DNA of 64,000 nt from Candidatus Poribacteria bacterium. GTDB taxonomy: Bacteria > Poribacteria > WGA-4E > WGA-3G. A program made the position numbers and the translations under genes. The DNA lies in the NCBI GenBank assembly GCA_009841255.1, contig VXMD01000032.1, forward strand, positions 243,923 through 307,922. The letters are read 5' to 3'. Each line of letters begins with the position of its first letter. Position 1 is the first letter of the stretch. Positions 1-64,000 of this stretch are shown here, piece by piece. Under the pieces are notes generated by a model that searched no databases, was not told where the DNA came from, and saw only the letters and a program-made list of their open reading frames with translations.

Positions 1-59
1 GGGGATTAGAAAAATGTCCGCGAAAACATAAGCGCAAACAACGTGCCGCGCTGGCACTA

Positions 60-116
60 GGCAAAGGGACATCAAACATGAACCACACTTATCACTCCGC
101 AAGGTAACTTAAAAAC
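60..116 (+). repeat. Family A leader repeat (copy 1)
   Basis: This stretch matches the 3' half of the element seen at 58491-58582: AAAGGGACATCAAA, then TCCGCAAGGTAACTTAAAAAC directly before the ATG at 117. The AAGG core provides the only plausible Shine-Dalgarno sequence for the gene that follows. Bases 1-59 hold no recognisable gene. Confidence 0.6.
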
Positions 117-1169
117 ATGAAAATATTAGTCACAGGCGGTACGGGCCGCATCGGGTCGAACCTCGTCAAAAGATTGTTGGAAAAGGGACACGATATCCGC
201 AGTTTTGTCTATCCGGGCGATGTCAATCGTGTCGGACGCTGGGACGGGGCGGAACGTGTAGAGACTGTCCTTGGCGACCTACGGGAATACGAGGATGTCA
301 AAAAAGCCGTTGATGGCGTAGATGCCATCTATCACATCGCCGCAGCGTTCGGGGGTCCCTTCAATAACCGTCAGTATTTAGCAATCAATGGGATGGGAAC
401 GCTCAATATTTTAGAGTGCATCCGTGAATTCAATCCGAATATTCATCGCCTTGTCTATGCCTGTACCGAAGCGATTTATTGGGAACTCACCGAAAAAGGT
501 AGATTTTTCGATAAACTGATTACCGAAGAGATGGTCGCTAAGTATCATCACATGCCCTATTTCCTTACCAAATGGATTGGCGAGGAACTGTGCATGACCT
601 ATCATCACCAGTATGGCGTCCCTTCAACTGTCTTCCGCTTCACGACCGTCATTGAACCGAGCGAATACCTCAACGAAGACGGCTTACCCAAACAATTCGT
701 TTTTAGTCCTATCTATAATCGATACAAGAATTACACAGGCGATGACCCCACCGAGTTAGAGGCAGCAGACACCGTCAAACGCCTCTGGGATGGACAAGAG
801 AAATTCATACTCAAACGGAATCCTGATGGACACCCCTACAAGGAGCATTTCACCGATGTACGCGATATTGTGCAAGGGTTGGTTTTAGGGATCGAAAAGG
901 ACACAGCTGTCGGTGAAGAATTCACGCTCGGTGGAAATGGTATCTTCAAACATGAAGAGGTGATTCCATATCTGTGTGAACGTTACCAGATGGATTCTGT
1001 TGATGTGAAACTCCCACAACCCCTCCATTTTGAATTCGATTTAAGCAAAATCAAAACGCTATTGGGTTTTGAACCCCAACACGATTTAGCGAGTATCCTT
1101 GATGCCGCTGAAGCGATGCGTCGTGGCAAAGATGTAGGCATCATTCCGACAGGTGTTCGATGGACCTAA
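117..1169 (+). CDS. NAD-dependent epimerase/dehydratase (extended SDR)
   Basis: A 350-residue extended short-chain dehydrogenase. The N-terminus carries the nucleotide-binding glycine motif TGGTGRIGSNL (residues 6-16), followed by a Rossmann-type acidic region (VLGDLREYEDVKKAV) and the AAAFGG turn. These place it among UDP-sugar epimerase-like enzymes, but the substrate cannot be read. The usual YxxxK is represented by a Tyr-containing segment near residue 148 (PYFLTKWIGEE, Y-F-L-T-K), so the catalytic Tyr-Lys pair appears intact. The start is the ATG right after repeat copy A1, whose AAGG gives the ribosome-binding site. The gene stands alone, with a 156-nt gap to the next. Confidence 0.85.
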   Translation: MKILVTGGTGRIGSNLVKRLLEKGHDIRSFVYPGDVNRVGRWDGAERVETVLGDLREYEDVKKAVDGVDAIYHIAAAFGGPFNNRQYLAINGMGTLNILECIREFNPNIHRLVYACTEAIYWELTEKGRFFDKLITEEMVAKYHHMPYFLTKWIGEELCMTYHHQYGVPSTVFRFTTVIEPSEYLNEDGLPKQFVFSPIYNRYKNYTGDDPTELEAADTVKRLWDGQEKFILKRNPDGHPYKEHFTDVRDIVQGLVLGIEKDTAVGEEFTLGGNGIFKHEEVIPYLCERYQMDSVDVKLPQPLHFEFDLSKIKTLLGFEPQHDLASILDAAEAMRRGKDVGIIPTGVRWT

Positions 1170-1228
1170 TATCCGCTTTTCCGCTATTTCATAACTCAGG
1201 CGATTTTCCTTGATGTCTTCTGAATAAA

Positions 1229-1270
1229 TAGGTTAAACTTAACCTAATGTTTCATCCAATTTCAAATTGG
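1229..1270. promoter_or_regulatory. Two short perfect inverted repeats
   Basis: TAGGTTAA-AC-TTAACCTA (1229-1246) and CCAATTT-C-AAATTGG (1256-1270) lie between the epimerase gene and the DUF1549 gene. They could be operator half-sites or small hairpins. No binding protein is identifiable, and neither is followed by a T-run. Confidence 0.3.
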
Positions 1271-1325
1271 GGTTCATCCTGTTCGTAGTAGCGCAATTCA
1301 TCGCGCATTCGGGAGTCCATTTACC

Positions 1326-2969
1326 GTGAAAACTTCCGTTGGCATGTCCTCACTTTTCCTATTCGCTTTTACCTGCTTGATGCTCAGTTGCACCAAAACT
1401 ACGGTTGCCCCGACGCGGCAAGTTTCATCAAGTACGAAACATCTCGATCGGTATATCAACGCCGCACTTAAGAGGGAACGGATTCAACCCTCAAAGACGT
1501 CCGACGATGCCGAGTTTTTGCGCCGGATTCATCTCGATCTGACCGGAAAAATCCCAACGCCTGAAGAGGTCTTGGATTTTCTCAAGGACGGCTCTTCAAA
1601 TAAACGGCAAAGCAAGATTGAGCACTTGTTGGTCAGTGATGCTTACGTTGACTACTGGACAGAGTTATGGGTGAACTGGTTAATCGGTAGGCGTGGAGAT
1701 AGAGACAGTCACCGCATTGGCTTAACGCTTTGGACACGGGAGGCACTGACAAACAATATACCTTATAACCAGTTTGTTCAAGAACTCATCACGGCTGATG
1801 GAGAATTAGGAAACAATGGCGCAGGAAACTATATCCTGCGTTACGAGCGTTCGCCGGCCTCTCTCACCTCACATACTTCGCGTTTGTTCTTAGGGCTTCC
1901 TATGCAGTGTGCCGAGTGCCACGATCATAAATCGGAAATGTGGACCCAGGAGGATTACTACGGTATCGCTGCCTTCTTCACAGGCATCAAGAGTGAGCGA
2001 AAGAAAGACATCGACGGTGTAGATATGGTAGGTAATAAGATGAAAATCAGAAATTTTCTTATTACCAACAAGCCCACAGAGACAATTTGGGTGAAGAGAC
2101 TTGAAAAACAGGTCCGTCCGCATTTCTTAGATAGGACAGAATACAAAGGTTCACTCCTCAAAAAGCGCGAAGCACTCGCACAGTGGATGACGGATAAATC
2201 AAATCCATATTTTAGTCAAGCTATCGTGAATCGCATCTGGAAGCACTTTATGGGGCGCGCCTTCGTCGAACCGATTGATGGATTCGGAGAAGAGAATCCA
2301 CCGACCAACCCTGAACTCTTGAAGTGGCTCGCAAACGATTTCGTCATGCATGGTTACAACTTACAACACCTGATGCGAACAATCCTGAATTCAGAGACCT
2401 ATCAACGCACATCGCAAACCAATGAGAGTAACAAAGACGATCAACACTACTACTCCCATGCCTACGTGAAACCCTTAAGTGCTGAACAGTTCTTCTATTC
2501 TCTGCTGCAAGCCACCGGCTTTGAAAGACTTCAAGAGGTGAGAATGCAAGGTCTCAACAGGCGGAGCGGAGAAGCAAGGAGGGGTATGCTGCGTCAACTT
2601 GAGCAAATGAAACGCGAGCATCTCAAAAAATTCCTCTTTCTACTCGATAATGGCGAGATGGAGGAAATTGAGGCGTTCAATGGAACGATCCCACAAGCAC
2701 TCATGATGATTAATGGGGATCTGGTGAATGATAGCGCGAGTCACGAAGAATACGGAAGTGTTGTGAATTACGTATTAGGAAAATCGCGCGAACCGATGGA
2801 ACGGATGGAGCATATTTATCTTAATGTCCTCTCTCGGTTGCCGACGTCTAAAGAGAAAACCTATTTTCAACGTTATTTAGAGCGGAGTCTTTATCGAAAC
2901 AAGGACTTGGCTTACGAGGACCTCTATTGGGTGTTACTCAACTCAGCCGAATTTTCGCTGAATCATTAA
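1326..2969 (+). CDS. DUF1549/DUF1553 lipoprotein
   Basis: A 547-residue exported protein with a GTG start. A hydrophobic N-terminus ends in LMLSC (Cys22), a lipobox-like site, so it is probably a lipoprotein. The DUF1549 part (about residues 38-215: FLRRIHLDLTGKIPTPEEV) includes the family's CAECHDH segment (Cys195, Cys198, His199), which resembles a heme-binding CxxCH. The DUF1553 part follows (about 270-540: NRIWKHFMGRAFVEPIDGF, LLKWLANDF, YSHAYVKPLSAEQFFYSLLQATG). These domains typically occur together in Planctomycetes, Verrucomicrobia and Poribacteria next to DUF1501 proteins; no DUF1501 partner is here. Function is unknown. It ends 24 nt before the nuclease gene and may be cotranscribed with it. 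Confidence 0.85.
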   Translation: MKTSVGMSSLFLFAFTCLMLSCTKTTVAPTRQVSSSTKHLDRYINAALKRERIQPSKTSDDAEFLRRIHLDLTGKIPTPEEVLDFLKDGSSNKRQSKIEHLLVSDAYVDYWTELWVNWLIGRRGDRDSHRIGLTLWTREALTNNIPYNQFVQELITADGELGNNGAGNYILRYERSPASLTSHTSRLFLGLPMQCAECHDHKSEMWTQEDYYGIAAFFTGIKSERKKDIDGVDMVGNKMKIRNFLITNKPTETIWVKRLEKQVRPHFLDRTEYKGSLLKKREALAQWMTDKSNPYFSQAIVNRIWKHFMGRAFVEPIDGFGEENPPTNPELLKWLANDFVMHGYNLQHLMRTILNSETYQRTSQTNESNKDDQHYYSHAYVKPLSAEQFFYSLLQATGFERLQEVRMQGLNRRSGEARRGMLRQLEQMKREHLKKFLFLLDNGEMEEIEAFNGTIPQALMMINGDLVNDSASHEEYGSVVNYVLGKSREPMERMEHIYLNVLSRLPTSKEKTYFQRYLERSLYRNKDLAYEDLYWVLLNSAEFSLNH

Positions 2970-2993
2970 GGGGAATTATGATAGAGGATAGTT

Positions 2994-3590
2994 ATGGAAA
3001 GACCAGAAGCGATTCATAGATTAACTGATATTATTAATCAAGATCTACGACCGCTTGCGGAGCAGTATGAAGTGCCTGTATTTAGAGAAAACGGGAGAAA
3101 AAATAACATTTGGACGGGTCAGGTCCTTGAAAGGCATTTGGGATTAGATATCAATTCGTCCCGATCGCCTAGCTCTTGGCCTTGGGAACTCAAAGTTATT
3201 TCGTTGAAATTCTTAAAGAACGGAAATTTAACAGTAACAAGAGCAATGTTTATAACAACAATTGACACTTATTATCTCAAGCGAACGGATTTTGAAAACA
3301 GTTACCTACACAGAAAATTGAGACAGACGATTGTTGCTGCAAGAATTTGGGAAAGTAAACGAGAGGAGAGATCGATCCTCCACAGTGTAACAACTTTCGA
3401 TTTAGATGATTCTGAAGTCTATCGTCAAGTCAAAGCGGATTATGACCTCGTTAGAGAAACGATCCAGACACAAGGGCTTTCTGCTGTTACTGGTAAAATG
3501 GGAGTATATATTCAACCCAAAGCGATAGTGCCAGGACATGAAATGGACTCAATAGCATTTTATGCAAGGACGGCTTTCCTAAAAAAATGA
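2994..3590 (+). CDS. MutH/Sau3AI-like endonuclease
   Basis: A 198-residue protein resembling the MutH/Sau3AI nuclease fold. Visible signs are the G-Q-V-L-E...L-G helix (residues 42-50), then W-E-L-K (Glu65-x-Lys67) leading into a strand, the E-x-K part of the PD-(D/E)xK site. In MutH an Asp lies about six residues before the Glu; here that segment is SPSSWPWELK with no Asp, so the first metal ligand must be elsewhere (perhaps Asp52) or the site has changed. No methyltransferase is adjacent, so this is not a recognisable complete type II system. It sits 24 nt after the DUF1549 gene and 167 nt before the Mrr-type gene. Family assignment rests on motifs only. Confidence 0.65.
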   Translation: MERPEAIHRLTDIINQDLRPLAEQYEVPVFRENGRKNNIWTGQVLERHLGLDINSSRSPSSWPWELKVISLKFLKNGNLTVTRAMFITTIDTYYLKRTDFENSYLHRKLRQTIVAARIWESKREERSILHSVTTFDLDDSEVYRQVKADYDLVRETIQTQGLSAVTGKMGVYIQPKAIVPGHEMDSIAFYARTAFLKK

Positions 3591-3638
3591 TTTTACCATG
3601 GACAGATTTGGATATAACGGTTTGTGCATCCATAACCG

Positions 3639-3719
3639 TAGTATAGGAGATTGTTAGCCTGTGCTTTCTAACCCAAACTGTTGGCAAACCATTGTAGCAT
3701 AGGCTGTTAGCCTGTGCAT
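3639..3719. repeat. REP palindromes upstream of mrr (two copies)
   Basis: A degenerate copy (about 3639-3664) and a good copy (3694-3719) of a roughly 26-nt palindromic unit, in reverse orientation relative to the copy at 4621. Core on the opposite strand: GCACAGGCTAACAGCCTA followed by TGCTAC. The same unit recurs at 4621-4646, 5387-5412, 5558-5583 and 5601-5626, around the RAYT gene. Confidence 0.75.
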
Positions 3720-3757
3720 CTGAATCGTCCAAACTTTAGTACGGAAGAGAAAGTCGC

Positions 3758-4612
3758 ATGAAAACGGAAAAAAGAATGGTAGTAGATCCAACTACAGAAG
3801 AAAAATATGAAATAGAACTACCAACTTCTGAAGTGATCAAACAGGAGATCCCTAAACTTGATTATCCATCCGATGGAATCACGATAATAGAAGCAACACG
3901 ACAACTAGAGCAAAAACTTGAACTGTCTGATGAACAAAGAGAGGCAAAGACAAAAAGAGGCAAGCGGTATCTAGGATTTTTTCATTATGAGATAGTTGGC
4001 TCTGAATTTGCCAGACTCTTAAAGGAGGGAAAATTGAAACAACCAGGAGGAAGGGGGAAACCTTATGTTCTCTCTGGCGATATACCTCCACTACCCCCTT
4101 CTGATGGAGATATTGAAGAAATTTATCAAAAGATTAGAGAAAAAGTAGCTGAGGATTTACTTCAGGAAATTAAAGCGAATTCCCCTGCCTTTTTTGAAAA
4201 CCTTGTTATTGATCTTCTTGTTAAAATGGGATATGGTGGCTCAAGAGAAGATGCCGAAACTGTAGGACGTAGTGGTGATGGTGGGATTGATGGTGTTATC
4301 AATCAAGATAGATTGGGGCTTGATGTCGTTTACGTTCAAGCAAAACGATGGGAAAACAATGTGGGGTCACCTGAAATTGCCGGTTTTGCCGGAGCATTAG
4401 CAGGACAAGGGGCTAACAAAGGAATTTTCATTACAACATCCGATTTTACCAAAGCTGCTAAAGACTATGATGCTGCAGGTTTCAAAATTATTCTCATTGA
4501 TGGAAAACGACTTGCCCAGTTGATGATTGATCACAACGTGGGGGTTTCTACAGTGAAAACTTATGAAATCAAGCGAGTCGATTCTGATTATTTTGTTGAG
4601 GACGTTGGGTGA
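3758..4612 (+). CDS. mrr: Mrr-type restriction endonuclease
   Basis: A 284-residue protein with the two-part Mrr layout: an N-terminal winged-helix-like Mrr_N region (about residues 35-110) and a C-terminal Mrr_cat domain (about 145-270). The catalytic signature is visible: GDGGIDG with Asp178, then Q194-A-K196, the D...QxK form of the PD-(D/E)xK fold, followed by GIFITTSDFTKAAKDYDAA. Family members are type IV enzymes that cut modified DNA, so no cognate methylase is needed. REP palindromes flank it, and a deleted remnant of a second copy lies at 5471-5557. The stop overlaps the first codons of the long RAYT reading frame. Codon choice is AT-rich compared with the housekeeping genes, consistent with acquisition. 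Confidence 0.85.
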   Translation: MKTEKRMVVDPTTEEKYEIELPTSEVIKQEIPKLDYPSDGITIIEATRQLEQKLELSDEQREAKTKRGKRYLGFFHYEIVGSEFARLLKEGKLKQPGGRGKPYVLSGDIPPLPPSDGDIEEIYQKIREKVAEDLLQEIKANSPAFFENLVIDLLVKMGYGGSREDAETVGRSGDGGIDGVINQDRLGLDVVYVQAKRWENNVGSPEIAGFAGALAGQGANKGIFITTSDFTKAAKDYDAAGFKIILIDGKRLAQLMIDHNVGVSTVKTYEIKRVDSDYFVEDVG

Positions 4613-4620
4613 TATTATAT

Positions 4621-4646
4621 ATGCACAGGCTGACAGCCTATGCTAC
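4621..4646 (+). repeat. REP palindrome (copy 3)
   Basis: ATGCACAGGCTGACAGCC followed by TATGCTAC, between the mrr stop and the likely RAYT start. The arms AGGCTG/CAGCCT are self-complementary. Confidence 0.75.
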
Positions 4647-4662
4647 AAGGAATACAAGCAAG

Positions 4663-5403
4663 ATGCGTCAAGATGAGCTTAAATCGTTTTACCGTCGTAA
4701 CTTGCCTCATATACAGACACCCGGAGCAACGCTCTTTGTAACATTCCAACTTGCAGGAGCTATACCACAGCATGTATTAGCGCAATGGAAAACGGAAAAA
4801 TTACAATTTGACAAAGAAAAATCAAGACTTCTCAGGTTGCAAAATGATTCCGGGCCCGCGTCAACGCAATATAGACTTTTTGAGGAAAAGAATAAACGCT
4901 TGGAATGGAGGCGACAATGGTTCCGAAAATTTGAAAAAACCTTGGACGGCGCGGAAAGTGGACCTGTATGGCTCAAAGATGATCGGATTGCTAAAGAAAT
5001 AGCGGAAAGTCTGCATTACCGAGATGGAAAAGTGTATTGTCTGGATGCTTATTGCATCATGTCAAATCATGTTCATGTTGTATTTACACCGCTCGCAATG
5101 CAACCTTCCAGAACAGATGCCGTTAATTCGGAGGAAAATACAGCACAAACGAAAGATTTGTGCTACAATACGCTTTCCGTTATTATGCAGTCCCTTAAAG
5201 GGTATACGGCTCGCAAAGCTAATCATCTATTAGGGCGGAGTGGTGCATTCTGGCAGCGGGAAAGTTACGATCACATTGTACGGGATGCAAGCGAATGGCA
5301 ACGGATTATTACTTATGTTCTCAATAATCCCGTAAAGGCGGGTTTAGTGGATACATGGGAAAAATGGCAGTGGAGTTATTGCCGATGTAGCATAACCTGT
5401 TAG
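4663..5403 (+). CDS. REP-associated tyrosine transposase (RAYT, Y1_Tnp)
   Basis: A 246-residue Y1-transposase-family protein. The HUH motif is His136-Val-His138 in MSNHVHVVF, and the single catalytic tyrosine is Tyr181 in SLKGYTARKAN. The C-terminal hallmark W-Q-R-E-S-Y-D-H...YVLNNPVKAGL is complete, so the enzyme looks intact. RAYTs process REP palindromes as single-stranded DNA. Palindromes here flank the gene on both sides, and the downstream copy (5387-5412) contains the RAYT stop codon. The reading frame is open back to 4609, but the ATG at 4663 gives the family's usual N-terminus (RRNLPHIQTPGATLFVTFQL), and the region before it is the REP itself. Confidence 0.85.
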   Translation: MRQDELKSFYRRNLPHIQTPGATLFVTFQLAGAIPQHVLAQWKTEKLQFDKEKSRLLRLQNDSGPASTQYRLFEEKNKRLEWRRQWFRKFEKTLDGAESGPVWLKDDRIAKEIAESLHYRDGKVYCLDAYCIMSNHVHVVFTPLAMQPSRTDAVNSEENTAQTKDLCYNTLSVIMQSLKGYTARKANHLLGRSGAFWQRESYDHIVRDASEWQRIITYVLNNPVKAGLVDTWEKWQWSYCRCSITC

Positions 5404-5412
5404 GTTGTGCAA
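5387..5412 (-). repeat. REP palindrome overlapping the RAYT stop codon (copy 4)
   Basis: GTAGCATAACCTGTTAGGTTG followed by TGCAA: the stem pair AACCT/AGGTT is kept although the bases differ from the other copies (compensatory change). The TAG at 5401-5403 inside the loop/stem is the RAYT stop. Confidence 0.7.
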
Positions 5413-5470
5413 CCTATTACAGAAACTGTGAGATCGGACTAAACAGCATCTAACATTCTTAATATTTTCT

Positions 5471-5557
5471 TCTAAGGAGGAAGGTCGTACGAAAAGAGAA
5501 ACAAGAATGGCAGTAGATCGAACTATATGAAATCAAGCGAGTCAATTCTGATTATAT
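5471..5557 (+). pseudogene. Internally deleted mrr remnant
   Basis: Bases 5471-5525 match the start region of the mrr gene (3741-3796: GGAAGAGAAAGTCG, AAAAGAATGG, AGTAGATC). They join directly to a match of the mrr 3' end (4564-4590: TGAAATCAAGCGAGTC, ATTCTGATTAT). Both parental breakpoints contain TATGAAAT, which suggests deletion across a short homology. The start ATG has become ACG. What is left is about 85 bp and followed, as in the intact copy, by a REP palindrome. Confidence 0.7.
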
Positions 5558-5626
5558 ATGCACAGCCTAACAGGCTATGCTACGGAAGAAGGCACAAGAA
5601 ACGCACAGGCTAACAACCTATGCTAC
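5558..5626 (+). repeat. REP palindromes downstream of RAYT (copies 5 and 6)
   Basis: Copy 5 (5558-5583) and copy 6 (5601-5626) have the same orientation as copy 3. Copy 5 has compensating stem changes (AGCCTAACAGGCT against AGGCTGACAGCCT). Together with the copies upstream they form a BIME-like array around the transposase gene. Confidence 0.75.
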
Positions 5627-5656
5627 ATGAAATACAACCAAAAGGAGAATCCTATT

Positions 5657-6379
5657 ATGAACAGCCGTAACCTGTTCATTGCTATTTGCATAATTACACT
5701 CGGCATTGCCGCACTTGCGATGTCGCAAACCTATTTTGAGGATAATTTCGATGACCCGAAAGAATCCGAAAACAAATGGGTCGCCCTCTTCGGGGACTGG
5801 GAACTCAAGGACGATGAATACCATCAACTCCAAAATTCCCCTAACTGTATGAGTGTCGTCGCAGATGAATTCTGGGAGGACGACTGGAACGAATACACCT
5901 TCGAGGTCCGTGGGAGTAAAATCAGTGGTGCTGAAGGATTCCTGATTATGTTCCGGTGCCAAGGTTTGATGCAAGCGCGCGGACAAGCACTTGAAGATCA
6001 TCCACCGCGTATGGAGAAACTCAAACCCTCCTTGGAATACTGGTGGAACCTCGGTGGCTGGGGAAATACACGCTCACAGGTTGAATCCTGGGGCGGCAAA
6101 GGCGGTGCCAATAGTGCTGACACTATTGATGAGAAGGATTGGTATGACATCAAGATTGTCAATACACCCGATAGTTACACCGTCATTCTCAATGGTAAAG
6201 AGGTCGCAAAGGTGGACGATGATACCGAAAAGGGTGTAGGGAGAATCGGCTTAGCAACGTGGAGCACGGTCGCCAAATATGACGATGTCGTCGTTTACGG
6301 ACCTGATGGTCCCTCGTTACCAGTTGATGCCAAGAGCAAACTTGCGACGACTTGGGCACATCTTAAATCCGTAAAGTAG
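5657..6379 (+). CDS. Secreted ConA-like (3-keto-disaccharide hydrolase/DUF1080-type fold) protein
   Basis: A 240-residue exported protein. The ATG at 5657 follows AAAGGAGAAT and begins a signal peptide (NLFIAICIITLGIAALAMS). The mature part starts YFEDNFDDP and shows a jelly-roll pattern: WELKDDEYHQ, YTFEVRGSKISGAEGFLIMFR, WYDIKIVNTPDSYTVILNGKEV, GRIGLATWSTVAKYDDVVV. This is the concanavalin-like layout of LamG/DUF1080 proteins, which often bind or cleave glycans. No catalytic residues can be assigned. The frame is open upstream to 5558, but that extension is REP sequence and lacks a signal peptide. Confidence 0.7.
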   Translation: MNSRNLFIAICIITLGIAALAMSQTYFEDNFDDPKESENKWVALFGDWELKDDEYHQLQNSPNCMSVVADEFWEDDWNEYTFEVRGSKISGAEGFLIMFRCQGLMQARGQALEDHPPRMEKLKPSLEYWWNLGGWGNTRSQVESWGGKGGANSADTIDEKDWYDIKIVNTPDSYTVILNGKEVAKVDDDTEKGVGRIGLATWSTVAKYDDVVVYGPDGPSLPVDAKSKLATTWAHLKSVK

Positions 6380-6405
6380 TTTTAGAGCACCGTTATGAAT
6401 TCGTG

Positions 6406-6427
6406 CGCGAGGTCCTGAGGCCTCGCG
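6406..6427 (+). terminator. Possible terminator hairpin
   Basis: CGCGAGG (6406-6412) pairs with CCTCGCG (6421-6427) across an 8-nt loop, 27 nt after the stop of the secreted protein. The following TTCACTTTATT is only partly T-rich, so termination is uncertain. Confidence 0.4.
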
Positions 6428-6488
6428 TTCACTTTATTCAGATAACTTTGGGTTTTTTAGAGCGAGTTTTTGGAAACCTGAAAGTTAC

Positions 6489-8438
6489 ATGAGAAGCATG
6501 CCAAGATATTCTCCAACCCAATTCCCCATGCCTACCTACCAAACAGTCACCTCAACACCACACGGACGGATCGGTGAACTCAGACTGAGCACTAACAAGA
6601 GAAAGCTTGAAACGCCAATGTTATACCCGGTCATTAATTTTCTAACGGGTACGAGTACGCGTGGGGGTGGCGTCTGGAAATATATCCTAAACATTCTGAT
6701 GCAGCGACAGACACCGATGCTGTCTCAGATTTTACATTTTCTCGATTTCCCGATCACTGGACGCTACCTTGACAATTGGCGTGGAAAGTCAATGCGAGAG
6801 CATTATTGTGAACAGAATGGCGTGTATGAAGGGGCCCTTTTTTTGGATTCCGGTGGTTTCAAACTCCTGTACAACACCGGTATGGATCTGCAGGAATTTG
6901 GAATCCACAAGGAAACGGAGGCCGAGGATATCCTCAATCTACAGTTAGGTTTTGAGGGCGATATCGTCGCCTCTTTGGATTATCCACTCCCACCCAACTT
7001 AGCTCGTCCGGAAGCCGAAGAACGGATGAAACAGAGTCTCGCAAACGCCGTTCGAGTGGCAGAACGCTTGACAACAGACACAAGCGACATGCGAACGGTG
7101 CCTTATCTTTATACCTGCTGCCATGGTCAATCTGGAGAGGACATCTCAAATTATACGAGCCAACTCTTCGACCAAGTCGGCGGCATACTACCCTCATTCG
7201 GGTTAGCCGTTGGGTCACTTGTGCCTTTACGCGGTAGGGACGATTCGGAAGTCATGGAACTGGTTAACGGGGTCATCCAAGCAATCCCAGAGAACCGGCG
7301 GGGGACGACGCCTATTCACGCCTTCGGTGTTTCCGGCGTTCTCACACCACTCCTCGCTTATATCGGTGTTGATACATTTGATAGTTCCGGCTATATTCAT
7401 ACATCCCGGAGTCTCACATATTCACAACCGCACACCCAGAAGAAACTCAGGATTATGGAGATGGATGAGACAGACTGCGACTGCTACATCTGTGAGGCAT
7501 ATCCGCTCCAGGAAATTCAGCAGGCGTTCATGGATAAACAGAGTTATAGAGCCACTTCCACGGGTAAGTTTAAGAGTGAGTACTATGCCGCTATTGGGCT
7601 TCACAATTTCCAGACGGAAGCCGATATTCTTGATGAGATGCGGACCGCAATCGCGGCAGACGATGCGCTTGAAGGTTTAGTCCAACACCTTGCTAAATAT
7701 CAGAACTTTCGAGGGTTGCGGCGGGCAACAGCATGGCTCTCTGAAAACGATAAGACGCTCGCAGCCCGATTGGCTCGAACGTTAATTCAGACGCCCATAC
7801 CTAAGAAAACAAAGCACCCACAGCAGAATTTAAATCAATTGGAACTCTTTCCGTCCGGTTCCGCGAAAACTGAGAACAACATCCAAACTATCGCAGGAGA
7901 TATGAACTCGCAAACAGTCTCACTGGCATATACCCCTGATGACTTTCGAGTTCCGTGTGATTATAAGCCTCCTGATGGAAAAGAAATTCTCCTCGCGATT
8001 CCGTGTGCTGGAAAGAAACCTTACTCACTATCCCGTACGCATACGATGATCACAAACAGACTTCAAACTGCTTTTGGGGAAGGACAGGAACGCATCCACA
8101 AAATAACACTCTCTGGACTTTACGGTCCTGTTCCTGAAGAATTTGAGACAGAGGAGGCCGTCATCCGCTACGATTTCCAACTCTCCCCTAAGCACACTGC
8201 TCAAATTGAACAGTGTGCAACGCGTTTGGTCGACTATCTACAGAAATATAGCGATAGTTATACGCTTAAAATAGGATACGCCACAAGTAGAGCCTACAGG
8301 GCGGTCCTTAGGCTCGCAGAGGAGCGGCTCCCGACGTTCATCTTGTTGCCGAAAGACCTTAGACAGAAACGCTTATCCGAATTCTTCAGGCATACGAACT
8401 TAGATGCTTTGGTTGAAGTCATACAAGACAAATTATAG
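6489..8438 (+). CDS. tRNA-guanine transglycosylase domain fused to ArcS-like domain
   Basis: A 649-residue two-domain protein. The N-terminal part (about 45-400) is a TGT fold: D120-S-G-G-F like the TGT DSGGF loop, GVDTFDSS with Asp298 at the place of the TGT nucleophile, and a zinc site C330-x-C332-x2-C335 with His372. The C-terminal part (about 485-640) contains PCAGKKPYSLSRTH (505-518), an exact match to the archaeosine synthase signature PCX3KPYX2SX2H, followed by LSGLYGPVPEEFE and YDFQL. TGT enzymes exchange guanine for 7-deazaguanines in tRNA or, in DpdA relatives, in DNA. ArcS turns bound preQ0 into archaeosine in archaea. Whether this protein acts on tRNA or DNA cannot be told. The gene ends 13 nt before the alcohol dehydrogenase. 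An internal ATG at 6618 is an alternative start. Confidence 0.75.
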   Translation: MRSMPRYSPTQFPMPTYQTVTSTPHGRIGELRLSTNKRKLETPMLYPVINFLTGTSTRGGGVWKYILNILMQRQTPMLSQILHFLDFPITGRYLDNWRGKSMREHYCEQNGVYEGALFLDSGGFKLLYNTGMDLQEFGIHKETEAEDILNLQLGFEGDIVASLDYPLPPNLARPEAEERMKQSLANAVRVAERLTTDTSDMRTVPYLYTCCHGQSGEDISNYTSQLFDQVGGILPSFGLAVGSLVPLRGRDDSEVMELVNGVIQAIPENRRGTTPIHAFGVSGVLTPLLAYIGVDTFDSSGYIHTSRSLTYSQPHTQKKLRIMEMDETDCDCYICEAYPLQEIQQAFMDKQSYRATSTGKFKSEYYAAIGLHNFQTEADILDEMRTAIAADDALEGLVQHLAKYQNFRGLRRATAWLSENDKTLAARLARTLIQTPIPKKTKHPQQNLNQLELFPSGSAKTENNIQTIAGDMNSQTVSLAYTPDDFRVPCDYKPPDGKEILLAIPCAGKKPYSLSRTHTMITNRLQTAFGEGQERIHKITLSGLYGPVPEEFETEEAVIRYDFQLSPKHTAQIEQCATRLVDYLQKYSDSYTLKIGYATSRAYRAVLRLAEERLPTFILLPKDLRQKRLSEFFRHTNLDALVEVIQDKL

Positions 8439-8451
8439 GAACTGACAACAG

Positions 8452-9621
8452 ATGCTAAACTATTTTTTACCCCCGCAAATTGAATTTGGCGACGGGGCAA
8501 TCCAAAACTTAGGTGAACATGTCAAGGCGTTTGATGGCAAAAAACCGTTCTTAGTGAGCGATGCGGGTGTTATCAACGCCGGTATCCTCGCGAAAGCGAC
8601 AGATGCCTTGGAGGCAAGCGGCTTGTCGTCCGCCACGTATTCTGATATCGAACCGAATCCTACAGACCTCAGTGTTACAGCGGGTGTAGAAGTCTACAAA
8701 GCCGAGGCGTGTGATGTCGTCATTGCTGTCGGAGGCGGAAGCGTGATGGATGCCGCCAAAGCCATTCGTCTCTTGACGACCCACGAACCCTCGCTGGAAC
8801 CCTATTATGCTGATGTTGGCGGTGTCGAGCAAATCCGAGCAGATATGCCACCGCTCATATGCGTACCGACGACTGCCGGCACGGGCAGCGAGGTGTCACA
8901 AGGTTCAATCATTACGGATACATCTTTACAGACAACCGATCGATGGCGGAAGCGGGCAATCGTTACACCCTTCAACATGTCAAACATCGCACTCCTTGAT
9001 CCGGGAATAACCCTCGGCATGCCCCCCGCACTTACTGCAGCGACAGGTATGGATGCCATTACACACGGTATTGAGGCGTATGTGGCAACGAAGTACCATC
9101 CGATCGCTGAGGGGGTTGCCCTACAGGCACTCAGAATGTTGAGCGCGAATATCCGGCAGGTCTATCACAACGGTGAAGATGTAACCGCACGGGGTGAAAT
9201 GCTTCTCGGATCCTGCATGGCGGCATTTTCGTTCCAGAAGGGGCTCGGCGCGGTCCATTCACTCGCACATCAACTCTCGACAGATGCCCCTATTCCGCAC
9301 GGTATAGCGAACGCTATTCTCCTCCCACCTGTCATGGAATTCAACTTTTCTCAGGCGAGTGAGAAATACGCCGAAATCGCGCGCGCCTTAGGTATAGACA
9401 CAAGTAACATGGACATTGAGGAAGCGGGACACGCTGCTATTGACAAAATCCGGACGTACAACACGGAGTTGAATATGCCTACAGGACTCGGGGATGCTGG
9501 TTTGGACCGGGGAAAGATTCCGAAACTCGGAGCAGATGCCATGCTCGATCATTGTCACAAGTTCAATCCGAGGGTGTGTAGGGAAGCAGATATGGTGGCG
9601 TTGTTTGAGGCAGCGTTCTAA
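8452..9621 (+). CDS. Iron-containing alcohol dehydrogenase
   Basis: A 389-residue group III metal-dependent alcohol dehydrogenase. Signs: the N-terminal PPQIEFGDGAIQNLGEHV, the NAD-binding GGGSVMDAAKAI (about residues 96-107), the TTAGTGSE loop, and metal-binding histidines in GMDAITHGIEAY and VHSLAHQLSTDAPIPHGIANAILLP. The length is normal. The substrate is not predictable; relatives act on butanol, lactaldehyde, propanediol or maleylacetate. The stop overlaps by 3 nt the stop of the convergent minus-strand gene, so transcription from both sides meets here. Confidence 0.9.
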   Translation: MLNYFLPPQIEFGDGAIQNLGEHVKAFDGKKPFLVSDAGVINAGILAKATDALEASGLSSATYSDIEPNPTDLSVTAGVEVYKAEACDVVIAVGGGSVMDAAKAIRLLTTHEPSLEPYYADVGGVEQIRADMPPLICVPTTAGTGSEVSQGSIITDTSLQTTDRWRKRAIVTPFNMSNIALLDPGITLGMPPALTAATGMDAITHGIEAYVATKYHPIAEGVALQALRMLSANIRQVYHNGEDVTARGEMLLGSCMAAFSFQKGLGAVHSLAHQLSTDAPIPHGIANAILLPPVMEFNFSQASEKYAEIARALGIDTSNMDIEEAGHAAIDKIRTYNTELNMPTGLGDAGLDRGKIPKLGADAMLDHCHKFNPRVCREADMVALFEAAF

Positions 9622-11855
9622 GGAATATCAATAGATACAATCCACCCCTTCGTCAGCGCGGGTTTATACGCGTTATCGCGTAAGTAATCCGAGGTTTGCC
9701 ACAAGCAGAGATTTTTACCATCTGGCATCCAGACAACGGCGGTCAACTTCATCGGCGTGCGAGCGATAGGGAATTTCTTACCGCTCTCAAGATCATACAC
9801 CCAAACCTTCCAGCGGATACCCACACAGTCCTCACGTTCCATATACGCCAACTGTTTACCTGTTGGCGACCACGCCGGTGATGTATGTTTCAAAATCTGG
9901 CTCTGCGTCAAAGTGGACACCGTCTCCGATACGTGCAACTGCTTATCAATCAGTTGCCCGGGACGATTACTACCGGACAAGACATAAGCCAGATGGGTGC
10001 TATCTGCCGACCAGCTGAGCTGATGAACCTGTTGATGCTGCGTCAAGATCTCTTTTATGCGTTGCCCTTCTATGTCTTGGATACGGATGCCGACATATTT
10101 TGAACTGTTTACACCGAAAGCAACGCGAGTGCCATCGGGTGCCCAAGAGGGTGCCGCCAGATAGGTATAGGTACGCCGCGGACGTTCAACGGGTACACGG
10201 GCAATAGCACCTAAACCGCTACTATCGCTGTTGATTCGGTAAACAACATCCATTCCTTTCTCGCGCCTTCTGAACACCAAACGGTTAGATGTCGGTGAAA
10301 AGGCAGGTCCATCTCCACGAACCAACTGTTTGATCCGTCCGAATTTCCAATCGACGGTGTAAATAAAACGTTCACCATTTTCGTCAACCTCAAACGCAAC
10401 AAGTCTACTGTCCAGTGACCAGGAGAGGTACGGATTGTAAAAGTTTCCGGTATAGAACTTTCGCGCCCGTTCCCCCTTCCGATCCATAATCCACAGTTCA
10501 TTTGCCCGCCAATATCTGCCTCCCAAATCTTCTCTTCTCAAAAACGCAATAAACTCCCCATCGGGACTCCAGCGCGGAAACTCGGCACCTTCAATCAATT
10601 GCACCCTATCTGGATCTGTAAGCGAGCGACCTTCCGGACGACAGAAATTCGTATTGAACAGGATACCGTCTATCTCCTCGAATTCACCGAAGGCGAACTT
10701 ATCCATCCACCCCCGGACACCGTCCGGAAGCTCAATTTCATACAATCCGTCCGAAACCCCTACAATCGGCAAGCGCACGCCATCGTTGAGCTGTAATAAC
10801 ACGGACGCCCCTTCGCTCGTGGGTGTCCCTCCATCCTTTCTGGTATAAACCGGTGCTGCGTCATGTGTTACAGTCCCTTGCCGTCGAGCCTCTCGGGCGC
10901 GATCACCGCTGACGCGGTTTGCCACCTCGCTTGCGTTTGTAAAGGCATAGATACTGCCATCACCGGATGCCGCATAGAGAATACCGTCGGAGATTGCAGG
11001 CGCGGCACCGACAAAACCACCGAGTTGATACGTCCAAGTTTCAGTTTTGGATGCGATATCAAACGCGTGGAGGTGTCCATCACGAGCACCGATATAGACA
11101 ACGCCATTCGCCGTCACAGGATAACTCTCGCTGCCACCTATGTAACCGCGCCATAAGTCGGCATTGTGTTCCGGAAAAATGGGGCGGAACACCCCCTTTG
11201 CACATCCATATTCGATACCCTGGATGTGAACCGTTCGTTCACGCATCGCTTCGAGCGTACCGGTCCTCGCGTTGAGGAGATAGATTTTAGAAGGAAACGC
11301 ACCGATATAAACCTTGTTGTCCGAGACGATCGGCGGCGCGTCCATCCAGCTTTTCGATTTGAACTCCCAGAGTTTCTCACCTGTTTTCGCGTCTAACGCG
11401 TAAACTTTATTGTTCCTCGCGCTAAAGTAGACTCGATCCCCCAGCACTGTCGCCGAATAACGGATGGCATCCCCGGCGTCAAAGACCCACCTGATGCCCC
11501 ACTGTTTCGCGTCCAAGGCATACAACTTACCGTCGGTCGATCCGATATACACAATACCGTTCGCAATGACGGGTGAAGCGTGGAGCGGTCCACCGGTTTT
11601 GAATTTCCACAGGAGTTCCAACGGCGGTGTAATGCTTTTGTCGGGACTGATCCCAGAAAAGCCAAGATTGTGCATGAACATGTGCCAATCTTCAGCACGA
11701 GGAGGCGTAACAGGTTCTACAACTTCACGGGTCGCTGACCGCTGTGCCGTTGGCTGTTGCGTCTGCTTTTTCTGTTGTGAATCGCATCCCCACACAAGCA
11801 GCAACACGAGCACAACCAGGTATTTTCGCTGCCACAATCGTTTAATAATATACAC
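9618..11855 (-). CDS. Lipoprotein with PQQ-type propeller, SH3-like and TolB-type propeller
   Basis: A 745-residue exported protein with a GTG start preceded by GAAAGG. The signal sequence ends VWGC (Cys24), a lipobox-like site. The first half (about 65-310) is an 8-bladed PQQ-type repeat (ANGIVYIGSTDGKLYALDAKQ, DNKVYIGAFPSKIYLLNARTG). The middle (about 340-400) is SH3-like (VLLQLNDGVRLPIVGVSD, DGVRGWMDKFAFG). The second half (about 425-745) is a WD40/TolB-like propeller (FPRWSPDGEFIAFLRRED, YLSWSLDSRLVAFEVDENG, SPAWSPTGKQLAYMERED). BamB and TolB are well known separate examples of each propeller; here both are on one chain, suggesting an envelope scaffold. No enzyme activity is evident. Confidence 0.8.
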   Translation of the reverse strand: MYIIKRLWQRKYLVVLVLLLVWGCDSQQKKQTQQPTAQRSATREVVEPVTPPRAEDWHMFMHNLGFSGISPDKSITPPLELLWKFKTGGPLHASPVIANGIVYIGSTDGKLYALDAKQWGIRWVFDAGDAIRYSATVLGDRVYFSARNNKVYALDAKTGEKLWEFKSKSWMDAPPIVSDNKVYIGAFPSKIYLLNARTGTLEAMRERTVHIQGIEYGCAKGVFRPIFPEHNADLWRGYIGGSESYPVTANGVVYIGARDGHLHAFDIASKTETWTYQLGGFVGAAPAISDGILYAASGDGSIYAFTNASEVANRVSGDRAREARRQGTVTHDAAPVYTRKDGGTPTSEGASVLLQLNDGVRLPIVGVSDGLYEIELPDGVRGWMDKFAFGEFEEIDGILFNTNFCRPEGRSLTDPDRVQLIEGAEFPRWSPDGEFIAFLRREDLGGRYWRANELWIMDRKGERARKFYTGNFYNPYLSWSLDSRLVAFEVDENGERFIYTVDWKFGRIKQLVRGDGPAFSPTSNRLVFRRREKGMDVVYRINSDSSGLGAIARVPVERPRRTYTYLAAPSWAPDGTRVAFGVNSSKYVGIRIQDIEGQRIKEILTQHQQVHQLSWSADSTHLAYVLSGSNRPGQLIDKQLHVSETVSTLTQSQILKHTSPAWSPTGKQLAYMEREDCVGIRWKVWVYDLESGKKFPIARTPMKLTAVVWMPDGKNLCLWQTSDYLRDNAYKPALTKGWIVSIDIP

Positions 11856-11990
11856 TCACAAATGCCTTTCTACAAAATTCTGATGCATATCAGTTTAGCA
11901 CACTCTCCAATATAACACAACCGAAACATAGCAACCTTTTTCCTTGACAAACACCAGAAAAAGAAATCTCCCTAAAAAATCACGAAAAAT

Positions 11991-12019
11991 TTGAATTTGT
12001 GGCAAATCTGTGTTAAAAT
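11991..12019 (+). promoter_or_regulatory. Sigma-70-type promoter of glyA
   Basis: TTGAAT (11991-11996), a 17-nt spacer and TAAAAT (12014-12019) lie 58 nt before the glyA start, in an A/T-rich gap between divergent genes. Confidence 0.6.
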
Positions 12020-12076
12020 TTAACTTCTACAAACAGAATACCATCTCATACTTTAATTGCAAAGCGGTAAACTTTG

Positions 12077-13339
12077 ATGAATACATTAGAATCCAAATTA
12101 GGTGAAGTCGACCCACAGATCGTTGAAATCGCCGCTAAAGACTTAACTCGCCAGCAAGACTCTCTCATGCTGATCCCGTCCGAGAATTACGCAAGCCGCG
12201 CCGTCATGGAGGCGCAGAGTACCATCCTCGCGAATAAATACGCTGAGGGCTACCCCGGTGAGCGTTACTATAACGGATGCCAATTTATGGACGATGTTGA
12301 ATCGCTCGCAATTGAACGCGCAAAAGCACTCTTCGGTGCCGAGCACGTCAATGTCCAGCCACACGCCGGTTCCCAAGCCAACATGGCAGTCTATCACGCC
12401 TTGCTTGAACCCGGTGACACGATTCTCGGTATGTCCCTCAGTCAAGGTGGACATCTTACACATGGTGCTGGCGTCAACTTCTCCGGAAACTATTACAATA
12501 TTGTTGCTTATGGCGTAGATACCGAGACCGAGCGGATCCACATGGAAGAAATCGCACGTCTTGCCAAGGAGCACCGTCCGAAACTTATCGTCGTCGGGGC
12601 AACGGCGTATCCTCGACACTTCGACTTTGCGGCATGGCGGCAGGTCGCTAATTCTATAGGTGCCTATCTGCTGGCAGATATAGCCCATATCGCAGGTCTT
12701 ATCGCCGGTGGTGCCCATCCGGACCCCGTTCCATACTGTGACGTAATTACAACGACAACACATAAGACCTTAAGGGGGCCCCGCGGTGCCATGATTATGT
12801 GCAAAGCCGAATATGCGGATAAGATTGACCGCGCCGTATTTCCCGGTTTACAAGGCGGTCCGTTTCTCCATACAATCGCTGCAAGGGCTGTCGCATTCAA
12901 AGAAGCCAGCGAACCCGCATTTAAGACATATCAGGCACAAATTGTTAAAAATGCCAAGGCACTCGCGGCACGATTAATTGAAAACGGGTTCCGATTGGTG
13001 AGCGGCGGCACCGATAATCATTTAATGTTGATAGACCTCACCTCCAAATATGAAAAACTCAGTGGACGCCAAGCCGCCGATCATTTGGAAGATGCCGGAA
13101 TTATTGTGAATAAAAATACGATTCCTTACGACAAAAGAAAACCGAGAACGACGAGTGGTCTACGCCTCGGGACACCGATGCTGACGACACGCGGGATGCA
13201 AGCGGATGAGATGGTTCTCGTCGCTGATTTCATCGCAGAGACGCTTGAAAATCGGCAGAAAGCCTCTGTCAAACGGCAAATCCGAAGGAAAGTCAAGGGA
13301 CTCTGTGCGCAATTCCCAATTTACGAATACCTAAAATAG
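12077..13339 (+). CDS. glyA: Serine hydroxymethyltransferase
   Basis: A 420-residue PLP enzyme that interconverts serine and glycine and supplies methylene-tetrahydrofolate. Family motifs are complete: [40 protein letters not shown], the PLP lysine in [13 protein letters not shown], and [15 protein letters not shown] near the end. The ATG at 12077 is preferred over the TTG in front of it. The next gene is folC, so two folate-linked functions are adjacent. A palindromic repeat (13344-13398) follows the stop. Confidence 0.97.
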
Positions 13340-13343
13340 CTGC

Positions 13344-13398
13344 CAGTTATCAGTTAAGAGGTTTCCGTTTAACAAAACCCTCTCGTAACTGATAACTG
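13344..13398. repeat. Family B palindrome after glyA
   Basis: Perfect 13-nt arms CAGTTATCAGTTA (13344-13356) and TAACTGATAACTG (13386-13398) with further pairing of GAGG/CCTCT inside. A related element lies at 17251-17340. It could act as a terminator or mRNA stabiliser, but no T-run follows. Confidence 0.75.
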
Positions 13399-13431
13399 AA
13401 GGTTTCCTGCGCAGCAGGCGAACCGGAAACT

Positions 13432-14835
13432 ATGAACTACAAAGCGGCACTCGCCTATATTGAAGGGTTTATTGACTATGAGAGGCGTCCTGATTTTTCA
13501 CGGCAGGCACGGCTCTACAATTTAGACAGGATCTCCCTGTTGCTGGAGTTGATCGGTAACCCACACGAAAGATTGCAGATTGTCCATATCGCGGGGAGTA
13601 AAGGTAAAGGCTCCACTGCTGCACTCATCGCATCGGTGCTTACGCATGCAGGGTATAAAACGGGCTTATTTACCTCTCCACATCTCATTACACCGAGGGA
13701 ACGCTGCCGTATTGATGGTGAGTTAATTTCAAAGTCAGACGTTGCTCTCTATATTGAGAAACTCAAGTCCGCAATCGAGACCGTTTCCACTTCCGAATTC
13801 GGACGTGTTTCGTTTTTTGAAATATATACTGCCCTTGCTTTTGCCTACTTCGCCGACAAGGGAACAGACTTTGCTGTTATTGAGGTCGGCTTAGGTGGAA
13901 GACTCGATGCAACGAACGTTGTTACGCCAGTCGTGACTGTTATCACACCGATCGGCTTAGAACATACCGCGATATTAGGGGAAACGTATACCGAAATAGC
14001 AAGCGAGAAAGCGGAAATTATTAAACAAGCATGTCCCTTAGCACTCGCACCACAACATCCAGACGCGCAAGCGGTATTTGAGAAGGTAGCACGCGAGCGC
14101 AAGGCACGGATCGTTGAACTCAAAGTCCCCGATGTCGCTTGCAAGCCAAACCTTCGAGAAGCAGGAGAAGAATCATGTGTATCAACGCCGCGTCTCATCC
14201 AAAATGCTGAGGGTTTACCGATAGCACAGGAATTCGACGTGGAAACGGATTCGGAGCGTTATCCACAACTCACTATGCCGCTCCTTGGATACCATCAGTT
14301 TATAAACGCAACAACTGCTGTTGCGGCGATTGAGTGCCTGAAACAGGAAGGATACACAGTTCCGAAAGATAGTGTTTATGCCGGACTTAAGAACGTGCAG
14401 TGGCACGGCCGGATCCAACACATTAGATCCTCGCCAATCGTTGTTCTTGATGGTGCACATTCTCCCGCCGCAATGGAGGCTCTCTGCCGCACGCTCCGTC
14501 AGAGTTTTCGTTACAGTCGGGTGACTTTCATCGTTAGTTTAATGAGAGACAAGAATCTTACAGCGATTGGCAATGTTATCTCACAGACCGCAGACTTCGT
14601 GATTGCTACGCAAATTCCAGATAACCCGCGCGTGATGTCCGCCGAGAAACTACAGAGTGCTTGGAAGAATATATGCCGGAAAATTACCGCGTGTCTAACG
14701 CCGGAAGCAGCAATCACAAAGGCTTTATCCGACGCATCACCGACAGATTTAATCTGCGTTACAGGTTCGCTCTATCTCGTCGGTCAGGCACTTGAAATAT
14801 TCAGACCCATTTCATCGAACCACAAGGAAAATTAA
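13432..14835 (+). CDS. folC: Bifunctional folylpolyglutamate/dihydrofolate synthase
   Basis: A 467-residue Mur-ligase-family enzyme that adds glutamate to folates. The ATP loop HIAGSKGKGSTAALIAS is at about residues 52-68. GLFTSPHLITPRERCRIDGELIS, VIEVGLGGRLDATNVV and LDGAHSPAAMEAL are the further FolC signatures. The length is slightly above the usual 420-440, with an insert around residues 220-265. The last residues (SSNHKEN) are encoded by the end of a family A repeat (14811-14838) that also carries the ribosome-binding site of hppA, 3 nt downstream. Confidence 0.95.
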   Translation: MNYKAALAYIEGFIDYERRPDFSRQARLYNLDRISLLLELIGNPHERLQIVHIAGSKGKGSTAALIASVLTHAGYKTGLFTSPHLITPRERCRIDGELISKSDVALYIEKLKSAIETVSTSEFGRVSFFEIYTALAFAYFADKGTDFAVIEVGLGGRLDATNVVTPVVTVITPIGLEHTAILGETYTEIASEKAEIIKQACPLALAPQHPDAQAVFEKVARERKARIVELKVPDVACKPNLREAGEESCVSTPRLIQNAEGLPIAQEFDVETDSERYPQLTMPLLGYHQFINATTAVAAIECLKQEGYTVPKDSVYAGLKNVQWHGRIQHIRSSPIVVLDGAHSPAAMEALCRTLRQSFRYSRVTFIVSLMRDKNLTAIGNVISQTADFVIATQIPDNPRVMSAEKLQSAWKNICRKITACLTPEAAITKALSDASPTDLICVTGSLYLVGQALEIFRPISSNHKEN

Positions 14836-14838
14836 AAA
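14811..14838 (+). repeat. Family A repeat end (copy 9) overlapping folC and serving hppA
   Basis: ATCGAACCACAAGGAAAATT then AAAAA matches the 3' end of the leader repeat at 34085-34111. It encodes the folC C-terminus and places AAGGAAA 10 nt before the hppA ATG. Confidence 0.6.
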
Positions 14839-17220
14839 ATGCGTGATATCGCTTGCAAGCGACGGTGGCTAAATTGGAAGACATTTCTGATATCCCTACC
14901 CGTTCTAAATTTAGCCACCGTGGCTTTTGCCCAAACAGACGCCGCACCGACTCTCCCACCGGTGTGGTGGATCGCTCCAGTTGGTGCACTCATCGCTTTA
15001 GGTTTTGCATACCACTTCTACCGCGCCGTGATGAAACAGAACGAGGGTAACGAAACGATGCGCGACATCGCACAATCCGTGCGTGAAGGCGCGATGGCAT
15101 ATCTTAGACAACAATACAAAGTGGTGGGTATCGTTTTTGCTGTACTCTGTCTCATCTTTATATTCATGGCTTTTGTCCTTGATGCCCAAAACAGAGTCAT
15201 ACCCTTTGCCTTTCTCACGGGCGGTTTTTTCTCAGGACTCTGCGGTTTCCTCGGCATGAAGACTGCAACCAACGCCTCCGCTCGCACGACAAGTGCCGCC
15301 ATGCAAGGTCTCAACGCAGGTTTGAAGGTCTCGTTCCGTGCCGGTGCGGTCATGGGATTGATAGTTGTCGGATTCGCACTCCTTGATATTACCGGATGGT
15401 TCCTCATCCTCTATTATCTGTTTCCCAAGATATTGCCCGGATTCTTAGAAGTAAACCCACTGCCACAGATTACCGTGATTATGCTGAGTTTCGGCATGGG
15501 TGCCTCGACGCAGGCACTCTTCGCTCGTGTCGGAGGTGGTATCTATACCAAAGCGGCAGACGTTGGTGCCGATCTGGTTGGAAAAGTTGAAGCAGGACTT
15601 TCAGAGGATGACCCGCGTAACCCAGCAGTCATCGCAGATAACGTCGGCGATAACGTCGGTGATGTCGCAGGCATGGGCGCCGACCTCTACGAATCCTATG
15701 CAGGCTCTATCTTAGCCACAGCTGCTCTTGGGGTCGCCGCTGTTGCCGCCGTTGCCGCCAAAGATCCCAATTATGATCACAGTAATCTTATTGTTGACCA
15801 GCTTAAATATCTTTCAGCTCCGATGATTATCGCCGGTATCGGCGTGATTCTCTCCATTTTGGGAATCTATATGGTGCGAACAAAAGAGGGCGCGTCAATG
15901 AAACAGTTGATGGGTTCTTTGAACCTCGGCATCAATGGAAGTGCCGTCGGCATCGCGGTTGTCTCCCTTCCGGTCCTCATCTATTTGGGACTTCCGAACA
16001 TGTGGCAGATTTGGGGCGCAATTATCGCCGGACTGGTAGCAGGTTTGATTATTGGAAAGGTCACTGAGGTCTTTACCTCTCACGATTATTCACCGACCCG
16101 TGCCATCGCGAAGCAGGCACAGACGGGACCCGCAACCGTAATTATTGAAGGTATTGCCGTCGGCATGGAATCAACGGCAATTCCGGTCATAACCATTGTC
16201 GTCGCAGTTGCTATTAGCTACTACCTTCCCGGTGGCGCAACCGAGCCGCTGATGGGGCTATACGGGGTCGGCATTGCCGCTGTCGGTATGCTGGCGACGC
16301 TCGGCATTACCCTCGCTACAGATGCCTACGGACCTATCGCAGACAACGCCGGTGGAAACGCCGAGATGGCAGAACTTGATAAAAGTGTCCGAGAACGTAC
16401 CGATCAGTTGGACGCACTCGGCAACACCACAGCCGCAACCGGCAAGGGATTCGCTATCGGATCCGCAGCACTGACAGCACTCGCACTTCTGGCTGCCTAT
16501 TTGGAAGAAATTCGATACGGATTAGTCCACTTAGCCCATAAAGATCAACTCCTCATACCCGGCGAGGGCAATATCGATACGCTCAAGGTCACCGTCAATC
16601 AATTTATGGATTACTACAACGTTACCCTGATGAATCCACAAGTCCTTATCGGATTGTTCATCGGTGCGGTGATGGCGTTCTATTTCTGTGCCTTGACAAT
16701 GAAAGCCGTCGGGCGCGCCGCCGGAGCCATGGTAGAGGAGGTCCGCCGCCAATTTCGTGAAAGACCCGGTATCATGAAAGGTGAAGAGAAACCGGACTAC
16801 GCACGATGCGTCGAAATTTCAACGGTTGGCGCACAACGAGAGATGATCTTTCCATCGCTGATTGCTATCGTTGTACCTGTCGCAGTCGGTTTGATCTTTG
16901 ATGTTGCCGGTGTATTAGGTTTGCTAGCAGGCGGTTTAGCGACCGGTTTCGTTCTCGCAATTATGATGGCAAATGCCGGGGGGGCGTGGGATAACGCGAA
17001 GAAGTTCATTGAGGAAGGCAAACACAAAAACGAATACGGTGAAAAAGGCTCAGAACCCCACAAAGCCACTGTTGTCGGTGATACCGTCGGAGACCCCTTC
17101 AAAGACACATCGGGTCCTTCGCTTAATATCTTAATTAAGTTGATGTCGATGGTTTCTGTCGTGTTCGCGGGTCTCATAGCGAAATATGGCGGCGTGTTTA
17201 GCAGTTGGCTGGGCATATAG
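14839..17220 (+). CDS. hppA: K+-stimulated membrane pyrophosphatase (ion pump)
   Basis: A 793-residue integral membrane protein that couples pyrophosphate hydrolysis to Na+ and/or H+ export. The catalytic block KAADVGADLVGKVEAGLSEDDPRNPAVIADNVGDNVGDVAGMGADLYESYAG is intact in its DxxxxxxxKxE and DNVGD motifs. GNTTAATGKGFAIGSA has Ala where K+-independent enzymes have Lys, so it belongs to the K+-dependent class. The C-terminal ATVVGDTVGDPFKDTSGPSLNILIKLMS is also present. About 16 membrane segments are expected. A cleavable-looking N-terminus ends VAFAQ. The coding start contains a 14-nt inverted repeat (14862-14921). Na+ versus H+ specificity was not resolved. Confidence 0.95.
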   Translation: MRDIACKRRWLNWKTFLISLPVLNLATVAFAQTDAAPTLPPVWWIAPVGALIALGFAYHFYRAVMKQNEGNETMRDIAQSVREGAMAYLRQQYKVVGIVFAVLCLIFIFMAFVLDAQNRVIPFAFLTGGFFSGLCGFLGMKTATNASARTTSAAMQGLNAGLKVSFRAGAVMGLIVVGFALLDITGWFLILYYLFPKILPGFLEVNPLPQITVIMLSFGMGASTQALFARVGGGIYTKAADVGADLVGKVEAGLSEDDPRNPAVIADNVGDNVGDVAGMGADLYESYAGSILATAALGVAAVAAVAAKDPNYDHSNLIVDQLKYLSAPMIIAGIGVILSILGIYMVRTKEGASMKQLMGSLNLGINGSAVGIAVVSLPVLIYLGLPNMWQIWGAIIAGLVAGLIIGKVTEVFTSHDYSPTRAIAKQAQTGPATVIIEGIAVGMESTAIPVITIVVAVAISYYLPGGATEPLMGLYGVGIAAVGMLATLGITLATDAYGPIADNAGGNAEMAELDKSVRERTDQLDALGNTTAATGKGFAIGSAALTALALLAAYLEEIRYGLVHLAHKDQLLIPGEGNIDTLKVTVNQFMDYYNVTLMNPQVLIGLFIGAVMAFYFCALTMKAVGRAAGAMVEEVRRQFRERPGIMKGEEKPDYARCVEISTVGAQREMIFPSLIAIVVPVAVGLIFDVAGVLGLLAGGLATGFVLAIMMANAGGAWDNAKKFIEEGKHKNEYGEKGSEPHKATVVGDTVGDPFKDTSGPSLNILIKLMSMVSVVFAGLIAKYGGVFSSWLGI
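14862..14921 (+). repeat. Inverted repeat in the hppA start region
   Basis: ACGGTGGCTAAATT (14862-14875) and its exact complement AATTTAGCCACCGT (14908-14921) are separated by 32 nt, beginning 23 nt after the start codon. In the mRNA this would form a strong hairpin within the signal-sequence codons. Confidence 0.8.
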
Positions 17221-17250
17221 GAAGATAGGCAACGCATGAGGGAATAGTTG

Positions 17251-17340
17251 CCAGTTATCGGTAACAAGAGAGTCTTGTTAATGGGGGTTACAACCCCCTC
17301 CCCCAGTAACCTCTTAACTGAAAACCGATAACCGATAACC
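17251..17340. repeat. Family B palindrome between hppA and ilvD
   Basis: CCAGTTATCGGTAAC at the left pairs with GATAACC-type sequence at the right (ACCGATAACCGATAACC). An inner GGGGGTT-ACAA-CCCCC hairpin sits near 17283-17298. Related to 13344-13398. Confidence 0.7.
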
Positions 17341-17362
17341 ATTTTGTAGGAGAATATTGACA

Positions 17363-19042
17363 ATGTCCAATAAGTTGAAACCCCGAAGTTATGCGATTAC
17401 CGATGGACCCGATCGTGCCGCCGCACGCACGATGCTTATGTTCGGAGATGGCGGACTATCCCCAGAAGATCTTGACAAACCGATTATCGGGGTTGCCAAT
17501 ACTTGGATCGAAATAGGTCCTTGTAACTTTCACCTGAGACGGCTCGCCGCCAAGGTCAAAGCGGGGATCCGCGCGGCAGGCGGAACACCGCTTGAATTCA
17601 ACACCGTCAGTATCTCTGACGGTATCACCATGGGCACCGAGGGCATGAAAACCTCGCTTATCAGCAGGGAAATCATCGCCGACTCGATCGAGTTGGTTTC
17701 TATTGGTAACATGTTTGATGCTGTTGTCGCCCTCTGTGGATGCGATAAGACCGTCCCCGGCACTGTCATGGCACTCGCACGGTTAGATATTCCATCACTC
17801 ACGCTCTACGGCGGATCAATCATGCCGGGCAAATTTCAGGGACGAGATGTCACCATCCAAGACGTGTTTGAAGCCGTCGGGCAGCATGCGGAAGGCACAA
17901 TAACCGTCGAAGAACTGGACGATCTGATTAGTAAAGGATGTCCCGGCCCCGGGGCATGCGGCGGCCAATTCACTGCCAATACTATGGCAACAGCCGTTGA
18001 AATGTTGGGTATCGCTCCGCTGGGGAGTGGAAGCGTTCCAGCCGTTTTAGAAGAGAAAGATCAGGAAGCATACAGAGCTGGACAACTCGTTATGGATATG
18101 CTCGCTGCTGACCGACGACCCAGCCAAATTATTACCCGCAAATCGCTTGAGAACGCGATTACCTCTGTCGCCGCTACTGCCGGGTCGACCAATGGCATTC
18201 TGCATCTCCTCGCTATCGCACACGAAGCACAAGTTCCCTTAACACTTGAAGACTTCGATACCATTAGTAAAAAGACCCCTGTATTGGCGGACCTTAAACC
18301 CGGTGGGCAATTTGTTGCAAACGATCTCTACGAAGCGGGAGGTATCCCGTTTTTAGCAAAACGCATGACAGAGGCAGGATTGCTCCACACTGATGAACTC
18401 ACCGTCACTGGCAAATCCATCGGCGAAGAGGCAAATGCCGCGACCGAAACGGAGGGACAGCAGGTGGTCAGACCTATCGACACACCCCTCAAACCGACGG
18501 GCGGTTTTGCTATTTTGAAAGGGAATCTCGCCCCAGATGGGTGTGTTCTCAAATTAGCCGGTCAGGATAAAACGCTCCATCGCGGTCCAGCCCGTATTTT
18601 TGAGCGTGAGGAGGACACTTTTGCCGCCATCAAAGGCGGACAGATCCAGCCCGGGGATGTCATCGTTATCCGCTATGAGGGACCCACTGGCGGTCCCGGT
18701 ATGCGTGAGATGTTAGGCGTAACAGCCGCCATCGTCGGTGCTGGCTTGAGTGAAGACGTCGCCCTCTTAACCGACGGTAGATTCTCTGGTGCGACCCACG
18801 GTTTCATGATTTGTCACGTCGCCCCTGAAGCCGCAAGAGGCGGTCCCATCGCTATCCTCCAAGAGGGAGACGAAATTGTGATTGATGCCAAAGAACGACG
18901 CCTCGATGTTAATCTCCCCGACGCTGAAATCCAAGCACGTTTTGAGCAGTGGTCACCGCCTGAACCACGCTATGCCCGTGGCGTAATGGCGAAATATGCA
19001 AACTCAGTCTCTTCTGCTTCTGAAGGTGCTGTGACGGGATAG
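17363..19042 (+). CDS. ilvD: Dihydroxy-acid dehydratase
   Basis: A 559-residue Fe-S dehydratase of valine/isoleucine synthesis. Cluster ligands are visible in GPCNFHLRRL, GCDKTVPG and CPGPGACGGQFTANTM; the active-site serine lies in TDGRFSGATHGF, and GPTGGPGMREML is typical. The ATG at 17363 follows TAGGAGA; a TTG two codons upstream is less likely. It lies 12 kb from ilvBNC, on the same strand. A hairpin with T-run (19065-19098) follows. Confidence 0.97.
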   Translation: MSNKLKPRSYAITDGPDRAAARTMLMFGDGGLSPEDLDKPIIGVANTWIEIGPCNFHLRRLAAKVKAGIRAAGGTPLEFNTVSISDGITMGTEGMKTSLISREIIADSIELVSIGNMFDAVVALCGCDKTVPGTVMALARLDIPSLTLYGGSIMPGKFQGRDVTIQDVFEAVGQHAEGTITVEELDDLISKGCPGPGACGGQFTANTMATAVEMLGIAPLGSGSVPAVLEEKDQEAYRAGQLVMDMLAADRRPSQIITRKSLENAITSVAATAGSTNGILHLLAIAHEAQVPLTLEDFDTISKKTPVLADLKPGGQFVANDLYEAGGIPFLAKRMTEAGLLHTDELTVTGKSIGEEANAATETEGQQVVRPIDTPLKPTGGFAILKGNLAPDGCVLKLAGQDKTLHRGPARIFEREEDTFAAIKGGQIQPGDVIVIRYEGPTGGPGMREMLGVTAAIVGAGLSEDVALLTDGRFSGATHGFMICHVAPEAARGGPIAILQEGDEIVIDAKERRLDVNLPDAEIQARFEQWSPPEPRYARGVMAKYANSVSSASEGAVTG

Positions 19043-19064
19043 AGTTGTTTCATTTCCTATCCGT

Positions 19065-19098
19065 AGGACAGGTCTCGGTGCCTGTCCTTTTCTCTTTT
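19065..19098 (+). terminator. Intrinsic terminator of ilvD (family C hairpin)
   Basis: AGGACAGG (19065-19072) pairs with CCTGTCCT (19081-19088) across TCTCGGTG, then TTTCTCTTTT. It begins with GTAGG and belongs to the dispersed family C hairpins. A second member (19099-19121, GTAGGACGCGACACCGTGTCG) follows at once. Confidence 0.75.
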
Positions 19099-19172
19099 GT
19101 AGGACGCGACACCGTGTCGATTTAGCCTGAAAAAATGTTGTAAAATCTCCCCAGATCTGTTAGGATATCCTT

Positions 19173-19571
19173 ATGAATACACAAAAACCCATTATCCTCA
19201 ATCAAGCAGAACTCGACTGGGAAGGCTGGGACGGTCCAGGCGTCGCCGCTGAAGGTCCATTACGTTGGAAAATCCTCGTATCGGGTGAACGCGGACCCAG
19301 TAGCCGGCTCACCACAGGCATAGCGGAAATGAACCCTGGTGCGCTACTCGCGCTCCATCACCACGAACCGGAAGAGACCTATTATGTCATCAGCGGTCAT
19401 GGGAATGTAACAGTAGATGATCGTGAGGCATCACTCAGTCCCGGTTCATCTGTCTTCATACCCTCTAACGCGAAACATTCGCTCCGTTGCACAGGCACCG
19501 AGAAACTGGTTTTCCTATTCACTTTCGCAGCAGACCGGTTCGACGAAATCGTCTACCATTTCGACGCGTAA
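19173..19571 (+). CDS. Small cupin protein
   Basis: A 132-residue single cupin domain. The metal-binding motif is seen in LLALHHHEPEETYYVISGHGNVTV (two His, a Glu) with the second part PGSSVFIPSNAKHSLRCTG (His). Such proteins bind a divalent metal and act as isomerases, dioxygenases or binding proteins; the substrate cannot be read. It stands alone behind the ilvD terminator. Confidence 0.8.
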   Translation: MNTQKPIILNQAELDWEGWDGPGVAAEGPLRWKILVSGERGPSSRLTTGIAEMNPGALLALHHHEPEETYYVISGHGNVTVDDREASLSPGSSVFIPSNAKHSLRCTGTEKLVFLFTFAADRFDEIVYHFDA

Positions 19572-19620
19572 CGCCTAATTATTGAGCAGTTTGAGAGTCC
19601 TAAGCAATATTAAGTTTTGA

Positions 19621-19700
19621 GAAAGGGTGGAAGTGTAGGAAAATTGGGCGAACCCGCGGGTCCCCTATCTTCCATCCTTCCATCCTTCCAATCTTTCAAC
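19621..19700. repeat. Family D GGAAGG palindrome
   Basis: GAAAGGGTGGAAG on the left is complementary to CTTCCATCCTTC-type sequence on the right, with a CGAACCCGCGGG core. A related element is inserted inside the TPR gene at 51951-52037. Confidence 0.5.
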
Positions 19701-19760
19701 ACAATTGGGAATTCAAAACTTCAATGTTAATGCTTAAACTTGCTCAAAGGGAATCTTAAG

Positions 19761-20747
19761 ATGTCACTCAAAACCTTAGACACTAAACCCATTATGTCCA
19801 ATGCCGATGCGAGTCTCATAGACCTCGGCGATGGCATCGCTCGACTTGAACTGCATAGCAAATTGAACATCATAGAGGACGGGACACTGGAGATATTTGA
19901 CACCGCACTCGATGAAGTAGAGCGCAATTATGCGGGCATGGTTATTGCCACGGAAGCGAAAAATTTTTCGGTGGGACTCAACCTCATTCTTCTATTAGAG
20001 CGTGCTAAGCGGAAAAATTGGGACGCTATTTCGGCAACAGTCCGGAATCTACAAGCCGTTTGCACACGGCTTCGGACGGTATCAAAGCCGGTCGTCGCAG
20101 CGACAGCAGGTATGGCACTCGGGGGCGGCTGTGAGCTCGCATTCGGTGCTGATGCGGTGCAAGCCTTCACCGAAAGTTATCTCGGTCTCGTTGAACTCCG
20201 TGTTGGGCTTATTCCTGTTGGCGGTGGCACGAAAGAGATGGCGTTTCGATGTCTCGAAGGGCAATCCTCAACTGCATCGATCCAGAATCTATTCCCTTAT
20301 GTGAATCAGGCTTTTGACACGCTTCGGGAATCGAAGGTTTCACAGAACGCTACGGATGCGGTGGAACTCGGTTACCTGCGTCGCACCGACGCCGTTTCAT
20401 TAGATCAAGAGACACATTTTGAGGACGCGAAGCGACTTGCTCTCTCAATGCACAAAGCAGATTATCAGCCACCTGAACCGCCACAGATACTTGTGCTGGG
20501 TGAGGAGGGAATTGCTCGGCTCAGCTTACAAACACACCAGCTTCGACAGGCGGGTATCATCGACAATTACGCCCAGCATCTCGCCAATAAAATGGCAGCC
20601 GTCCTCTGCGGCGGTTCGCTTTCCGCTCCACAATTCGTCACTGAACAATACCTACTTGATCTGGAGTACGAGACATTCCTCAGCCTTTGTGGACAGCCGG
20701 AAACCCATGCGCGGATAGAGGCAACACTCCAGAAGGGTAAAAAATAA
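19761..20747 (+). CDS. Enoyl-CoA hydratase/isomerase-type protein (FadN C-terminal half)
   Basis: A 328-residue crotonase-fold protein. Its N-terminus (NADASLIDLGDGIARLELHSKLN) and the oxyanion segments VGLNLILLLERA and GMALGGGCELAFGADAVQAFTES resemble the C-terminal hydratase part of FadN-type 3-hydroxyacyl-CoA dehydrogenases. GLVELRVGLIPVGGGTKEM is also conserved. The NAD-binding dehydrogenase half expected before it is missing; the upstream gene is a cupin. The stop overlaps by 1 nt the start of the thiolase gene, so the two are translationally coupled in a beta-oxidation pair. The ATG at 19761 is chosen over an in-frame TTG at 19740. Confidence 0.8.
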   Translation: MSLKTLDTKPIMSNADASLIDLGDGIARLELHSKLNIIEDGTLEIFDTALDEVERNYAGMVIATEAKNFSVGLNLILLLERAKRKNWDAISATVRNLQAVCTRLRTVSKPVVAATAGMALGGGCELAFGADAVQAFTESYLGLVELRVGLIPVGGGTKEMAFRCLEGQSSTASIQNLFPYVNQAFDTLRESKVSQNATDAVELGYLRRTDAVSLDQETHFEDAKRLALSMHKADYQPPEPPQILVLGEEGIARLSLQTHQLRQAGIIDNYAQHLANKMAAVLCGGSLSAPQFVTEQYLLDLEYETFLSLCGQPETHARIEATLQKGKK

Positions 20748-21931
20748 TGCAGACGACACCAAGCGTAGTTATCGTATCTGCGGCACGGACAGCCGTCGGA
20801 AAAGCCGGAAGGGGGACACTCAGAAACACACGTCCAGATGAACTCGCTGCGGCTGCCCTCTGTGGTGTAATAAAGCGACTTCCGCAGTTTGATCCGGATG
20901 CCGTAGACGATGTCATCATCGGGTGCGCCACACATGAGGGACCACAGGGTTACAACGTCGCCCGTATCGCTAGTTTACGTGCTGGATTTCCTGTTTCCGT
21001 CCCTGCTCTGACAATCAACCGATTCTGTGCCTCCGGTTTGGAAACAATAGCGATGGGTGCCGAGCAGATCCTATCTGGGCGTGCCGAGGTCGTCGTTGCT
21101 GGCGGTGTCGAGAGTATGAGTCAAGTACCCTTTGGCGTCAATCTCTCGCCGAACCCTACGCTCATAGAACATGCCCCGGATGCCTACCTCAGCATGGGAT
21201 TGACCGCTGAAAATTTAGCGCGAAAATACAATATATCTCGCAGTGCCCAAGACGCCTATGCTTATGAAAGCCATCACAAGGCGATTGATGCAATTGATGC
21301 AGGCAAATTCAAAGAAGAAATCGTGCCACTGACAATAGAAGAGACACATCTTAATCCGGAAAGTCCTACGTCTGAAACCACCTGTTCTGTCTTTGATACG
21401 GATGAAGGACCGCGTCGGGATACCTCACCAGAAGCCTTGGCATCTCTCAAACCTGTTTTTCATGTAGATGGCACGGTAACCGCAGGCAACGCCTCTCAGA
21501 TGAGCGATGCTGCTGCTGCTGTTGTTCTCATGTCCGAAGCGCGCGCGGAAACTGAAGGTTACGATCCCTTGGCACGTTTCGTCGGTTACGCCACAGCAGG
21601 CGTCTCTCCCGAAATCATGGGAATCGGACCGGTCCCTGCGATCCCGAAGACACTCGCGTCTGCTGGATTAACTTTAGCCGATATAGATGTTATAGAGTTA
21701 AACGAAGCATTTGCCGTGCAAGCCCTCGCCGTGATTCAAGAAGCACAGTTGCCACCCGAAAAGGTGAACGTCAACGGCGGCGCAGTCGCCTTGGGACATC
21801 CCCTCGGTTGCACGGGTACCAAGCTCACCGTAAGTTTGATTAACGAAATGCGGCGGCAAAATCACCGATACGGCATGGTAACGATGTGTGTCGGCGGTGG
21901 CATGGGTGCCGCTGGTATTTTCAGTTTTTAA
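20747..21931 (+). CDS. fadA: Acetyl-CoA acyltransferase (thiolase)
   Basis: A 394-residue thiolase of fatty-acid beta-oxidation. The nucleophilic cysteine is in NRFCASGLETIAMGAEQI (about residue 89); the His of NGGAVALGHPLGCTGTK and the second Cys of MCVGGGMGAAGIF complete the site. Length and motif order are normal. It overlaps the hydratase gene by 1 nt. Confidence 0.93.
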   Translation: MQTTPSVVIVSAARTAVGKAGRGTLRNTRPDELAAAALCGVIKRLPQFDPDAVDDVIIGCATHEGPQGYNVARIASLRAGFPVSVPALTINRFCASGLETIAMGAEQILSGRAEVVVAGGVESMSQVPFGVNLSPNPTLIEHAPDAYLSMGLTAENLARKYNISRSAQDAYAYESHHKAIDAIDAGKFKEEIVPLTIEETHLNPESPTSETTCSVFDTDEGPRRDTSPEALASLKPVFHVDGTVTAGNASQMSDAAAAVVLMSEARAETEGYDPLARFVGYATAGVSPEIMGIGPVPAIPKTLASAGLTLADIDVIELNEAFAVQALAVIQEAQLPPEKVNVNGGAVALGHPLGCTGTKLTVSLINEMRRQNHRYGMVTMCVGGGMGAAGIFSF

Positions 21932-22000
21932 TTTATGGGCAACTTGACTGCGCTCCGCTACGTTTACGCGCAGCAGGTTTTCGAGTGAACATAACCCCAA

Positions 22001-22086
22001 GCCTGCAACAATGACGCAGGCGACCCTTGAGAAACGCAGTTGATAGTTTAGACCCACTTCGTCTCTCCGCAAGGAACATTAAAAAT
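22001..22086 (+). repeat. Family A leader repeat (copy 2)
   Basis: GCCTGCAACAATGACGCAGGCG forms a short hairpin (GCCTGC/GCAGGC). After a divergent middle comes CTCCGCAAGGAACATTAAAAAT, ending right before the ATG at 22087 and giving it AAGGAA as ribosome-binding site. Confidence 0.75.
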
Positions 22087-23100
22087 ATGCAAACGCATGT
22101 CTATCTTTCTATAGCAGGAGAAAACAGAATCGCCATTTACACGTTGGATGTTTCCACCGGCGATATTGAATTTCAGGAAAATATCGGGGTCAGCGGTTCT
22201 CCCGGACCGTTAGCACTCTCACCGTGTGGCAACTATCTCTATGCCGGACTCCGATCCAGCCGAGAAATCGCAAGTTTCCGCATCGATGAAAAGACAAAAC
22301 ATCTCACCCACCTACGAACAGTCCAACTGGACGCCGATACCTGTTATATTGCGACCGACAAAACCGGGAATTTTCTGCTTTCCGCCTATTACGGCGCCGG
22401 TAAAGTTACTGTGCATACCATCGGCGACGATAAGACTGTCCAAGGTGAACCGCTTCAGACCGTTGAAACGGATATACACGCACACTGCATCGAAACGGAT
22501 GCCACAAATCGGTTTGCCTTTGTGCCGCATACCGTGCCTCGAAATGCCATCTATCAGTTCCAATTCGATGCGGGAACAGGCACGCTCACACCAAATCCCG
22601 TCGGAAACCTCAATCCGGGTGCTCCCATTGGACCACGCCACGTCCTTTTTCATCCGAGCAAACCAATCCTTTACGCCTCAAATGAACAAGGATCAAGCGT
22701 CTCCGCGTACACCCTTGCGGACGGAGAACACCCAGGAATTTTGGTAGATTTACAGGAAGATCTGCCGACACTCCCCGCGGACTTTGACGGGGATAATACG
22801 TGTGCACAGATTCATATCGACCCACAGGGCAAATTTCTCTACGTTTCCAACCGAGGTCACGACAGCATCGCAGAATTCGCAATTGACGAAAAAAGCGGAA
22901 AACTCAGTGTTGTCGGGCATCAGTTAACCGAACCTACGCCGCGCGTTTTTAACATTGACGCAACCGGTACCCTTCTCTTCGTCGGTGGTCAAGGGTCCGG
23001 CAAACTCGCGACCTACCGCATCGATCGGGAAAGTGGAGCATTAGCACCGATTGGCAATTATACAGTCGGGGAAAGCCCGATGTGGGTACTTTTTCTCTAA
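22087..23100 (+). CDS. Lactonase-family beta-propeller (6-phosphogluconolactonase-like)
   Basis: A 337-residue seven-bladed propeller of the Pgl/YbhE type: SPGPLALSPCGNYLYAGLR, ATDKTGNFLLSAYYGAGKVTVH, GPRHVLFHPSKPILYASNEQGSSVSAY, QIHIDPQGKFLYVSNRGHDSIAEFAID. Family members hydrolyse sugar lactones, but the family also holds proteins of unknown function, so the enzyme role is a guess. The start at 22087 directly follows repeat A2; the frame is open to 22027 but that part is repeat. Confidence 0.8.
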   Translation: MQTHVYLSIAGENRIAIYTLDVSTGDIEFQENIGVSGSPGPLALSPCGNYLYAGLRSSREIASFRIDEKTKHLTHLRTVQLDADTCYIATDKTGNFLLSAYYGAGKVTVHTIGDDKTVQGEPLQTVETDIHAHCIETDATNRFAFVPHTVPRNAIYQFQFDAGTGTLTPNPVGNLNPGAPIGPRHVLFHPSKPILYASNEQGSSVSAYTLADGEHPGILVDLQEDLPTLPADFDGDNTCAQIHIDPQGKFLYVSNRGHDSIAEFAIDEKSGKLSVVGHQLTEPTPRVFNIDATGTLLFVGGQGSGKLATYRIDRESGALAPIGNYTVGESPMWVLFL

Positions 23101-23239
23101 CGTCGTTTCTCCGCAAGGAAAAATTATAAACGCGCAGATTCTTGTTGAATCGTAGCCTGTAACGAAGTGGAAGGCGGATTTAAGAAAGGCACCTCGAACA
23201 TGAAACCCTCGTCATTTCTCCGCAAGGAAAAATTAAAAC
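23101..23239 (+). repeat. Family A leader repeats (copies 3 and 4), the second read into tmk
   Basis: A short copy ends at about 23132 (TTTCTCCGCAAGGAAAAATT). A full copy runs 23151-23239 with GTAGCCTGTAAC, AAAGGCACCTCGAACATG and TTTCTCCGCAAGGAAAAATT. The last part of the full copy is translated as the N-terminus of tmk. Confidence 0.7.
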
Positions 23240-23844
23240 GTGGAATTTTTATTACTTTTGAAGGCATAGAAGGATCGGGTAAGACGACGCAAGCAGAACG
23301 TTTGGCAACCGCCCTGGGACCGGACGTTGTACTCACCCGTGAACCCGGCGGCACACACATTTCTGAACGGATACGCGACATCTTTCTGACAGCAGACGAC
23401 ATAACAGCCATGACAGAACTGCTGCTCATTGCCGCCGCACGCACGCAACACGTAGACGAACGGATACGCCCGGCGTTACATGCAAAACGGACTGTCATCT
23501 GTGATAGGTTTATTGATGCCACTGTGGCTTATCAAGGCTATCGCGGCGGCATTGACCTTTCGTTTATCCACCAATTAAATCACATTGCCACGGGCGGTTT
23601 AACCCCTGATATTACCTTTATCCTCGACCTACCTCCAGAGATCGGGATATCACGCCAACAACACGCAGCGATGGCTCGCGACCGTCTGGACAAAGAATCG
23701 TTGGAATCTCACCGAAAGGTGCGCACAGGATACCTATCTGTCGCCAAGGCGAACCCACATCGCATCAAATTGATAGACGCTACACAGTCTCCAGATGTTA
23801 TCCACGCCGAGGTCTTAGCCGAATACCAAGATTATGCCTGGTAA
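23200..23844 (+). CDS. tmk: Thymidylate kinase
   Basis: A 214-residue kinase making dTDP from dTMP. The P-loop is in GIFITFEGIEGSGKTTQAERLA; TREPGGTHISERIRD and CDRFIDATVAYQGYRGG are the DRx/dTMP motifs. Normal TMKs begin directly at the RGIFITFEG strand. Here about 14 residues (MKPSSFLRKEKLKR) precede it and are encoded by the end of a family A repeat, so the repeat has become coding. The ATG at 23200 is preferred over a GTG at 23167. holB follows after 90 nt. Confidence 0.93.
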   Translation: MKPSSFLRKEKLKRGIFITFEGIEGSGKTTQAERLATALGPDVVLTREPGGTHISERIRDIFLTADDITAMTELLLIAAARTQHVDERIRPALHAKRTVICDRFIDATVAYQGYRGGIDLSFIHQLNHIATGGLTPDITFILDLPPEIGISRQQHAAMARDRLDKESLESHRKVRTGYLSVAKANPHRIKLIDATQSPDVIHAEVLAEYQDYAW

Positions 23845-23934
23845 GCGAGGTTTCTGAAGGGTGTCTATTCACATAGCCAAAAGTTAGAGGCTTTTAACTG
23901 TCCGTGTAGGAACGATCTCTGATTGGGAAAAAAA

Positions 23935-24897
23935 ATGCAAAATCCAATCATCGGACATCAACACATCATCGAGCAACTCCAGCACACCGTAGCATCGGGA
24001 CGTATTGCGGGTGCATACCTTTTCGTCGGACCCACAGGTGTCGGAAAAGAGACGGTCGCTCGCTATTTCGCGCAATTAATCTTCTGCCAACAAGAAGCAC
24101 AACCCCCTACGGTGTGTGGCACATGCCTCGCCTGTCGAAAGGTAGATTCAGGAAATCATCCTGACCTACAGTTCATTCGACCTGAGGGCAGTCTCCTGAA
24201 AATAGGGCAAATTCGAGAGTTGCAAAGGCAGGTTATCTATGAACCCCTTGAAGCGAGTCGAAAGATTTACATTTTGACGGACGTGGATCGAATGAATGCA
24301 GAGGCAGAGAACTGCTTACTTAAGACACTGGAAGAGCCACCCGCTAACTCCGTTTTAATTCTACTGACGTCAAACGCCCAAGTGCTGCTTCCAACGACAC
24401 GCTCTCGATGCCAAATTCTCCAGTTCTATCCGATGTCGACCCAAGAATTAGCAGAAATTTTAGTGGATAGGTTTTCAGTAGTGCCAAAACAGGCAACATC
24501 ACTCGCAATCGCGGCGGGAGGATCCATCGGAAAAGCACTCACACAGATTGAAAACGGTGATCCACTCACCGAAAAAGTGCCAGAAATCCTGAGAGAGACG
24601 GATCCATTAGCCGCTTTCAAACTGGCTGAAGACTTTAAAAATAATCCCGAAACCTTAGGCGAGTTAGTCACATGGTATCGAGACCTCCTCCTTTTACAAC
24701 AAGGCGCGCCCAGCGAATTGATAACCCATATTTACGCCATTGAGGAACTTCGAGCGATTGTTCCCTACTATTCCCACGTGCGCATACAGCAAGCCATCCA
24801 AATCATTTTCGACACCAAATCCCTCCTTGACAACACAAACACGAACGCCACTTTAGCCTTAGAGGTCATGTGTTTAAAATTACTTAAAGCGTCCTAA
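23935..24897 (+). CDS. holB: DNA polymerase III subunit delta prime
   Basis: A 320-residue clamp-loader subunit. It has GPTGVGKETVARYFAQ (residues 32-47), a zinc module CGTCLACRKVDSGNHPDL, LLKTLEEPPANSVLILLTSN and the TTRSRC sensor motif. The normal P-loop GKT is GKE, as in many delta-prime subunits that do not hydrolyse ATP. The ATG at 23935 is chosen over an upstream TTG. Placement after tmk is a common arrangement. Confidence 0.92.
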   Translation: MQNPIIGHQHIIEQLQHTVASGRIAGAYLFVGPTGVGKETVARYFAQLIFCQQEAQPPTVCGTCLACRKVDSGNHPDLQFIRPEGSLLKIGQIRELQRQVIYEPLEASRKIYILTDVDRMNAEAENCLLKTLEEPPANSVLILLTSNAQVLLPTTRSRCQILQFYPMSTQELAEILVDRFSVVPKQATSLAIAAGGSIGKALTQIENGDPLTEKVPEILRETDPLAAFKLAEDFKNNPETLGELVTWYRDLLLLQQGAPSELITHIYAIEELRAIVPYYSHVRIQQAIQIIFDTKSLLDNTNTNATLALEVMCLKLLKAS

Positions 24898-24940
24898 TGG
24901 CTCAGGTATGAATCTCGAAAAATATAAGGGGAAAGACAGA

Positions 24941-24969
24941 TTGACAGACAGGCTTTCTCATGGTATAAT
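24941..24969 (+). promoter_or_regulatory. Consensus sigma-70-type promoter of metG
   Basis: TTGACA (24941-24946), 17 nt, TATAAT (24964-24969): a perfect match to the consensus, 57 nt before the metG start. Confidence 0.8.
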
Positions 24970-25026
24970 TTTAACAAATTATACACAGCCTAAATCAGAG
25001 TCTTAAAAAGGAAATACGGAAACACA

Positions 25027-26922
25027 ATGAGTGCATTTTATGTCACCACACCCATCTACTATGTAAACGGTGAACCCCACGCAGGACACGGCTATAGCAC
25101 TATTGTTGCCGACGCTTTGGCGCGCTATCACCGCCTCAAAGGCAATGACGTTTTCTTCCTGACCGGTGTCGATGAACACGGTGCAAATGTATACAAAGCC
25201 GCTGAAGAGGCAGGACTTGCCCCGCAAGCGTATTGCGATAAAATGGCACCGATATTTATGAAATTTTGGGAAGGATTGAATATTTCAAACGACATCTTCA
25301 TGCGGACGACGAGTGATATGCACAAGCGCGGCGCAGAGAAATTCCTCATTGCCCTCCACGATAGCGGGGATGTCTACAAAGGCTCTTATGAGGGACACTA
25401 CTGCCGCCCGTGTGAGCGATTTTTCACTGAAAAAGACCTGACGGACGAAAAAATCTGCCCAATTCATAAACTGCCCTTGGAATGGCTTGAGGAGGAGAAC
25501 TATTTCTTTAGGCTTTCCAAGTATCAAGATCGTTTACTCGCGCATTTCCAAGAAAACCCGGACTTTGTCTATCCTGCCGCCCGGCGCAATGAACTTTTGA
25601 GCGTCCTCGATTCCGGCTTGGAAGATATAAGCATCTCTCGTGCCTCCGTCTCGTGGGGCATCTCTTTACCCTTTGATCCCGAGCATATCGTCTACGTCTG
25701 GATTGAGGCGTTGATGAATTACATGACCGCCCTCGGTTATGAAACCGAGAGTGAGCAGTACCGCACCTTTTGGCCCGCCACCGTCCACCTCATGGGAAAA
25801 GACATCAGCCGTTTTCATGCACTGATTTGGCCCGCAATGTTGATGGCGGTTAACTTACCGCTTCCGAAGCAGGTCGTCGCACACGGTATGATGACGAAGG
25901 ATGGCGAAGCGCTGAGTAAAACGCGCGGTATCTTCGTTGATATGGACACGGACATCGCCACATACGGATTGGACGCCTTCCGTTATTACCTCCTGCGTGA
26001 GTTTAGTTTCGGAAACGATGGCGATTACCGTCCCACCCGTTTACATGCTCGCTACAACGCCGATCTCGCCAACGATCTGGGGAACCTGCTCAATCGCGTT
26101 CTCGGTTTAGTTAACAAAAACTTTGAAGGGATTCCCGAACCGACAACACCCGGTGAATTTGACGACGAAATCACGGCGATGGCGCAGACGACAGTAGATA
26201 AATTAGATGAACATATCAACGCTTTCGCTTTTGACACAGCGTTGGAAACCATCTGGGAATTCGTCCGGCGTCTCAACCGGTATGTCCAACAGACGCAGGT
26301 CTGGACGCTCGCGAAGCCTGAGACGAAACCGAGAATGGGCACGATCCTTTACAATAGCTTAGAGGCACTCCGATTCATTTCTGTCCTGATCTCACCTTTC
26401 GTTCCAGAGACTGCTGAGAAGATTCAGAAACAGATCGGTTTAACGGAATTCGATGCCGTCGCAGAATGGGGACGTTTACCGGTAGGACTGACAACCAGTC
26501 GAGGGGAACCGATTTTCCCGCGTGTCGATGTCAAAAAAGAGAAACAGTCGCAGCCGAAAGCAGCCACGCAGCCCAAACAGAAGAAGAAAAAAGAAACATC
26601 CAGTCTTGTTTCCTTCGCTGATTTCCAAAAATTGGATCTGCGTGTGGCACGTATCCTCAGTGCCGAACCGATTGAAGGGGCGGACCGACTCCTCAAATTG
26701 CAGGTAGACCTCGGCACCGAAGAACGGCAACTCGTCGCTGGAATCGCTGAACACTATAAACCTGGAGCATTGGCGGGTAAACAGGTAATCGTCGTCGCAA
26801 ATTTAGAGCCCGCAACGATTCGTGGTGTTGAATCACACGGCATGATCCTCGCCGGGAGTGCTGATTCCGTCGTTTTGGCGACCCTTGAAACAGAAATGCC
26901 CCTCGGCACACAAGTAAGGTAG
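25027..26922 (+). CDS. metG: Methionyl-tRNA synthetase with C-terminal tRNA-binding domain
   Basis: A 631-residue class I synthetase. HIGH corresponds to HAGH in YVNGEPHAGHGYSTIVADAL. The zinc-knuckle region CRPCERFFTEKDLTDEKICPIHKL has three Cys and one His. KMSKS is degenerate: GEALSKTRG, where the catalytic Lys remains. The C-terminal EMAPII/OB-fold domain (about 525-631) starts VSFADFQKLDLRVARILSAEPI and is joined by a Lys-rich linker. A consensus promoter lies just upstream. The AddB-like gene follows after 30 nt. Confidence 0.95.
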   Translation: MSAFYVTTPIYYVNGEPHAGHGYSTIVADALARYHRLKGNDVFFLTGVDEHGANVYKAAEEAGLAPQAYCDKMAPIFMKFWEGLNISNDIFMRTTSDMHKRGAEKFLIALHDSGDVYKGSYEGHYCRPCERFFTEKDLTDEKICPIHKLPLEWLEEENYFFRLSKYQDRLLAHFQENPDFVYPAARRNELLSVLDSGLEDISISRASVSWGISLPFDPEHIVYVWIEALMNYMTALGYETESEQYRTFWPATVHLMGKDISRFHALIWPAMLMAVNLPLPKQVVAHGMMTKDGEALSKTRGIFVDMDTDIATYGLDAFRYYLLREFSFGNDGDYRPTRLHARYNADLANDLGNLLNRVLGLVNKNFEGIPEPTTPGEFDDEITAMAQTTVDKLDEHINAFAFDTALETIWEFVRRLNRYVQQTQVWTLAKPETKPRMGTILYNSLEALRFISVLISPFVPETAEKIQKQIGLTEFDAVAEWGRLPVGLTTSRGEPIFPRVDVKKEKQSQPKAATQPKQKKKKETSSLVSFADFQKLDLRVARILSAEPIEGADRLLKLQVDLGTEERQLVAGIAEHYKPGALAGKQVIVVANLEPATIRGVESHGMILAGSADSVVLATLETEMPLGTQVR

Positions 26923-26952
26923 CAGGCAGACGCTGCGTGCTGTGATGACAAG

Positions 26953-29900
26953 ATGAAAGACATAGAAAACATTCTTAAAACCCGCATCCAGAACGATGAC
27001 GCACGCACCTTCGTCATCATCGTACCGACCGATGCCGCGCGTCTGGGGCGTCAGCGCGAATTGATCGGTTATCACCCGAAACAAGCAGTCCCTAACCTAC
27101 GCGTCTACACACTCGGAAACTTCATCCAAAGGCTATATGACCGAGTCCGTCCAGCAAAATCACACATTTCCCAAGGCATCCAGAATCTTTGGCTGCATGA
27201 AATCGCGAATCCTCAACCGGACAACCCTGACGCCTACCGTTATGATACATTTCGACCCAGCCAAAACATCCCAGTGCCGGATAGCACACTCTCCCTCATC
27301 GCTGACACGATTAACAGTCTTAAAGAATACGGGGAGGACACGTTAAATATCGGAAATGGCGAACCACAGAATCCAACCGAGGAGGACCTCGTTCACATTT
27401 ATAACGATTATGAGATCAAACTTAAAGACCGTTGGATAGATGAACAAGGCAAGCGTCTGCACCTTGCTAACGCTAAAAATTTTGGCGCACTTATGATCGA
27501 GGCATTTCCAAGAGTCAATCTTGTCCTTATTGAAGGATTTACCGCCCTTTCTAAAACCGACACCAAAATCTTGACACACATTGCCAAGATACCTCAGATA
27601 GAGATGTGGTTCCGGACCGACTGTGTTGAAGAAAACGAGAATCTGTATAAAAATATTATTAGCCTCGTCTCGCTATTTAGTGATGCAAATGCCAATATCG
27701 ATCCTCACTACGAGCGCGAACCCGAACGGCATCAACATTACGCCAATAACCTGTTTCGAACGGATAACGCTTGTGTAACCCAAATTGCGGCACCTCATAT
27801 TAAAGTGTTGAAACCCGCCGATCGTTCTGAAGAAGTGGCACAGATTGGACACCTGATCCAAAAACACGTCGCCGAAGGACACTGCAAGTTAAGTGAGATC
27901 TGTGTCGCCTGTTATAATATAGAACAATATGAACGACGCATCGCTGAGGTTTTTCCAACTTACGATATTCCGTACTCGCTTGTAGAAAGACTGCCGTTGA
28001 CAAAGTCAGAAGTTGTCAAAGCAATATTTTCTCGTCTTTCAACCCGCCAAGCCCCATTAGACAGTGTCTATTTTTCTGAAGTTGAGCCTGCGTCACACAC
28101 ACGACTGTTTCACCCCGACGTGTTTCAGAGGTATGTCAATGACCTACTCACAGAAGGCAGAGTCATCCAGCATATTCTAAACCCGATGCTGAAAAAAAAT
28201 CAGGAGGTTGTCGAAGGCGAGATTGAGGCGTATCACCAATTCAAGAGGATTGTTAAAGAACTTTGTAGCGTTTTAAAATCGGACGGGGTTGAATCGTGTC
28301 CCCTTGGTGATTACATTGAGAAACTCTATCACATTGCAAAGCATACAAACTATCAAAAGAGAGCAACAACTAAGGAAGAAACCGTCAAAATTACACGACT
28401 CAGCGAACTGAGAAGTTTGGAATTTAACACCGTCTTTTTATGTGATTTTGTGGAAGGCAGTTTTCCAGAAAATTATCGACCGGATCCACTGCTCCCAAAC
28501 CATCCCTATCGTACCGAAGAAGAGCAACTACACGATAATCGGTTCATGTTCTACGGGGTACTCAAGTCTTTTCGAGAACGACTCTATCTTCTTGTACCGC
28601 AGCGTGAGCGTGAAGCCGAACTCATCCCCTCTCCCTTTCTCGGGCAATTAAAGGCGATCGCCACTATTGAGGAGAAGGAGGTTTCGAAGCCCTTGCGGGG
28701 TAGTACAACCGGTTTCCTCAGTGGGTATGGTGACCACGTATGGACAACACCTACCCCCGCCACTGAAGAATTCCCTGCTGAAATCGCAGAGATGCGTCCT
28801 TTAATAAACCACGTCGTTAAGGTTGAAAAAAGTCGAGAAAAGGCACACGATCACCTGGCGTATGAAGGGATTTTAACGGCTGAAACGCTTTCTCATGCGA
28901 GCCAAAAGCGTTTAGAAAATTGGCGGCATCAGACCTATTCCGTCACGGAATTGGAAACCTATGCCAAATGTCCATTCCAGTATTTTGTCGACACAGTTTT
29001 GAAATTCAGGATTAAAGATGACGAAACAGAAGATGAATTATCCAGTCTTGAAAAAGGATCACTCCTCCATGGCGTCCTCTTTGAATTTTACAACAACCGT
29101 CGCACCCAAAAAAAACCACTGATTGGACACTGTGACGAGGACGCCTTTAAAGACGCAGAAACGCAATTAAATGAACTGCTTGATCATAAAGCGAAAGAAC
29201 AGCGCAACGAGCGGACAGAGAAGCCTATTGGCGAGAACAATCTCTTTTGGGAAACGGATGTGGATAAACTGAAGGTTGCACTCCATAAATGGCTTGAAGC
29301 AGAACGCACCTACGGTTTGTCTGTTTTGCCACGCTATTTTGAGGTCAGTTTTGGACAGAAACGCGAACCGAGAGACCCAGAACTTAGCTGCACTGAACCA
29401 ATTACGATCGGCGAGGTGCGTATGACTGGTAAAATTGACCGCATTGATACAGGTAACGGCACATTTAATATTATTGACTATAAAACTGGAAGTTCCACCG
29501 TTAGAATGCCGGAGATCCTTAGCGGGCGGAGCCTTCAACTCCCGGTCTACCTTCAAATTGCCGCAGAATTGCTGAATGGGAAAGAGAGGGCAGGATTAGG
29601 CCCCGCAGCAGGTCTTTATCATAAAATTAGATTGGATCAATGTAAAGTTGAACTCGGTATCGGAACGGAATCAGAGAATGGGATTGCCTACAATGCCTAC
29701 AATGGTAAGGACTGGAAATCAGTCAATAGAAGTGGTCAATTGTTAGCGGATGAAACCTTCGATGAACGGCTTGTACGCGTTAATGGCTACGTTCAACAGT
29801 ATGTAGACAGTATATCCAAGGGCACCTTTCCTCTCATCACGCGCGTTGAGACATTCGTAGATTCCGAAGAAGAAGGCGATACACCAATCACACCCCATAA

Positions 29901-29985
29901 TAAAACAGAACCCTGTAATTACTGCCGTTACAAGCGTGTGTGTCGTGTCGGCGCAATCTCTGAAACACCTCAACCGGATGACTAA
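26953..29985 (+). CDS. AddB/RexB-like PD-(D/E)XK nuclease
   Basis: A 1010-residue protein of the AddB class. The N-terminal part is an inactive helicase-like fold (FVIIVPTDAARLGRQRELI; LEFNTVFLCDFVEGSFPENYRPDPLLP). The C-terminal RecB-type nuclease domain has GKIDRIDTGNGTFNIIDYKTGS (D...DYK). Cysteines in YAKCPFQYFVD and CNYCRYKRVCR match the 4Fe-4S staple of AddB nucleases. In known systems AddB works with AddA to process double-strand breaks; no addA is in the window. Confidence 0.8.
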   Translation: MKDIENILKTRIQNDDARTFVIIVPTDAARLGRQRELIGYHPKQAVPNLRVYTLGNFIQRLYDRVRPAKSHISQGIQNLWLHEIANPQPDNPDAYRYDTFRPSQNIPVPDSTLSLIADTINSLKEYGEDTLNIGNGEPQNPTEEDLVHIYNDYEIKLKDRWIDEQGKRLHLANAKNFGALMIEAFPRVNLVLIEGFTALSKTDTKILTHIAKIPQIEMWFRTDCVEENENLYKNIISLVSLFSDANANIDPHYEREPERHQHYANNLFRTDNACVTQIAAPHIKVLKPADRSEEVAQIGHLIQKHVAEGHCKLSEICVACYNIEQYERRIAEVFPTYDIPYSLVERLPLTKSEVVKAIFSRLSTRQAPLDSVYFSEVEPASHTRLFHPDVFQRYVNDLLTEGRVIQHILNPMLKKNQEVVEGEIEAYHQFKRIVKELCSVLKSDGVESCPLGDYIEKLYHIAKHTNYQKRATTKEETVKITRLSELRSLEFNTVFLCDFVEGSFPENYRPDPLLPNHPYRTEEEQLHDNRFMFYGVLKSFRERLYLLVPQREREAELIPSPFLGQLKAIATIEEKEVSKPLRGSTTGFLSGYGDHVWTTPTPATEEFPAEIAEMRPLINHVVKVEKSREKAHDHLAYEGILTAETLSHASQKRLENWRHQTYSVTELETYAKCPFQYFVDTVLKFRIKDDETEDELSSLEKGSLLHGVLFEFYNNRRTQKKPLIGHCDEDAFKDAETQLNELLDHKAKEQRNERTEKPIGENNLFWETDVDKLKVALHKWLEAERTYGLSVLPRYFEVSFGQKREPRDPELSCTEPITIGEVRMTGKIDRIDTGNGTFNIIDYKTGSSTVRMPEILSGRSLQLPVYLQIAAELLNGKERAGLGPAAGLYHKIRLDQCKVELGIGTESENGIAYNAYNGKDWKSVNRSGQLLADETFDERLVRVNGYVQQYVDSISKGTFPLITRVETFVDSEEEGDTPITPHNKTEPCNYCRYKRVCRVGAISETPQPDD

Positions 29986-30020
29986 CATCCGCTTTTTGTT
30001 TCCACTATTCAAACGAAAAT

Positions 30021-30167
30021 AGTAAGCCCGTAACGGAGTGGAGGGGTATTTGCTTCGGGTATTTGCTTGGGCGTTTCTGCGGATTTCTGCGGATTTCTTC
30101 AACTCTACGGAAAGGCACGTAAAATTCCTAACCCATCCCACCGATCCGCAAGGTATAATTAAAAAAT
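30021..30167 (+). repeat. Family A leader repeat (copy 5, enlarged)
   Basis: AGCCCGTAACGGAGTGGAGG at the left, an internal duplication of GCGGATTTCT, GGAAAGGCACGT, and ATCCGCAAGGTATAATTAAA at the right end. This copy is not next to a start codon; the sodA promoter begins about 15 nt after it. Confidence 0.65.
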
Positions 30168-30181
30168 CTTCCAGAAAAAAC

Positions 30182-30210
30182 TTGCACACTTCTGACAAAT
30201 CTGTTATACT
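30182..30210 (+). promoter_or_regulatory. Sigma-70-type promoter of sodA
   Basis: TTGCAC (30182-30187), 17 nt, TATACT (30205-30210), 87 nt before the sodA ATG. Confidence 0.65.
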
Positions 30211-30297
30211 TTCTGAGATCTTTAGGACGTTGCTTGCACACCCCTTAGGGCGCAGACTCGCAAACGTATATCAAAAACAAATAGGAGATTATTCTAA

Positions 30298-30903
30298 ATG
30301 GCACATACATTACCAGCGCTCCCTTACGCGCATGATGCTTTAGAACCTTATATTGATACACTAACGATGGAAATCCATCACGGTAAACACCATCAGGCAT
30401 ATATCACCAACCTCAATACCGCTTTAGAGGGACTCGGTGACCTCGCTAATATGGATATTCACGACCTGCTCAGCAACCTCGACCAGGTGCCGGAAGACAA
30501 ACGCCAAGCCGTCATCAACAACGGCGGTGGACACGCAAATCATTCACTCTTCTGGTCGATCATGGGTCCGAATGGTGGCGAACCCGGCGGAGAAATCGCA
30601 GCGGCGATAAACTCTACCTTCGGATCACTTGAGGCAGCAAAGGAACAATTTGTTACAGCCGCAACCACACGCTTCGGTTCTGGGTGGGCATGGCTCGTCC
30701 TCGGCGACAACGGTCTGGAAATCTACTCCACCGCAAATCAGGACAGTCCGATTATGCAGGGACATACCCCGCTTCTCGGGCTCGATGTTTGGGAGCACGC
30801 CTACTATCTGAATTACCAGAATCGCCGTCCAGATTACGTTGAGGCATGGGGAAACGTTATCAACTGGACCCGGGTCAATGAACTTTATATAGCGAACGCC
30901 TAA
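30298..30903 (+). CDS. sodA: Superoxide dismutase (Fe/Mn)
   Basis: A 201-residue Fe/Mn superoxide dismutase. Ligands are His27 (EIHHGKHH), His82 ([10 protein letters not shown]), and Asp163 and His167 ([23 protein letters not shown]). No signal peptide, so it is cytosolic. Metal choice is uncertain. The ATG follows ATAGGAGATTATTCTAA. A near-perfect hairpin at 30928-30968 follows and may end transcription. Confidence 0.96.
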
Positions 30904-30927
30904 CCTTTCGTAACAAGTTTCACATGT

Positions 30928-30968
30928 TGGTAGGGGTAGGAGCGAAGTGCGTTTCAAACCTACCCTCT
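30928..30968. repeat. Family C-like hairpin after sodA
   Basis: GGTAGGGGTAGG (from 30929) is nearly complementary to CCTACCCTCTAC at the right. A possible 3' mRNA hairpin; no T-run follows. Confidence 0.5.
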
Positions 30969-31035
30969 ACTTCCTGTAACAACAAACACGGTTCGTCGTA
31001 CTGTATGTGCAAGAGGGCACGGTTCAATTAAATTT

Positions 31036-31064
31036 TTGACTTTTCCCTCTGAATGTGTTATACT
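31036..31064 (+). promoter_or_regulatory. Promoter of the ilvBNC T-box transcript
   Basis: TTGACT (31036-31041), 17 nt, TATACT (31059-31064). Transcription would start near 31071 and run through the T-box leader. Confidence 0.75.
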
Positions 31065-31340
31065 TAAAGTATAAACATAATTCTTTTTGGCACGTCCGTG
31101 AAACTTCATTCAAATGGCGTGCGTAATTAAAAACTTAAATAGATTACCCATAAAAGCGTTGAAGGGGAGGAGTAAGTCGTCCAGGCTTGCAAGAGAAGGA
31201 GACTCACAGGCTGAAAAGTCTCCACAAGTTCCCTCGACTGAAGGTCGCCCTGGAGCTGCTAATCTGAACAGTCCGTAGTACCTCAGTAGGATTGGCCGGT
31301 GTGATGTCCGTTAACGCATCCCAAAGAGTGCTCTTTCTCA

Positions 31341-31401
31341 TTGTAGGAGGGTTTTGTAAACCCGATACGCTCCTATTGTAGGAGGGCTTTGTGAGCCCGA
31401 T
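31341..31401. repeat. Two family C hairpins inside T-box Stem III
   Basis: TTGTAGGAGGGTTTTGTAAACCC (31341-31363) and TTGTAGGAGGGCTTTGTGAGC-CC (31376-31398) differ in stem sequence but each pairs with itself (GGGTTT/AAACCC, GGGCT/AGCCC). They sit between the two arms of Stem III. Confidence 0.8.
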
Positions 31402-31452
31402 ATCTTGAGAAAGGGAATCGGAGTGGTACCACGGTAAGGTCAGTGTGAATGC

Positions 31453-31489
31453 CCTTCTCGTCTCCATGTTCGGAACGAGGAGGCTTTTT
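31453..31489 (+). terminator. T-box attenuator terminator
   Basis: Nine-pair stem CCTTCTCGT/ACGAGGAGG (one G-U) followed by CTTTTT, 71 nt before the ilvB start. The 5' arm would also be used by the antiterminator. Confidence 0.8.
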
Positions 31490-31559
31490 AATTTTAACGA
31501 CTCCCCGCAGGGAACCGGGAACGATACCCCTTACCCTGTAGTTTATGAGGAAAATTGGC

Positions 31560-33236
31560 ATGGAACTTTCAGGAGCGCAAATCCTTATTGACAGTCTCAA
31601 GCGGGAAGGCGTCGAATATATCTTCGGTGTGAACGGTGGCGCAGCGATGCCGATTTTCGATGCCTTGTACAGTGAGACCGAAATCAAATTGATTCCGATG
31701 CGGCATGAACAAGGGGCTTCCCACGCCGCTGATGGCTACGCACGCGCCACTGGAGACGTCGGGGTCGCACTCGCAACCTCGGGTCCCGGCGCAACCAATC
31801 TCGTTACCGGGATCGCAACCGCTTACATGGATTCGATTCCGATGGTGGCAATCACGGGACAGGTCTTCACCCACTATATCGGCAGCGATGCTTTCCAAGA
31901 GTGCGATGTTATCGGCGTAACGCGTCCGATCTGTAAGCATAGCTACTTAATTAAAGATTGCGACGAGGTCGCAGATGTCGTCGCTGAAGCGTTTCACCTT
32001 GCACAGACTGGGAAACCCGGTCCTGTCATTATTGACATTGCTAAAGACGCCCAGATGCACGAAGCACTGTTTCAATATCCAGAAACAGTTAATATCCGTA
32101 GCTACAAACCGCAAGTTCACGGGGATCCAGCACAAATCGCCAAGGCAGCGGCATTGATTAAAGAAGCGAAACGTCCGATGCTTTATGCCGGTGGGGGGGT
32201 CGTACTTGCCAACGCCAGCGAGGAACTGCGGCAGCTCACGCTCAAAACCCAGATCCCGATTACTGTTACATTGATGGGACTCGGCGCTTTCCCGGAAACA
32301 CATCCTTTGGCGATGGAGATGCCCGGAATGCACGGCTCTTGTTGCGCAAATTACGCTTTTACCGACGCAGACCTTATTATTGCTATCGGAGCAAGATTCG
32401 ATGATCGCGTTACAGGGGATCTCAGTAAATTCGCACCGAACGCAAAAAAAATCCACATCGATATTGACGCCTCCTGTATCGGGAAAAATGTCCCCGTAGA
32501 TGTGCCGATCATTGGTGATGCGAAGAACGTCCTCACTGAACTGAACAAACAGGTTGGCACAGCGGATATCGATCCCTGGCGCGACCAGATTCAGGAGTGG
32601 AAGCAGAAGTACCCATTTGAATACGAACAAAAAGCCGATAAGGTGATGCCGCAATACGTCATTGAGCAAATTTACGAACATTACAGCGATGCGATTGTCG
32701 TTGCGGATGTCGGACAGCACCAGATGTGGGCAGCACAATACTTCAAATTCACCGAACCCCGGCAGTGGCTCAACTCCGGTGGGCTCGGGACAATGGGATT
32801 CAGTCTCCCCGCCGCAATCGGTGCCCAACTCGGATGTCCGGATAAAACCGTCGTCAACATCAATGGGGACGGTTCCTATATCATGACGATCCAAGAATTG
32901 GTGCCAGCGGTTACCATGAAGTTGCCACTGAAGATTTTCATCATCAACAACATGTACTTGGGAATGGTCCGTCAATGGCAGGAATTGTTCCACGGTAAAC
33001 GGTATTCCGCCGTTGACTACCACGACAATCCCGATTTCGCCTTACTCGCACAGGCATTCGGTGCCACAGGATTACGCGTCGAACACACCGAAGATGTTGT
33101 CCCAGCATTACAGAAGGCGAAAGGGATTACCGACGGTCCTGTCGTCATTGACTTTATTGTCGATGAAGAAGAGAATGTGTTCCCGATGGTGCCAGCCGGT
33201 GCCGGACTCGGAGATGTTATCCGCGGGTTATCTTAA
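31560..33236 (+). CDS. ilvB: Acetolactate synthase large subunit
   Basis: A 558-residue ThDP enzyme making acetolactate/acetohydroxybutyrate. The catalytic Glu is in MRHEQGASHAADGYARATG; the ThDP-binding NGDGSYIMTIQELVPAVTMKLPLKIFIINN and the FAD-region IGARFDDRVTGDLSKF mark it as an anabolic, FAD-containing AHAS. GAGGAAA stands 8 nt before the ATG at 31560, so this start is chosen over one five codons upstream. First gene of the ilvB-ilvN-ilvC operon under a T-box. Confidence 0.96.
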   Translation: MELSGAQILIDSLKREGVEYIFGVNGGAAMPIFDALYSETEIKLIPMRHEQGASHAADGYARATGDVGVALATSGPGATNLVTGIATAYMDSIPMVAITGQVFTHYIGSDAFQECDVIGVTRPICKHSYLIKDCDEVADVVAEAFHLAQTGKPGPVIIDIAKDAQMHEALFQYPETVNIRSYKPQVHGDPAQIAKAAALIKEAKRPMLYAGGGVVLANASEELRQLTLKTQIPITVTLMGLGAFPETHPLAMEMPGMHGSCCANYAFTDADLIIAIGARFDDRVTGDLSKFAPNAKKIHIDIDASCIGKNVPVDVPIIGDAKNVLTELNKQVGTADIDPWRDQIQEWKQKYPFEYEQKADKVMPQYVIEQIYEHYSDAIVVADVGQHQMWAAQYFKFTEPRQWLNSGGLGTMGFSLPAAIGAQLGCPDKTVVNINGDGSYIMTIQELVPAVTMKLPLKIFIINNMYLGMVRQWQELFHGKRYSAVDYHDNPDFALLAQAFGATGLRVEHTEDVVPALQKAKGITDGPVVIDFIVDEEENVFPMVPAGAGLGDVIRGLS

Positions 33237-33270
33237 CGATTTTTTAACTATGGGATTTACATAAATTCCC

Positions 33271-33298
33271 CGGTAGGTGCGGTTTCCCAACCGCACTG
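33271..33298. repeat. Family C hairpin before ilvN
   Basis: GTAGGTGCGGTTTCCCAACC followed by GCAC: arms GTGCGGTT/AACCGCAC around TCCC. It lies between ilvB and ilvN, 15 nt before the ilvN start. Confidence 0.7.
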
Positions 33299-33312
33299 AA
33301 AACTACAAAAGA

Positions 33313-33813
33313 ATGAATCCAGAAGAACGACATATTTTTTCCGTCTTGGTCGAAAACCGATTTGGAGTTCTCGCACGTGTCGCGGGACTTTTCAGCGGAC
33401 GCGGCTTTAATATCGACAGTCTCAACGTCGCCGAAACGCATGACAGGAGTATCTCGCAGATAACGCTTGTCACGCACGGCGATGCCCAAATTATTGAACA
33501 AATCTATCATCATCTCAACAGACTTATTGACGTTATTGAGGTCACAGACCTTTCCACTGCTGGAACGCATGTTGAGCGCGAACTTGTTCTTATCAAGGTT
33601 GCCACGGACGACCCTCAAAAACGCACCGAGGTTTTACAAGTCGCGGAAGTCTTCCGGGGACGGGTTATAGATATGAAGCCTGCCTCACTTGTTCTTGAAA
33701 TTACAGGTGATGAGGGTAAATTGAAAGCGGCGATTGATATCTTCAATACCTACGGTATCCTTGAGTTAGCACGCACCGGCAAAATAGCGATGCTCCGCGG
33801 CTCCGAACTTTAA
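33313..33813 (+). CDS. ilvN: Acetolactate synthase small (regulatory) subunit
   Basis: A 166-residue regulatory subunit with an N-terminal ACT domain (HIFSVLVENRFGVLARVAGLFSGRGFNIDSLNVAETHDRSISQITLV) and the C-terminal ALS_ss_C part (VFRGRVIDMKPASLVLEITGDEGKL). It gives valine feedback and full activity to IlvB in known systems. The ATG at 33313 is taken; the open frame before it (GTG at 33277) is the hairpin repeat. No clear Shine-Dalgarno sequence is seen, so translation may depend on ilvB. Confidence 0.95.
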   Translation: MNPEERHIFSVLVENRFGVLARVAGLFSGRGFNIDSLNVAETHDRSISQITLVTHGDAQIIEQIYHHLNRLIDVIEVTDLSTAGTHVERELVLIKVATDDPQKRTEVLQVAEVFRGRVIDMKPASLVLEITGDEGKLKAAIDIFNTYGILELARTGKIAMLRGSEL

Positions 33814-33913
33814 CTGATGGACCTCTGGGCTGCGCTTCATTCCATTACGCGTAGGTTTTTGACAAGTTTCTACTATATTTGTGAATTTTGATATTACTTT
33901 TCTCAAATCAAAA

Positions 33914-34111
33914 CCGTAGCCTGCAACAACGGCGCAGGGTTTTTGCTGGGGTGTTTCTTCAGATATACGGAAAGGCACGTTATTCTTCAAAACCCACCTG
34001 ACCGAACCGTAAGGAAGAATTAAAAACCTGCAACAACGGCGCAGGCGGATATACGGAAGGAAACGGTCCTACTCAAACCTTCTGAAACGAACCGCAAGGA
34101 AAATTAGAAAA
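33914..34111 (+). repeat. Family A leader repeats, two tandem copies (6 and 7) before ilvC
   Basis: Copy 6 (33914-34026): GTAGCCTGCAACAACGGCG, GATATACGGAAAGGCACG, GAACCGTAAGGAAGAATTAA. Copy 7 (34027-34111): CCTGCAACAACGGCGCAGGC, GATATACGGAAGGAAACG, GAACCGCAAGGAAAATTAG, ending one base before the ilvC ATG. These fill the gap between ilvN and ilvC together with 33814-33913, in which nothing else was recognised. Confidence 0.85.
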
Positions 34112-35104
34112 ATGGCAACGATTTATTACGAGAGTGATGCTAATTTTGATTTACTGAAAGAGCGCACCGTCGCCGTTGTAGGTTACGGTGCACAGGGGCG
34201 CGCCCAGTCACTGAACCTCAAGGACAGTGGTGCGAATGTTGTCGTCGGGTTATATGAAGGCAGCCGTTCAAAAGCACGAGCGGAAGCCGAAGGCTTGACT
34301 GTGAAAACCGTTGAAGAAGCCGCAACAATGGCAGACATCGTCCAGATTCTCATCCCTGACGAAAGACATGCTGCTGTCTATCGCGACCAAATCGCTCCGA
34401 ACATGCAGGCGGGGAATATGCTTCTCGTTTCACACGGGTTCAGTGTCCATTTCGGACAGATTGTGCCCGCTAGTGACATCGATGTCGCAATGATCGCACC
34501 GAAGGGACCCGGGTCCCTGGTCCGCGAGGTGTTTGAAGGTGGCGGAGGCGTACCGTGTCTCATTGCTATACATCAGGATACCACAGGTCTCGCGCGCGAT
34601 GTCGCCCTCGCTTATGCGCGAGGTATCGGCGGCACACGTGCCGGCGTTATTGAAACCACATTCCGCGAAGAAACCGAAACGGATCTCTTCGGTGAGCAAG
34701 CCGTTCTGTGTGGTGGAACCGCTGCCCTCATCAAAGCCGCTTTCGATACGCTCGTCGAGGCTGGCTATCAACCCGAAATGGCCTACTTCGAATGTCTGCA
34801 CGAATTGAAACTGATTGTTGAATTAATCTACACCGGTGGATTGAGCAAGATGCGGAACGATGTAAGCAACACCGCCGAATACGGCGACCTGACTCGCGGT
34901 CCGCAACTCATTGATGACAGCGTCCGAGACAAAATGCGCCAAATCTTGAAGGACGTTCAGGGCGGTGTCTTCGCACGCGAGTGGGTCTTGGAAAATGAGG
35001 CGAATCAACCCATACTCGGGGCACTCCGCCGACAGGAAGAAGAATTGGAGATTGAAGAGGTCGGCAAAAACCTACGCAGTATGATGAGTTGGCTCGACGA
35101 ATAG
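34112..35104 (+). CDS. ilvC: Ketol-acid reductoisomerase
   Basis: A 330-residue class I enzyme converting acetolactate to dihydroxyisovalerate with NAD(P)H. The dinucleotide motif [19 protein letters not shown] is followed by [17 protein letters not shown], whose Ser/Arg loop suits [18 protein letters not shown] and [22 protein letters not shown] are conserved, and the metal/substrate site in the C-terminal domain is intact ([31 protein letters not shown]). The ribosome-binding site is AAGGAAA of repeat copy 7. Confidence 0.97.
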
Positions 35105-35122
35105 ACGGTCCCTTCCGAAACC

Positions 35123-35152
35123 CTGGTAGGTGCGGTTTCCAAACGCACCGGT
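35123..35152. repeat. Family C hairpin after ilvC
   Basis: GGTAGGTGCGGTTTCCAAAC followed by GCACCGG: arms GGTGCG/CGCACC. It lies 19 nt after the ilvC stop and just before the GNAT start. Confidence 0.65.
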
Positions 35153-35159
35153 CGCAACA

Positions 35160-35606
35160 ATGGATGTATCCGACAACACGAATACCTATTCAGACCCATT
35201 CTTCATTCGAGAGTGCCATCCCGAAGAGGCGGAAGCACTTCTCGCGTTATGGCGGGCTGCTGGCACATCTCCGAGCGTCACGGATACGATCACGGACATC
35301 CGAAACACGATAGAAAGCTCCGCATTCGTGCTGGTTGCTGAGGCAGATCAACGTATCGTCGGCTCCCTAATCGCTACTTTCGATGGATGGCGCGGGAACA
35401 TGTATCGGATCGCCGTTCATCCTGACTACCGACGGCGTGGCATTGGACGCGCCTTAGTCAAGGAAGGTGAGAGATACTTAGCAAAACAGGGCGTTAAACG
35501 CATCACGGCACTCGTAGAAGAGAAGTATCCGTGGGCGATTGCATTCTGGTCGAGTGTCGGGTATGATATAGAACCTGGGATCGTACGGTTTTTTCGCAAT
35601 CCTTAA
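35160..35606 (+). CDS. GNAT-family N-acetyltransferase
   Basis: A 148-residue acetyltransferase. The acetyl-CoA motif A is RIAVHPDYRRRGIGRALVKEGERYLAKQG (R-R-x-G-I-G-R), and motif B is NPWAIAFW-like (YPWAIAFWSSVGYDIEPGIVRFFRN). Family relatives include RimI-like and YpeA-type enzymes. The acceptor is unknown. The ATG at 35160 is used; the open frame before it comes from the hairpin repeat. Confidence 0.85.
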   Translation: MDVSDNTNTYSDPFFIRECHPEEAEALLALWRAAGTSPSVTDTITDIRNTIESSAFVLVAEADQRIVGSLIATFDGWRGNMYRIAVHPDYRRRGIGRALVKEGERYLAKQGVKRITALVEEKYPWAIAFWSSVGYDIEPGIVRFFRNP

Positions 35607-35645
35607 ACAAAACACACCGCGTGTCATCAAATGAGGAGGGTAGCC

Positions 35646-36764
35646 GTGAAATTCAGAGGATATCAACTGGACAATACCTTCAAAAGTGTCTATGGACTCG
35701 CAGTCGCCGACCTGAACGGCGACGGACAACTCGATATCATCGCTGGTTCTACAGGCGAACCCATTATCGCTTGGTACGAGGCACCCCATTGGAAGAGACA
35801 CCTTGTGACGGATCAAGGCAGCGGACATATCACCATCGCGCCTTACGATCTTACCGGGAACGGCACGCCTGAGCTCATTGTCGGCAGTGGTTTCAATCGT
35901 GGCGTCAACGCCGCAGGTGGATACCTCCAATGGCTTGAAGCACCCGCACAAGACGGACAGAATTGGAAGAGCCATCGCATCGCCGATGTCCCCTTTATCC
36001 ATCGTATAGGACTCGCAAACCTCTCCGGGAACGCTTCAACATCGGCACCTTTTCTTATTGTCGCATCGATCCGCGGCACGGACGGTCCACCCGGTGAATG
36101 GCACAGTCCCGGCTCTCTCTGGTGTTATGAATTGTCGGATACCCCGCGAGAAGCAACCTCTTGGCACTCCCACCTCCTTGACGATTCCCTCCACATCAAC
36201 CACGGTTTGAGTATCAACGACGTTGACCAAGATGGACGTGATGACGTCCTGATTAGTTGCTCCGAAGGATTGATCTGGTATGAACCCCCTACATCACCGA
36301 TGACGGACGATTGGGGCAAATGGATCATCAGCGACCGAGAGTGTAGCGACACATTCGCCGCTGACATTGACGGTGATGGTATCAACGAGATTTTAGCGAT
36401 TGAGCCGTGGCACGGAAACAATCTCGTCTGGTATAAAGCCACCGGCGATCTACGAACGGATCCATGGCATCGTTACCTCATCGACGACACACTCAACCGA
36501 GGACACTCCCTCGCTGCGGTTGACGTTGACGATGATGGGGTCCTTGAGATTATCTCTGGTTACAACGGCGAAGGCACAAGCTTGCATCTCTACCGTCCAG
36601 AGGATCTCGCACAGAACCGGTGGAGTAAAGAAACGATTGACAATGGCGGTTTAGGAGTCGGACAGATGCACGTCCTGGACATGAACGGGAACGGCAGATT
36701 GGACATCGTCGCCAGCGGTCTCAGCACCGGCAACGTTAAGTGGTATGAGAACCAACCCAGTTGA
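35646..36764 (+). CDS. FG-GAP/VCBS-repeat beta-propeller protein
   Basis: A 372-residue seven-bladed propeller with calcium-loop-like repeats: DLNGDGQLDIIAGS, DVDQDGRDDVLISC, DIDGDGINEILAIE, DVDDDGVLEIISGY and DMNGNGRLDIVASG. No signal peptide is seen, so it may be cytosolic or exported by another route. The GTG at 35646 has GAGGAGGG 8 nt upstream and is preferred to the ATG at 35631, which has no ribosome-binding site. No catalytic residues are evident. Confidence 0.75.
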   Translation: MKFRGYQLDNTFKSVYGLAVADLNGDGQLDIIAGSTGEPIIAWYEAPHWKRHLVTDQGSGHITIAPYDLTGNGTPELIVGSGFNRGVNAAGGYLQWLEAPAQDGQNWKSHRIADVPFIHRIGLANLSGNASTSAPFLIVASIRGTDGPPGEWHSPGSLWCYELSDTPREATSWHSHLLDDSLHINHGLSINDVDQDGRDDVLISCSEGLIWYEPPTSPMTDDWGKWIISDRECSDTFAADIDGDGINEILAIEPWHGNNLVWYKATGDLRTDPWHRYLIDDTLNRGHSLAAVDVDDDGVLEIISGYNGEGTSLHLYRPEDLAQNRWSKETIDNGGLGVGQMHVLDMNGNGRLDIVASGLSTGNVKWYENQPS

Positions 36765-36789
36765 GAAATCTCCATGATGCCGCTAACAG

Positions 36790-36886
36790 CTATCCCTCAA
36801 TCGCCTCAACGTTGGCGAGTGGTAAAATCGTCCGTTGACTGTCTTCGAGTTCGATGCGTAACACCCGCACCCGTCCCTCTGTCTCA
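36790..36886 (-). pseudogene. Duplicated 3' fragment of the KOW-domain gene
   Basis: Read on the minus strand, this encodes LETEGRVRVLRIELEDSQRT-ILPLANVEAIEG-stop. It is a diverged copy of the last about 32 codons of the gene at 37579-38715 (LETEARVRVLRVELKDGQ...ANVEAIEGG). HicAB lies between fragment and intact gene. Confidence 0.75.
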
Positions 36887-36890
36887 AGGG

Positions 36891-37256
36891 TTAAGTAGTA
36901 TTTTCGGGACTTTGTGGTTTTGGATCTAACTGTAGCACATCGGTAAACGTATCCGTTGCCCATTGATCCAAATCCTTACCACTGGCTTCGGCCGCCCTAG
37001 CGATGCCTATATGAACTTCGGGGGGAATATGCAGCGTCAGATTACCAGAATACGGTTTCTGAGGGGGTCTCCCGAGTTCCTCACACATTTCAAGGTAATC
37101 CTCAACGGCTTCTTCAAAAGCGGCTCGCAGTTCAGCAACGGAATCGCCGTGAAAACCGACAATATCCCTGATTCCAGCGATTTCGCCAATAAGGCAACCG
37201 TCTTCAGCACTATATTCAATTTGGGCTGTATAGCCTTTGTATGTCATTGTGTTCAT
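36891..37256 (-). CDS. hicB: HicB-type antitoxin
   Basis: A 121-residue HicB protein. The N-terminal partial RNase-H-like fold reads YKGYTAQIEYSAEDGCLIGEIAGIRDIVGFHGDSVAELRAAFEEAVEDYL. The C-terminal DNA-binding part (residues 70-110) is ribbon-helix-helix-like (GNLTLHIPPEVHIGIARAAEASGKDLDQWATDTF). It should neutralise HicA and repress the operon. Its start overlaps the hicA stop by 4 nt. Confidence 0.9.
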   Translation of the reverse strand: MNTMTYKGYTAQIEYSAEDGCLIGEIAGIRDIVGFHGDSVAELRAAFEEAVEDYLEMCEELGRPPQKPYSGNLTLHIPPEVHIGIARAAEASGKDLDQWATDTFTDVLQLDPKPQSPENTT

Positions 37257-37507
37257 GGGGTTATCCCTACCTCTTCAAGAAAGCGACGTGCGTTTTGTAC
37301 CTGGTAAATTCTTGCTTCTTTCTGACGATGCGGTCTGTGAAACGTAACCGCAACACCGTTCAGCTCAAACCGTACCCTTGATCCACGGCCCCCAGTAAAT
37401 TTGGCCCCAAGAGCAAGAAAAAGAGATTCAATGTGTCGCCATTTTAATGTAGCCGGAACTGGCCTCCTGAAAATAGCGTTCAAGGTGTTCTGATGTCGTT
37501 TATTCAT
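37253..37507 (-). CDS. hicA: HicA-type mRNA interferase toxin
   Basis: An 84-residue toxin of the dsRBD-like HicA family. It has the N-terminal NKRHQNTLNAIFRRPVPATLKWRHIESLFLALGA, the GGRGSRVRFELNG strand and the active-site His in VTFHRPHRQKE. The ATG at 37507 gives the typical start; the frame is open to 37543. HicA cleaves mRNA when free. The toxin-first order with 4-nt overlap to hicB is usual. Confidence 0.9.
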   Translation of the reverse strand: MNKRHQNTLNAIFRRPVPATLKWRHIESLFLALGAKFTGGRGSRVRFELNGVAVTFHRPHRQKEARIYQVQNARRFLEEVGITP

Positions 37508-37578
37508 TTTTGTAACGGAACGATTTTCCATTTCTGCTTTCAATATGTCTACAGGAGACTTCTACACTACCGGTCAAA

Positions 37579-38715
37579 CTAACCTCCTTCGATTGCCTCA
37601 ACATTGGCGCGGGGTAAAGTCGTCTGTTGACCGTCTTTGAGCTCAACGCGTAACACTCGGACCCGTGCCTCCGTCTCCAAATTATGAAGTTCCACCGGCA
37701 ACTCCGTAACGCGTCCCAATTTGCCGAAATACGGTTCCCGGATGATACGCACCGAACTACCAACCTCTAAAATACCTTCCGTGCTCTCGGTTTTCCCATC
37801 TTCCACTCCTTCTCCCGCGTCCGATACCAATGGGATCACGATCTCCGGACGGACGACCCCCGCACGAATTTGCGTCGCACCGTTAATAGAGGTTTTCATG
37901 CCCTCCCGCGCTTTCAAGAGCGCAAATGTTTGTTCCGCCATCGCGATGCTTCCGAACCCTTCCGTGATAACAAGTGTAATTCCGATCTCCTCGGACCCCG
38001 TAATCGCAACACCGAGTTCATAGCCGAGAAGTTCCCGCAGATCCGCGTCATCAATTCCGCCAGCGATAATGCCCTTCACGCCGTGCTGAATCGCCATCTG
38101 AATTGCATCGGTTGTGACCAGCGAACCACCGACTAAAATGTGGTCCCGATGTTCAGGCAGGATATGCTCTGTCGACAGTACATCACTGGCGGAAGAGACA
38201 GCAACAGTCAAATTCCCTACTGTTTCACCGCCAACCCCGAAGATGCCTTGGATATAGGTGCCGTAAGTCTCTACCGTGACACCCTCATTGGCGGCGATTT
38301 CCGTTACGGTGCCATCCGTGTAAGCCTTGACTTCCACAGGAACCGGCGGTTCGCGGAGGATAACCTGCCCTGTAACATCGGACGCGGCTTCGATGGTCCC
38401 ATCAATCGGTGAGCGTGCCTGCGATTTGAAAAGCCCAAACAGTCCTTTGGTCGTCGCAATAATCTCATCTTTAGCAATCGTTTCACCGACAGGTTTGAGC
38501 ATATATTCCGTAATTTCTTCCGCAGGGACACTGAGCAGGTTAGCAACATTTAGCAGTTGGACGTTACCCGGCAGATCCGCTTTCGCGACAACATCCTCTG
38601 CTTGGACTGTTGCCCCAGCTTCGACGAGCACCTCGCCTTGCAGCGGAAGTCGCCGTTCTTTCTGAATTGTCATTCCCTCGGTAACCTTAAGACCGGGGGT
38701 ATAGGCGTGTGCCAT
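37579..38715 (-). CDS. KOW-motif protein with RnfC-like N-terminal barrel
   Basis: A 378-residue protein of unknown function. The N-terminal third looks like a barrel-sandwich/lipoyl-type fold (TPGLKVTEGMTIQKERRLPLQGEVLVEAGATVQAEDVVAKADLPG; ARSPIDGTIEAASDVTGQV). The middle is alpha/beta with GGIDDADLRELLGYELGVAITG. The C-terminus is KOW/SH3-like (LEVGSSVRIIREPYFGKLGRVTELP). The ATG has GAGGTTAATG just upstream. A diverged copy of its last 32 codons lies at 36790-36886. KOW motifs are common in ribosome- or transcription-associated proteins, but no role can be assigned. Confidence 0.65.
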   Translation of the reverse strand: MAHAYTPGLKVTEGMTIQKERRLPLQGEVLVEAGATVQAEDVVAKADLPGNVQLLNVANLLSVPAEEITEYMLKPVGETIAKDEIIATTKGLFGLFKSQARSPIDGTIEAASDVTGQVILREPPVPVEVKAYTDGTVTEIAANEGVTVETYGTYIQGIFGVGGETVGNLTVAVSSASDVLSTEHILPEHRDHILVGGSLVTTDAIQMAIQHGVKGIIAGGIDDADLRELLGYELGVAITGSEEIGITLVITEGFGSIAMAEQTFALLKAREGMKTSINGATQIRAGVVRPEIVIPLVSDAGEGVEDGKTESTEGILEVGSSVRIIREPYFGKLGRVTELPVELHNLETEARVRVLRVELKDGQQTTLPRANVEAIEGG

Positions 38716-38882
38716 TCATTAACCTCAATTTCAAAACGTAATTTGTTAGAATGAATTGCGCTTCAATTATCGAATTATTTTTTTAAACTTCATACAGATT
38801 CTGCTACAAAAGCCAAATATTATTCCATCTTCTTCGCATTTATGGTAAAATGCAATCAGAATTTAAACGAGGTGGAGCAGCA

Positions 38883-39731
38883 ATGTCAAACCAAGGCGTA
38901 ACCTACAAAACCGATAAAATCATGCCCACATGGGAGCAACTCGCCGAAATGGGACGCGATCTCCAGTTTTACCCAAGCGTCACCGAGCATCCGAAGGTAC
39001 TAACCCAAGAGCAGTTGACTGATTTCAACAGCGTCGGTTATATCAAAGGTATCCCGATTTTCGATGAAGCCGCAATCGGTAAACACCGTCAATACTTCGA
39101 TGCCCTGTTAGCAAGTGTCATGGCAGAAGGCGGAAGTAGTTACTCAATCATCTCCGCACACATGAAATACGGGAAAGTCTACGACCTCCTCACACACCCG
39201 AAGATCGTCGCTTGTGTGAAAGACTTGATCGGTGAGGATGTTATCGGTTGGGGCGCGCACTACTTCTGCAAAATGCCGCATGACTCAAAAATCGTCGGCT
39301 GGCATCAAGACGCGGGTTACTGGCCCCTGACTCCCTCAAAAACCGCTACCGTCTGGCTCGCGATTGACGATGCCACCGTTGAGAACGGCGCGATGCGATT
39401 CATCGCAGGTTCACACCAATTAGGACACTTGACGGCTCGATACAGCATACCCGACGAAAACAGTGTCTTGGGTCAAATCGTTGAAGATGCCGAGCAGTAC
39501 GGCAAATCCGTAGATGTTGAACTCAAAGCAGGTGAAATTTCCATCCACACTGACTTGCTGCTGCACGGTTCAAACGCCAATCCCTCACCGAAACGACGGT
39601 GCGGTCTTACGCTGCGATACTGTAGCTCCGATGTCCATGCTGCCTACCGCTGGGATAGAGAAGGCGTCGTCGTGAGTGGAGAGGATAGAAGTGGAAACTG
39701 GGGAAACCCACCCCGTCCAACTGCCGATTAA
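38883..39731 (+). CDS. Phytanoyl-CoA dioxygenase family protein (PhyH)
   Basis: A 282-residue Fe(II)/2-oxoglutarate oxygenase. The facial triad is HQD in VGWHQDAGYWPLT and the distal His in HTDLLLHGSNANPSPKRR, with the 2-oxoglutarate Arg in KRRCGLTLRY. Relatives hydroxylate lipids, antibiotics or small metabolites. The ATG at 38883 has GAGGTGGAG upstream; a -10-like TAAAAT lies at 38846. The substrate is unknown. Confidence 0.88.
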   Translation: MSNQGVTYKTDKIMPTWEQLAEMGRDLQFYPSVTEHPKVLTQEQLTDFNSVGYIKGIPIFDEAAIGKHRQYFDALLASVMAEGGSSYSIISAHMKYGKVYDLLTHPKIVACVKDLIGEDVIGWGAHYFCKMPHDSKIVGWHQDAGYWPLTPSKTATVWLAIDDATVENGAMRFIAGSHQLGHLTARYSIPDENSVLGQIVEDAEQYGKSVDVELKAGEISIHTDLLLHGSNANPSPKRRCGLTLRYCSSDVHAAYRWDREGVVVSGEDRSGNWGNPPRPTAD

Positions 39732-39749
39732 TAGAGAAAGATCAACCAC

Positions 39750-40103
39750 CTATGCCTCTGGCGAGTCGGTAGTGATCTCAAGATGGGTATTTGCACGTCC
39801 TCGGGGTTCAATTGACAACCGGCACTCAAGCGCGCTCAGTATAGTTCTGAGCATGTCTAACCGTGGTCCTTCTTCACTGTCTAATTCGTGCAAGAGAACG
39901 TCAGGATTTATTCCAGTACGTTTGGAAAGTTCAGAAACCCCACCCTGCGATTCTACAAAGGTTTGGAGCCCCTTTAGAAAGAAGGATAGATCGCCATCAG
40001 CAAAATATTCCTCTACTGTTAATTGGAGATAGTCAATTGCCGCCCCCCGATCGTTGGCAAGTCTTTCAATTTGGTACTCACGCCAGTTTCCCATTTCTCG
40101 CAT
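39750..40103 (-). CDS. HTH antitoxin (HigA-like addiction module antidote)
   Basis: A 117-residue protein of the addiction-module antidote family (TIGR02684 type): WREYQIERLANDRGAAIDYLQLTVEEYFADGD, then a Cro/C1-like helix-turn-helix QGGVSELSKRTGINPDVLLHELDSEEGPRLDMLRTILSALECRL. The stop of the toxin gene and this ATG overlap in TAATG, with AAGGAG 9 nt upstream. Confidence 0.85.
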   Translation of the reverse strand: MREMGNWREYQIERLANDRGAAIDYLQLTVEEYFADGDLSFFLKGLQTFVESQGGVSELSKRTGINPDVLLHELDSEEGPRLDMLRTILSALECRLSIEPRGRANTHLEITTDSPEA

Positions 40104-40441
40104 TAGTGTGTCTCCTTATATTCCACCCAATATGTTTTTGCGACTGTGATATCCCTCGCTTGCGATGTTTTATCACCGCCACAGAGCAAAAGAACGAGTG
40201 TATCATCCATTTGACCAAAATATATCCGATATCCTGGGCCGAACTGGAGTCGTAATTCAAAGACACCCCCTCCAACAGATTGGTAATCGCCAAAATTGCC
40301 ATCCTCAAGACGTTCAAGTCGTTTGTCAATTCTGTTCTGCGTATTTTTGTCCCGAATAGACTCAAACCATTCAATGAAGGGCCTCCTACCATTTGGAGCC
40401 CGATAGTATTGTATTTCCCGCCGACGTGCGTCGTTACGCAT
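40103..40441 (-). CDS. HigB/RelE-like toxin (Gp49 family)
   Basis: A 112-residue toxin of the phage-derived Gp49/HigB type: IQYYRAPNGRRPFIEWFESIRDKNTQNRIDKRLERLEDGNFGDYQSVGGGVFELRLQFGPGYRIYFGQ, and LVLLLCGGDKTSQARDITVAKTYW at the end. The ATG at 40441 has GGAGAG upstream. Relatives cut mRNA on the ribosome. It forms one unit with the antitoxin downstream. Confidence 0.87.
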   Translation of the reverse strand: MRNDARRREIQYYRAPNGRRPFIEWFESIRDKNTQNRIDKRLERLEDGNFGDYQSVGGGVFELRLQFGPGYRIYFGQMDDTLVLLLCGGDKTSQARDITVAKTYWVEYKETH

Positions 40442-40602
40442 TAAGGATCTCTCCACAGCTCCGCGATCAATTCGACAAATAAACAGGTGCGTTGATTACC
40501 CATTATACCCCATTTTCTCCCAACAGGCAATAAAAATTTACATTTCCGAAGGGCGTAAAATTTCTGTGTAAGGGCAATCTCCGAATCAAACTTCTTCAGC
40601 TT

Positions 40603-42060
40603 TTAGTTTACATCGCTTCGCAAAAACGCTAAAACAGCCGCCATAAACAGGAGTAGCGCCAGTGAGACTAACAACATCAGATCCAACAACGCCCCTTTGA
40701 ACGTGATACCCACAGTCAGTTTTTCTGAGAACTTGGGAATACCACTAAAGGCAACAGGTTTCTGGGATAAGCCTTCTTTTACGAGATAAACGTGGTAGCT
40801 TTCGTTGTCGCCTCTGTCCTCCGATTGGATAAAGTCGATGAACTGTTGTCGATAGCGGCGCGCCTGTTGGACGAACCTCTTATGTCTGGCAAATCCTGTA
40901 CCTGATAGAGATTCTAAAGCATATTGGTAGACAGCCGCCGGGGATAGCCGCGTAATTTGTTGTGTAAACGCAACCTGTGCGAATTGCCTATCCAGATGCG
41001 CATCGTCAAACCGACTCTTCGCATCCGCACGTTCAGTGAGATAACCCGCCCATGTTCTGAGTGCCTCAATGTTGGGTGGATCATCGGAAGGGGAACCGAA
41101 TTGGAAAAGCTTGTTATCTTTCCAGTATCGTTCATGGATTTCATCCAGTTTTGCTTCCTTTAACCGGGAAGCCTCGCTTCTGGAAGGAACCTGCTGGAAA
41201 CCGCTCGCCAATGCCCCCATTGTGTTCGGAATAAGCACCACAAATACGACCCAAATCAGAAGTAGGACCAGCAAGCTACTCGACGAATTGGAAAATTGGC
41301 CTGAGACAAACAGTCCAAGCCATAAAAATATTGAGATGTAGAGAGCAGAAATAACAACAATTATCCCAAATCTTACCCATTCGCTCCCGTCGAGTGACAC
41401 CAGTTCCGACGCGTTGACAATCATTAAATTCAGTAATACCCCAATCAATAGCGGGAACATAAGGGTGAGAAAAGCACCAATAAATTTCGCCAGAAGCACA
41501 GTGGCACGGGATACCGAATTAGACATGAGTAGGCTTAACGTCCCTGTTTCGCGCTCTCCAGAGATTGCATCGTAAGTGAACAGGATCGCCATGAAACTCA
41601 TCACCAATCCGATGATAAACGTCCAGTCTAATTCCGTGAAATTTGGCAGGGCATCATTTTTCTGAAAGACATCTTGGGTATATTCGAGCCACCAATTGTT
41701 TGAATGCGAGTAGTGAAAATTAGGGGCATTCCAGTTGCTGCCGGAAGAAGCATTCGCGGTGACCCGCTTCGGCAATTTCGCATCTGCTCCCGTAGCGATA
41801 AATGCCAATGGACTCGGCTTCTTGTAGAGATCGCCTGGACCCGATACAGCCAACTCACCGAGACTGGCACTTCGTTCCTTCATTGATTCCGTTGCGGCGT
41901 TGATGTCTTGGGAATATTCTGCTATTCTTCTCGGGTATTGACTACTCACAAATATCACAGCATTCATCACCATCAGTGCCATGACCAAAACCACCGTGAG
42001 GGCAAATCGAAAACGGGTCAGATTATCAAGAATTTCGCGTTTCGTTATGTGCCAGATCAT
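40603..42060 (-). CDS. ABC-2 family permease (second of a pair)
   Basis: A 485-residue membrane protein. The first TM helix is FALTVVLVMALMVMNAVIFV; then a long soluble loop, and a block of TM helices preceded by the ABC-2 signature FTYDAISGERETGTLSLLMSNSVSRATVLLAKFIGAFLTL. A second soluble region (about 290-430) and a last TM segment (LLDLMLLVSLALLLFMAAVLAF) follow. The ATG at 42060 has GAGGGTAAT upstream. It is a paralogue of the preceding gene. No ATP-binding gene is nearby. Confidence 0.85.
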   Translation of the reverse strand: MIWHITKREILDNLTRFRFALTVVLVMALMVMNAVIFVSSQYPRRIAEYSQDINAATESMKERSASLGELAVSGPGDLYKKPSPLAFIATGADAKLPKRVTANASSGSNWNAPNFHYSHSNNWWLEYTQDVFQKNDALPNFTELDWTFIIGLVMSFMAILFTYDAISGERETGTLSLLMSNSVSRATVLLAKFIGAFLTLMFPLLIGVLLNLMIVNASELVSLDGSEWVRFGIIVVISALYISIFLWLGLFVSGQFSNSSSSLLVLLLIWVVFVVLIPNTMGALASGFQQVPSRSEASRLKEAKLDEIHERYWKDNKLFQFGSPSDDPPNIEALRTWAGYLTERADAKSRFDDAHLDRQFAQVAFTQQITRLSPAAVYQYALESLSGTGFARHKRFVQQARRYRQQFIDFIQSEDRGDNESYHVYLVKEGLSQKPVAFSGIPKFSEKLTVGITFKGALLDLMLLVSLALLLFMAAVLAFLRSDVN

Positions 42061-42138
42061 ATTACCCTCTTTTGACGATACCAACTGAACGATGAGCAAT
42101 GAAGGGTTCCCGTACTACAAACAATCCAGATGTATCCG

Positions 42139-43635
42139 CTATATAACATCGTAGCGCAGGAATGAGATGAATGCTCCCATAAAGAACAAGATGTTTAATA
42201 CCGTGAGTATCATGATATCTGGTACTGCGCGTTGGAGGCTACCGCCGATCCCTTCGCTCTGTTCCTTAAATCTGGGGATTCCGCTCAGATCGAAAGGTTC
42301 CTCAGATTCGGTCGTGAACCACCTACGGGAAGAAAATATTTTTTCATCTCTCAGATACTCAACCCATTCACGGCGATAGTGTCGAGTCTGCTCCATAAAC
42401 TGCCAGAAACTTCCCAAATCTGTTTCTGCAAGGATGGCAGCAGCGTTATAGTAAACCGCAGTCGGAGATATACGAGATATATTCAGTGCCAATAGAGACT
42501 GTCGGTTCGGATTCTCGTCGAGATACGCTTTACGTATTTGCCATACCTTATCCGCATATTGCGCTCGGAGATTCTCCTTGAATCCATAAAATTCTTGGAT
42601 AAACGGTATACCGTCCTCGTTTGCAAAACGGCTCATCCCAATGGTCTCTCCGCTGCCATAAGAACTTCTGTCTGAGCTTAAGCCCAGCCCCCCAGGTTTG
42701 GCATGATCCCAAGCATTTTCAACACCGTGTTTTTTCAAATACTCTCTAACCTTAGTCTCGAATTCCGTCCACAGCTCATCCGCCTGCGTTTTGGACGATC
42801 GTTCCGATTGAATTGGACTCGCATGTTCCACCCATAAAACTGTTAAATTTGGAACGATAAGCACGAAAAACACCCAGACGCACATTGAGAACATCAGCGT
42901 GATAGAGGCTCGGTGGGTCCGAGTGGACAGGAAAAGTCCAACAAGAAAAAAGAGCGAAACGTAAAGCATGGATACCAGAAAGATTAACAATATCCGTATC
43001 CAATCCGAACTGCTAAAGGAGACATAAGGGGAAAATTGTATCACCAATAAACCCGCCACAAAACTCGCAACAAGAGGTAGAGAAATAGATACCATCCCCG
43101 CAATGTACTTTCCCAACAGCAACATCGGTCTCGGAATCGCACAAGAGAGTGCTAAACTCAAGGTTCCTGCTTCCTTCTCCCGCGATATCGCGTCGTAGGA
43201 GAAAAGTAGTGCCAGCAGACTCATTACAACTTGGCAGATAACCGTGAAGTCAATAGAGGAAAAAATGTTCAGATAGGGATTATCAGAGCCGTGTTGTTCA
43301 GCAATGGCAGGAACAGAGCCGTGCGCCACCGCTACCGAATTGCCTTTCCTTTTGTCCATACCTTCGTTGAAGATACTCAACAGTTTCGGTTTCCGATCAC
43401 ACTTCAGCCTACGAGTTTGCCCGATTTGCCCGAATTCAGAGTATTTCTCGACCTGTTTTATCTGGTTTTCATTTTCTCGGAGAGCCGTTTGGTAACTTTG
43501 CAGTCTATCCTCGTAACCTCTGGTCAAAACGAAAAGATTCGTCACAATCAGAGAAAAATAGATGAGCAATCCCATGAGGAATCTGAAACTCAGGATATTT
43601 GCTGTGATTTCTCTTCTAACAATTGTCCAAAGCAT
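42139..43635 (-). CDS. ABC-2 family permease (first of a pair)
   Basis: A 498-residue paralogue of the next gene: N-terminal TM (FLMGLLIYFSLIVTNLFVL), FSYDAISREKEAGTLSLALSCAIPRPMLLLGKYIAGMVSI, further TM helices, a long loop, and a final TM helix (IMILTVLNILFFMGAFISFL). The ATG at 43635 has GGAGAT upstream. It lies between an ECF sigma gene (66-nt gap) and the second permease (78-nt gap), giving a three-gene unit without its own ATPase. Confidence 0.85.
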   Translation of the reverse strand: MLWTIVRREITANILSFRFLMGLLIYFSLIVTNLFVLTRGYEDRLQSYQTALRENENQIKQVEKYSEFGQIGQTRRLKCDRKPKLLSIFNEGMDKRKGNSVAVAHGSVPAIAEQHGSDNPYLNIFSSIDFTVICQVVMSLLALLFSYDAISREKEAGTLSLALSCAIPRPMLLLGKYIAGMVSISLPLVASFVAGLLVIQFSPYVSFSSSDWIRILLIFLVSMLYVSLFFLVGLFLSTRTHRASITLMFSMCVWVFFVLIVPNLTVLWVEHASPIQSERSSKTQADELWTEFETKVREYLKKHGVENAWDHAKPGGLGLSSDRSSYGSGETIGMSRFANEDGIPFIQEFYGFKENLRAQYADKVWQIRKAYLDENPNRQSLLALNISRISPTAVYYNAAAILAETDLGSFWQFMEQTRHYRREWVEYLRDEKIFSSRRWFTTESEEPFDLSGIPRFKEQSEGIGGSLQRAVPDIMILTVLNILFFMGAFISFLRYDVI

Positions 43636-43701
43636 CACGTATCTCCAGTTACAACGGATATAGATAATCTTCGCGTCTACCTCTGCTCCCTCTAAATAAG
43701 G

Positions 43702-44967
43702 TCAAAAGTTTTCTGTGACTCGCCACCTTTCAGTAACCGTTTCGTCGAGATAGGAACTACGCGATTTATATGTGTACGTAGAACCAATTTGCAAAGGCAG
43801 ATATTCTTCTGTCTTGCCTGGGGTTCTATATTCCATTAATTCTATCTTTGTTGTGATGCCGTTGGCATGCTCATAACGCGTTTTCACAAGCCCAACCCCT
43901 TTAGCAAACCACAAATAGCGCGTGCCGTTAACAAACGGGCTCATTTGTCTGTCACTCGGTTCATAGTGTTTTTCGTTAGTAATGATAGTCAGGTTGTTCT
44001 GTGAAGGCAAATCAATGTCGGTAAGGACACTTTTATGCCTGAGACACATAGGGAAAACACCGGCGGGAACTTCCACTTGTTCGTAACCATCCAAGATCGT
44101 TTTCACCTGCGAATTCCAAAACCCTTCCTGAGTCCAAGTATCGCCTACAACTATGGGGAATCTGAGAACGGAAGGCGTAATAGCCGTTCCGAACAAGGCT
44201 GTTAGCACACATTCAAATCGACTCTCTCCTTCCCAACCGCAATTAAAGCTCTTAAATTGCAAAAGTGCATCCTTTCTGATTAAGGAGACCCTTCCATGCC
44301 CTGATTGATTGCCACTTTCGGTGGCAGCATTAAAGTTTACCTTTATACTTCGTTCCATCTTAGCTACCTCGCTTAGTGTCGAGAACGTTTGAAAATCATC
44401 GAGCATTGATTGAATCAGTGGTTCGTTCTTCTTTAGTCTATTTCGTGCGCGGTTGAGTCGACTTTTTATCGTATTGGTAGTTACATCTAAAAAAGCAGCG
44501 ATCTCCTCACAGGACATTCCATCGAAATAGTGGAGGGTAACGACAGTGCGTTCACTTTCCCGTAATTTCGTGAGCCATTTTTTAACAATTTCGCGTAACT
44601 CTTGTGATGCCTCTTTCGCTTGCTCTCCAGCGAGATACCCAGAATACGGGTCGTCGTGTCTCATAGCGATGTTTATGTTCTCAGCAAGTTCGGAACTCAA
44701 GCGTTTCTCACGGAACCACGCAAGACAACGGCGTGTGGCAATGGCGTTAAGCCACCCAGAAAATCGCTGTGGATCCTCCAGAGTGGCAAGCTTCTGATAA
44801 GCCTTTAGGAAGGTCTCCTGCATAATATCTTGGGCAATGTGGAAGTCTCCAATTGTGCGCCACGCGAGCGCGTGAACCTGTTTTTGGTACTTCTCCACCA
44901 ACGTCGCAAAAGCTGTTTCGTCACCTGCAAGGGCATGGCGAACCAAGCCAACATCCTCGTTTGTCAT
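43702..44967 (-). CDS. ECF sigma factor with fused C-terminal domain
   Basis: A 421-residue protein. Sigma region 2 spans about residues 8-95 (DETAFATLVEKYQKQVHALAWR, DIMQETFLKAYQ, RFSGWLNAIATRRC) and region 4 about 125-185 (RTVVTLHYFDGMSCEEIAAFLDVTTNTIKSRLNRARNRL). The remaining 220 residues are beta-rich with VGDTWTQEGFW, EVPAGVFPMCLRH and YLWFAKGVGLVKTRYEH, a pattern seen in exported DUF-type lipoproteins. No membrane helix separates the parts. Group ECF factors normally end near 190 residues. GGAGAA precedes the ATG. The domain may sense a signal for the permease pair. Confidence 0.85.
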   Translation of the reverse strand: MTNEDVGLVRHALAGDETAFATLVEKYQKQVHALAWRTIGDFHIAQDIMQETFLKAYQKLATLEDPQRFSGWLNAIATRRCLAWFREKRLSSELAENINIAMRHDDPYSGYLAGEQAKEASQELREIVKKWLTKLRESERTVVTLHYFDGMSCEEIAAFLDVTTNTIKSRLNRARNRLKKNEPLIQSMLDDFQTFSTLSEVAKMERSIKVNFNAATESGNQSGHGRVSLIRKDALLQFKSFNCGWEGESRFECVLTALFGTAITPSVLRFPIVVGDTWTQEGFWNSQVKTILDGYEQVEVPAGVFPMCLRHKSVLTDIDLPSQNNLTIITNEKHYEPSDRQMSPFVNGTRYLWFAKGVGLVKTRYEHANGITTKIELMEYRTPGKTEEYLPLQIGSTYTYKSRSSYLDETVTERWRVTENF

Positions 44968-45175
44968 CAGGTTCTCCTATTGATAAGGGTCAGTTCGAGT
45001 CTTAATTCTCAGCGTCCATCCAATTTTTGACTTAGTGACGCGAATCGAAGGGAGAAGGTTGCATAATTCTGCAAGTTGGCGGATAGACACGTTTCACGGA
45101 AAACGGGGTCAATTATTTGGGAAAAAGATCGTATTGCTGTGGCGGAAAGGAAAGAACCGTTAAAACTTCGTCCGT

Positions 45176-45970
45176 TTAAACCGTATCTAAAAATCCCAAC
45201 GCACGTAACCGATCAATCCAACGCTGCCGTTTTTCACTGCCCCCTGGGTTTGCGACCCAGTGTGGATCGTAGAGCGGCTCGCCCGGGCGGTTAAAATGTT
45301 CGGGACTCTTCGCATTGCTACGGGCGCGGTCGCGTGTGGCAGCATTTTCTACTGGCGTTTTCGGATTGTTATAGTAAACAATAGTGCACATTCGACGGTC
45401 ATCGCTGCCACCCCAGCTGGCATGCCAACACCGCATATCGAAAGCAACCACATCCCCCGGTTCAGATTTGCAAACATACCCCGGAACGTCACAAACCTCC
45501 AGATCCAACTCGTTCAGATTTTCCCGTAGATCGGTGTGAAATGGATTTTTGTGAGAGCCGGGAATTAGTCGTAATGCGCCGCTTTCCGCGTCAACGGGTT
45601 CAAGGTAATACGCGAATTTCACCCCGTAGCAATCCTTGGTTGGATCAACGTTATGGTCGGGATGCCAACTTGTATTGCCCACGTAACGGTTCGCATCCGA
45701 AACGACGAAAAAGACATCGTCACCGTAGAGTTGCTCTGCCACCCCGCAGAACCGCGCGTCTTCCGGCAGGTTCGCGAAGAACGGTGTTTCGGGTCCCATC
45801 ATCGGTAGCCAATGTCGGTGCGTTCCATCAAAGGGGGCGTGGCGATACGCAGATGCCATCGCCGCTTCAAACTCCTCGTGTATTATGTGCAGTTCGTCTT
45901 GGTTGAACACCTGTCGAAAAACGAGGAATCCCAAGGTGTGAAAATGCTTGACTTGCTGTTCTGAAAGCAT
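45176..45970 (-). CDS. Phytanoyl-CoA dioxygenase family protein (PhyH)
   Basis: A 264-residue Fe(II)/2-oxoglutarate oxygenase. The metal motif is HPD in NTSWHPDHNVDPTKD; the distal His is in FDMRCWHASWGGSDDRR, with Arg RRMCTIVYY for 2-oxoglutarate. It is the last gene of a four-gene minus-strand unit and lies 24 nt after the other PhyH-type gene. Confidence 0.88.
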   Translation of the reverse strand: MLSEQQVKHFHTLGFLVFRQVFNQDELHIIHEEFEAAMASAYRHAPFDGTHRHWLPMMGPETPFFANLPEDARFCGVAEQLYGDDVFFVVSDANRYVGNTSWHPDHNVDPTKDCYGVKFAYYLEPVDAESGALRLIPGSHKNPFHTDLRENLNELDLEVCDVPGYVCKSEPGDVVAFDMRCWHASWGGSDDRRMCTIVYYNNPKTPVENAATRDRARSNAKSPEHFNRPGEPLYDPHWVANPGGSEKRQRWIDRLRALGFLDTV

Positions 45971-45994
45971 GATGTTCCTCCAGGTTTTATGGAG

Positions 45995-47209
45995 TTACGA
46001 ATCAACAGGGACTGATTCATTTGCCCAACTGATAATAAAATCCTCGACGCTGAAATCTGTAGGCATATCGTTTGGATTATAGTCAGACATCCGTTGGAAG
46101 CCGGGCTGATATGTCTCCTCTGGGAGTTTTAACTTTTCGTCAAGTATCCGGAATCGTCCCCAAAGTTCGGTTGCCTGTTCAGGCGTAAAGTGATTTCCAA
46201 GATAGGTGATGTCTCGACCATTGCCCCATAAAGAGGCGGGATTGGCAGTTGTATGCTTCAAGTTATAGAGTTTGCCCGCCAATTTTGAAAGCATAACAAC
46301 ACTCACCATTCGCTCATGTGGTGAGGGATGCAACAACTCGAGTTCAGCACGAAATCGGTCCGCCGCTTTGTTAATGATAGCATGGAAGATAGCGGCTATC
46401 CGGTCGAATTCCTGAAAGAAGAGCGCGTCCCATGCCTCGAACTGTTCGCGTGCTGTATTTGAGAGATGATGATAGAATCCCGGTTCCCAGTGTCGCCAAT
46501 GCACATTGGGCAAAGCCGCAAATCCCAATGGACGGTAACCCGGATGAAGTGTACGCCGCATCTTGCTGCTGTAATAACTTCCCCAGTGCAGCAATAGGTG
46601 TGTATACACGACCCCATCCCCGGCATTCAGTTCGACCGGTATCCCACCCGGCAATGGAACAGACGGATTTTCCGCGAGTTGTCGGTGCTCTGCCTCGGTA
46701 TTAATCCGACGATGGCTGCGCGGGACAATCCAGAATACGCTATCGTCGTATAAGGCGATATTCCACTGAAGATAACTCGGTCCGTGGTGTTCCATGTTTG
46801 AAATCATTCCCCACAACGGGGCAGGGTCACCGGGACCAACGTCGCGGTGCCAGCGCATCGGACCAGCATCGTGATTCCCGCTACAGATGCAGGCGAATTG
46901 ATGCGGCACAACGTGTTCTGCTTTCATCAACTGCTGGCTAACGCCGAGCGTATTTTCATGAAGCAGAAATTCGATTGCGGAGCCAGACCTCTCATCACAG
47001 TCGGTATCAAACTTCAAGCGCGGTTGTGCAGAACTTTCCCAATCGCCACCTTGTGGATCGGTAGGAAAACGGCGTTGCGCAGAAAGTTCCTTTCTTCGAG
47101 CAACCATGTGCTCGATACTACGACGCAACGGTTCCAGTTCTGCCTTCGGCACGACGGATCGCAGAATATTGTACCCCTCTTCTCTGAACTGTTGCTGATC
47201 GACTTTCAT
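45995..47209 (-). CDS. PhyH-like dioxygenase family protein (long form)
   Basis: A 404-residue protein with PhyH features: FREEGYNILRSVVPKAELEPL, RWHRDVGPGDPAP (HxD), VFWIVPRSHRR and VYTHLLLHWGSYYSSKMRRTLHPGYR (distal His and Arg). A C-terminal extension (about 290-404) with GNHFTPEQATELWGRFRILDEKL has no clear match. It is adjacent to the other PhyH gene and to a D-2-hydroxyacid dehydrogenase, suggesting joint catabolism of an unknown compound. Confidence 0.8.
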   Translation of the reverse strand: MKVDQQQFREEGYNILRSVVPKAELEPLRRSIEHMVARRKELSAQRRFPTDPQGGDWESSAQPRLKFDTDCDERSGSAIEFLLHENTLGVSQQLMKAEHVVPHQFACICSGNHDAGPMRWHRDVGPGDPAPLWGMISNMEHHGPSYLQWNIALYDDSVFWIVPRSHRRINTEAEHRQLAENPSVPLPGGIPVELNAGDGVVYTHLLLHWGSYYSSKMRRTLHPGYRPLGFAALPNVHWRHWEPGFYHHLSNTAREQFEAWDALFFQEFDRIAAIFHAIINKAADRFRAELELLHPSPHERMVSVVMLSKLAGKLYNLKHTTANPASLWGNGRDITYLGNHFTPEQATELWGRFRILDEKLKLPEETYQPGFQRMSDYNPNDMPTDFSVEDFIISWANESVPVDS

Positions 47210-47237
47210 GATACGTTTCCTTTTCCCAACGCCGGTT

Positions 47238-48263
47238 TCAACGCCCTAACTTCTGCTGGAGTTTCGGGCTATCTATAACCTCGCGATTTACAATCCATGA
47301 CGGCATTTTCCCAGAAGCCACCCTGATAATACTCCCACACGCACTCTTGGCATTGCCTTCAAAGCATTCATCCGTCCAGCAGATGCTGTGCGGGGTTACG
47401 ATAACATTGTCCAGACTTAAAAGCGGATCGTCGTCGTCAATGGGTTCCTGTTCAAAGACGTCGAGTCCTGCGCCCTGAATCCGTCGATTCTGAAGTGCTT
47501 CTGTGAGTGCCTTCTGATCAACGATAGGACCGCGTGCGGTGTTAATCAGATAAGCCGTCGGCTTCATCAGCCCGATACGTCTCGCGTCAATGAGTCCGTG
47601 TGTCTCTTCATTTAACGGGCAGCAGACACACACAAAATCAGCAGTTCGCATCAAGGTATCCAGATCGACAGGCTCCACATCGACTTCTGCCGCGTCAGCA
47701 GGTGTGATGTACGGGTCATAGGTGATATGGCGCATCCCGAAAGGTTTTGCCAATTTAAACGCCTCTTTCCCGATATTACCCATACCGACAAGCCCCAACG
47801 TCCTACCGACTAACCCCATGCCTCTATAGTTTTGCGTGTTTCTCCAGCCCCCCGCACGGATAAGTCTGTCCTTTATCAGCAACTGGTGGCTCAAGGAGAG
47901 GACCAAGGTCATGATGGAAGTCGCAACAGGGCGCCGAACACCATCAGGGGCAATCGTTAGCAACACACCATTTTCGGTACAAGCCGCCACGTCCACCTTA
48001 TCATATCCGACACCGAAACGAGCGATAACAGCCAACCTGTCAGCGTTTGTGAACGTTTCTGCCGTGATACCCGCGCCTAATACTAAAAGCGCGTCATAAT
48101 CCTGCACTTGTGCGGCTTGCAATACCGGTGTATTCTCTGCAATATATTCCCAGTGCAGACCCGCTTCGTCGAAAAGCGGATCCGCAATGTCATCTAAATC
48201 GCAGGTGCCATCGGGTCCTAAGAAGTCGCTCGTGACACCTACACGAAATACGGATGTGTTCAT
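47238..48263 (-). CDS. D-isomer-specific 2-hydroxyacid dehydrogenase
   Basis: A 341-residue NAD-dependent dehydrogenase of the PGDH family. The dinucleotide motif is LGLVGMGNIGKEAFKLAKPFG; the catalytic triad is Arg (NTARGPIVDQ), Glu (VFEQEPID) and His (VTPHS). The ACT domain of SerA is missing, so it is probably a catabolic 2-ketoacid/hydroxyacid reductase. GAGGAATAATTT precedes the ATG. It is 3 nt downstream of the solute-binding protein gene. Confidence 0.9.
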   Translation of the reverse strand: MNTSVFRVGVTSDFLGPDGTCDLDDIADPLFDEAGLHWEYIAENTPVLQAAQVQDYDALLVLGAGITAETFTNADRLAVIARFGVGYDKVDVAACTENGVLLTIAPDGVRRPVATSIMTLVLSLSHQLLIKDRLIRAGGWRNTQNYRGMGLVGRTLGLVGMGNIGKEAFKLAKPFGMRHITYDPYITPADAAEVDVEPVDLDTLMRTADFVCVCCPLNEETHGLIDARRIGLMKPTAYLINTARGPIVDQKALTEALQNRRIQGAGLDVFEQEPIDDDDPLLSLDNVIVTPHSICWTDECFEGNAKSACGSIIRVASGKMPSWIVNREVIDSPKLQQKLGR

Positions 48264-48266
48264 AAA

Positions 48267-49859
48267 TTATTCCTCGATCCAAATCTGACGGAAGTATTTC
48301 CACGACAGTGGATGAAGTTTGAGATTCTTTACCTTTCTGTTTATAACTAAAATCTGCTGGGCATGCGCCAATGGCACCCACGGCACATCCTCATGGAAAA
48401 TATGTTGTGCTTGTTGGTAGAGCAAAACGCGTTCGTTCTGATCCGTACTTGCCCGCGCCCGTTCGAGTACATCTTGCATCGCATCGCTTCGGTAAAATGC
48501 GATATTCCCCGCAGGTTTTTTCGCCGCTGACTTACTCAAAAGGTAGTGAAGGAAGTTGTCCGGATCGCCTATGTCAGCAAACCAACCCAACATTGCGATG
48601 TCGTGCTCACCATTTTTCGTCTTCTCAAGATAGGTACCCCAGTCAAACGTCACAATTTTCGTCTCAATCCCAATATTGCGGAGTTCGGATTGCAGCACCT
48701 CCGCGAGTGCCCGTCCGTCGGGGATATAGGGGCGTGGAACCGGGAGTGCCCAGAGTGTCGTTTCAAATCCATTGGCATAGCCCGCTTCCGTAAGCAACCG
48801 CTTCGCCAGTTCTGGGTCATAGTCGTAATCCTCAATCGAATCGTCATAACTCCAGAGTGTCGGTGGAATCGGGTTCTTGGCAGGGATACCCATACCCTGA
48901 TAGAGATGCTTAATAATTGCAGTCTTGTTGATAGCGTGGTTGATGGCAAGTCGTACCTTTAGATTATCAAACGGTTCTTTGTCCATATTCATTGCCAAAT
49001 ACCCAATGTTCATACCGGGTTGCGCAATCAACTCCAGCATAGCATCATCTCGGATCTGTTGCAAGTCATCCGGGTTTGGGAACTCCATCGCATGGAGGCT
49101 TCCTTCCTGAAGTTTGATGAGTCGGACAGAATTATCAGGAATGGATTGGAAGATAATCCTATCTAAAGGCGGCTTACCTCCCCAGTATGTATCGTTCGCC
49201 TCGAGCACGATCTTATCGTTGCGATCCCATCGTACGAACTTGAAGGGACCCGTCCCAACGGGGTTACTCGTAAAATCTTCACCCCATTTTTGCAGTGCCG
49301 TCGGACTCACAATTGAGAAAGCATGAATGGTAAGCGTGTAAAGGAACGGCGCATAAGCCGTTTTAAGGTGGATTTGAACCGTAAATTCATCAACCGCAGT
49401 AATTGTATCCACAACCTCCGCCAAGCCGGTGTCTATCCAGTAGTTATAGGCACCGCCAATCTTATGGAACGGATGCGTGTCGTCGTGCTGTCGATTCAGA
49501 GAGAAAAGAACCGCTTCGGCATTGAAAGGGGTTCCGTCATGGAAGGTTACACCTTGCCGAAGATGAAAAGTCCAGGTCAATCCATCTTCTGAACTTTCCC
49601 AACTTACAGCAAGCGCCGGTTCGAGGGTTGTGCTTTCATCCTTATATTGAACGAGCGTGTCGTAGATATTGTTGCAAACTTTGAAGGATTCCCCATCTAT
49701 TTCATGCGCAGGATCCAATCCAACAGAGTCTCCACCGCGCCCAAAAATTAAGGTGCCACCGCGTTTGGGATGTGAATCGGCAAGGACCGGCGAGAATCCC
49801 GCAAGTAGCAATATTAGAAGCGGGAATAAGAGAATCCTTGCAAAAAACCCATGTTTCAT
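48267..49859 (-). CDS. ABC transporter substrate-binding protein, family 5
   Basis: A 530-residue periplasmic or lipid-anchored solute-binding protein of the peptide/nickel (DppA/OppA) family. A signal peptide (FFARILLFPLLILLLAGFSPVLA) precedes KRGGTLIFGRGGDSVGLDPAHEIDGES. WTFHLRQGVTFHDGTPFNAEAVLFSLNR and NPVGTGPFKFVRWDRNDKIVLEAND are family hallmarks. The ATG at 49859 has GGAGA at proper spacing. No permease or ATPase genes are near. It is the first gene of the unit 49859-45176. Confidence 0.93.
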   Translation of the reverse strand: MKHGFFARILLFPLLILLLAGFSPVLADSHPKRGGTLIFGRGGDSVGLDPAHEIDGESFKVCNNIYDTLVQYKDESTTLEPALAVSWESSEDGLTWTFHLRQGVTFHDGTPFNAEAVLFSLNRQHDDTHPFHKIGGAYNYWIDTGLAEVVDTITAVDEFTVQIHLKTAYAPFLYTLTIHAFSIVSPTALQKWGEDFTSNPVGTGPFKFVRWDRNDKIVLEANDTYWGGKPPLDRIIFQSIPDNSVRLIKLQEGSLHAMEFPNPDDLQQIRDDAMLELIAQPGMNIGYLAMNMDKEPFDNLKVRLAINHAINKTAIIKHLYQGMGIPAKNPIPPTLWSYDDSIEDYDYDPELAKRLLTEAGYANGFETTLWALPVPRPYIPDGRALAEVLQSELRNIGIETKIVTFDWGTYLEKTKNGEHDIAMLGWFADIGDPDNFLHYLLSKSAAKKPAGNIAFYRSDAMQDVLERARASTDQNERVLLYQQAQHIFHEDVPWVPLAHAQQILVINRKVKNLKLHPLSWKYFRQIWIEE

Positions 49860-49874
49860 AAATTTCTCCGACAT

Positions 49875-50252
49875 TTAAAAAAGATATACGCCTTATGATA
49901 CGGAGTTTTCCGCAAAATGTCAAATGGTTTTCGGTCTTCGGGAACCAACCCCGGTAGGAGCGGTTTGATGAGGTTTAAATAAATATCTCGGTAATTCTAT
50001 CCCCAAAATACCTGTGTAGGGGCAGGTCTTGTGCCTGCCCACGCATTACCGAATTAAATTCTTAATCTTCATGTAACCGCTCCGAAGCGTGAAATCCGAT
50101 AATTTCTTAAAACTGAATGACCCCGGGGCTTCGGTTATCGGTCACAAGAGGAAATCGTTATCAGGGTTGAAACCTTTTTTCTCTAAAAAGCGTTCTGTTA
50201 ATTGGAGTGGTGTCTTAAAAATAGTAATAGGGTTTAATTTGCCTAAAAAATT
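49875..50252. other. Intergenic region with repeat fragments
   Basis: No gene is seen here. It holds a partial family C copy (49951-49975), a full one (50014-50041: arms GGGCAGG/CCTGCCC around TCTTGTG) and a fragment of family B (50129-50181: GGTTATCGGTCACAAGAGG). Confidence 0.6.
50014..50041. repeat. Family C hairpin
   Basis: GTAGGGGCAGGTCTTGTGCC followed by TGCCC: arms GGGCAGG (50020-50026) and CCTGCCC (50034-50040). Confidence 0.75.
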
Positions 50253-52328
50253 ATGTTATCTGCTGAGCAACTTATCCAGAACTTAACCGACACAACGCAA
50301 CCGAGCATCGTTCGCTGCAGTGCCATTGTGAATCTTGTCTCACAGAGTAGCTCACACGGAATAGGTTCCCTAATTGAGGTGCTTGCCGATTCAGATTCGG
50401 TGATCCGGCGTGAAGCCGCGATGGCACTTCAGCAAATGGACGCAACTCGCGCTGCACAACCGCTGCTCGAAGCGTTGCGGGTGGAGTCAAATGATTTAAC
50501 GCTTTGGGCGATGCTTGAAGCCGTTGGTGAACTGGCTACGCCTGATGCCCTTCCTATGCTCGAATCGCTCCGCACTGCTGGTTCTATGCTCACGCGGATC
50601 GAAGTGAAGAAAAGCATAGCTCGGATCGAGGCGCGTTATGTCAATGGAGGCACTTCCGCAGTCGCAGAAACGCCTGAATCCGTCCTGCATAGTGAACACG
50701 AACCCTCAGATTTTACAGATCCAGAAACCACTCCTGAAGAAAACATCGTAGAACCGGCGTCGAATGTGCCTTCCGACAGCACGGCAGGTGTTCAAGCGGC
50801 TACGTCCGATAATTCGTTTATAGAACAAGGAGAAGGTATAGCGACAATTGAAGCTGGTGAAGAACAGCCGAGAGCGTCCGTAGAAACAACGTTCACAAGT
50901 CCATCTGCTGATCCAGATGAAAGGACCGTGGCAGTCCCAGAAGAAACAAATGATATACCGGATCGGACACAGTCCGCTGATGAGCGGGTCGATGTTATGG
51001 AGGAAACCGAACCTACAGATCAAGTAACTGACACATCGGATTATGTGCAGTTTGACGATGAACCGATTGAACCTACAGATGAAGTATGGGCAGACCCCCA
51101 ACCCAAAACACCCACTGATACTTTCACAACCGATACGGAAGCACAACGAGAAAAAGAAGATAAAGAGATAGACGATTTAGCGGAATCTATTGCACGATCG
51201 TCTCGTCTCGCCGGTTCGTCGGTTAATCTTCCAATGTTAGCACCGAATGCTGCCACTGTCCCCTATGATCCGAACAGTACCGCCCTTGAACCCACACAGT
51301 CGAATTTCTTCCTGACCCTCATACACCCCGGTAGGTATCTCTCCAAGCAATGGTTGCAGCGAACACGCGTTTATCTGATACTCTGGACTGCTCTCGTCAT
51401 CGTTACAATCGCTTTCACTCAGTATCAGAAACACACACAAATAGAGTTAAGTCCCCTCTCTCGTTTTGGGCTTTCTGTCACTGAACTACCGGAGTTGGTA
51501 AAGCGCTCATTGGCGGAAGGTGATTTCTACATTCAGGAGGGATATTACAGAAAAGCCATCAATTCGTATGAGTTGAGCAGAGGACTCGGGGCCCTCCCGA
51601 TTAGTTTCTATAGGAAACTCGGATTCGCGTACTTTAAGGAAGGTCAGTACGCCCTTGCCACGGAAGCGTATGAACTGTTTTTAGAGGCGAGAGAGCATGA
51701 AAACCCAGACGTGTTTGCTGTCGAAGCTTCACTTGTCGGTGTTTACCCGCTTACGTCGGTAGGAGAAGGAACGACACGCGACTATGAAACTTACAATATC
51801 CTCGGCACGGCGTATATGAAACTCGGACGTGTTCTGGATGCGCGACGCGCCTATGAAAAGGCAATACATATCGCACCGAAATATGGCGAGGCATACAATA
51901 ATCTCGCACGTCTCTACGCCGATAATTATTCAAACCCCATTTGGATGAAAGATTGGAAGGTTGAAAAGTTAGAAGGTTGGAAGGCGGAGCCACCCGCCCA
52001 CCCTTCCGATCTTCCACTCTTCCAGTCTTCTCTCCCCAGCCTACGGCTTGCTGAAGCCTTAGCCTATACAGCCGTAACATTGACCCCGGATGTCGCTACT
52101 TATCACAATACGCTCGGTTGGATTTTATCAAGGCGGGGACAAGTCAACAAGGGTATGAAAACTTTGGAACGTGCCATCGATCTACAGAGCGATGCCGTCG
52201 AGCCTTACTTTCATCTCGCACAGGTAGCACTCAAAGCCAACGAACGCAAGAAGGCAATACAAGCAATCCGAAACGTGTTCAAACTCAATCCCGCGTTTGT
52301 ATCCCTCAATACAGCAAAGCAGCAATGA
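50253..52328 (+). CDS. HEAT-repeat/TPR membrane protein
   Basis: A 691-residue protein. Residues 1-130 are HEAT repeats (IGSLIEVLADSDSVIRREAAMALQQMDATRAAQPLLEAL; LPMLESLRTAG). About 135-345 is an acidic, low-complexity region rich in Thr/Glu/Asp/Pro. One TM helix follows (YLILWTALVIVTIAFTQY, about 375-393). The C-terminal part has TPR repeats (ALATEAYELFLEA, YMKLGRVLDARRAYEKAIHIAPKYGEAYNNLARLYAD, GWILSRRGQVNKGMKTLERAIDLQ). Between two TPR units, about 30 residues (566-596) are encoded by a family D palindrome. It probably organises protein complexes at the membrane. Confidence 0.75.
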   Translation: MLSAEQLIQNLTDTTQPSIVRCSAIVNLVSQSSSHGIGSLIEVLADSDSVIRREAAMALQQMDATRAAQPLLEALRVESNDLTLWAMLEAVGELATPDALPMLESLRTAGSMLTRIEVKKSIARIEARYVNGGTSAVAETPESVLHSEHEPSDFTDPETTPEENIVEPASNVPSDSTAGVQAATSDNSFIEQGEGIATIEAGEEQPRASVETTFTSPSADPDERTVAVPEETNDIPDRTQSADERVDVMEETEPTDQVTDTSDYVQFDDEPIEPTDEVWADPQPKTPTDTFTTDTEAQREKEDKEIDDLAESIARSSRLAGSSVNLPMLAPNAATVPYDPNSTALEPTQSNFFLTLIHPGRYLSKQWLQRTRVYLILWTALVIVTIAFTQYQKHTQIELSPLSRFGLSVTELPELVKRSLAEGDFYIQEGYYRKAINSYELSRGLGALPISFYRKLGFAYFKEGQYALATEAYELFLEAREHENPDVFAVEASLVGVYPLTSVGEGTTRDYETYNILGTAYMKLGRVLDARRAYEKAIHIAPKYGEAYNNLARLYADNYSNPIWMKDWKVEKLEGWKAEPPAHPSDLPLFQSSLPSLRLAEALAYTAVTLTPDVATYHNTLGWILSRRGQVNKGMKTLERAIDLQSDAVEPYFHLAQVALKANERKKAIQAIRNVFKLNPAFVSLNTAKQQ
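51951..52037 (+). repeat. Family D palindrome inserted in frame in the TPR gene
   Basis: GATTGGAAGGTTGAAAAG ... GAAGGTTGGAAGGCGG on the left answers CCGCCCACCCTTCC ... GATCTTCCACTCTTCCAG on the right. The inner part is GGCGG-AGCCAC-CCGCC. It keeps the reading frame and encodes a Trp/Lys/Pro-rich loop. Confidence 0.65.
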
Positions 52329-52358
52329 TTAAGGTCATTTATAGTGAATTATGGAATA

Positions 52359-52436
52359 CATTTACATCTTGTAGGGGCACCCCTTGTGGATGAAGGTCAT
52401 TTACATCTTGTAGGGGCACCCCTTGTGGGTGCCCGC
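52359..52436. repeat. 31-nt direct repeat with family C hairpins
   Basis: An identical 31-nt stretch occurs at 52359-52389 and 52398-52428, containing TTGTAGGGGCACCCCTTGTGG. Only the second copy continues into the right arm (GGGTGCCC); the first is cut off. This is the region between the TPR gene and the convergent subtilase. Confidence 0.85.
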
Positions 52437-52462
52437 AAACCCTAAGCAATAATATAAAAAAT

Positions 52463-55400
52463 TTAGCGAATCACAGAAAATTTGCCGACGCGTCGATCAT
52501 TTTCAGACGAAAGGACATAGATATAGACGCCACTGCTGACACTACCAGAGAACTCCCAAATCCTTTTGTCTCTCCCATGTTCTGTCCGAGGGAATGCCGC
52601 AACACAATTTCCACTGACATCGTAGATATAAATATCAGTTCCCACCGGGATCTTATCGAAGGTAACCCAATTACACGCTGCCACTGGATTCGGATAGACA
52701 ATCACCTCCTCAAGCGTTGATGCCGGAAGCATTATTGTCAACATCCTGGCATCCTCTGCGAGATCGGCACCGTGTATATCCGAAAGTTGCAATGCCTCAA
52801 TCTGATAACGATTGCCTGTACGAAAGACTTTTGGAGAGAAGGTCAGGACAACCCGCTTACCCCCCTGGTTAAGGATCGCTGAGCGTGGGGTGTAACGCTC
52901 CAAACCATTTTCTACAGTTCCTTGTTTGGACACACGGTAACGCCCGGCGTGTGCCGCAGAGACCCCCATCGGTTTGTCAAACGTCAATATGAGTTGATTC
53001 GGGGGCGAAAGCGCAGCAGCAGTCAAGCGCGGTCGTCGCGTTGGCGCGACAGATATCGATCTGGATTGCTTTGAAAGTGAACCGTTTGAATGCTGAGACG
53101 CGACGGCGTACCAGTACGTTTGTCCTGTGGTCAGTCCAGTATCCGTGAAATGCGGTTCCCGAATCCCATCACGGATCTTTTCCAGTAATTTCTCGCGTCC
53201 GCCGCGATAGAGGGCATAGGTCACCGTATCCTGTACTTTTTGCCACGTCAGATGAACAGAACGTTCATCAATCGGTTTCGCCGTAATTCCCCACGGTGGA
53301 TTGAGTGGAACCCGCAATTGCGAAGGTACAGATGCAGGAGTCTGGAAAAGGGTTAAGGCGTTATGACTGTTAAACAGCAGTGCCTTTGCCCCACTGCCAT
53401 TCAGATCCACCACAATCGGATTGAAAGTGCTCGTCGCGGTGTGGTGCCAGATAGGGCGATAGCCTATGCCGTCATACTGGATGAGGTAGAAGTTCGGCTG
53501 AGCGGCGATGCAAAGTTCATCACGACCATCGTTATTCGCGTCCGAAATCGTCATCCCATTTCCACCATCCTGCACGTCTCGGATGCGTTGTGTCCACACA
53601 GCACGATAGATATCATCACCATTTGATTTGAAAATCGTTAAAAGCCAGTGATGATAACGAATATCAAGGACTGTAGTGCCGACGTGGGTCCCTGTTTTGG
53701 CGCAGATAGCAAACTCCGGGTTCCCATCACCGTCCATATCCCCAGCGGCAAAAAGTTGTGGGGTGCCTTCAGAAAGCCTGCTTATCCACGTTTGCCTGTA
53801 TTGGTTGTTTCCAGTCGCCTCGTGTATGAATACATACCCATCGTTGTCCCCGGCTAAAATCTCTTGCCGTCCATCCCCATCAAAATCACCCGTAGCGAAA
53901 TTCGCACTCATCCCGTTGTTCCCCCACATCGGGTTTTTCAGGGTCGCTACCCTTCGATAGTCGTTATTTCTTGCCGCCTCGTACACCGAAATAGTGTTCG
54001 TAACATCATCCCGTGCGAAGATCTCAGGTATGCCGTCTGCATCCACATCCGCGATTGTCCGACTCCACTGGCCGCGTGCCTCCCAGACGCGTTCCGTTGG
54101 AAATTCGCCGTGCGCGGGTTGCTCCAGCAAAAACGTCGCGCCCGAAGCATTGCACAATATCTCTATAAGGCCATCGTTATCTGTATCCTCTGACGCCCAA
54201 GGCCACAACGATTCGGTGTAAGAAAAAACCCGCTTATACGTTCCATCATCCGCTATCTCAAGAATGTGTGCCGTGCCGGTCTCCATTTCAACGGCGAAGA
54301 GTTCCAATTTCCCATTTCTGTTTATATCCACCGGTGAAGCGATCGCGTGCAACCTACTGTCGGTTGATGCAATCTGCGAGAGATGCGATACATCAATCGG
54401 AGTATCGTTTACTTCAATCTGATACAATCTGCCGTTGTTGTCATCAACTTGCAGGTGTCCGACACTATCTTGCACCACGAATCGGTACAAATAAGTCCCC
54501 AGTGGTCCGCCTAAATCTGACATATTGACGAAATGGAGTAAATTCTCCGCGTCGGAATGAATAGTTCTATCAAGATATAGAATTTCCAAATGATCCTCGG
54601 TTCCCACATGGATATGATCCTGTGAGTCGGGATGGATAGTTCCATTGACACTTCCGTTCCCCTTAAAAATTTCAATTGTGCCCGTCGTTAATGCCTCCGT
54701 TTTCCACATCACCACTGAATTGAATTTGTCTCCCGCAAGCCACGGTTGCGCCTCATGTTTTATAATAAGAGGTTCCGTGTGATCCACCTCAACAACTATC
54801 TTGATTCTCTTGATGTCTCCACCTTCGGCTTTAACACTCAGTCGCAGCGTATACCTGCCTTCCGCTAAAGCAGAGGTGTTCCACTTATATAGGCACGCAT
54901 TAAACTTCGGTTCTGCTTGCACAGTGCCCAACGGATACCATAAATCTGGGACTTCGCCGATGCCGTACTCCAGCCAGTATTCAGAAAACCCAGCACCTCC
55001 TGCACTCCCAATGATTTCAATTTCATCAATAATAAAATCTGTTGCGAGCTGATTATACCGCACGTAACCCCCGGAGAAACCTACGAATTCAACATTATCA
55101 AGGGCTATGGGTATTCGTTGGGCATCAATTTCCGCAATAAGCGATGTTGAAGTCGCCAGTGCTGCATAAGCGTCCAGTGAACCTGCTCCAACGAGTTCGG
55201 TAATGAAAAGCGGCTTTGCAGTGGCAATCAGTTTCTCTTGAATCTCTATGTGGGTGGCGTGTGGATTTGCAGACAGGATGAGCGCAGCAACGCCGGAGAC
55301 ATGCGCCGCTGCCATGGACGTGCCGTCCCTCTTTTGATAGTCCCCATCAAGTGCTGTGCTCAGAATCTCCTCACCCGGCGCGGCGATATCAATAGTAGCT

Positions 55401-56464
55401 CCGAAATTAGAAGCGTCATACAACTGTTTCTCCTTTCCAAGTCCCGCAACGGAGATAACAGGTTTAAGAGCCGCAGGATAGTAAGAACCGACCGCCGCCA
55501 AATTGCCCGCCGCACCCACAAGGATACATCCACGATGGTAAGCGTATTCTACGGCATCTTCTATGATGAAGGCACGCACTGTATCGCCCCAACTCATATT
55601 AATCACCTGTGCACCATTGTCCGCCGCATAGACAATAGCGGCGGCGAGATCGTCGTTCTGGAGATAAGTCCCGCCTCCATACTTGAAACCCGCTCTAAGA
55701 GGCATCAAACGGCACTGTGGCGCGATCCCGGCGACGCCAAGTCCATTGTTCGCTTTCGCCGCGATGATACCGGCGACGTGTGTCCCGTGCCCTGTTTCAT
55801 CCTCAGGGTCGTTATCTCGGACAGTCCAATCACCACGACCGGGCAGTGCTGGGGCGTCGCTGAAGTCCCAGCCGTTTTTGTCATCAATGTAACCGTTCCC
55901 GTCATCGTCGATGCCGTTTCTCGGAATTTCACCGACGTTTTCCCAAAGTTGCGAACGGAATTCAGGGTGTCGGGTCGCGATACCGCTATCAACAACCGCT
56001 ACCGTCACTTGCGGTTTGCCCTGTTCGATACCCCACGCTTGCCGTATGTTCAGAACGGATAAATTCCACTGTGCCGTATAATTCGGGTCGTTCGGTTCTA
56101 CCTCCGCACACGGTTGGTTGAGGCGATTCATCTCAACCGCTTCAATTGCGGCGTGGCGTTCATACCGTCGCCGTAAGGGTTCCAAGTGCCAACCCTTTGG
56201 AAATCGAATCAGATAGATACGCCGGAGTCGCGGGTGTTGCCCGCCCGGCGTCGTCGAAGAAAAAACTGGCAGCACAGACACCGCACCGAGCCGTCCGCTC
56301 AACTTTTCAAGCTGCTCGACAGAAGCATTCGGCTGTAAACGGACGATCAGTTCTCCCGGGGTGTCGGCGATATGAGGAAAACCATCTGAATTGCTTTGGG
56401 CAAAAACGAATTGTGAATTTATAAACAGGACGAAAATGTAGAGATAGATAGATACTTTTGTCAT
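52463..56464 (-). CDS. Secreted subtilisin-like serine protease with FG-GAP repeats and sorting-type C-terminus
   Basis: A 1333-residue exported S8 peptidase. Signal peptide: VSIYLYIFVLFINSQFVFA. After a propeptide-like region the triad is Asp (VAVVDSGIATRHPEF, about 157), His (GHGTHVAGIIAAKANNG, about 226) and Ser (GTSMAAAHVSGVAALIL, about 380). A jelly-roll region follows, then FG-GAP-like repeats (DVDADGIPEIFARDD, DFDGDGRQEILAGD, DMDGDGNPEFAICA, DANNDGRDELCIAA), a fibronectin-type III domain (PPWGITAKPIDERSVHLTWQ), and a C-terminal FlgD/Por-sorting-like domain (VIVYPNPVAACNWVTFD, IYIYDVSGNCVAAF, SSGVYIYVLSSENDRRVGKFSVIR). The frame is open to 56569, but the ATG at 56464 starts the signal peptide. 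Type IX secretion is a guess. Confidence 0.88.
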   Translation of the reverse strand: MTKVSIYLYIFVLFINSQFVFAQSNSDGFPHIADTPGELIVRLQPNASVEQLEKLSGRLGAVSVLPVFSSTTPGGQHPRLRRIYLIRFPKGWHLEPLRRRYERHAAIEAVEMNRLNQPCAEVEPNDPNYTAQWNLSVLNIRQAWGIEQGKPQVTVAVVDSGIATRHPEFRSQLWENVGEIPRNGIDDDGNGYIDDKNGWDFSDAPALPGRGDWTVRDNDPEDETGHGTHVAGIIAAKANNGLGVAGIAPQCRLMPLRAGFKYGGGTYLQNDDLAAAIVYAADNGAQVINMSWGDTVRAFIIEDAVEYAYHRGCILVGAAGNLAAVGSYYPAALKPVISVAGLGKEKQLYDASNFGATIDIAAPGEEILSTALDGDYQKRDGTSMAAAHVSGVAALILSANPHATHIEIQEKLIATAKPLFITELVGAGSLDAYAALATSTSLIAEIDAQRIPIALDNVEFVGFSGGYVRYNQLATDFIIDEIEIIGSAGGAGFSEYWLEYGIGEVPDLWYPLGTVQAEPKFNACLYKWNTSALAEGRYTLRLSVKAEGGDIKRIKIVVEVDHTEPLIIKHEAQPWLAGDKFNSVVMWKTEALTTGTIEIFKGNGSVNGTIHPDSQDHIHVGTEDHLEILYLDRTIHSDAENLLHFVNMSDLGGPLGTYLYRFVVQDSVGHLQVDDNNGRLYQIEVNDTPIDVSHLSQIASTDSRLHAIASPVDINRNGKLELFAVEMETGTAHILEIADDGTYKRVFSYTESLWPWASEDTDNDGLIEILCNASGATFLLEQPAHGEFPTERVWEARGQWSRTIADVDADGIPEIFARDDVTNTISVYEAARNNDYRRVATLKNPMWGNNGMSANFATGDFDGDGRQEILAGDNDGYVFIHEATGNNQYRQTWISRLSEGTPQLFAAGDMDGDGNPEFAICAKTGTHVGTTVLDIRYHHWLLTIFKSNGDDIYRAVWTQRIRDVQDGGNGMTISDANNDGRDELCIAAQPNFYLIQYDGIGYRPIWHHTATSTFNPIVVDLNGSGAKALLFNSHNALTLFQTPASVPSQLRVPLNPPWGITAKPIDERSVHLTWQKVQDTVTYALYRGGREKLLEKIRDGIREPHFTDTGLTTGQTYWYAVASQHSNGSLSKQSRSISVAPTRRPRLTAAALSPPNQLILTFDKPMGVSAAHAGRYRVSKQGTVENGLERYTPRSAILNQGGKRVVLTFSPKVFRTGNRYQIEALQLSDIHGADLAEDARMLTIMLPASTLEEVIVYPNPVAACNWVTFDKIPVGTDIYIYDVSGNCVAAFPRTEHGRDKRIWEFSGSVSSGVYIYVLSSENDRRVGKFSVIR

Positions 56465-56545
56465 CAGGTATTTTTTAGCAGGACCTAAACATTCATGGTG
56501 AATTATAAAAATAAACTTACATTTCAATAAAAGCCAAAAACCCAC

Positions 56546-56626
56546 TAACCTCGCCAACTCTCCAACCAATAAAAGCGAAAACCCGCCATACCGCTGGCGC
56601 GGTTTCCTAACCTCACCAACTCTCCA
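56546..56626. repeat. Short direct repeat upstream of the subtilase
   Basis: TAACCTCGCCAACTCTCCA (56546-56564) recurs with one change at 56608-56626, separated by CCGC...GCGG pairing. The divergent intergenic region 56465-56768 has no further gene; its right half is A/T-rich and must hold the promoter of the AlsS-like gene. Confidence 0.6.
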
Positions 56627-56768
56627 GCGTACGCTTAATTGTGGGTTTTACCATATTTTCTCTTCTTAAAATTGCAATTCTATATCTCTATATGATATAT
56701 TAATGATACGTAACTCACGGAGAAAAAACAAATTTTTCATCCGCTTTAACACATAAGGAACAACAACT

Positions 56769-58406
56769 ATGAAAGCCTCAGAATTGATCGTTAAATGTCT
56801 GGAAAACGAAAACGTTGACTACATATTTGGAATACCCGGTGAAGAAAACCTGGACCTGATGGACGCACTGCTGGAATCCAATATCCAATTTATTCAAACC
56901 CGTGATGAACGGGGTGCCGCCTTCATGGCGGATGTCTACGGTCGCCTCACTGGCCGCGCCGGTGTATGTCTTGCCACCTTAGGTCCGGGTGCCATGAATC
57001 TCGTCACAGGGGTTGCTGATGCGAATATGGACAGGGCACCTCTCGTGGCAATTACCGGACAAGCAAGCTTAGACAGAATGCACAAAGAATCTCACCAATA
57101 TATGGATGTCGTCTCCGTCTTCAAACCGATGACCAAATGGAACACACTTCTCCATCTCCCTGAAATCATCCCCGAATCGGTGAGTAAAGCCTTCAAAACC
57201 GCTACGGGAGAGAAACCGGGGGCTACACATATTGATTTTCCAGAGGACATCGCCAAAATGGAAGTCAGCGCGGAACCGATGCCACATGACTTCCCCAGCG
57301 AAGCAGAACCCGTTGCATCCTGTTTGCTACGCGCCGCACAATTGATTAACGATGCAAAGCAACCCATCATCCTCGCAGGGAACGGTGTTGTCCGTCAAGG
57401 GGCTTCCCGAATTCTGACACAATTCGCTGAAATGACGAACATTCCCGTTGCACACACCTTTATGGGCAAGGGTAGCATTCCCTGGACCCACCGACTCTCA
57501 CTCCTCAGCGTCGGATTGCAGGCAAACGATTTCGTCTCCTGCGGATTCGACCGCGCCGACCTCGTCATCGCAATCGGTTACGATATCGTCGAATATCATC
57601 CACGTCTCTGGAACCCCGATCGGAATAAGAAACTCATCCATATCGATACAGAACCGAGCGAAAGCGATGCCGCTTACGTCACCGACGTCGAGATGGTAGG
57701 CAACATCCGGCAGAGTCTTAGACATCTCATGGCACAAGAAATCTATCCTAAAGATTCAGAGTATGCCTCAAACACCTTACGGAAAATCATACTCGCCCAA
57801 CTCGACGAACACCGCGATGATACGGGATTTCCGATGAAACCGCAAAAAATCTTGAGTGATGTCCGCGCTATGCTTGCTGAAGATGACATCCTTATCTCCG
57901 ATGTCGGTGCCCACAAAATGTGGATTGCCCGTATGTATCCGTGTTATCAACCCAATACGTGCATCATCTCTAACGGTTTCGCCTCTATGGGTATCGCACT
58001 ACCCGGCGCTTTTGTTGCAAAACTTATCTATCCTGAACGCAAATGTTTGGCAATCTGCGGTGATGGGGGTTTCTTGATGAACTCGCAAGAACTCGAAACA
58101 GCGACGCGTCTCGGGGTGCCATTTGTCACGCTTATCTTCAATGATGAGGCTTACGGGCTTATTGAATGGAAGCAGATGAACGGTTTTGGTAGACCCGCTC
58201 ACATCGACTTCACAAACCCCGATTTCGTCAAATATGCCGAAGCCTTCGGTGCCAAAGGTTACAGAGTCGAAAGTAGCGACGAACTGGTGCCTATCCTTGA
58301 AGACGCGTTTCGTCAGCAAGTCCCCTCAGTTATCGATTGTCCGGTGGATTATAGCGAAAATCTACGCCTGACGGACGAACTTGGACACCTAACATGCCCA
58401 ATTTAA
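56769..58406 (+). CDS. Acetolactate synthase-like ThDP enzyme (AlsS type)
   Basis: A 545-residue ThDP-dependent enzyme. The catalytic Glu lies in TRDERGAAFMADVYGRLTG, the ThDP motif is CGDGGFLMNSQELETATRLGVPFVTLIFND, and PGATHIDFPEDIAKMEV is typical. The FAD-region loop of anabolic AHAS is less conserved than in the ilvB product of this window (VIAIGYDIVEYHPRLWNPD), which resembles the catabolic AlsS class or related decarboxylases. No alsD or regulatory subunit is adjacent. The substrate is therefore uncertain. Confidence 0.85.
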   Translation: MKASELIVKCLENENVDYIFGIPGEENLDLMDALLESNIQFIQTRDERGAAFMADVYGRLTGRAGVCLATLGPGAMNLVTGVADANMDRAPLVAITGQASLDRMHKESHQYMDVVSVFKPMTKWNTLLHLPEIIPESVSKAFKTATGEKPGATHIDFPEDIAKMEVSAEPMPHDFPSEAEPVASCLLRAAQLINDAKQPIILAGNGVVRQGASRILTQFAEMTNIPVAHTFMGKGSIPWTHRLSLLSVGLQANDFVSCGFDRADLVIAIGYDIVEYHPRLWNPDRNKKLIHIDTEPSESDAAYVTDVEMVGNIRQSLRHLMAQEIYPKDSEYASNTLRKIILAQLDEHRDDTGFPMKPQKILSDVRAMLAEDDILISDVGAHKMWIARMYPCYQPNTCIISNGFASMGIALPGAFVAKLIYPERKCLAICGDGGFLMNSQELETATRLGVPFVTLIFNDEAYGLIEWKQMNGFGRPAHIDFTNPDFVKYAEAFGAKGYRVESSDELVPILEDAFRQQVPSVIDCPVDYSENLRLTDELGHLTCPI

Positions 58407-58490
58407 TATTTTTAATTTATCGGTCTTTCGACCGCTTTCCAAAGGACATCTAATTTCATTACGAGCGGGCTCTGGGTAATTTGAGGAATA

Positions 58491-58582
58491 GCAGCCTGCA
58501 ACAACGGCGCAGGCGGATGAACGCAAAGGAACGTCAAATACGAAACCTACTTCACCGAACCGCAAGGAAACTTAGAAAATTG
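58491..58582 (+). repeat. Family A leader repeat (copy 8)
   Basis: GCAGCCTGCAACAACGGCGC, GGATGAACGCAAAGGAACG, GAACCGCAAGGAAACTTAG, then a TTG. Here no gene starts directly; the mtnA promoter begins 2 nt later. Confidence 0.8.
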
Positions 58583-58583
58583 A

Positions 58584-58612
58584 TTGCACTGTGGCATAGA
58601 AGATGTTATTAT
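58584..58612 (+). promoter_or_regulatory. Sigma-70-type promoter of mtnA
   Basis: TTGCAC (58584-58589), 17 nt, TATTAT (58607-58612), about 86 nt before the mtnA ATG. It abuts repeat copy A8. Confidence 0.6.
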
Positions 58613-58697
58613 CTTTTTAACGCTAGTCGGAGTCTTTAGTCTATTTACTGCGGAATGTGCTTCGTTTTTTTTTTACAGGAGGTTCCAATCTCATAAA

Positions 58698-59738
58698 ATG
58701 GCAGTTTCAACAATTGAGTGGGTGGATGGCAGAATTCGAATGATTGACCAGACGCTGTTACCCAATGAATTCAAGCAGATATATTGCGATGATCTCCCAT
58801 CGGTCTGGGAAGCCATTAAATCCCTGCGGGTTCGGGGTGCCCCTGCAATCGGCATTGCGGGTGCTTTGGGCGCCGTGCTCGGAACATGGGATTCCACAGC
58901 GAAAACCTATGATGCTTTTGCCACCGAGCTTAAATCCACCACCGATTATCTGGCAACGTCGCGCCCCACAGCCGTTAATCTCTTTTGGGCACTGGATAGA
59001 ATTACCCGAACCGCGCAAGAGAACAGCCATCTTCAGATCCCTGAACTCAAAGAGGTGCTACTCGCTGAGGCGTTGGAGATTATCGATGAAGATAAAGCGA
59101 TGTGCCGTGCCATTGGGCAGCACGGTATGGCGTTACTCAACGAAAACGATACGATTCTGACGCATTGCAACGCCGGAGGATTGGCGACATCCGACTACGG
59201 CACAGCGTTAGCCGTTATGTTCAGGGCACACGAAGCAGGTAAGAAGATCCAAGTTTACGCCGACGAGACGCGCCCCCTTTTACAAGGCGCACGGCTCACC
59301 ACTTGGGAACTCATGCAAGCAGGCATTGATGTGACGCTTATCTGTGATAACATGGCAGCGCAGGTCATGAAAGAGGGCAAAATCCAGTGTGTCATTGTCG
59401 GTGCCGACAGGATCGCCGCAAATGGCGACACCGCAAACAAAATCGGCACCTATAATGTCGCTATCCTCGCAGAGGCACACGGCATCCCCTTTTACGTCGC
59501 TGCACCGACGTCAACCTTGGACTTCGCCCTTGAAACCGGGACAGAAATCCCGATTGAGCAACGGGCAGCGGAAGAGGTGACGGAAGGCTTCGGGAAACTC
59601 ACCGCACCTGAAGGCGTTAAAGTCTATAGCCCTGCGTTTGATGTCACACCCGCGGCGTTGGTCACAGCGATTATCACTGAGAAAGGCGTGGCACATGCTC
59701 CCTATACAGAGAGTCTGAAGGCGTTACGAGACGCATAA
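58698..59738 (+). CDS. mtnA: S-methyl-5-thioribose-1-phosphate isomerase
   Basis: A 346-residue methionine-salvage enzyme that converts methylthioribose-1-phosphate to the ribulose form. Signatures: STIEWVDGRIRMIDQTLLP at the N-terminus, SLRVRGAPAIGIAGALG, the catalytic Cys in THCNAGGLATSDYGTAL, ADETRPLLQGARLTTWEL and the catalytic Asp in VGADRIAANGDTANKIGTYNVA. The frame is open to 58584, but that N-terminus lies in the promoter region; ATG 58698 gives the family start, with AGGAGG rather far (16 nt) upstream. Confidence 0.95.
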   Translation: MAVSTIEWVDGRIRMIDQTLLPNEFKQIYCDDLPSVWEAIKSLRVRGAPAIGIAGALGAVLGTWDSTAKTYDAFATELKSTTDYLATSRPTAVNLFWALDRITRTAQENSHLQIPELKEVLLAEALEIIDEDKAMCRAIGQHGMALLNENDTILTHCNAGGLATSDYGTALAVMFRAHEAGKKIQVYADETRPLLQGARLTTWELMQAGIDVTLICDNMAAQVMKEGKIQCVIVGADRIAANGDTANKIGTYNVAILAEAHGIPFYVAAPTSTLDFALETGTEIPIEQRAAEEVTEGFGKLTAPEGVKVYSPAFDVTPAALVTAIITEKGVAHAPYTESLKALRDA

Positions 59739-59741
59739 GCG

Positions 59742-61034
59742 TTACGCCGCTTTCGCAATGTTCGAGCGAGTGCCGCTTATATCGAAACAGTCATACTGGT
59801 TCGTATTCATAATCCGGGTCGCGAACGCCATTGCCTGTTTTTCAGTGAGGTAACCGTCCGCAATCTCGGCTTCAAGGGCGCGTCGGATTTCGTTACGCGC
59901 TTGAATCGCATACGCCATCGCACTCGTCGGCCACCCCGTATCGCCGCCGAAAGCGAACAATTTATTTGACGGAACAGCATGGATGCACCGCCGGAGGAAA
60001 TCACGCGAACTATACGGATCAATGCTCCACGCCCAGCAGAAGTCAACCCAAATATTACGGTAATGTTTGGCGAGCGCGACCAGTTCGTCGTTATAAGGGT
60101 AGGCGATGTGCATTAATACAAACTTAGCGTCAAGATAACGAGCGAAAAGCGCACACATATTGCCCGCAGGGATACGGCGCACGGGCATCCGATCGTTGCC
60201 CGCATAATAGCCTGTGTGGATTTTGAAGGGGAGGTTGTGTTCGATCGTGAGTTCAACACCTCGCGCCCAGCACCAATCCCCGAGACAGAGCCGCGTCGCT
60301 TCGTCGACCGCTGCCGCCGGTTTTGTGAGCACAGCAGTGAGCGCAGTAGAAGCCTCGGCATCGCTCCTTTCAGTCCAGTCGAGCGTTCGATTGTAAGCAT
60401 GTTGTGATTTTACTGCGATAGCGCAAGGCGCATGCGTGGCGAAAATCGCCGCCATAGCGGTTTTGAGGGAAGTGAGATCCTTGACTTCAACGCCTGTCTC
60501 AGCGTGGATAGCACTCGGATCAACCTGTCCGTTACAGAAGGTTGCCCACGAGAGATCGTAGAGGAAAAAATCGGGACCGGAGGTGTCCGGGGTACACTGC
60601 CAACTGAAATCATCCGTTTGAATATGGTCAAGATTCGCCATGTCATGTAAAATGTGATAACGTTTGCCGGGCGCGCGAAGCGTCTTTAGATGATTGGCAC
60701 TCGCAAGCCCATCACTTGTCAGTTCGTCGAGTCCATAGATGTGTTTCGCGATGAGGCTGACTGCCTCGCCATACCCAGTAAACTGCGTCGCTTCCCAGGC
60801 GTCTCGGATCCCTTCAAACCGAGAGGCGACGTCTTGAGAAGCGTCCATCAGGTTGCGCATCGCTTCTGGGGAGGCACCGGCTGTTACCAAGTCGGCAGGC
60901 ACATAGTTTCCAAATAGGTCTTGGAGGATATCGGGCCCATTCTCAACCCATTCGGCTTCGCGCCTCATGTGTTCGTGTGTGTCAACAAGGCGAATAGATT
61001 GAATGTGATGTGTCAGATCGGTGGTGGTTGCCAT
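59742..61034 (-). CDS. Amidohydrolase-superfamily metal-dependent hydrolase
   Basis: A 430-residue TIM-barrel protein. Metal-binding His residues are in LVDTHEHMRREAEW (HxH), with IHTGYYAGNDR, VLMHIAYPYNDELVALAKHYRNIWVDF and Asp in FGGDTGWPTSAMAY. This is the amidohydrolase_2/uronate-isomerase-like pattern. AAGGAGA precedes the ATG at 61034; the frame is open to 61082. Its stop lies 3 nt from the convergent mtnA stop. The substrate is unknown. Confidence 0.82.
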   Translation of the reverse strand: MATTTDLTHHIQSIRLVDTHEHMRREAEWVENGPDILQDLFGNYVPADLVTAGASPEAMRNLMDASQDVASRFEGIRDAWEATQFTGYGEAVSLIAKHIYGLDELTSDGLASANHLKTLRAPGKRYHILHDMANLDHIQTDDFSWQCTPDTSGPDFFLYDLSWATFCNGQVDPSAIHAETGVEVKDLTSLKTAMAAIFATHAPCAIAVKSQHAYNRTLDWTERSDAEASTALTAVLTKPAAAVDEATRLCLGDWCWARGVELTIEHNLPFKIHTGYYAGNDRMPVRRIPAGNMCALFARYLDAKFVLMHIAYPYNDELVALAKHYRNIWVDFCWAWSIDPYSSRDFLRRCIHAVPSNKLFAFGGDTGWPTSAMAYAIQARNEIRRALEAEIADGYLTEKQAMAFATRIMNTNQYDCFDISGTRSNIAKAA

Positions 61035-61314
61035 AGAAGGTCTCCTTAAAAAATCGAGAGCAGGCTGTCCAGAGTCTCGCACTTGATACTTGACAAATGC
61101 CTTGAATTATGATTTACTATATAATGTCTTAGTAATTTATCGCTCTTCTCACTGTTGTAGGGCGGCGTTGGCTTCCAAAAAGATGAGGCCTGCTCTATTG
61201 TATACAGGGTAGAGTTGTTGTGTCAAGAAAAACTGTAAATAAAGAATGCTCGCGCAGGAACGCGAATGGTTAACGTCACCTTCCGGAAAAGGGACACGAC
61301 CACAGGAGCATACA

Positions 61315-62274
61315 ATGCCTACAGGACGGATTAAATACTACAATTTCGATAAAGGCTTCGGATTTATCGCGCAAGATAGCAGTGATGCGGATGTCTTCTT
61401 ACACAGTTCTGCTATTAAGCAACCCGAATACGAAGAACTCCGTGTCGGACAGCGTGTAAAGTACAGTATTGTTGAAGGTGAGAAAGGACTCGTTGCCCAA
61501 AACGTCGAAGTCCTATTGACACCCACAGAACGCCGATGGTTACGGCAAGGGAAAGCAATTATTCCGCGCGGTTACGCCGGTTTCCCGGGTCAGGGTCAGG
61601 GCCAATTTGTCAGTGATGAGCCAATGCCTGCCTCTAATTATGACGCCGACAAATCAAAGCCTCTTCGGAATCGCCGGGACCCTGATACATCTGCCGCCCC
61701 TTTGAAACCGACAACAAAACCAACACGCACCCAACGTCCCGCGGCGACGGAGGCTAACAATTCCGCCACACCGACACAAGAGGCGCAAGATCCATCTTCA
61801 AAGCAACTCAGTTTTGGTGATCTTTATATCCTGAAGCAGATTAACTTTGAAACATCCATGTTTTTTGGGTTGTATAATCATGTACAACTGCCTGCTACCG
61901 TCCTTGAAATGACGCTCTCCAGTTTAACACTCAATAGCAATGGACGTGAGCAGCACATCCCTAAAACGGATGTTAAATACTGCTATAAAGACATTGATGC
62001 AGAGAGGCTTCAGGCATCGGTTGATATTGATGCGACTGTGAAGTCGCAGCAACTGACACAACTCACCCCTGATGTGCAAGCACCTGAGATTGATACTGAA
62101 GTCGTTCAGGACGCCCGAAAAAATGGAACTCCAATTGAGATTACCCTCCGCGAGGGAGAGATCTTTCGCGGCATTATAGACTGGATCAGCCCTTATGAAA
62201 TTAAGCTTATTTTAGGGAACGGCGCAAAGGTTGTTATCTTTAGGCATGCTGTGTACAATCTCGTCATAAATTAG
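61315..62274 (+). CDS. Cold-shock domain fused to an Hfq/Sm-like domain
   Basis: A 319-residue RNA-binding-type protein. Residues 1-70 form a cold-shock domain: GRIKYYNFDKGFGFIAQDSSDADVFLHSSAI (RNP1 KGFGFI, RNP2 VFLH) and VGQRVKYSIVEGEKGLVAQNV. A Pro/Thr-rich linker follows (about 95-175). The middle (about 180-240) is beta-rich (FFGLYNHVQLPATVLEMTLSSLTLNSNG). The C-terminus (269-319) is Hfq/Sm-like: GTPIEITLREGEIFRGIIDWISPYEIKLIL and VVIFRHAVYNLVI, the latter like the Hfq Sm2 motif. The ATG at 61315 has CAGGAG 7 nt upstream; the frame is open to 61246. The gene is followed after 8 nt by the YkgJ-like gene. Confidence 0.8.
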   Translation: MPTGRIKYYNFDKGFGFIAQDSSDADVFLHSSAIKQPEYEELRVGQRVKYSIVEGEKGLVAQNVEVLLTPTERRWLRQGKAIIPRGYAGFPGQGQGQFVSDEPMPASNYDADKSKPLRNRRDPDTSAAPLKPTTKPTRTQRPAATEANNSATPTQEAQDPSSKQLSFGDLYILKQINFETSMFFGLYNHVQLPATVLEMTLSSLTLNSNGREQHIPKTDVKYCYKDIDAERLQASVDIDATVKSQQLTQLTPDVQAPEIDTEVVQDARKNGTPIEITLREGEIFRGIIDWISPYEIKLILGNGAKVVIFRHAVYNLVIN

Positions 62275-62282
62275 GCAGTCTC

Positions 62283-62852
62283 ATGAAAGCATATTACGAA
62301 CTCCTCAATGAGATTCAGCGCGATGTCGAACGACTGCGTGAAGAATCGGGCGGTGTGCCGTGTCCATCTCACTGCTTTTCCTGTTGCCAAAACACCGCAA
62401 CCATGGCAATCAGTGAGGTCGAGGCTCGCGATCTAAAGGTCGGATTGGAGGCACTTCCCGTTGAAATTCGCTCACATATTCGCAGGAAAGCTGAACAGAG
62501 CATCAGAAAACTCAAGGCGCACGGCTATGACGCTGAAAACATAATGCCGGATGCTGGTATGGAAGCCATTGGCGTCCTCAAAGGTACGCCTGAAGGCGAA
62601 TGTCCTATGCTCATCGGTGGGGTCTGTAGTGTTTACGAACACCGTCCCGTCATCTGCCGTGTCTGGGGGTATCCGATTCATAGCGGCAATGAATTAGCCT
62701 GTTGTCACAAAACCTTCATCGGAAAACGTCGTCGCTTCCGTCCACTCAGTTACGATCGCTACTGGAAAGCATGTCAGCAGCTTAGCACGGAACTCGGAGC
62801 CACCCGGAAGACCCCAAACTGTTATCTCGTCTTACGATTGCTATCAGTATAA
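62283..62852 (+). CDS. YkgJ-family cysteine-cluster protein
   Basis: A 189-residue protein with the zinc- or iron-chelating Cys cluster CPSHCFSCCQNTA near residue 28, and GECPMLIGGVCSVYEHRPVICRVWGYPI (about 112-140), the typical second half. Function in the family is unknown. It is 8 nt downstream of the cold-shock/Hfq-like gene and very likely cotranscribed. Confidence 0.85.
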   Translation: MKAYYELLNEIQRDVERLREESGGVPCPSHCFSCCQNTATMAISEVEARDLKVGLEALPVEIRSHIRRKAEQSIRKLKAHGYDAENIMPDAGMEAIGVLKGTPEGECPMLIGGVCSVYEHRPVICRVWGYPIHSGNELACCHKTFIGKRRRFRPLSYDRYWKACQQLSTELGATRKTPNCYLVLRLLSV

Positions 62853-62938
62853 CGCAAAATTTAACTTTCAGATTGCTCTGGTGGGTGAGGTCTTAACCTC
62901 GCCCCTTTTTTTAAATCACAACACGTCGGAAATAAAGC

Positions 62939-63256
62939 CTAAGTTTCAGGTGTGCTTTCACTCAACTCTCGCAGAAATTGGAACGTATAAATTCCGGTCC
63001 GGTGTCCGTCGTTCCATATCAATCTCACGGCGTAGCGTCCGACACGCTGAATGTCCACAAGAGATAGGTTTTCAAAAAAATCGTCAGAGGGGAGGATGTG
63101 AAAAGGATTTTTGCCCGATCGCGTGGCATCGCAACGCGCACACGGACATTTTTGTCGAAGGCGGCGGTAGGATAGTTCGCTATGATGTGAATCTTTCCAT
63201 CGGATTTCCAGACTTGTCCCGCCTCTTTCAATCCGCGTCGGTTGGAATTTCTGCAT
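62939..63256 (-). CDS. DUF971-domain protein
   Basis: A 105-residue protein with the DUF971 pattern: LEIRWKDSHHSELSYRRLRQKCPCARC and VGRYAVRLIWNDGHRTGIYTFQFLREL. This domain is also the N-terminal part of gamma-butyrobetaine hydroxylase and occurs alone near Fe-S biogenesis or Mrp genes. The ATG at 63256 has GGGAAG upstream. The ferredoxin gene is 124 nt upstream on the same strand. Confidence 0.85.
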   Translation of the reverse strand: MQKFQPTRIERGGTSLEIRWKDSHHSELSYRRLRQKCPCARCDATRSGKNPFHILPSDDFFENLSLVDIQRVGRYAVRLIWNDGHRTGIYTFQFLRELSESTPET

Positions 63257-63380
63257 GATAACTTCCCAAACCAGATGCTTTCCGTTAAAAAAAACGGCCG
63301 CTGATTGTGCGACCGAAATCAGTCTTGTCAATCAGCAACCGTTTAATGCGTTGCAATTGAAGGATTATTCCGACTATCCG

Positions 63381-63638
63381 CTATTCAAAGTACTCCGCAT
63401 TGATATCAATGAACTCTTCCCATTCTTCGGGAACATCTTCCTCCATAAAGATGGCTTCGACGGGGCATTCGGGTTCACATACACCACAATCGATGCACTC
63501 TTCCGGGTCAATGTAAAGCTGATTGGTTTCCTCAAACTCGTCAGCATCCGGTAGGGGATGAATGCAATCCACTGGACATACATCAACGCATGCACTGTCC
63601 TTAACGTCGATACACGGTTCACAAATCACATACGTCAT
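63381..63638 (-). CDS. Ferredoxin (3Fe-4S/4Fe-4S type)
   Basis: An 85-residue bacterial ferredoxin. The first cluster motif is C-x7-C-x3-C-P (CIDVKDSACVDVCPVDCI), typical of seven-iron proteins; the second is CIDCGVCEPECPVEAIF. The acidic C-terminus (PEEWEEFIDINAEYFE) is usual. AAAGGAG precedes the ATG. A strong promoter lies at 63807-63835. It is a soluble electron carrier. Confidence 0.93.
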   Translation of the reverse strand: MTYVICEPCIDVKDSACVDVCPVDCIHPLPDADEFEETNQLYIDPEECIDCGVCEPECPVEAIFMEEDVPEEWEEFIDINAEYFE

Positions 63639-63806
63639 ATCAGAAAACTCCTTTCGGCTTGATTTACAATAAGAGCCTCCATAGCACACGCGGGGTAACT
63701 CCACTTAACGGACGAGGTTAGTCCCTATTTGATGAAGGCGTTACAAAAATATCGTCGTATGTGGCATTTTGTATATTGTCTGCTGAGTTGCGATCAGGAC
63801 ACTTTA

Positions 63807-63835
63807 ATAATACCATAAACAATTTGTTTTGTCAA
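63807..63835 (-). promoter_or_regulatory. Sigma-70-type promoter of the ferredoxin gene
   Basis: On the minus strand TTGACA (63835-63830), 17 nt, TATTAT (63812-63807). It gives a leader of about 160 nt before the ferredoxin start. Confidence 0.7.
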
Positions 63836-63975
63836 GTTATATATCTAAGCGACTTTAAGGCGCGGTGTGCAACGTCTTTATTATCTCTTCAACCCCGTAG
63901 CTGTGCTATCCCTGTAGAAATGCCGTCCTCCTCAAGGAACCAAACCCCGTACGGGTAACATCTCTGTAGAAAAAA

Positions 63976-63981
63976 TTGACA
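63976..63981 (+). promoter_or_regulatory. Possible -35 box cut by the window end
   Basis: TTGACA at 63976-63981; a -10 box at 17-nt spacing would fall at the window end and cannot be judged. The rest of 63836-64000 shows no gene. Confidence 0.3.
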
Positions 63982-64000
63982 ATCCCAAATTTTTGTGGTA

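Follow-up and report, generated by a model that had tools for sequence, protein, structure and literature searches.

The gene at positions 6489..8438 of the forward strand raises the question of whether a single bacterial polypeptide can both place a 7-deazaguanine base in a polynucleotide and convert it there, and whether that polynucleotide would be tRNA or DNA. The gene lies in a stretch of 64,000 nucleotides from Candidatus Poribacteria bacterium, which was analysed as a whole and is referred to below as the window. What is confirmed is that the product, P0001, joins an intact TGT site and an ArcS-type catalytic core on one chain, in a bacterium of the sponge-symbiont type. The features on which this statement rests are as follows.

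6489..8438, + strand: open reading frame for the TGT-DUF5591 (ArcS core) fusion protein P0001, 649 aa.
6567..7697, + strand: TGT domain, residues 27-403 (Pfam PF01702, E 6.2e-19; best PDB match 1iq8).
6846..6848, + strand: codon for D120 in DSGGF, the first catalytic Asp (invariant in 21 homologs and three haloarchaeal fusions).
7380..7382, + strand: codon for D298, the predicted nucleophile (unchanged in every fusion and in every aligned row of DpdA, Tgt and TgtA).
7476..7493, + strand: C330-x-C332-x2-C335, three zinc ligands (invariant in all fusions).
7602..7604, + strand: codon for H372, the fourth zinc ligand (invariant).
7779..7919, + strand: low-constraint linker, residues 431-477 (dN/dS 0.25-0.5; pLDDT <50 at 436-475).
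7947..8324, + strand: DUF5591 / ArcS core domain, residues 487-612 (Pfam PF17884, E 2.9e-13; NCBIfam ArcS, 71 bits).
8001..8042, + strand: PCAGKKPYSLSRTH, the PCX3KPYX2SX2H motif, residues 505-518 (unchanged in 21 homologs but for the final His of one).

The complete TGT site that had been read from the sequence alone, with D120 in DSGGF, D298, the C-x-C-x2-C cysteines and H372, was found with every residue at its position, and D164, the second catalytic Asp, is also kept in P0001. The exact PCX3KPYX2SX2H motif claimed for the second half was likewise located at residues 505-518, inside the DUF5591 match. In 16 poribacterial orthologs (47-89% identity), D120, D164, D298, C330, C332, C335, H372 and the residues of the motif are invariant. 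In an alignment of 21 homologs (35-88% identity) that spans four phyla (Poribacteria, Cyanobacteria, Chloroflexota and a Planctomycetes MAG), the Asp and zinc residues and P505, C506, K510, P511, Y512 and S515 are invariant, and H518 is replaced in a single row, that of Thermosporothrix (L085). The loss of an Asp or a zinc ligand, which the sequence-only reading had named as evidence that would speak against it, is seen in none of the 21, and three haloarchaeal fusions keep the same residues. P0001 was rejected as a non-catalytic TGT paralogue because every catalytic residue is kept. The functions assigned here to single residues are putative and follow those of known TGT and ArcS enzymes.

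The AlphaFold model of P0001 (pLDDT 81.6), a check proposed with the sequence-only reading, has the TGT fold, and the structure search returned the archaeosine TGT 1iq8 first (E 7e-20), followed by the Zymomonas TGT. Pairwise dN/dS is 0.05-0.09 in the TGT half and 0.06-0.11 in the DUF5591 half; against the 0.25-0.5 of the disordered linker, these values place both halves under strong purifying selection, and both are thus maintained. Chance occurrence of PCX3KPYX2SX2H was rejected by a six-frame translation of ~3.1 million codons: apart from the fusion genes, a single short stretch, out of frame, contained the motif. A PUA domain was not detected in P0001, since only TGT and DUF5591 were matched among Pfam models up to E 10, a search in which a divergent PUA could be missed.

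Comparison with profile models, also proposed earlier, upheld the two domains but not membership of a described family. The TGT and DUF5591 matches are above the Pfam cut-offs (68.7 bits against 26.3 for PF01702 and 50.3 bits against 26 for PF17884), as is the match to the TGT superfamily model TIGR00449 (66.2 bits, cut-off 47.6). The best-scoring TGT family is ArcTGT / TgtA (TIGR00432), with 79.7 bits against an equivalog cut-off of 350; the score for ArcS (NF040592) is 71 bits, against a full-length equivalog cut-off of 440, and P0001 was therefore rejected as a typical archaeal ArcS or TgtA. The PADLOC DpdA models gave no match to P0001 at E 1e-3. The genome encodes three TGT proteins. One is a true Q-type Tgt (547 bits), another is the fusion, and the third, DpdA-like and 397 aa long, matches PADLOC DpdA weakly (6e-6). 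Since Q34 has a Tgt of its own in this genome, the Q enzyme is not the fusion, and the score of the fusion with the queuosine Tgt model (TIGR00430, 31.9 bits, equivalog cut-off 306.75) likewise led to its rejection as a simple bacterial Tgt. A tree of the TGT halves, built by maximum likelihood, unites the bacterial fusions in a single clade (100/100), separate from DpdA-like proteins and Q Tgt, and the haloarchaeal fusions are their probable sister (85/77, a weak value). TgtA is included in this tree as a fragment only and deep branches among the TGT clades are weak; the deeper joins are unsafe because the branches are long. The L003-type DpdA of Poribacteria lacks the CxCx2C zinc cysteines that are seen in the aligned fusions.

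Two archaeal enzymes most resemble the halves of P0001. ArcS has a TGT-type domain followed by DUF5591, the same order as in P0001. The two further share the exact PCX3KPYX2SX2H motif, the DUF5591 core and the expected substrate, preQ0 already present in a polynucleotide, whereas P0001 differs in a TGT half with all catalytic residues, in the missing PUA match, in having no RaSEA partner and in its bacterial host. ArcTGT, to which ArcS is homologous (PMC11298593), is like P0001 in its catalytic Asp residues and zinc site and is the best match by both score and structure (1iq8), but the C-terminal part of P0001 is an ArcS core and not a set of PUA-type modules.

The substrate of such an enzyme is likely available, because QueC, QueF and FolE, for which a genome search had been suggested, are all encoded; this judgement covers these three proteins. 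Co-occurrence with QueC is uninformative, since QueC is present in all 85 genomes of the phylum. RaSEA was not found above cut-off in any poribacterial fusion genome or in any of the 11 other fusion genomes, and only weak radical-SAM matches (~22 bits) were obtained, in G005 and G015. In one genome of the class that lacks the fusion (G003; L055, G003:C239:805-1743), RaSEA was matched with 213 bits, above cut-off; this is either a true bacterial RaSEA or archaeal contamination. The ArcS of T. kodakarensis must be in complex with RaSEA to transfer lysine to preQ0, after which RaSEA makes archaeosine; without RaSEA, the purified ArcS is inactive (PMC11298593). Canonical archaeosine synthesis is therefore unlikely in the fusion genomes. 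The archaeosine-like modification suggested from the sequence alone is thus retained in part: a bacterial TGT with an ArcS-type core, a conserved family and preQ0-pathway genes stand behind it, but archaeosine itself does not fit the absence of RaSEA and of a detectable PUA domain. Direct amidine formation is possible, since the ArcS of M. jannaschii accepts NH4+, Asn or Gln (cited in PMC11298593). The candidate products are an amide, an amidine or a lysine adduct, among which the sequence does not distinguish.

A link between the ArcS core and the Dpd system is suggested by DUF6884, which is a DpdC-type domain (PMC11888242). When the DUF6884 protein that accompanies the host's DpdA-like TGT was compared by hhalign, DUF5591 aligned with it along its length (E 4.7e-5, probability 68%), and the alignment pairs PCxxKP with SCSxRK and LSGLYGPVP with LSAAYGLIP. 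In the Dpd system, DpdC hydrolyses dPreQ0 to dADG (PMC12839542). The proposed logic of P0001, preQ0 insertion followed by nitrile conversion, would be that of DpdA plus DpdC, and the likeness extends to the homology of DUF5591 and DUF6884 and to the DpdJ-like helicases that adjoin relatives of the fusion. P0001 differs from Dpd in that both steps would take place on one chain, in belonging to another TGT clade and in carrying an ArcS-type and not a DpdC-type motif.

Other combinations of the same kinds of domain were encountered. The genome that encodes P0001 (G000) has a second candidate base-modification cassette (L053:9040-11899, contig C74), which comprises a BrxC/D-like ATPase, DUF6884 and the 397-aa DpdA-like TGT, a protein lacking the zinc cysteines. 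In two poribacterial genomes (L092:8774-10537 and L093:8521-10446) the order of the domains is reversed, as DUF6884-TGT fusions, that of L092 directly after NurA and HerA genes. A Halorientalis plasmid (L096:4940-7843) encodes a 967-aa protein with a weak TGT match and a C-terminal DUF6884; its gene adjoins queC, folE, queE and a queD-like gene, and a DpdA-like TGT and a BREX-type ATPase lie downstream. From the reverse-order and Halorientalis fusions, it appears that a transglycosylase and a nitrile-converting domain have been joined more than once, probably, and such repeated joining supports coupled chemistry on one polymer.

Of the 85 genomes examined in the phylum, 17 to 18 carry the fusion and the others lack it. 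The copy in G084 (L042:7988-9936) is split by an in-frame TAG, which is likely a recent loss, and that in G017 is in pieces. Homologs occur in cyanobacteria (Microseira, Coleofasciculus, Planktothrix, Nostoc and others), in Chloroflexota (Thermogemmatispora, Thermosporothrix and one MAG), in one Kuenenia MAG of the Planctomycetes and, as three full-length relatives, on two haloarchaeal plasmids, one of which carries two. No fusion homolog was found in viral contigs, and two unannotated phage records share only the TGT part, at 25% identity; a phage origin of the fusion is accordingly without support. No earlier account of a bacterial defence-associated fusion family was found in the literature searched, the coverage of which was incomplete.

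Outside Poribacteria, the relatives mostly adjoin restriction or anti-phage genes. In six cyanobacterial loci (L078, L080, L081, L089, L090 and, with split ORFs, L082), the fusion is followed downstream by GmrSD_N-like and HEPN genes; at L080, the locus checked with Pfam and PADLOC, the matches are GmrSD_N (1e-24), NsnA (2e-61) and HEPN_MAE_28990 (9e-52). The fusion, together with this conserved GmrSD_N/NsnA-like and HEPN_MAE_28990 cassette, may constitute a defence system of its own in which base modification is one arm. A DpdJ-like helicase adjoins the fusion in Coleofasciculus (L079, 8.5e-36) and Thermogemmatispora (L083, 5.8e-64), alone among the bacterial loci. The fusion locus of the Chloroflexi MAG contains DrmB and DrmA of DISARM, that of Thermosporothrix (L085) contains NurA and HerA, and in the Kuenenia MAG an N6/N4 DNA methylase lies 2 kb from the fusion. 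BREX-Related Capture also has a TGT with a HerA translocase, like the Thermosporothrix locus and poribacterial L092, but it has no DpdC-like step (PMC12839542). In the general survey of these loci, no PglZ or BrxC-type gene came to notice.

On the Natrinema plasmid, the fusion is followed by a Druantia/ARMADA-like (DruE) helicase and a DpdJ-like helicase, and the Haladaptatus plasmid carries a DpdJ-like helicase, PLD, DUF6884, a DpdA-like TGT and two fusions. BRIGADE has been reported only from halophilic archaea and combines paired ARMADA/Druantia-like YprA and Dpd-like helicases with a predicted 7-deazaguanine cluster (PMC12458937); neither TGT nor ArcS is mentioned in the main text of that paper (Bell et al., 2025). 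The haloarchaeal plasmid clusters fit a BRIGADE-like arrangement, since their fusions are accompanied by DpdJ-like helicases, in Natrinema also by the ARMADA/Druantia-like YprA helicase, and helicases of both BRIGADE types (ARMADA-like and Dpd-like) were found at L095. The bacterial fusion loci differ in that the paired helicases appear to be missing. None was seen beside the poribacterial gene, and a search of Poribacteria for a DpdJ-like helicase, run without a positive control, found none.

In the poribacterial genus, the fusion lies beside a hotspot of restriction-modification (R-M) genes, the parts of which in the window are as follows.

1326..2969, + strand: DUF1549/DUF1553 gene, which bounds the R-M hotspot on its outer side (Pfam; hotspot map).
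2994..3590, + strand: MutH/MvaI-like restriction endonuclease of the hotspot (Pfam MutH, 1.1e-5; the only MutH in the genome).
3758..4612, + strand: Mrr-type restriction endonuclease of the hotspot (Pfam Mrr_cat, 4.2e-38).
4609..5403, + strand: IS200/REP-like Y1 transposase, which accompanies the Mrr gene (a match to Pfam Y1_Tnp of 3.5e-4, below cut-off).
5558..6379, + strand: DUF1080-like gene of the 3-keto-disaccharide hydrolase family, flanking the fusion slot on the left (Pfam; hotspot map).
8452..9621, + strand: iron-containing alcohol dehydrogenase (Fe-ADH), a core gene and right neighbour of the fusion slot (Pfam; 36 of 38 genus genomes).

When the region was compared across 36 genomes (loci L128-L163), two slots emerged. 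The slot from DUF1549/1553 to DUF1080 holds R-M genes in 18 genomes, some of them on incomplete contigs, and is otherwise empty or nearly so; its contents are a DNA methylase with one to three MutH/MvaI-like nucleases, or Mrr with the Y1 transposase, or a PD-(D/E)XK nuclease. In 6 genomes the fusion occupies the slot from DUF1080 to Fe-ADH, which in most others is a gap of at most ~180 bp. In the window, the MutH-like, Mrr and Y1 genes occupy the first slot and the fusion the second. The first slot (window 2969-5558) turns over rapidly, and in several genomes a single DNA methylase is followed by two or three MutH/MvaI-like nucleases in tandem; in G000, G054 and G057, the MutH-like nuclease (window 2994-3590) is solitary, without the methylase that accompanies it elsewhere.

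Among fusion genomes, only G000 and G016 have a MutH gene, which in both lies <4 kb from the fusion; the probability of such closeness by position alone is ~0.0014 and 0.0017, in a test chosen after the data had been seen. An N6/N4 MTase and MutH adjoin the fusion in G016, and D12 methylases lie directly upstream of it in G029 and G017, against ~0.06 expected, again in a test chosen after seeing the data. Beside other poribacterial copies are a PLD-SNF2 helicase (L040 and L041) or a DNA methylase (L044 and L046), and an HsdR gene lies within 2 kb of the L045 fusion. No R-M gene was found beside the fusion in 4 of the 6 fusion-carrying genus members, one of which has the stop-broken copy, and no DpdB/DpdC or dpdD-K restriction operon gene lies beside the fusion in the window.

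Taken with the known enzymes, these results suggest, with a little more belief than doubt, that P0001 writes a 7-deazaguanine mark with a single chain and is functionally analogous to DpdA plus DpdC, its target being DNA. In the mechanism proposed, of which the residue roles, step order, product, DNA substrate and defence role in this host are all putative, the TGT domain would exchange a guanine in a polynucleotide for preQ0, with D298 as nucleophile, D120 handling the base and the zinc serving a structural role. C506 of the ArcS-type core would then attack the nitrile of the inserted preQ0, which would be converted without RaSEA, most simply by hydrolysis to an amide (ADG-like) or by amidation to an amidine (G+-like). 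The substrate would most likely be DNA, and the mark would serve self/non-self discrimination in Dpd-like or R-M-like defence loci. A DNA mark is considered more likely than archaeosine in tRNA because the relatives outside Poribacteria lie mostly beside restriction or anti-phage genes; the DpdA-like DNA reading, a side remark of the sequence-only account, is thus favoured by the neighbourhoods in other phyla and by the R-M hotspot in the genus.

The main rival, although rather unlikely, is that the target is tRNA or another RNA, in which preQ0 would be inserted at a position such as G15 and converted by the ArcS half to an archaeosine-like or preQ0-Lys/ADG nucleoside, the R-M neighbours being incidental. 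It ranks first among the alternatives because the TGT half resembles the archaeal tRNA TGT, in score (79.7 bits for TgtA) and structure, and has the complete zinc site. In Poribacteria the gene also adjoins the core Fe-ADH, a plain metabolic gene. The TgtA score, the zinc site and the Fe-ADH neighbour count against the DNA reading too, as do the unmatched PADLOC DpdA models, the four genus members with no R-M gene beside the fusion and the poribacterial search, run without a positive control, that yielded no DpdJ-like helicase. ArcS proper acts on preQ0 in tRNA (PMC11298593), and identities within Poribacteria drop as the taxa become more distant, a pattern typical of a gene that is old and has been inherited vertically. 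However, RaSEA is absent and no PUA domain was found, defence contexts recur in other phyla, and the patchy occurrence of the gene (about 17 of 85 genomes), together with its broken G084 copy, is unlike a housekeeping tRNA modification.

It is improbable, on present reckoning, that the ArcS half does no more than attach lysine or another amine to preQ0 in DNA or RNA, leaving a preQ0-lysine adduct as the mark. We know of no report of such an adduct in DNA. The motif is of the ArcS and not the DUF6884 type, T. kodakarensis ArcS is a lysine transferase, and RaSEA, which would cleave the adduct, is absent; but that enzyme, when purified, transfers lysine only in complex with RaSEA (PMC11298593), and the lysine-binding residues are not defined, so that specificity is not readable from sequence. 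That P0001 is a relic or accessory protein with no present role, hitch-hiking in a defence hotspot, is very improbable: the in-frame TAG in G084 and the many genomes lacking the fusion would suit it, but dN/dS near 0.05-0.1 in both domains and the invariant active sites indicate recent function in the lineages that keep the gene.

If P0001 modifies DNA, as the favoured reading holds, host-encoded 7-deazaguanine marking would extend beyond the DpdA/DpdC systems, with both chemical steps on one chain, and ArcS chemistry would be linked to defence loci in several phyla. A wider suggestion, tentative and somewhat doubtful, is that one bacterial polypeptide both inserts preQ0 into the DNA of its own cell and turns it into an archaeosine-like, ADG-like or preQ0-lysine base without RaSEA, as a self-label common to the otherwise unrelated GmrSD/HEPN, DpdJ, DISARM and BRIGADE effectors. 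If tRNA is the target, the product would be, to our knowledge, the first archaeosine-like tRNA nucleoside in bacteria. With either target, the fusion bears on what the ArcS core does without RaSEA.
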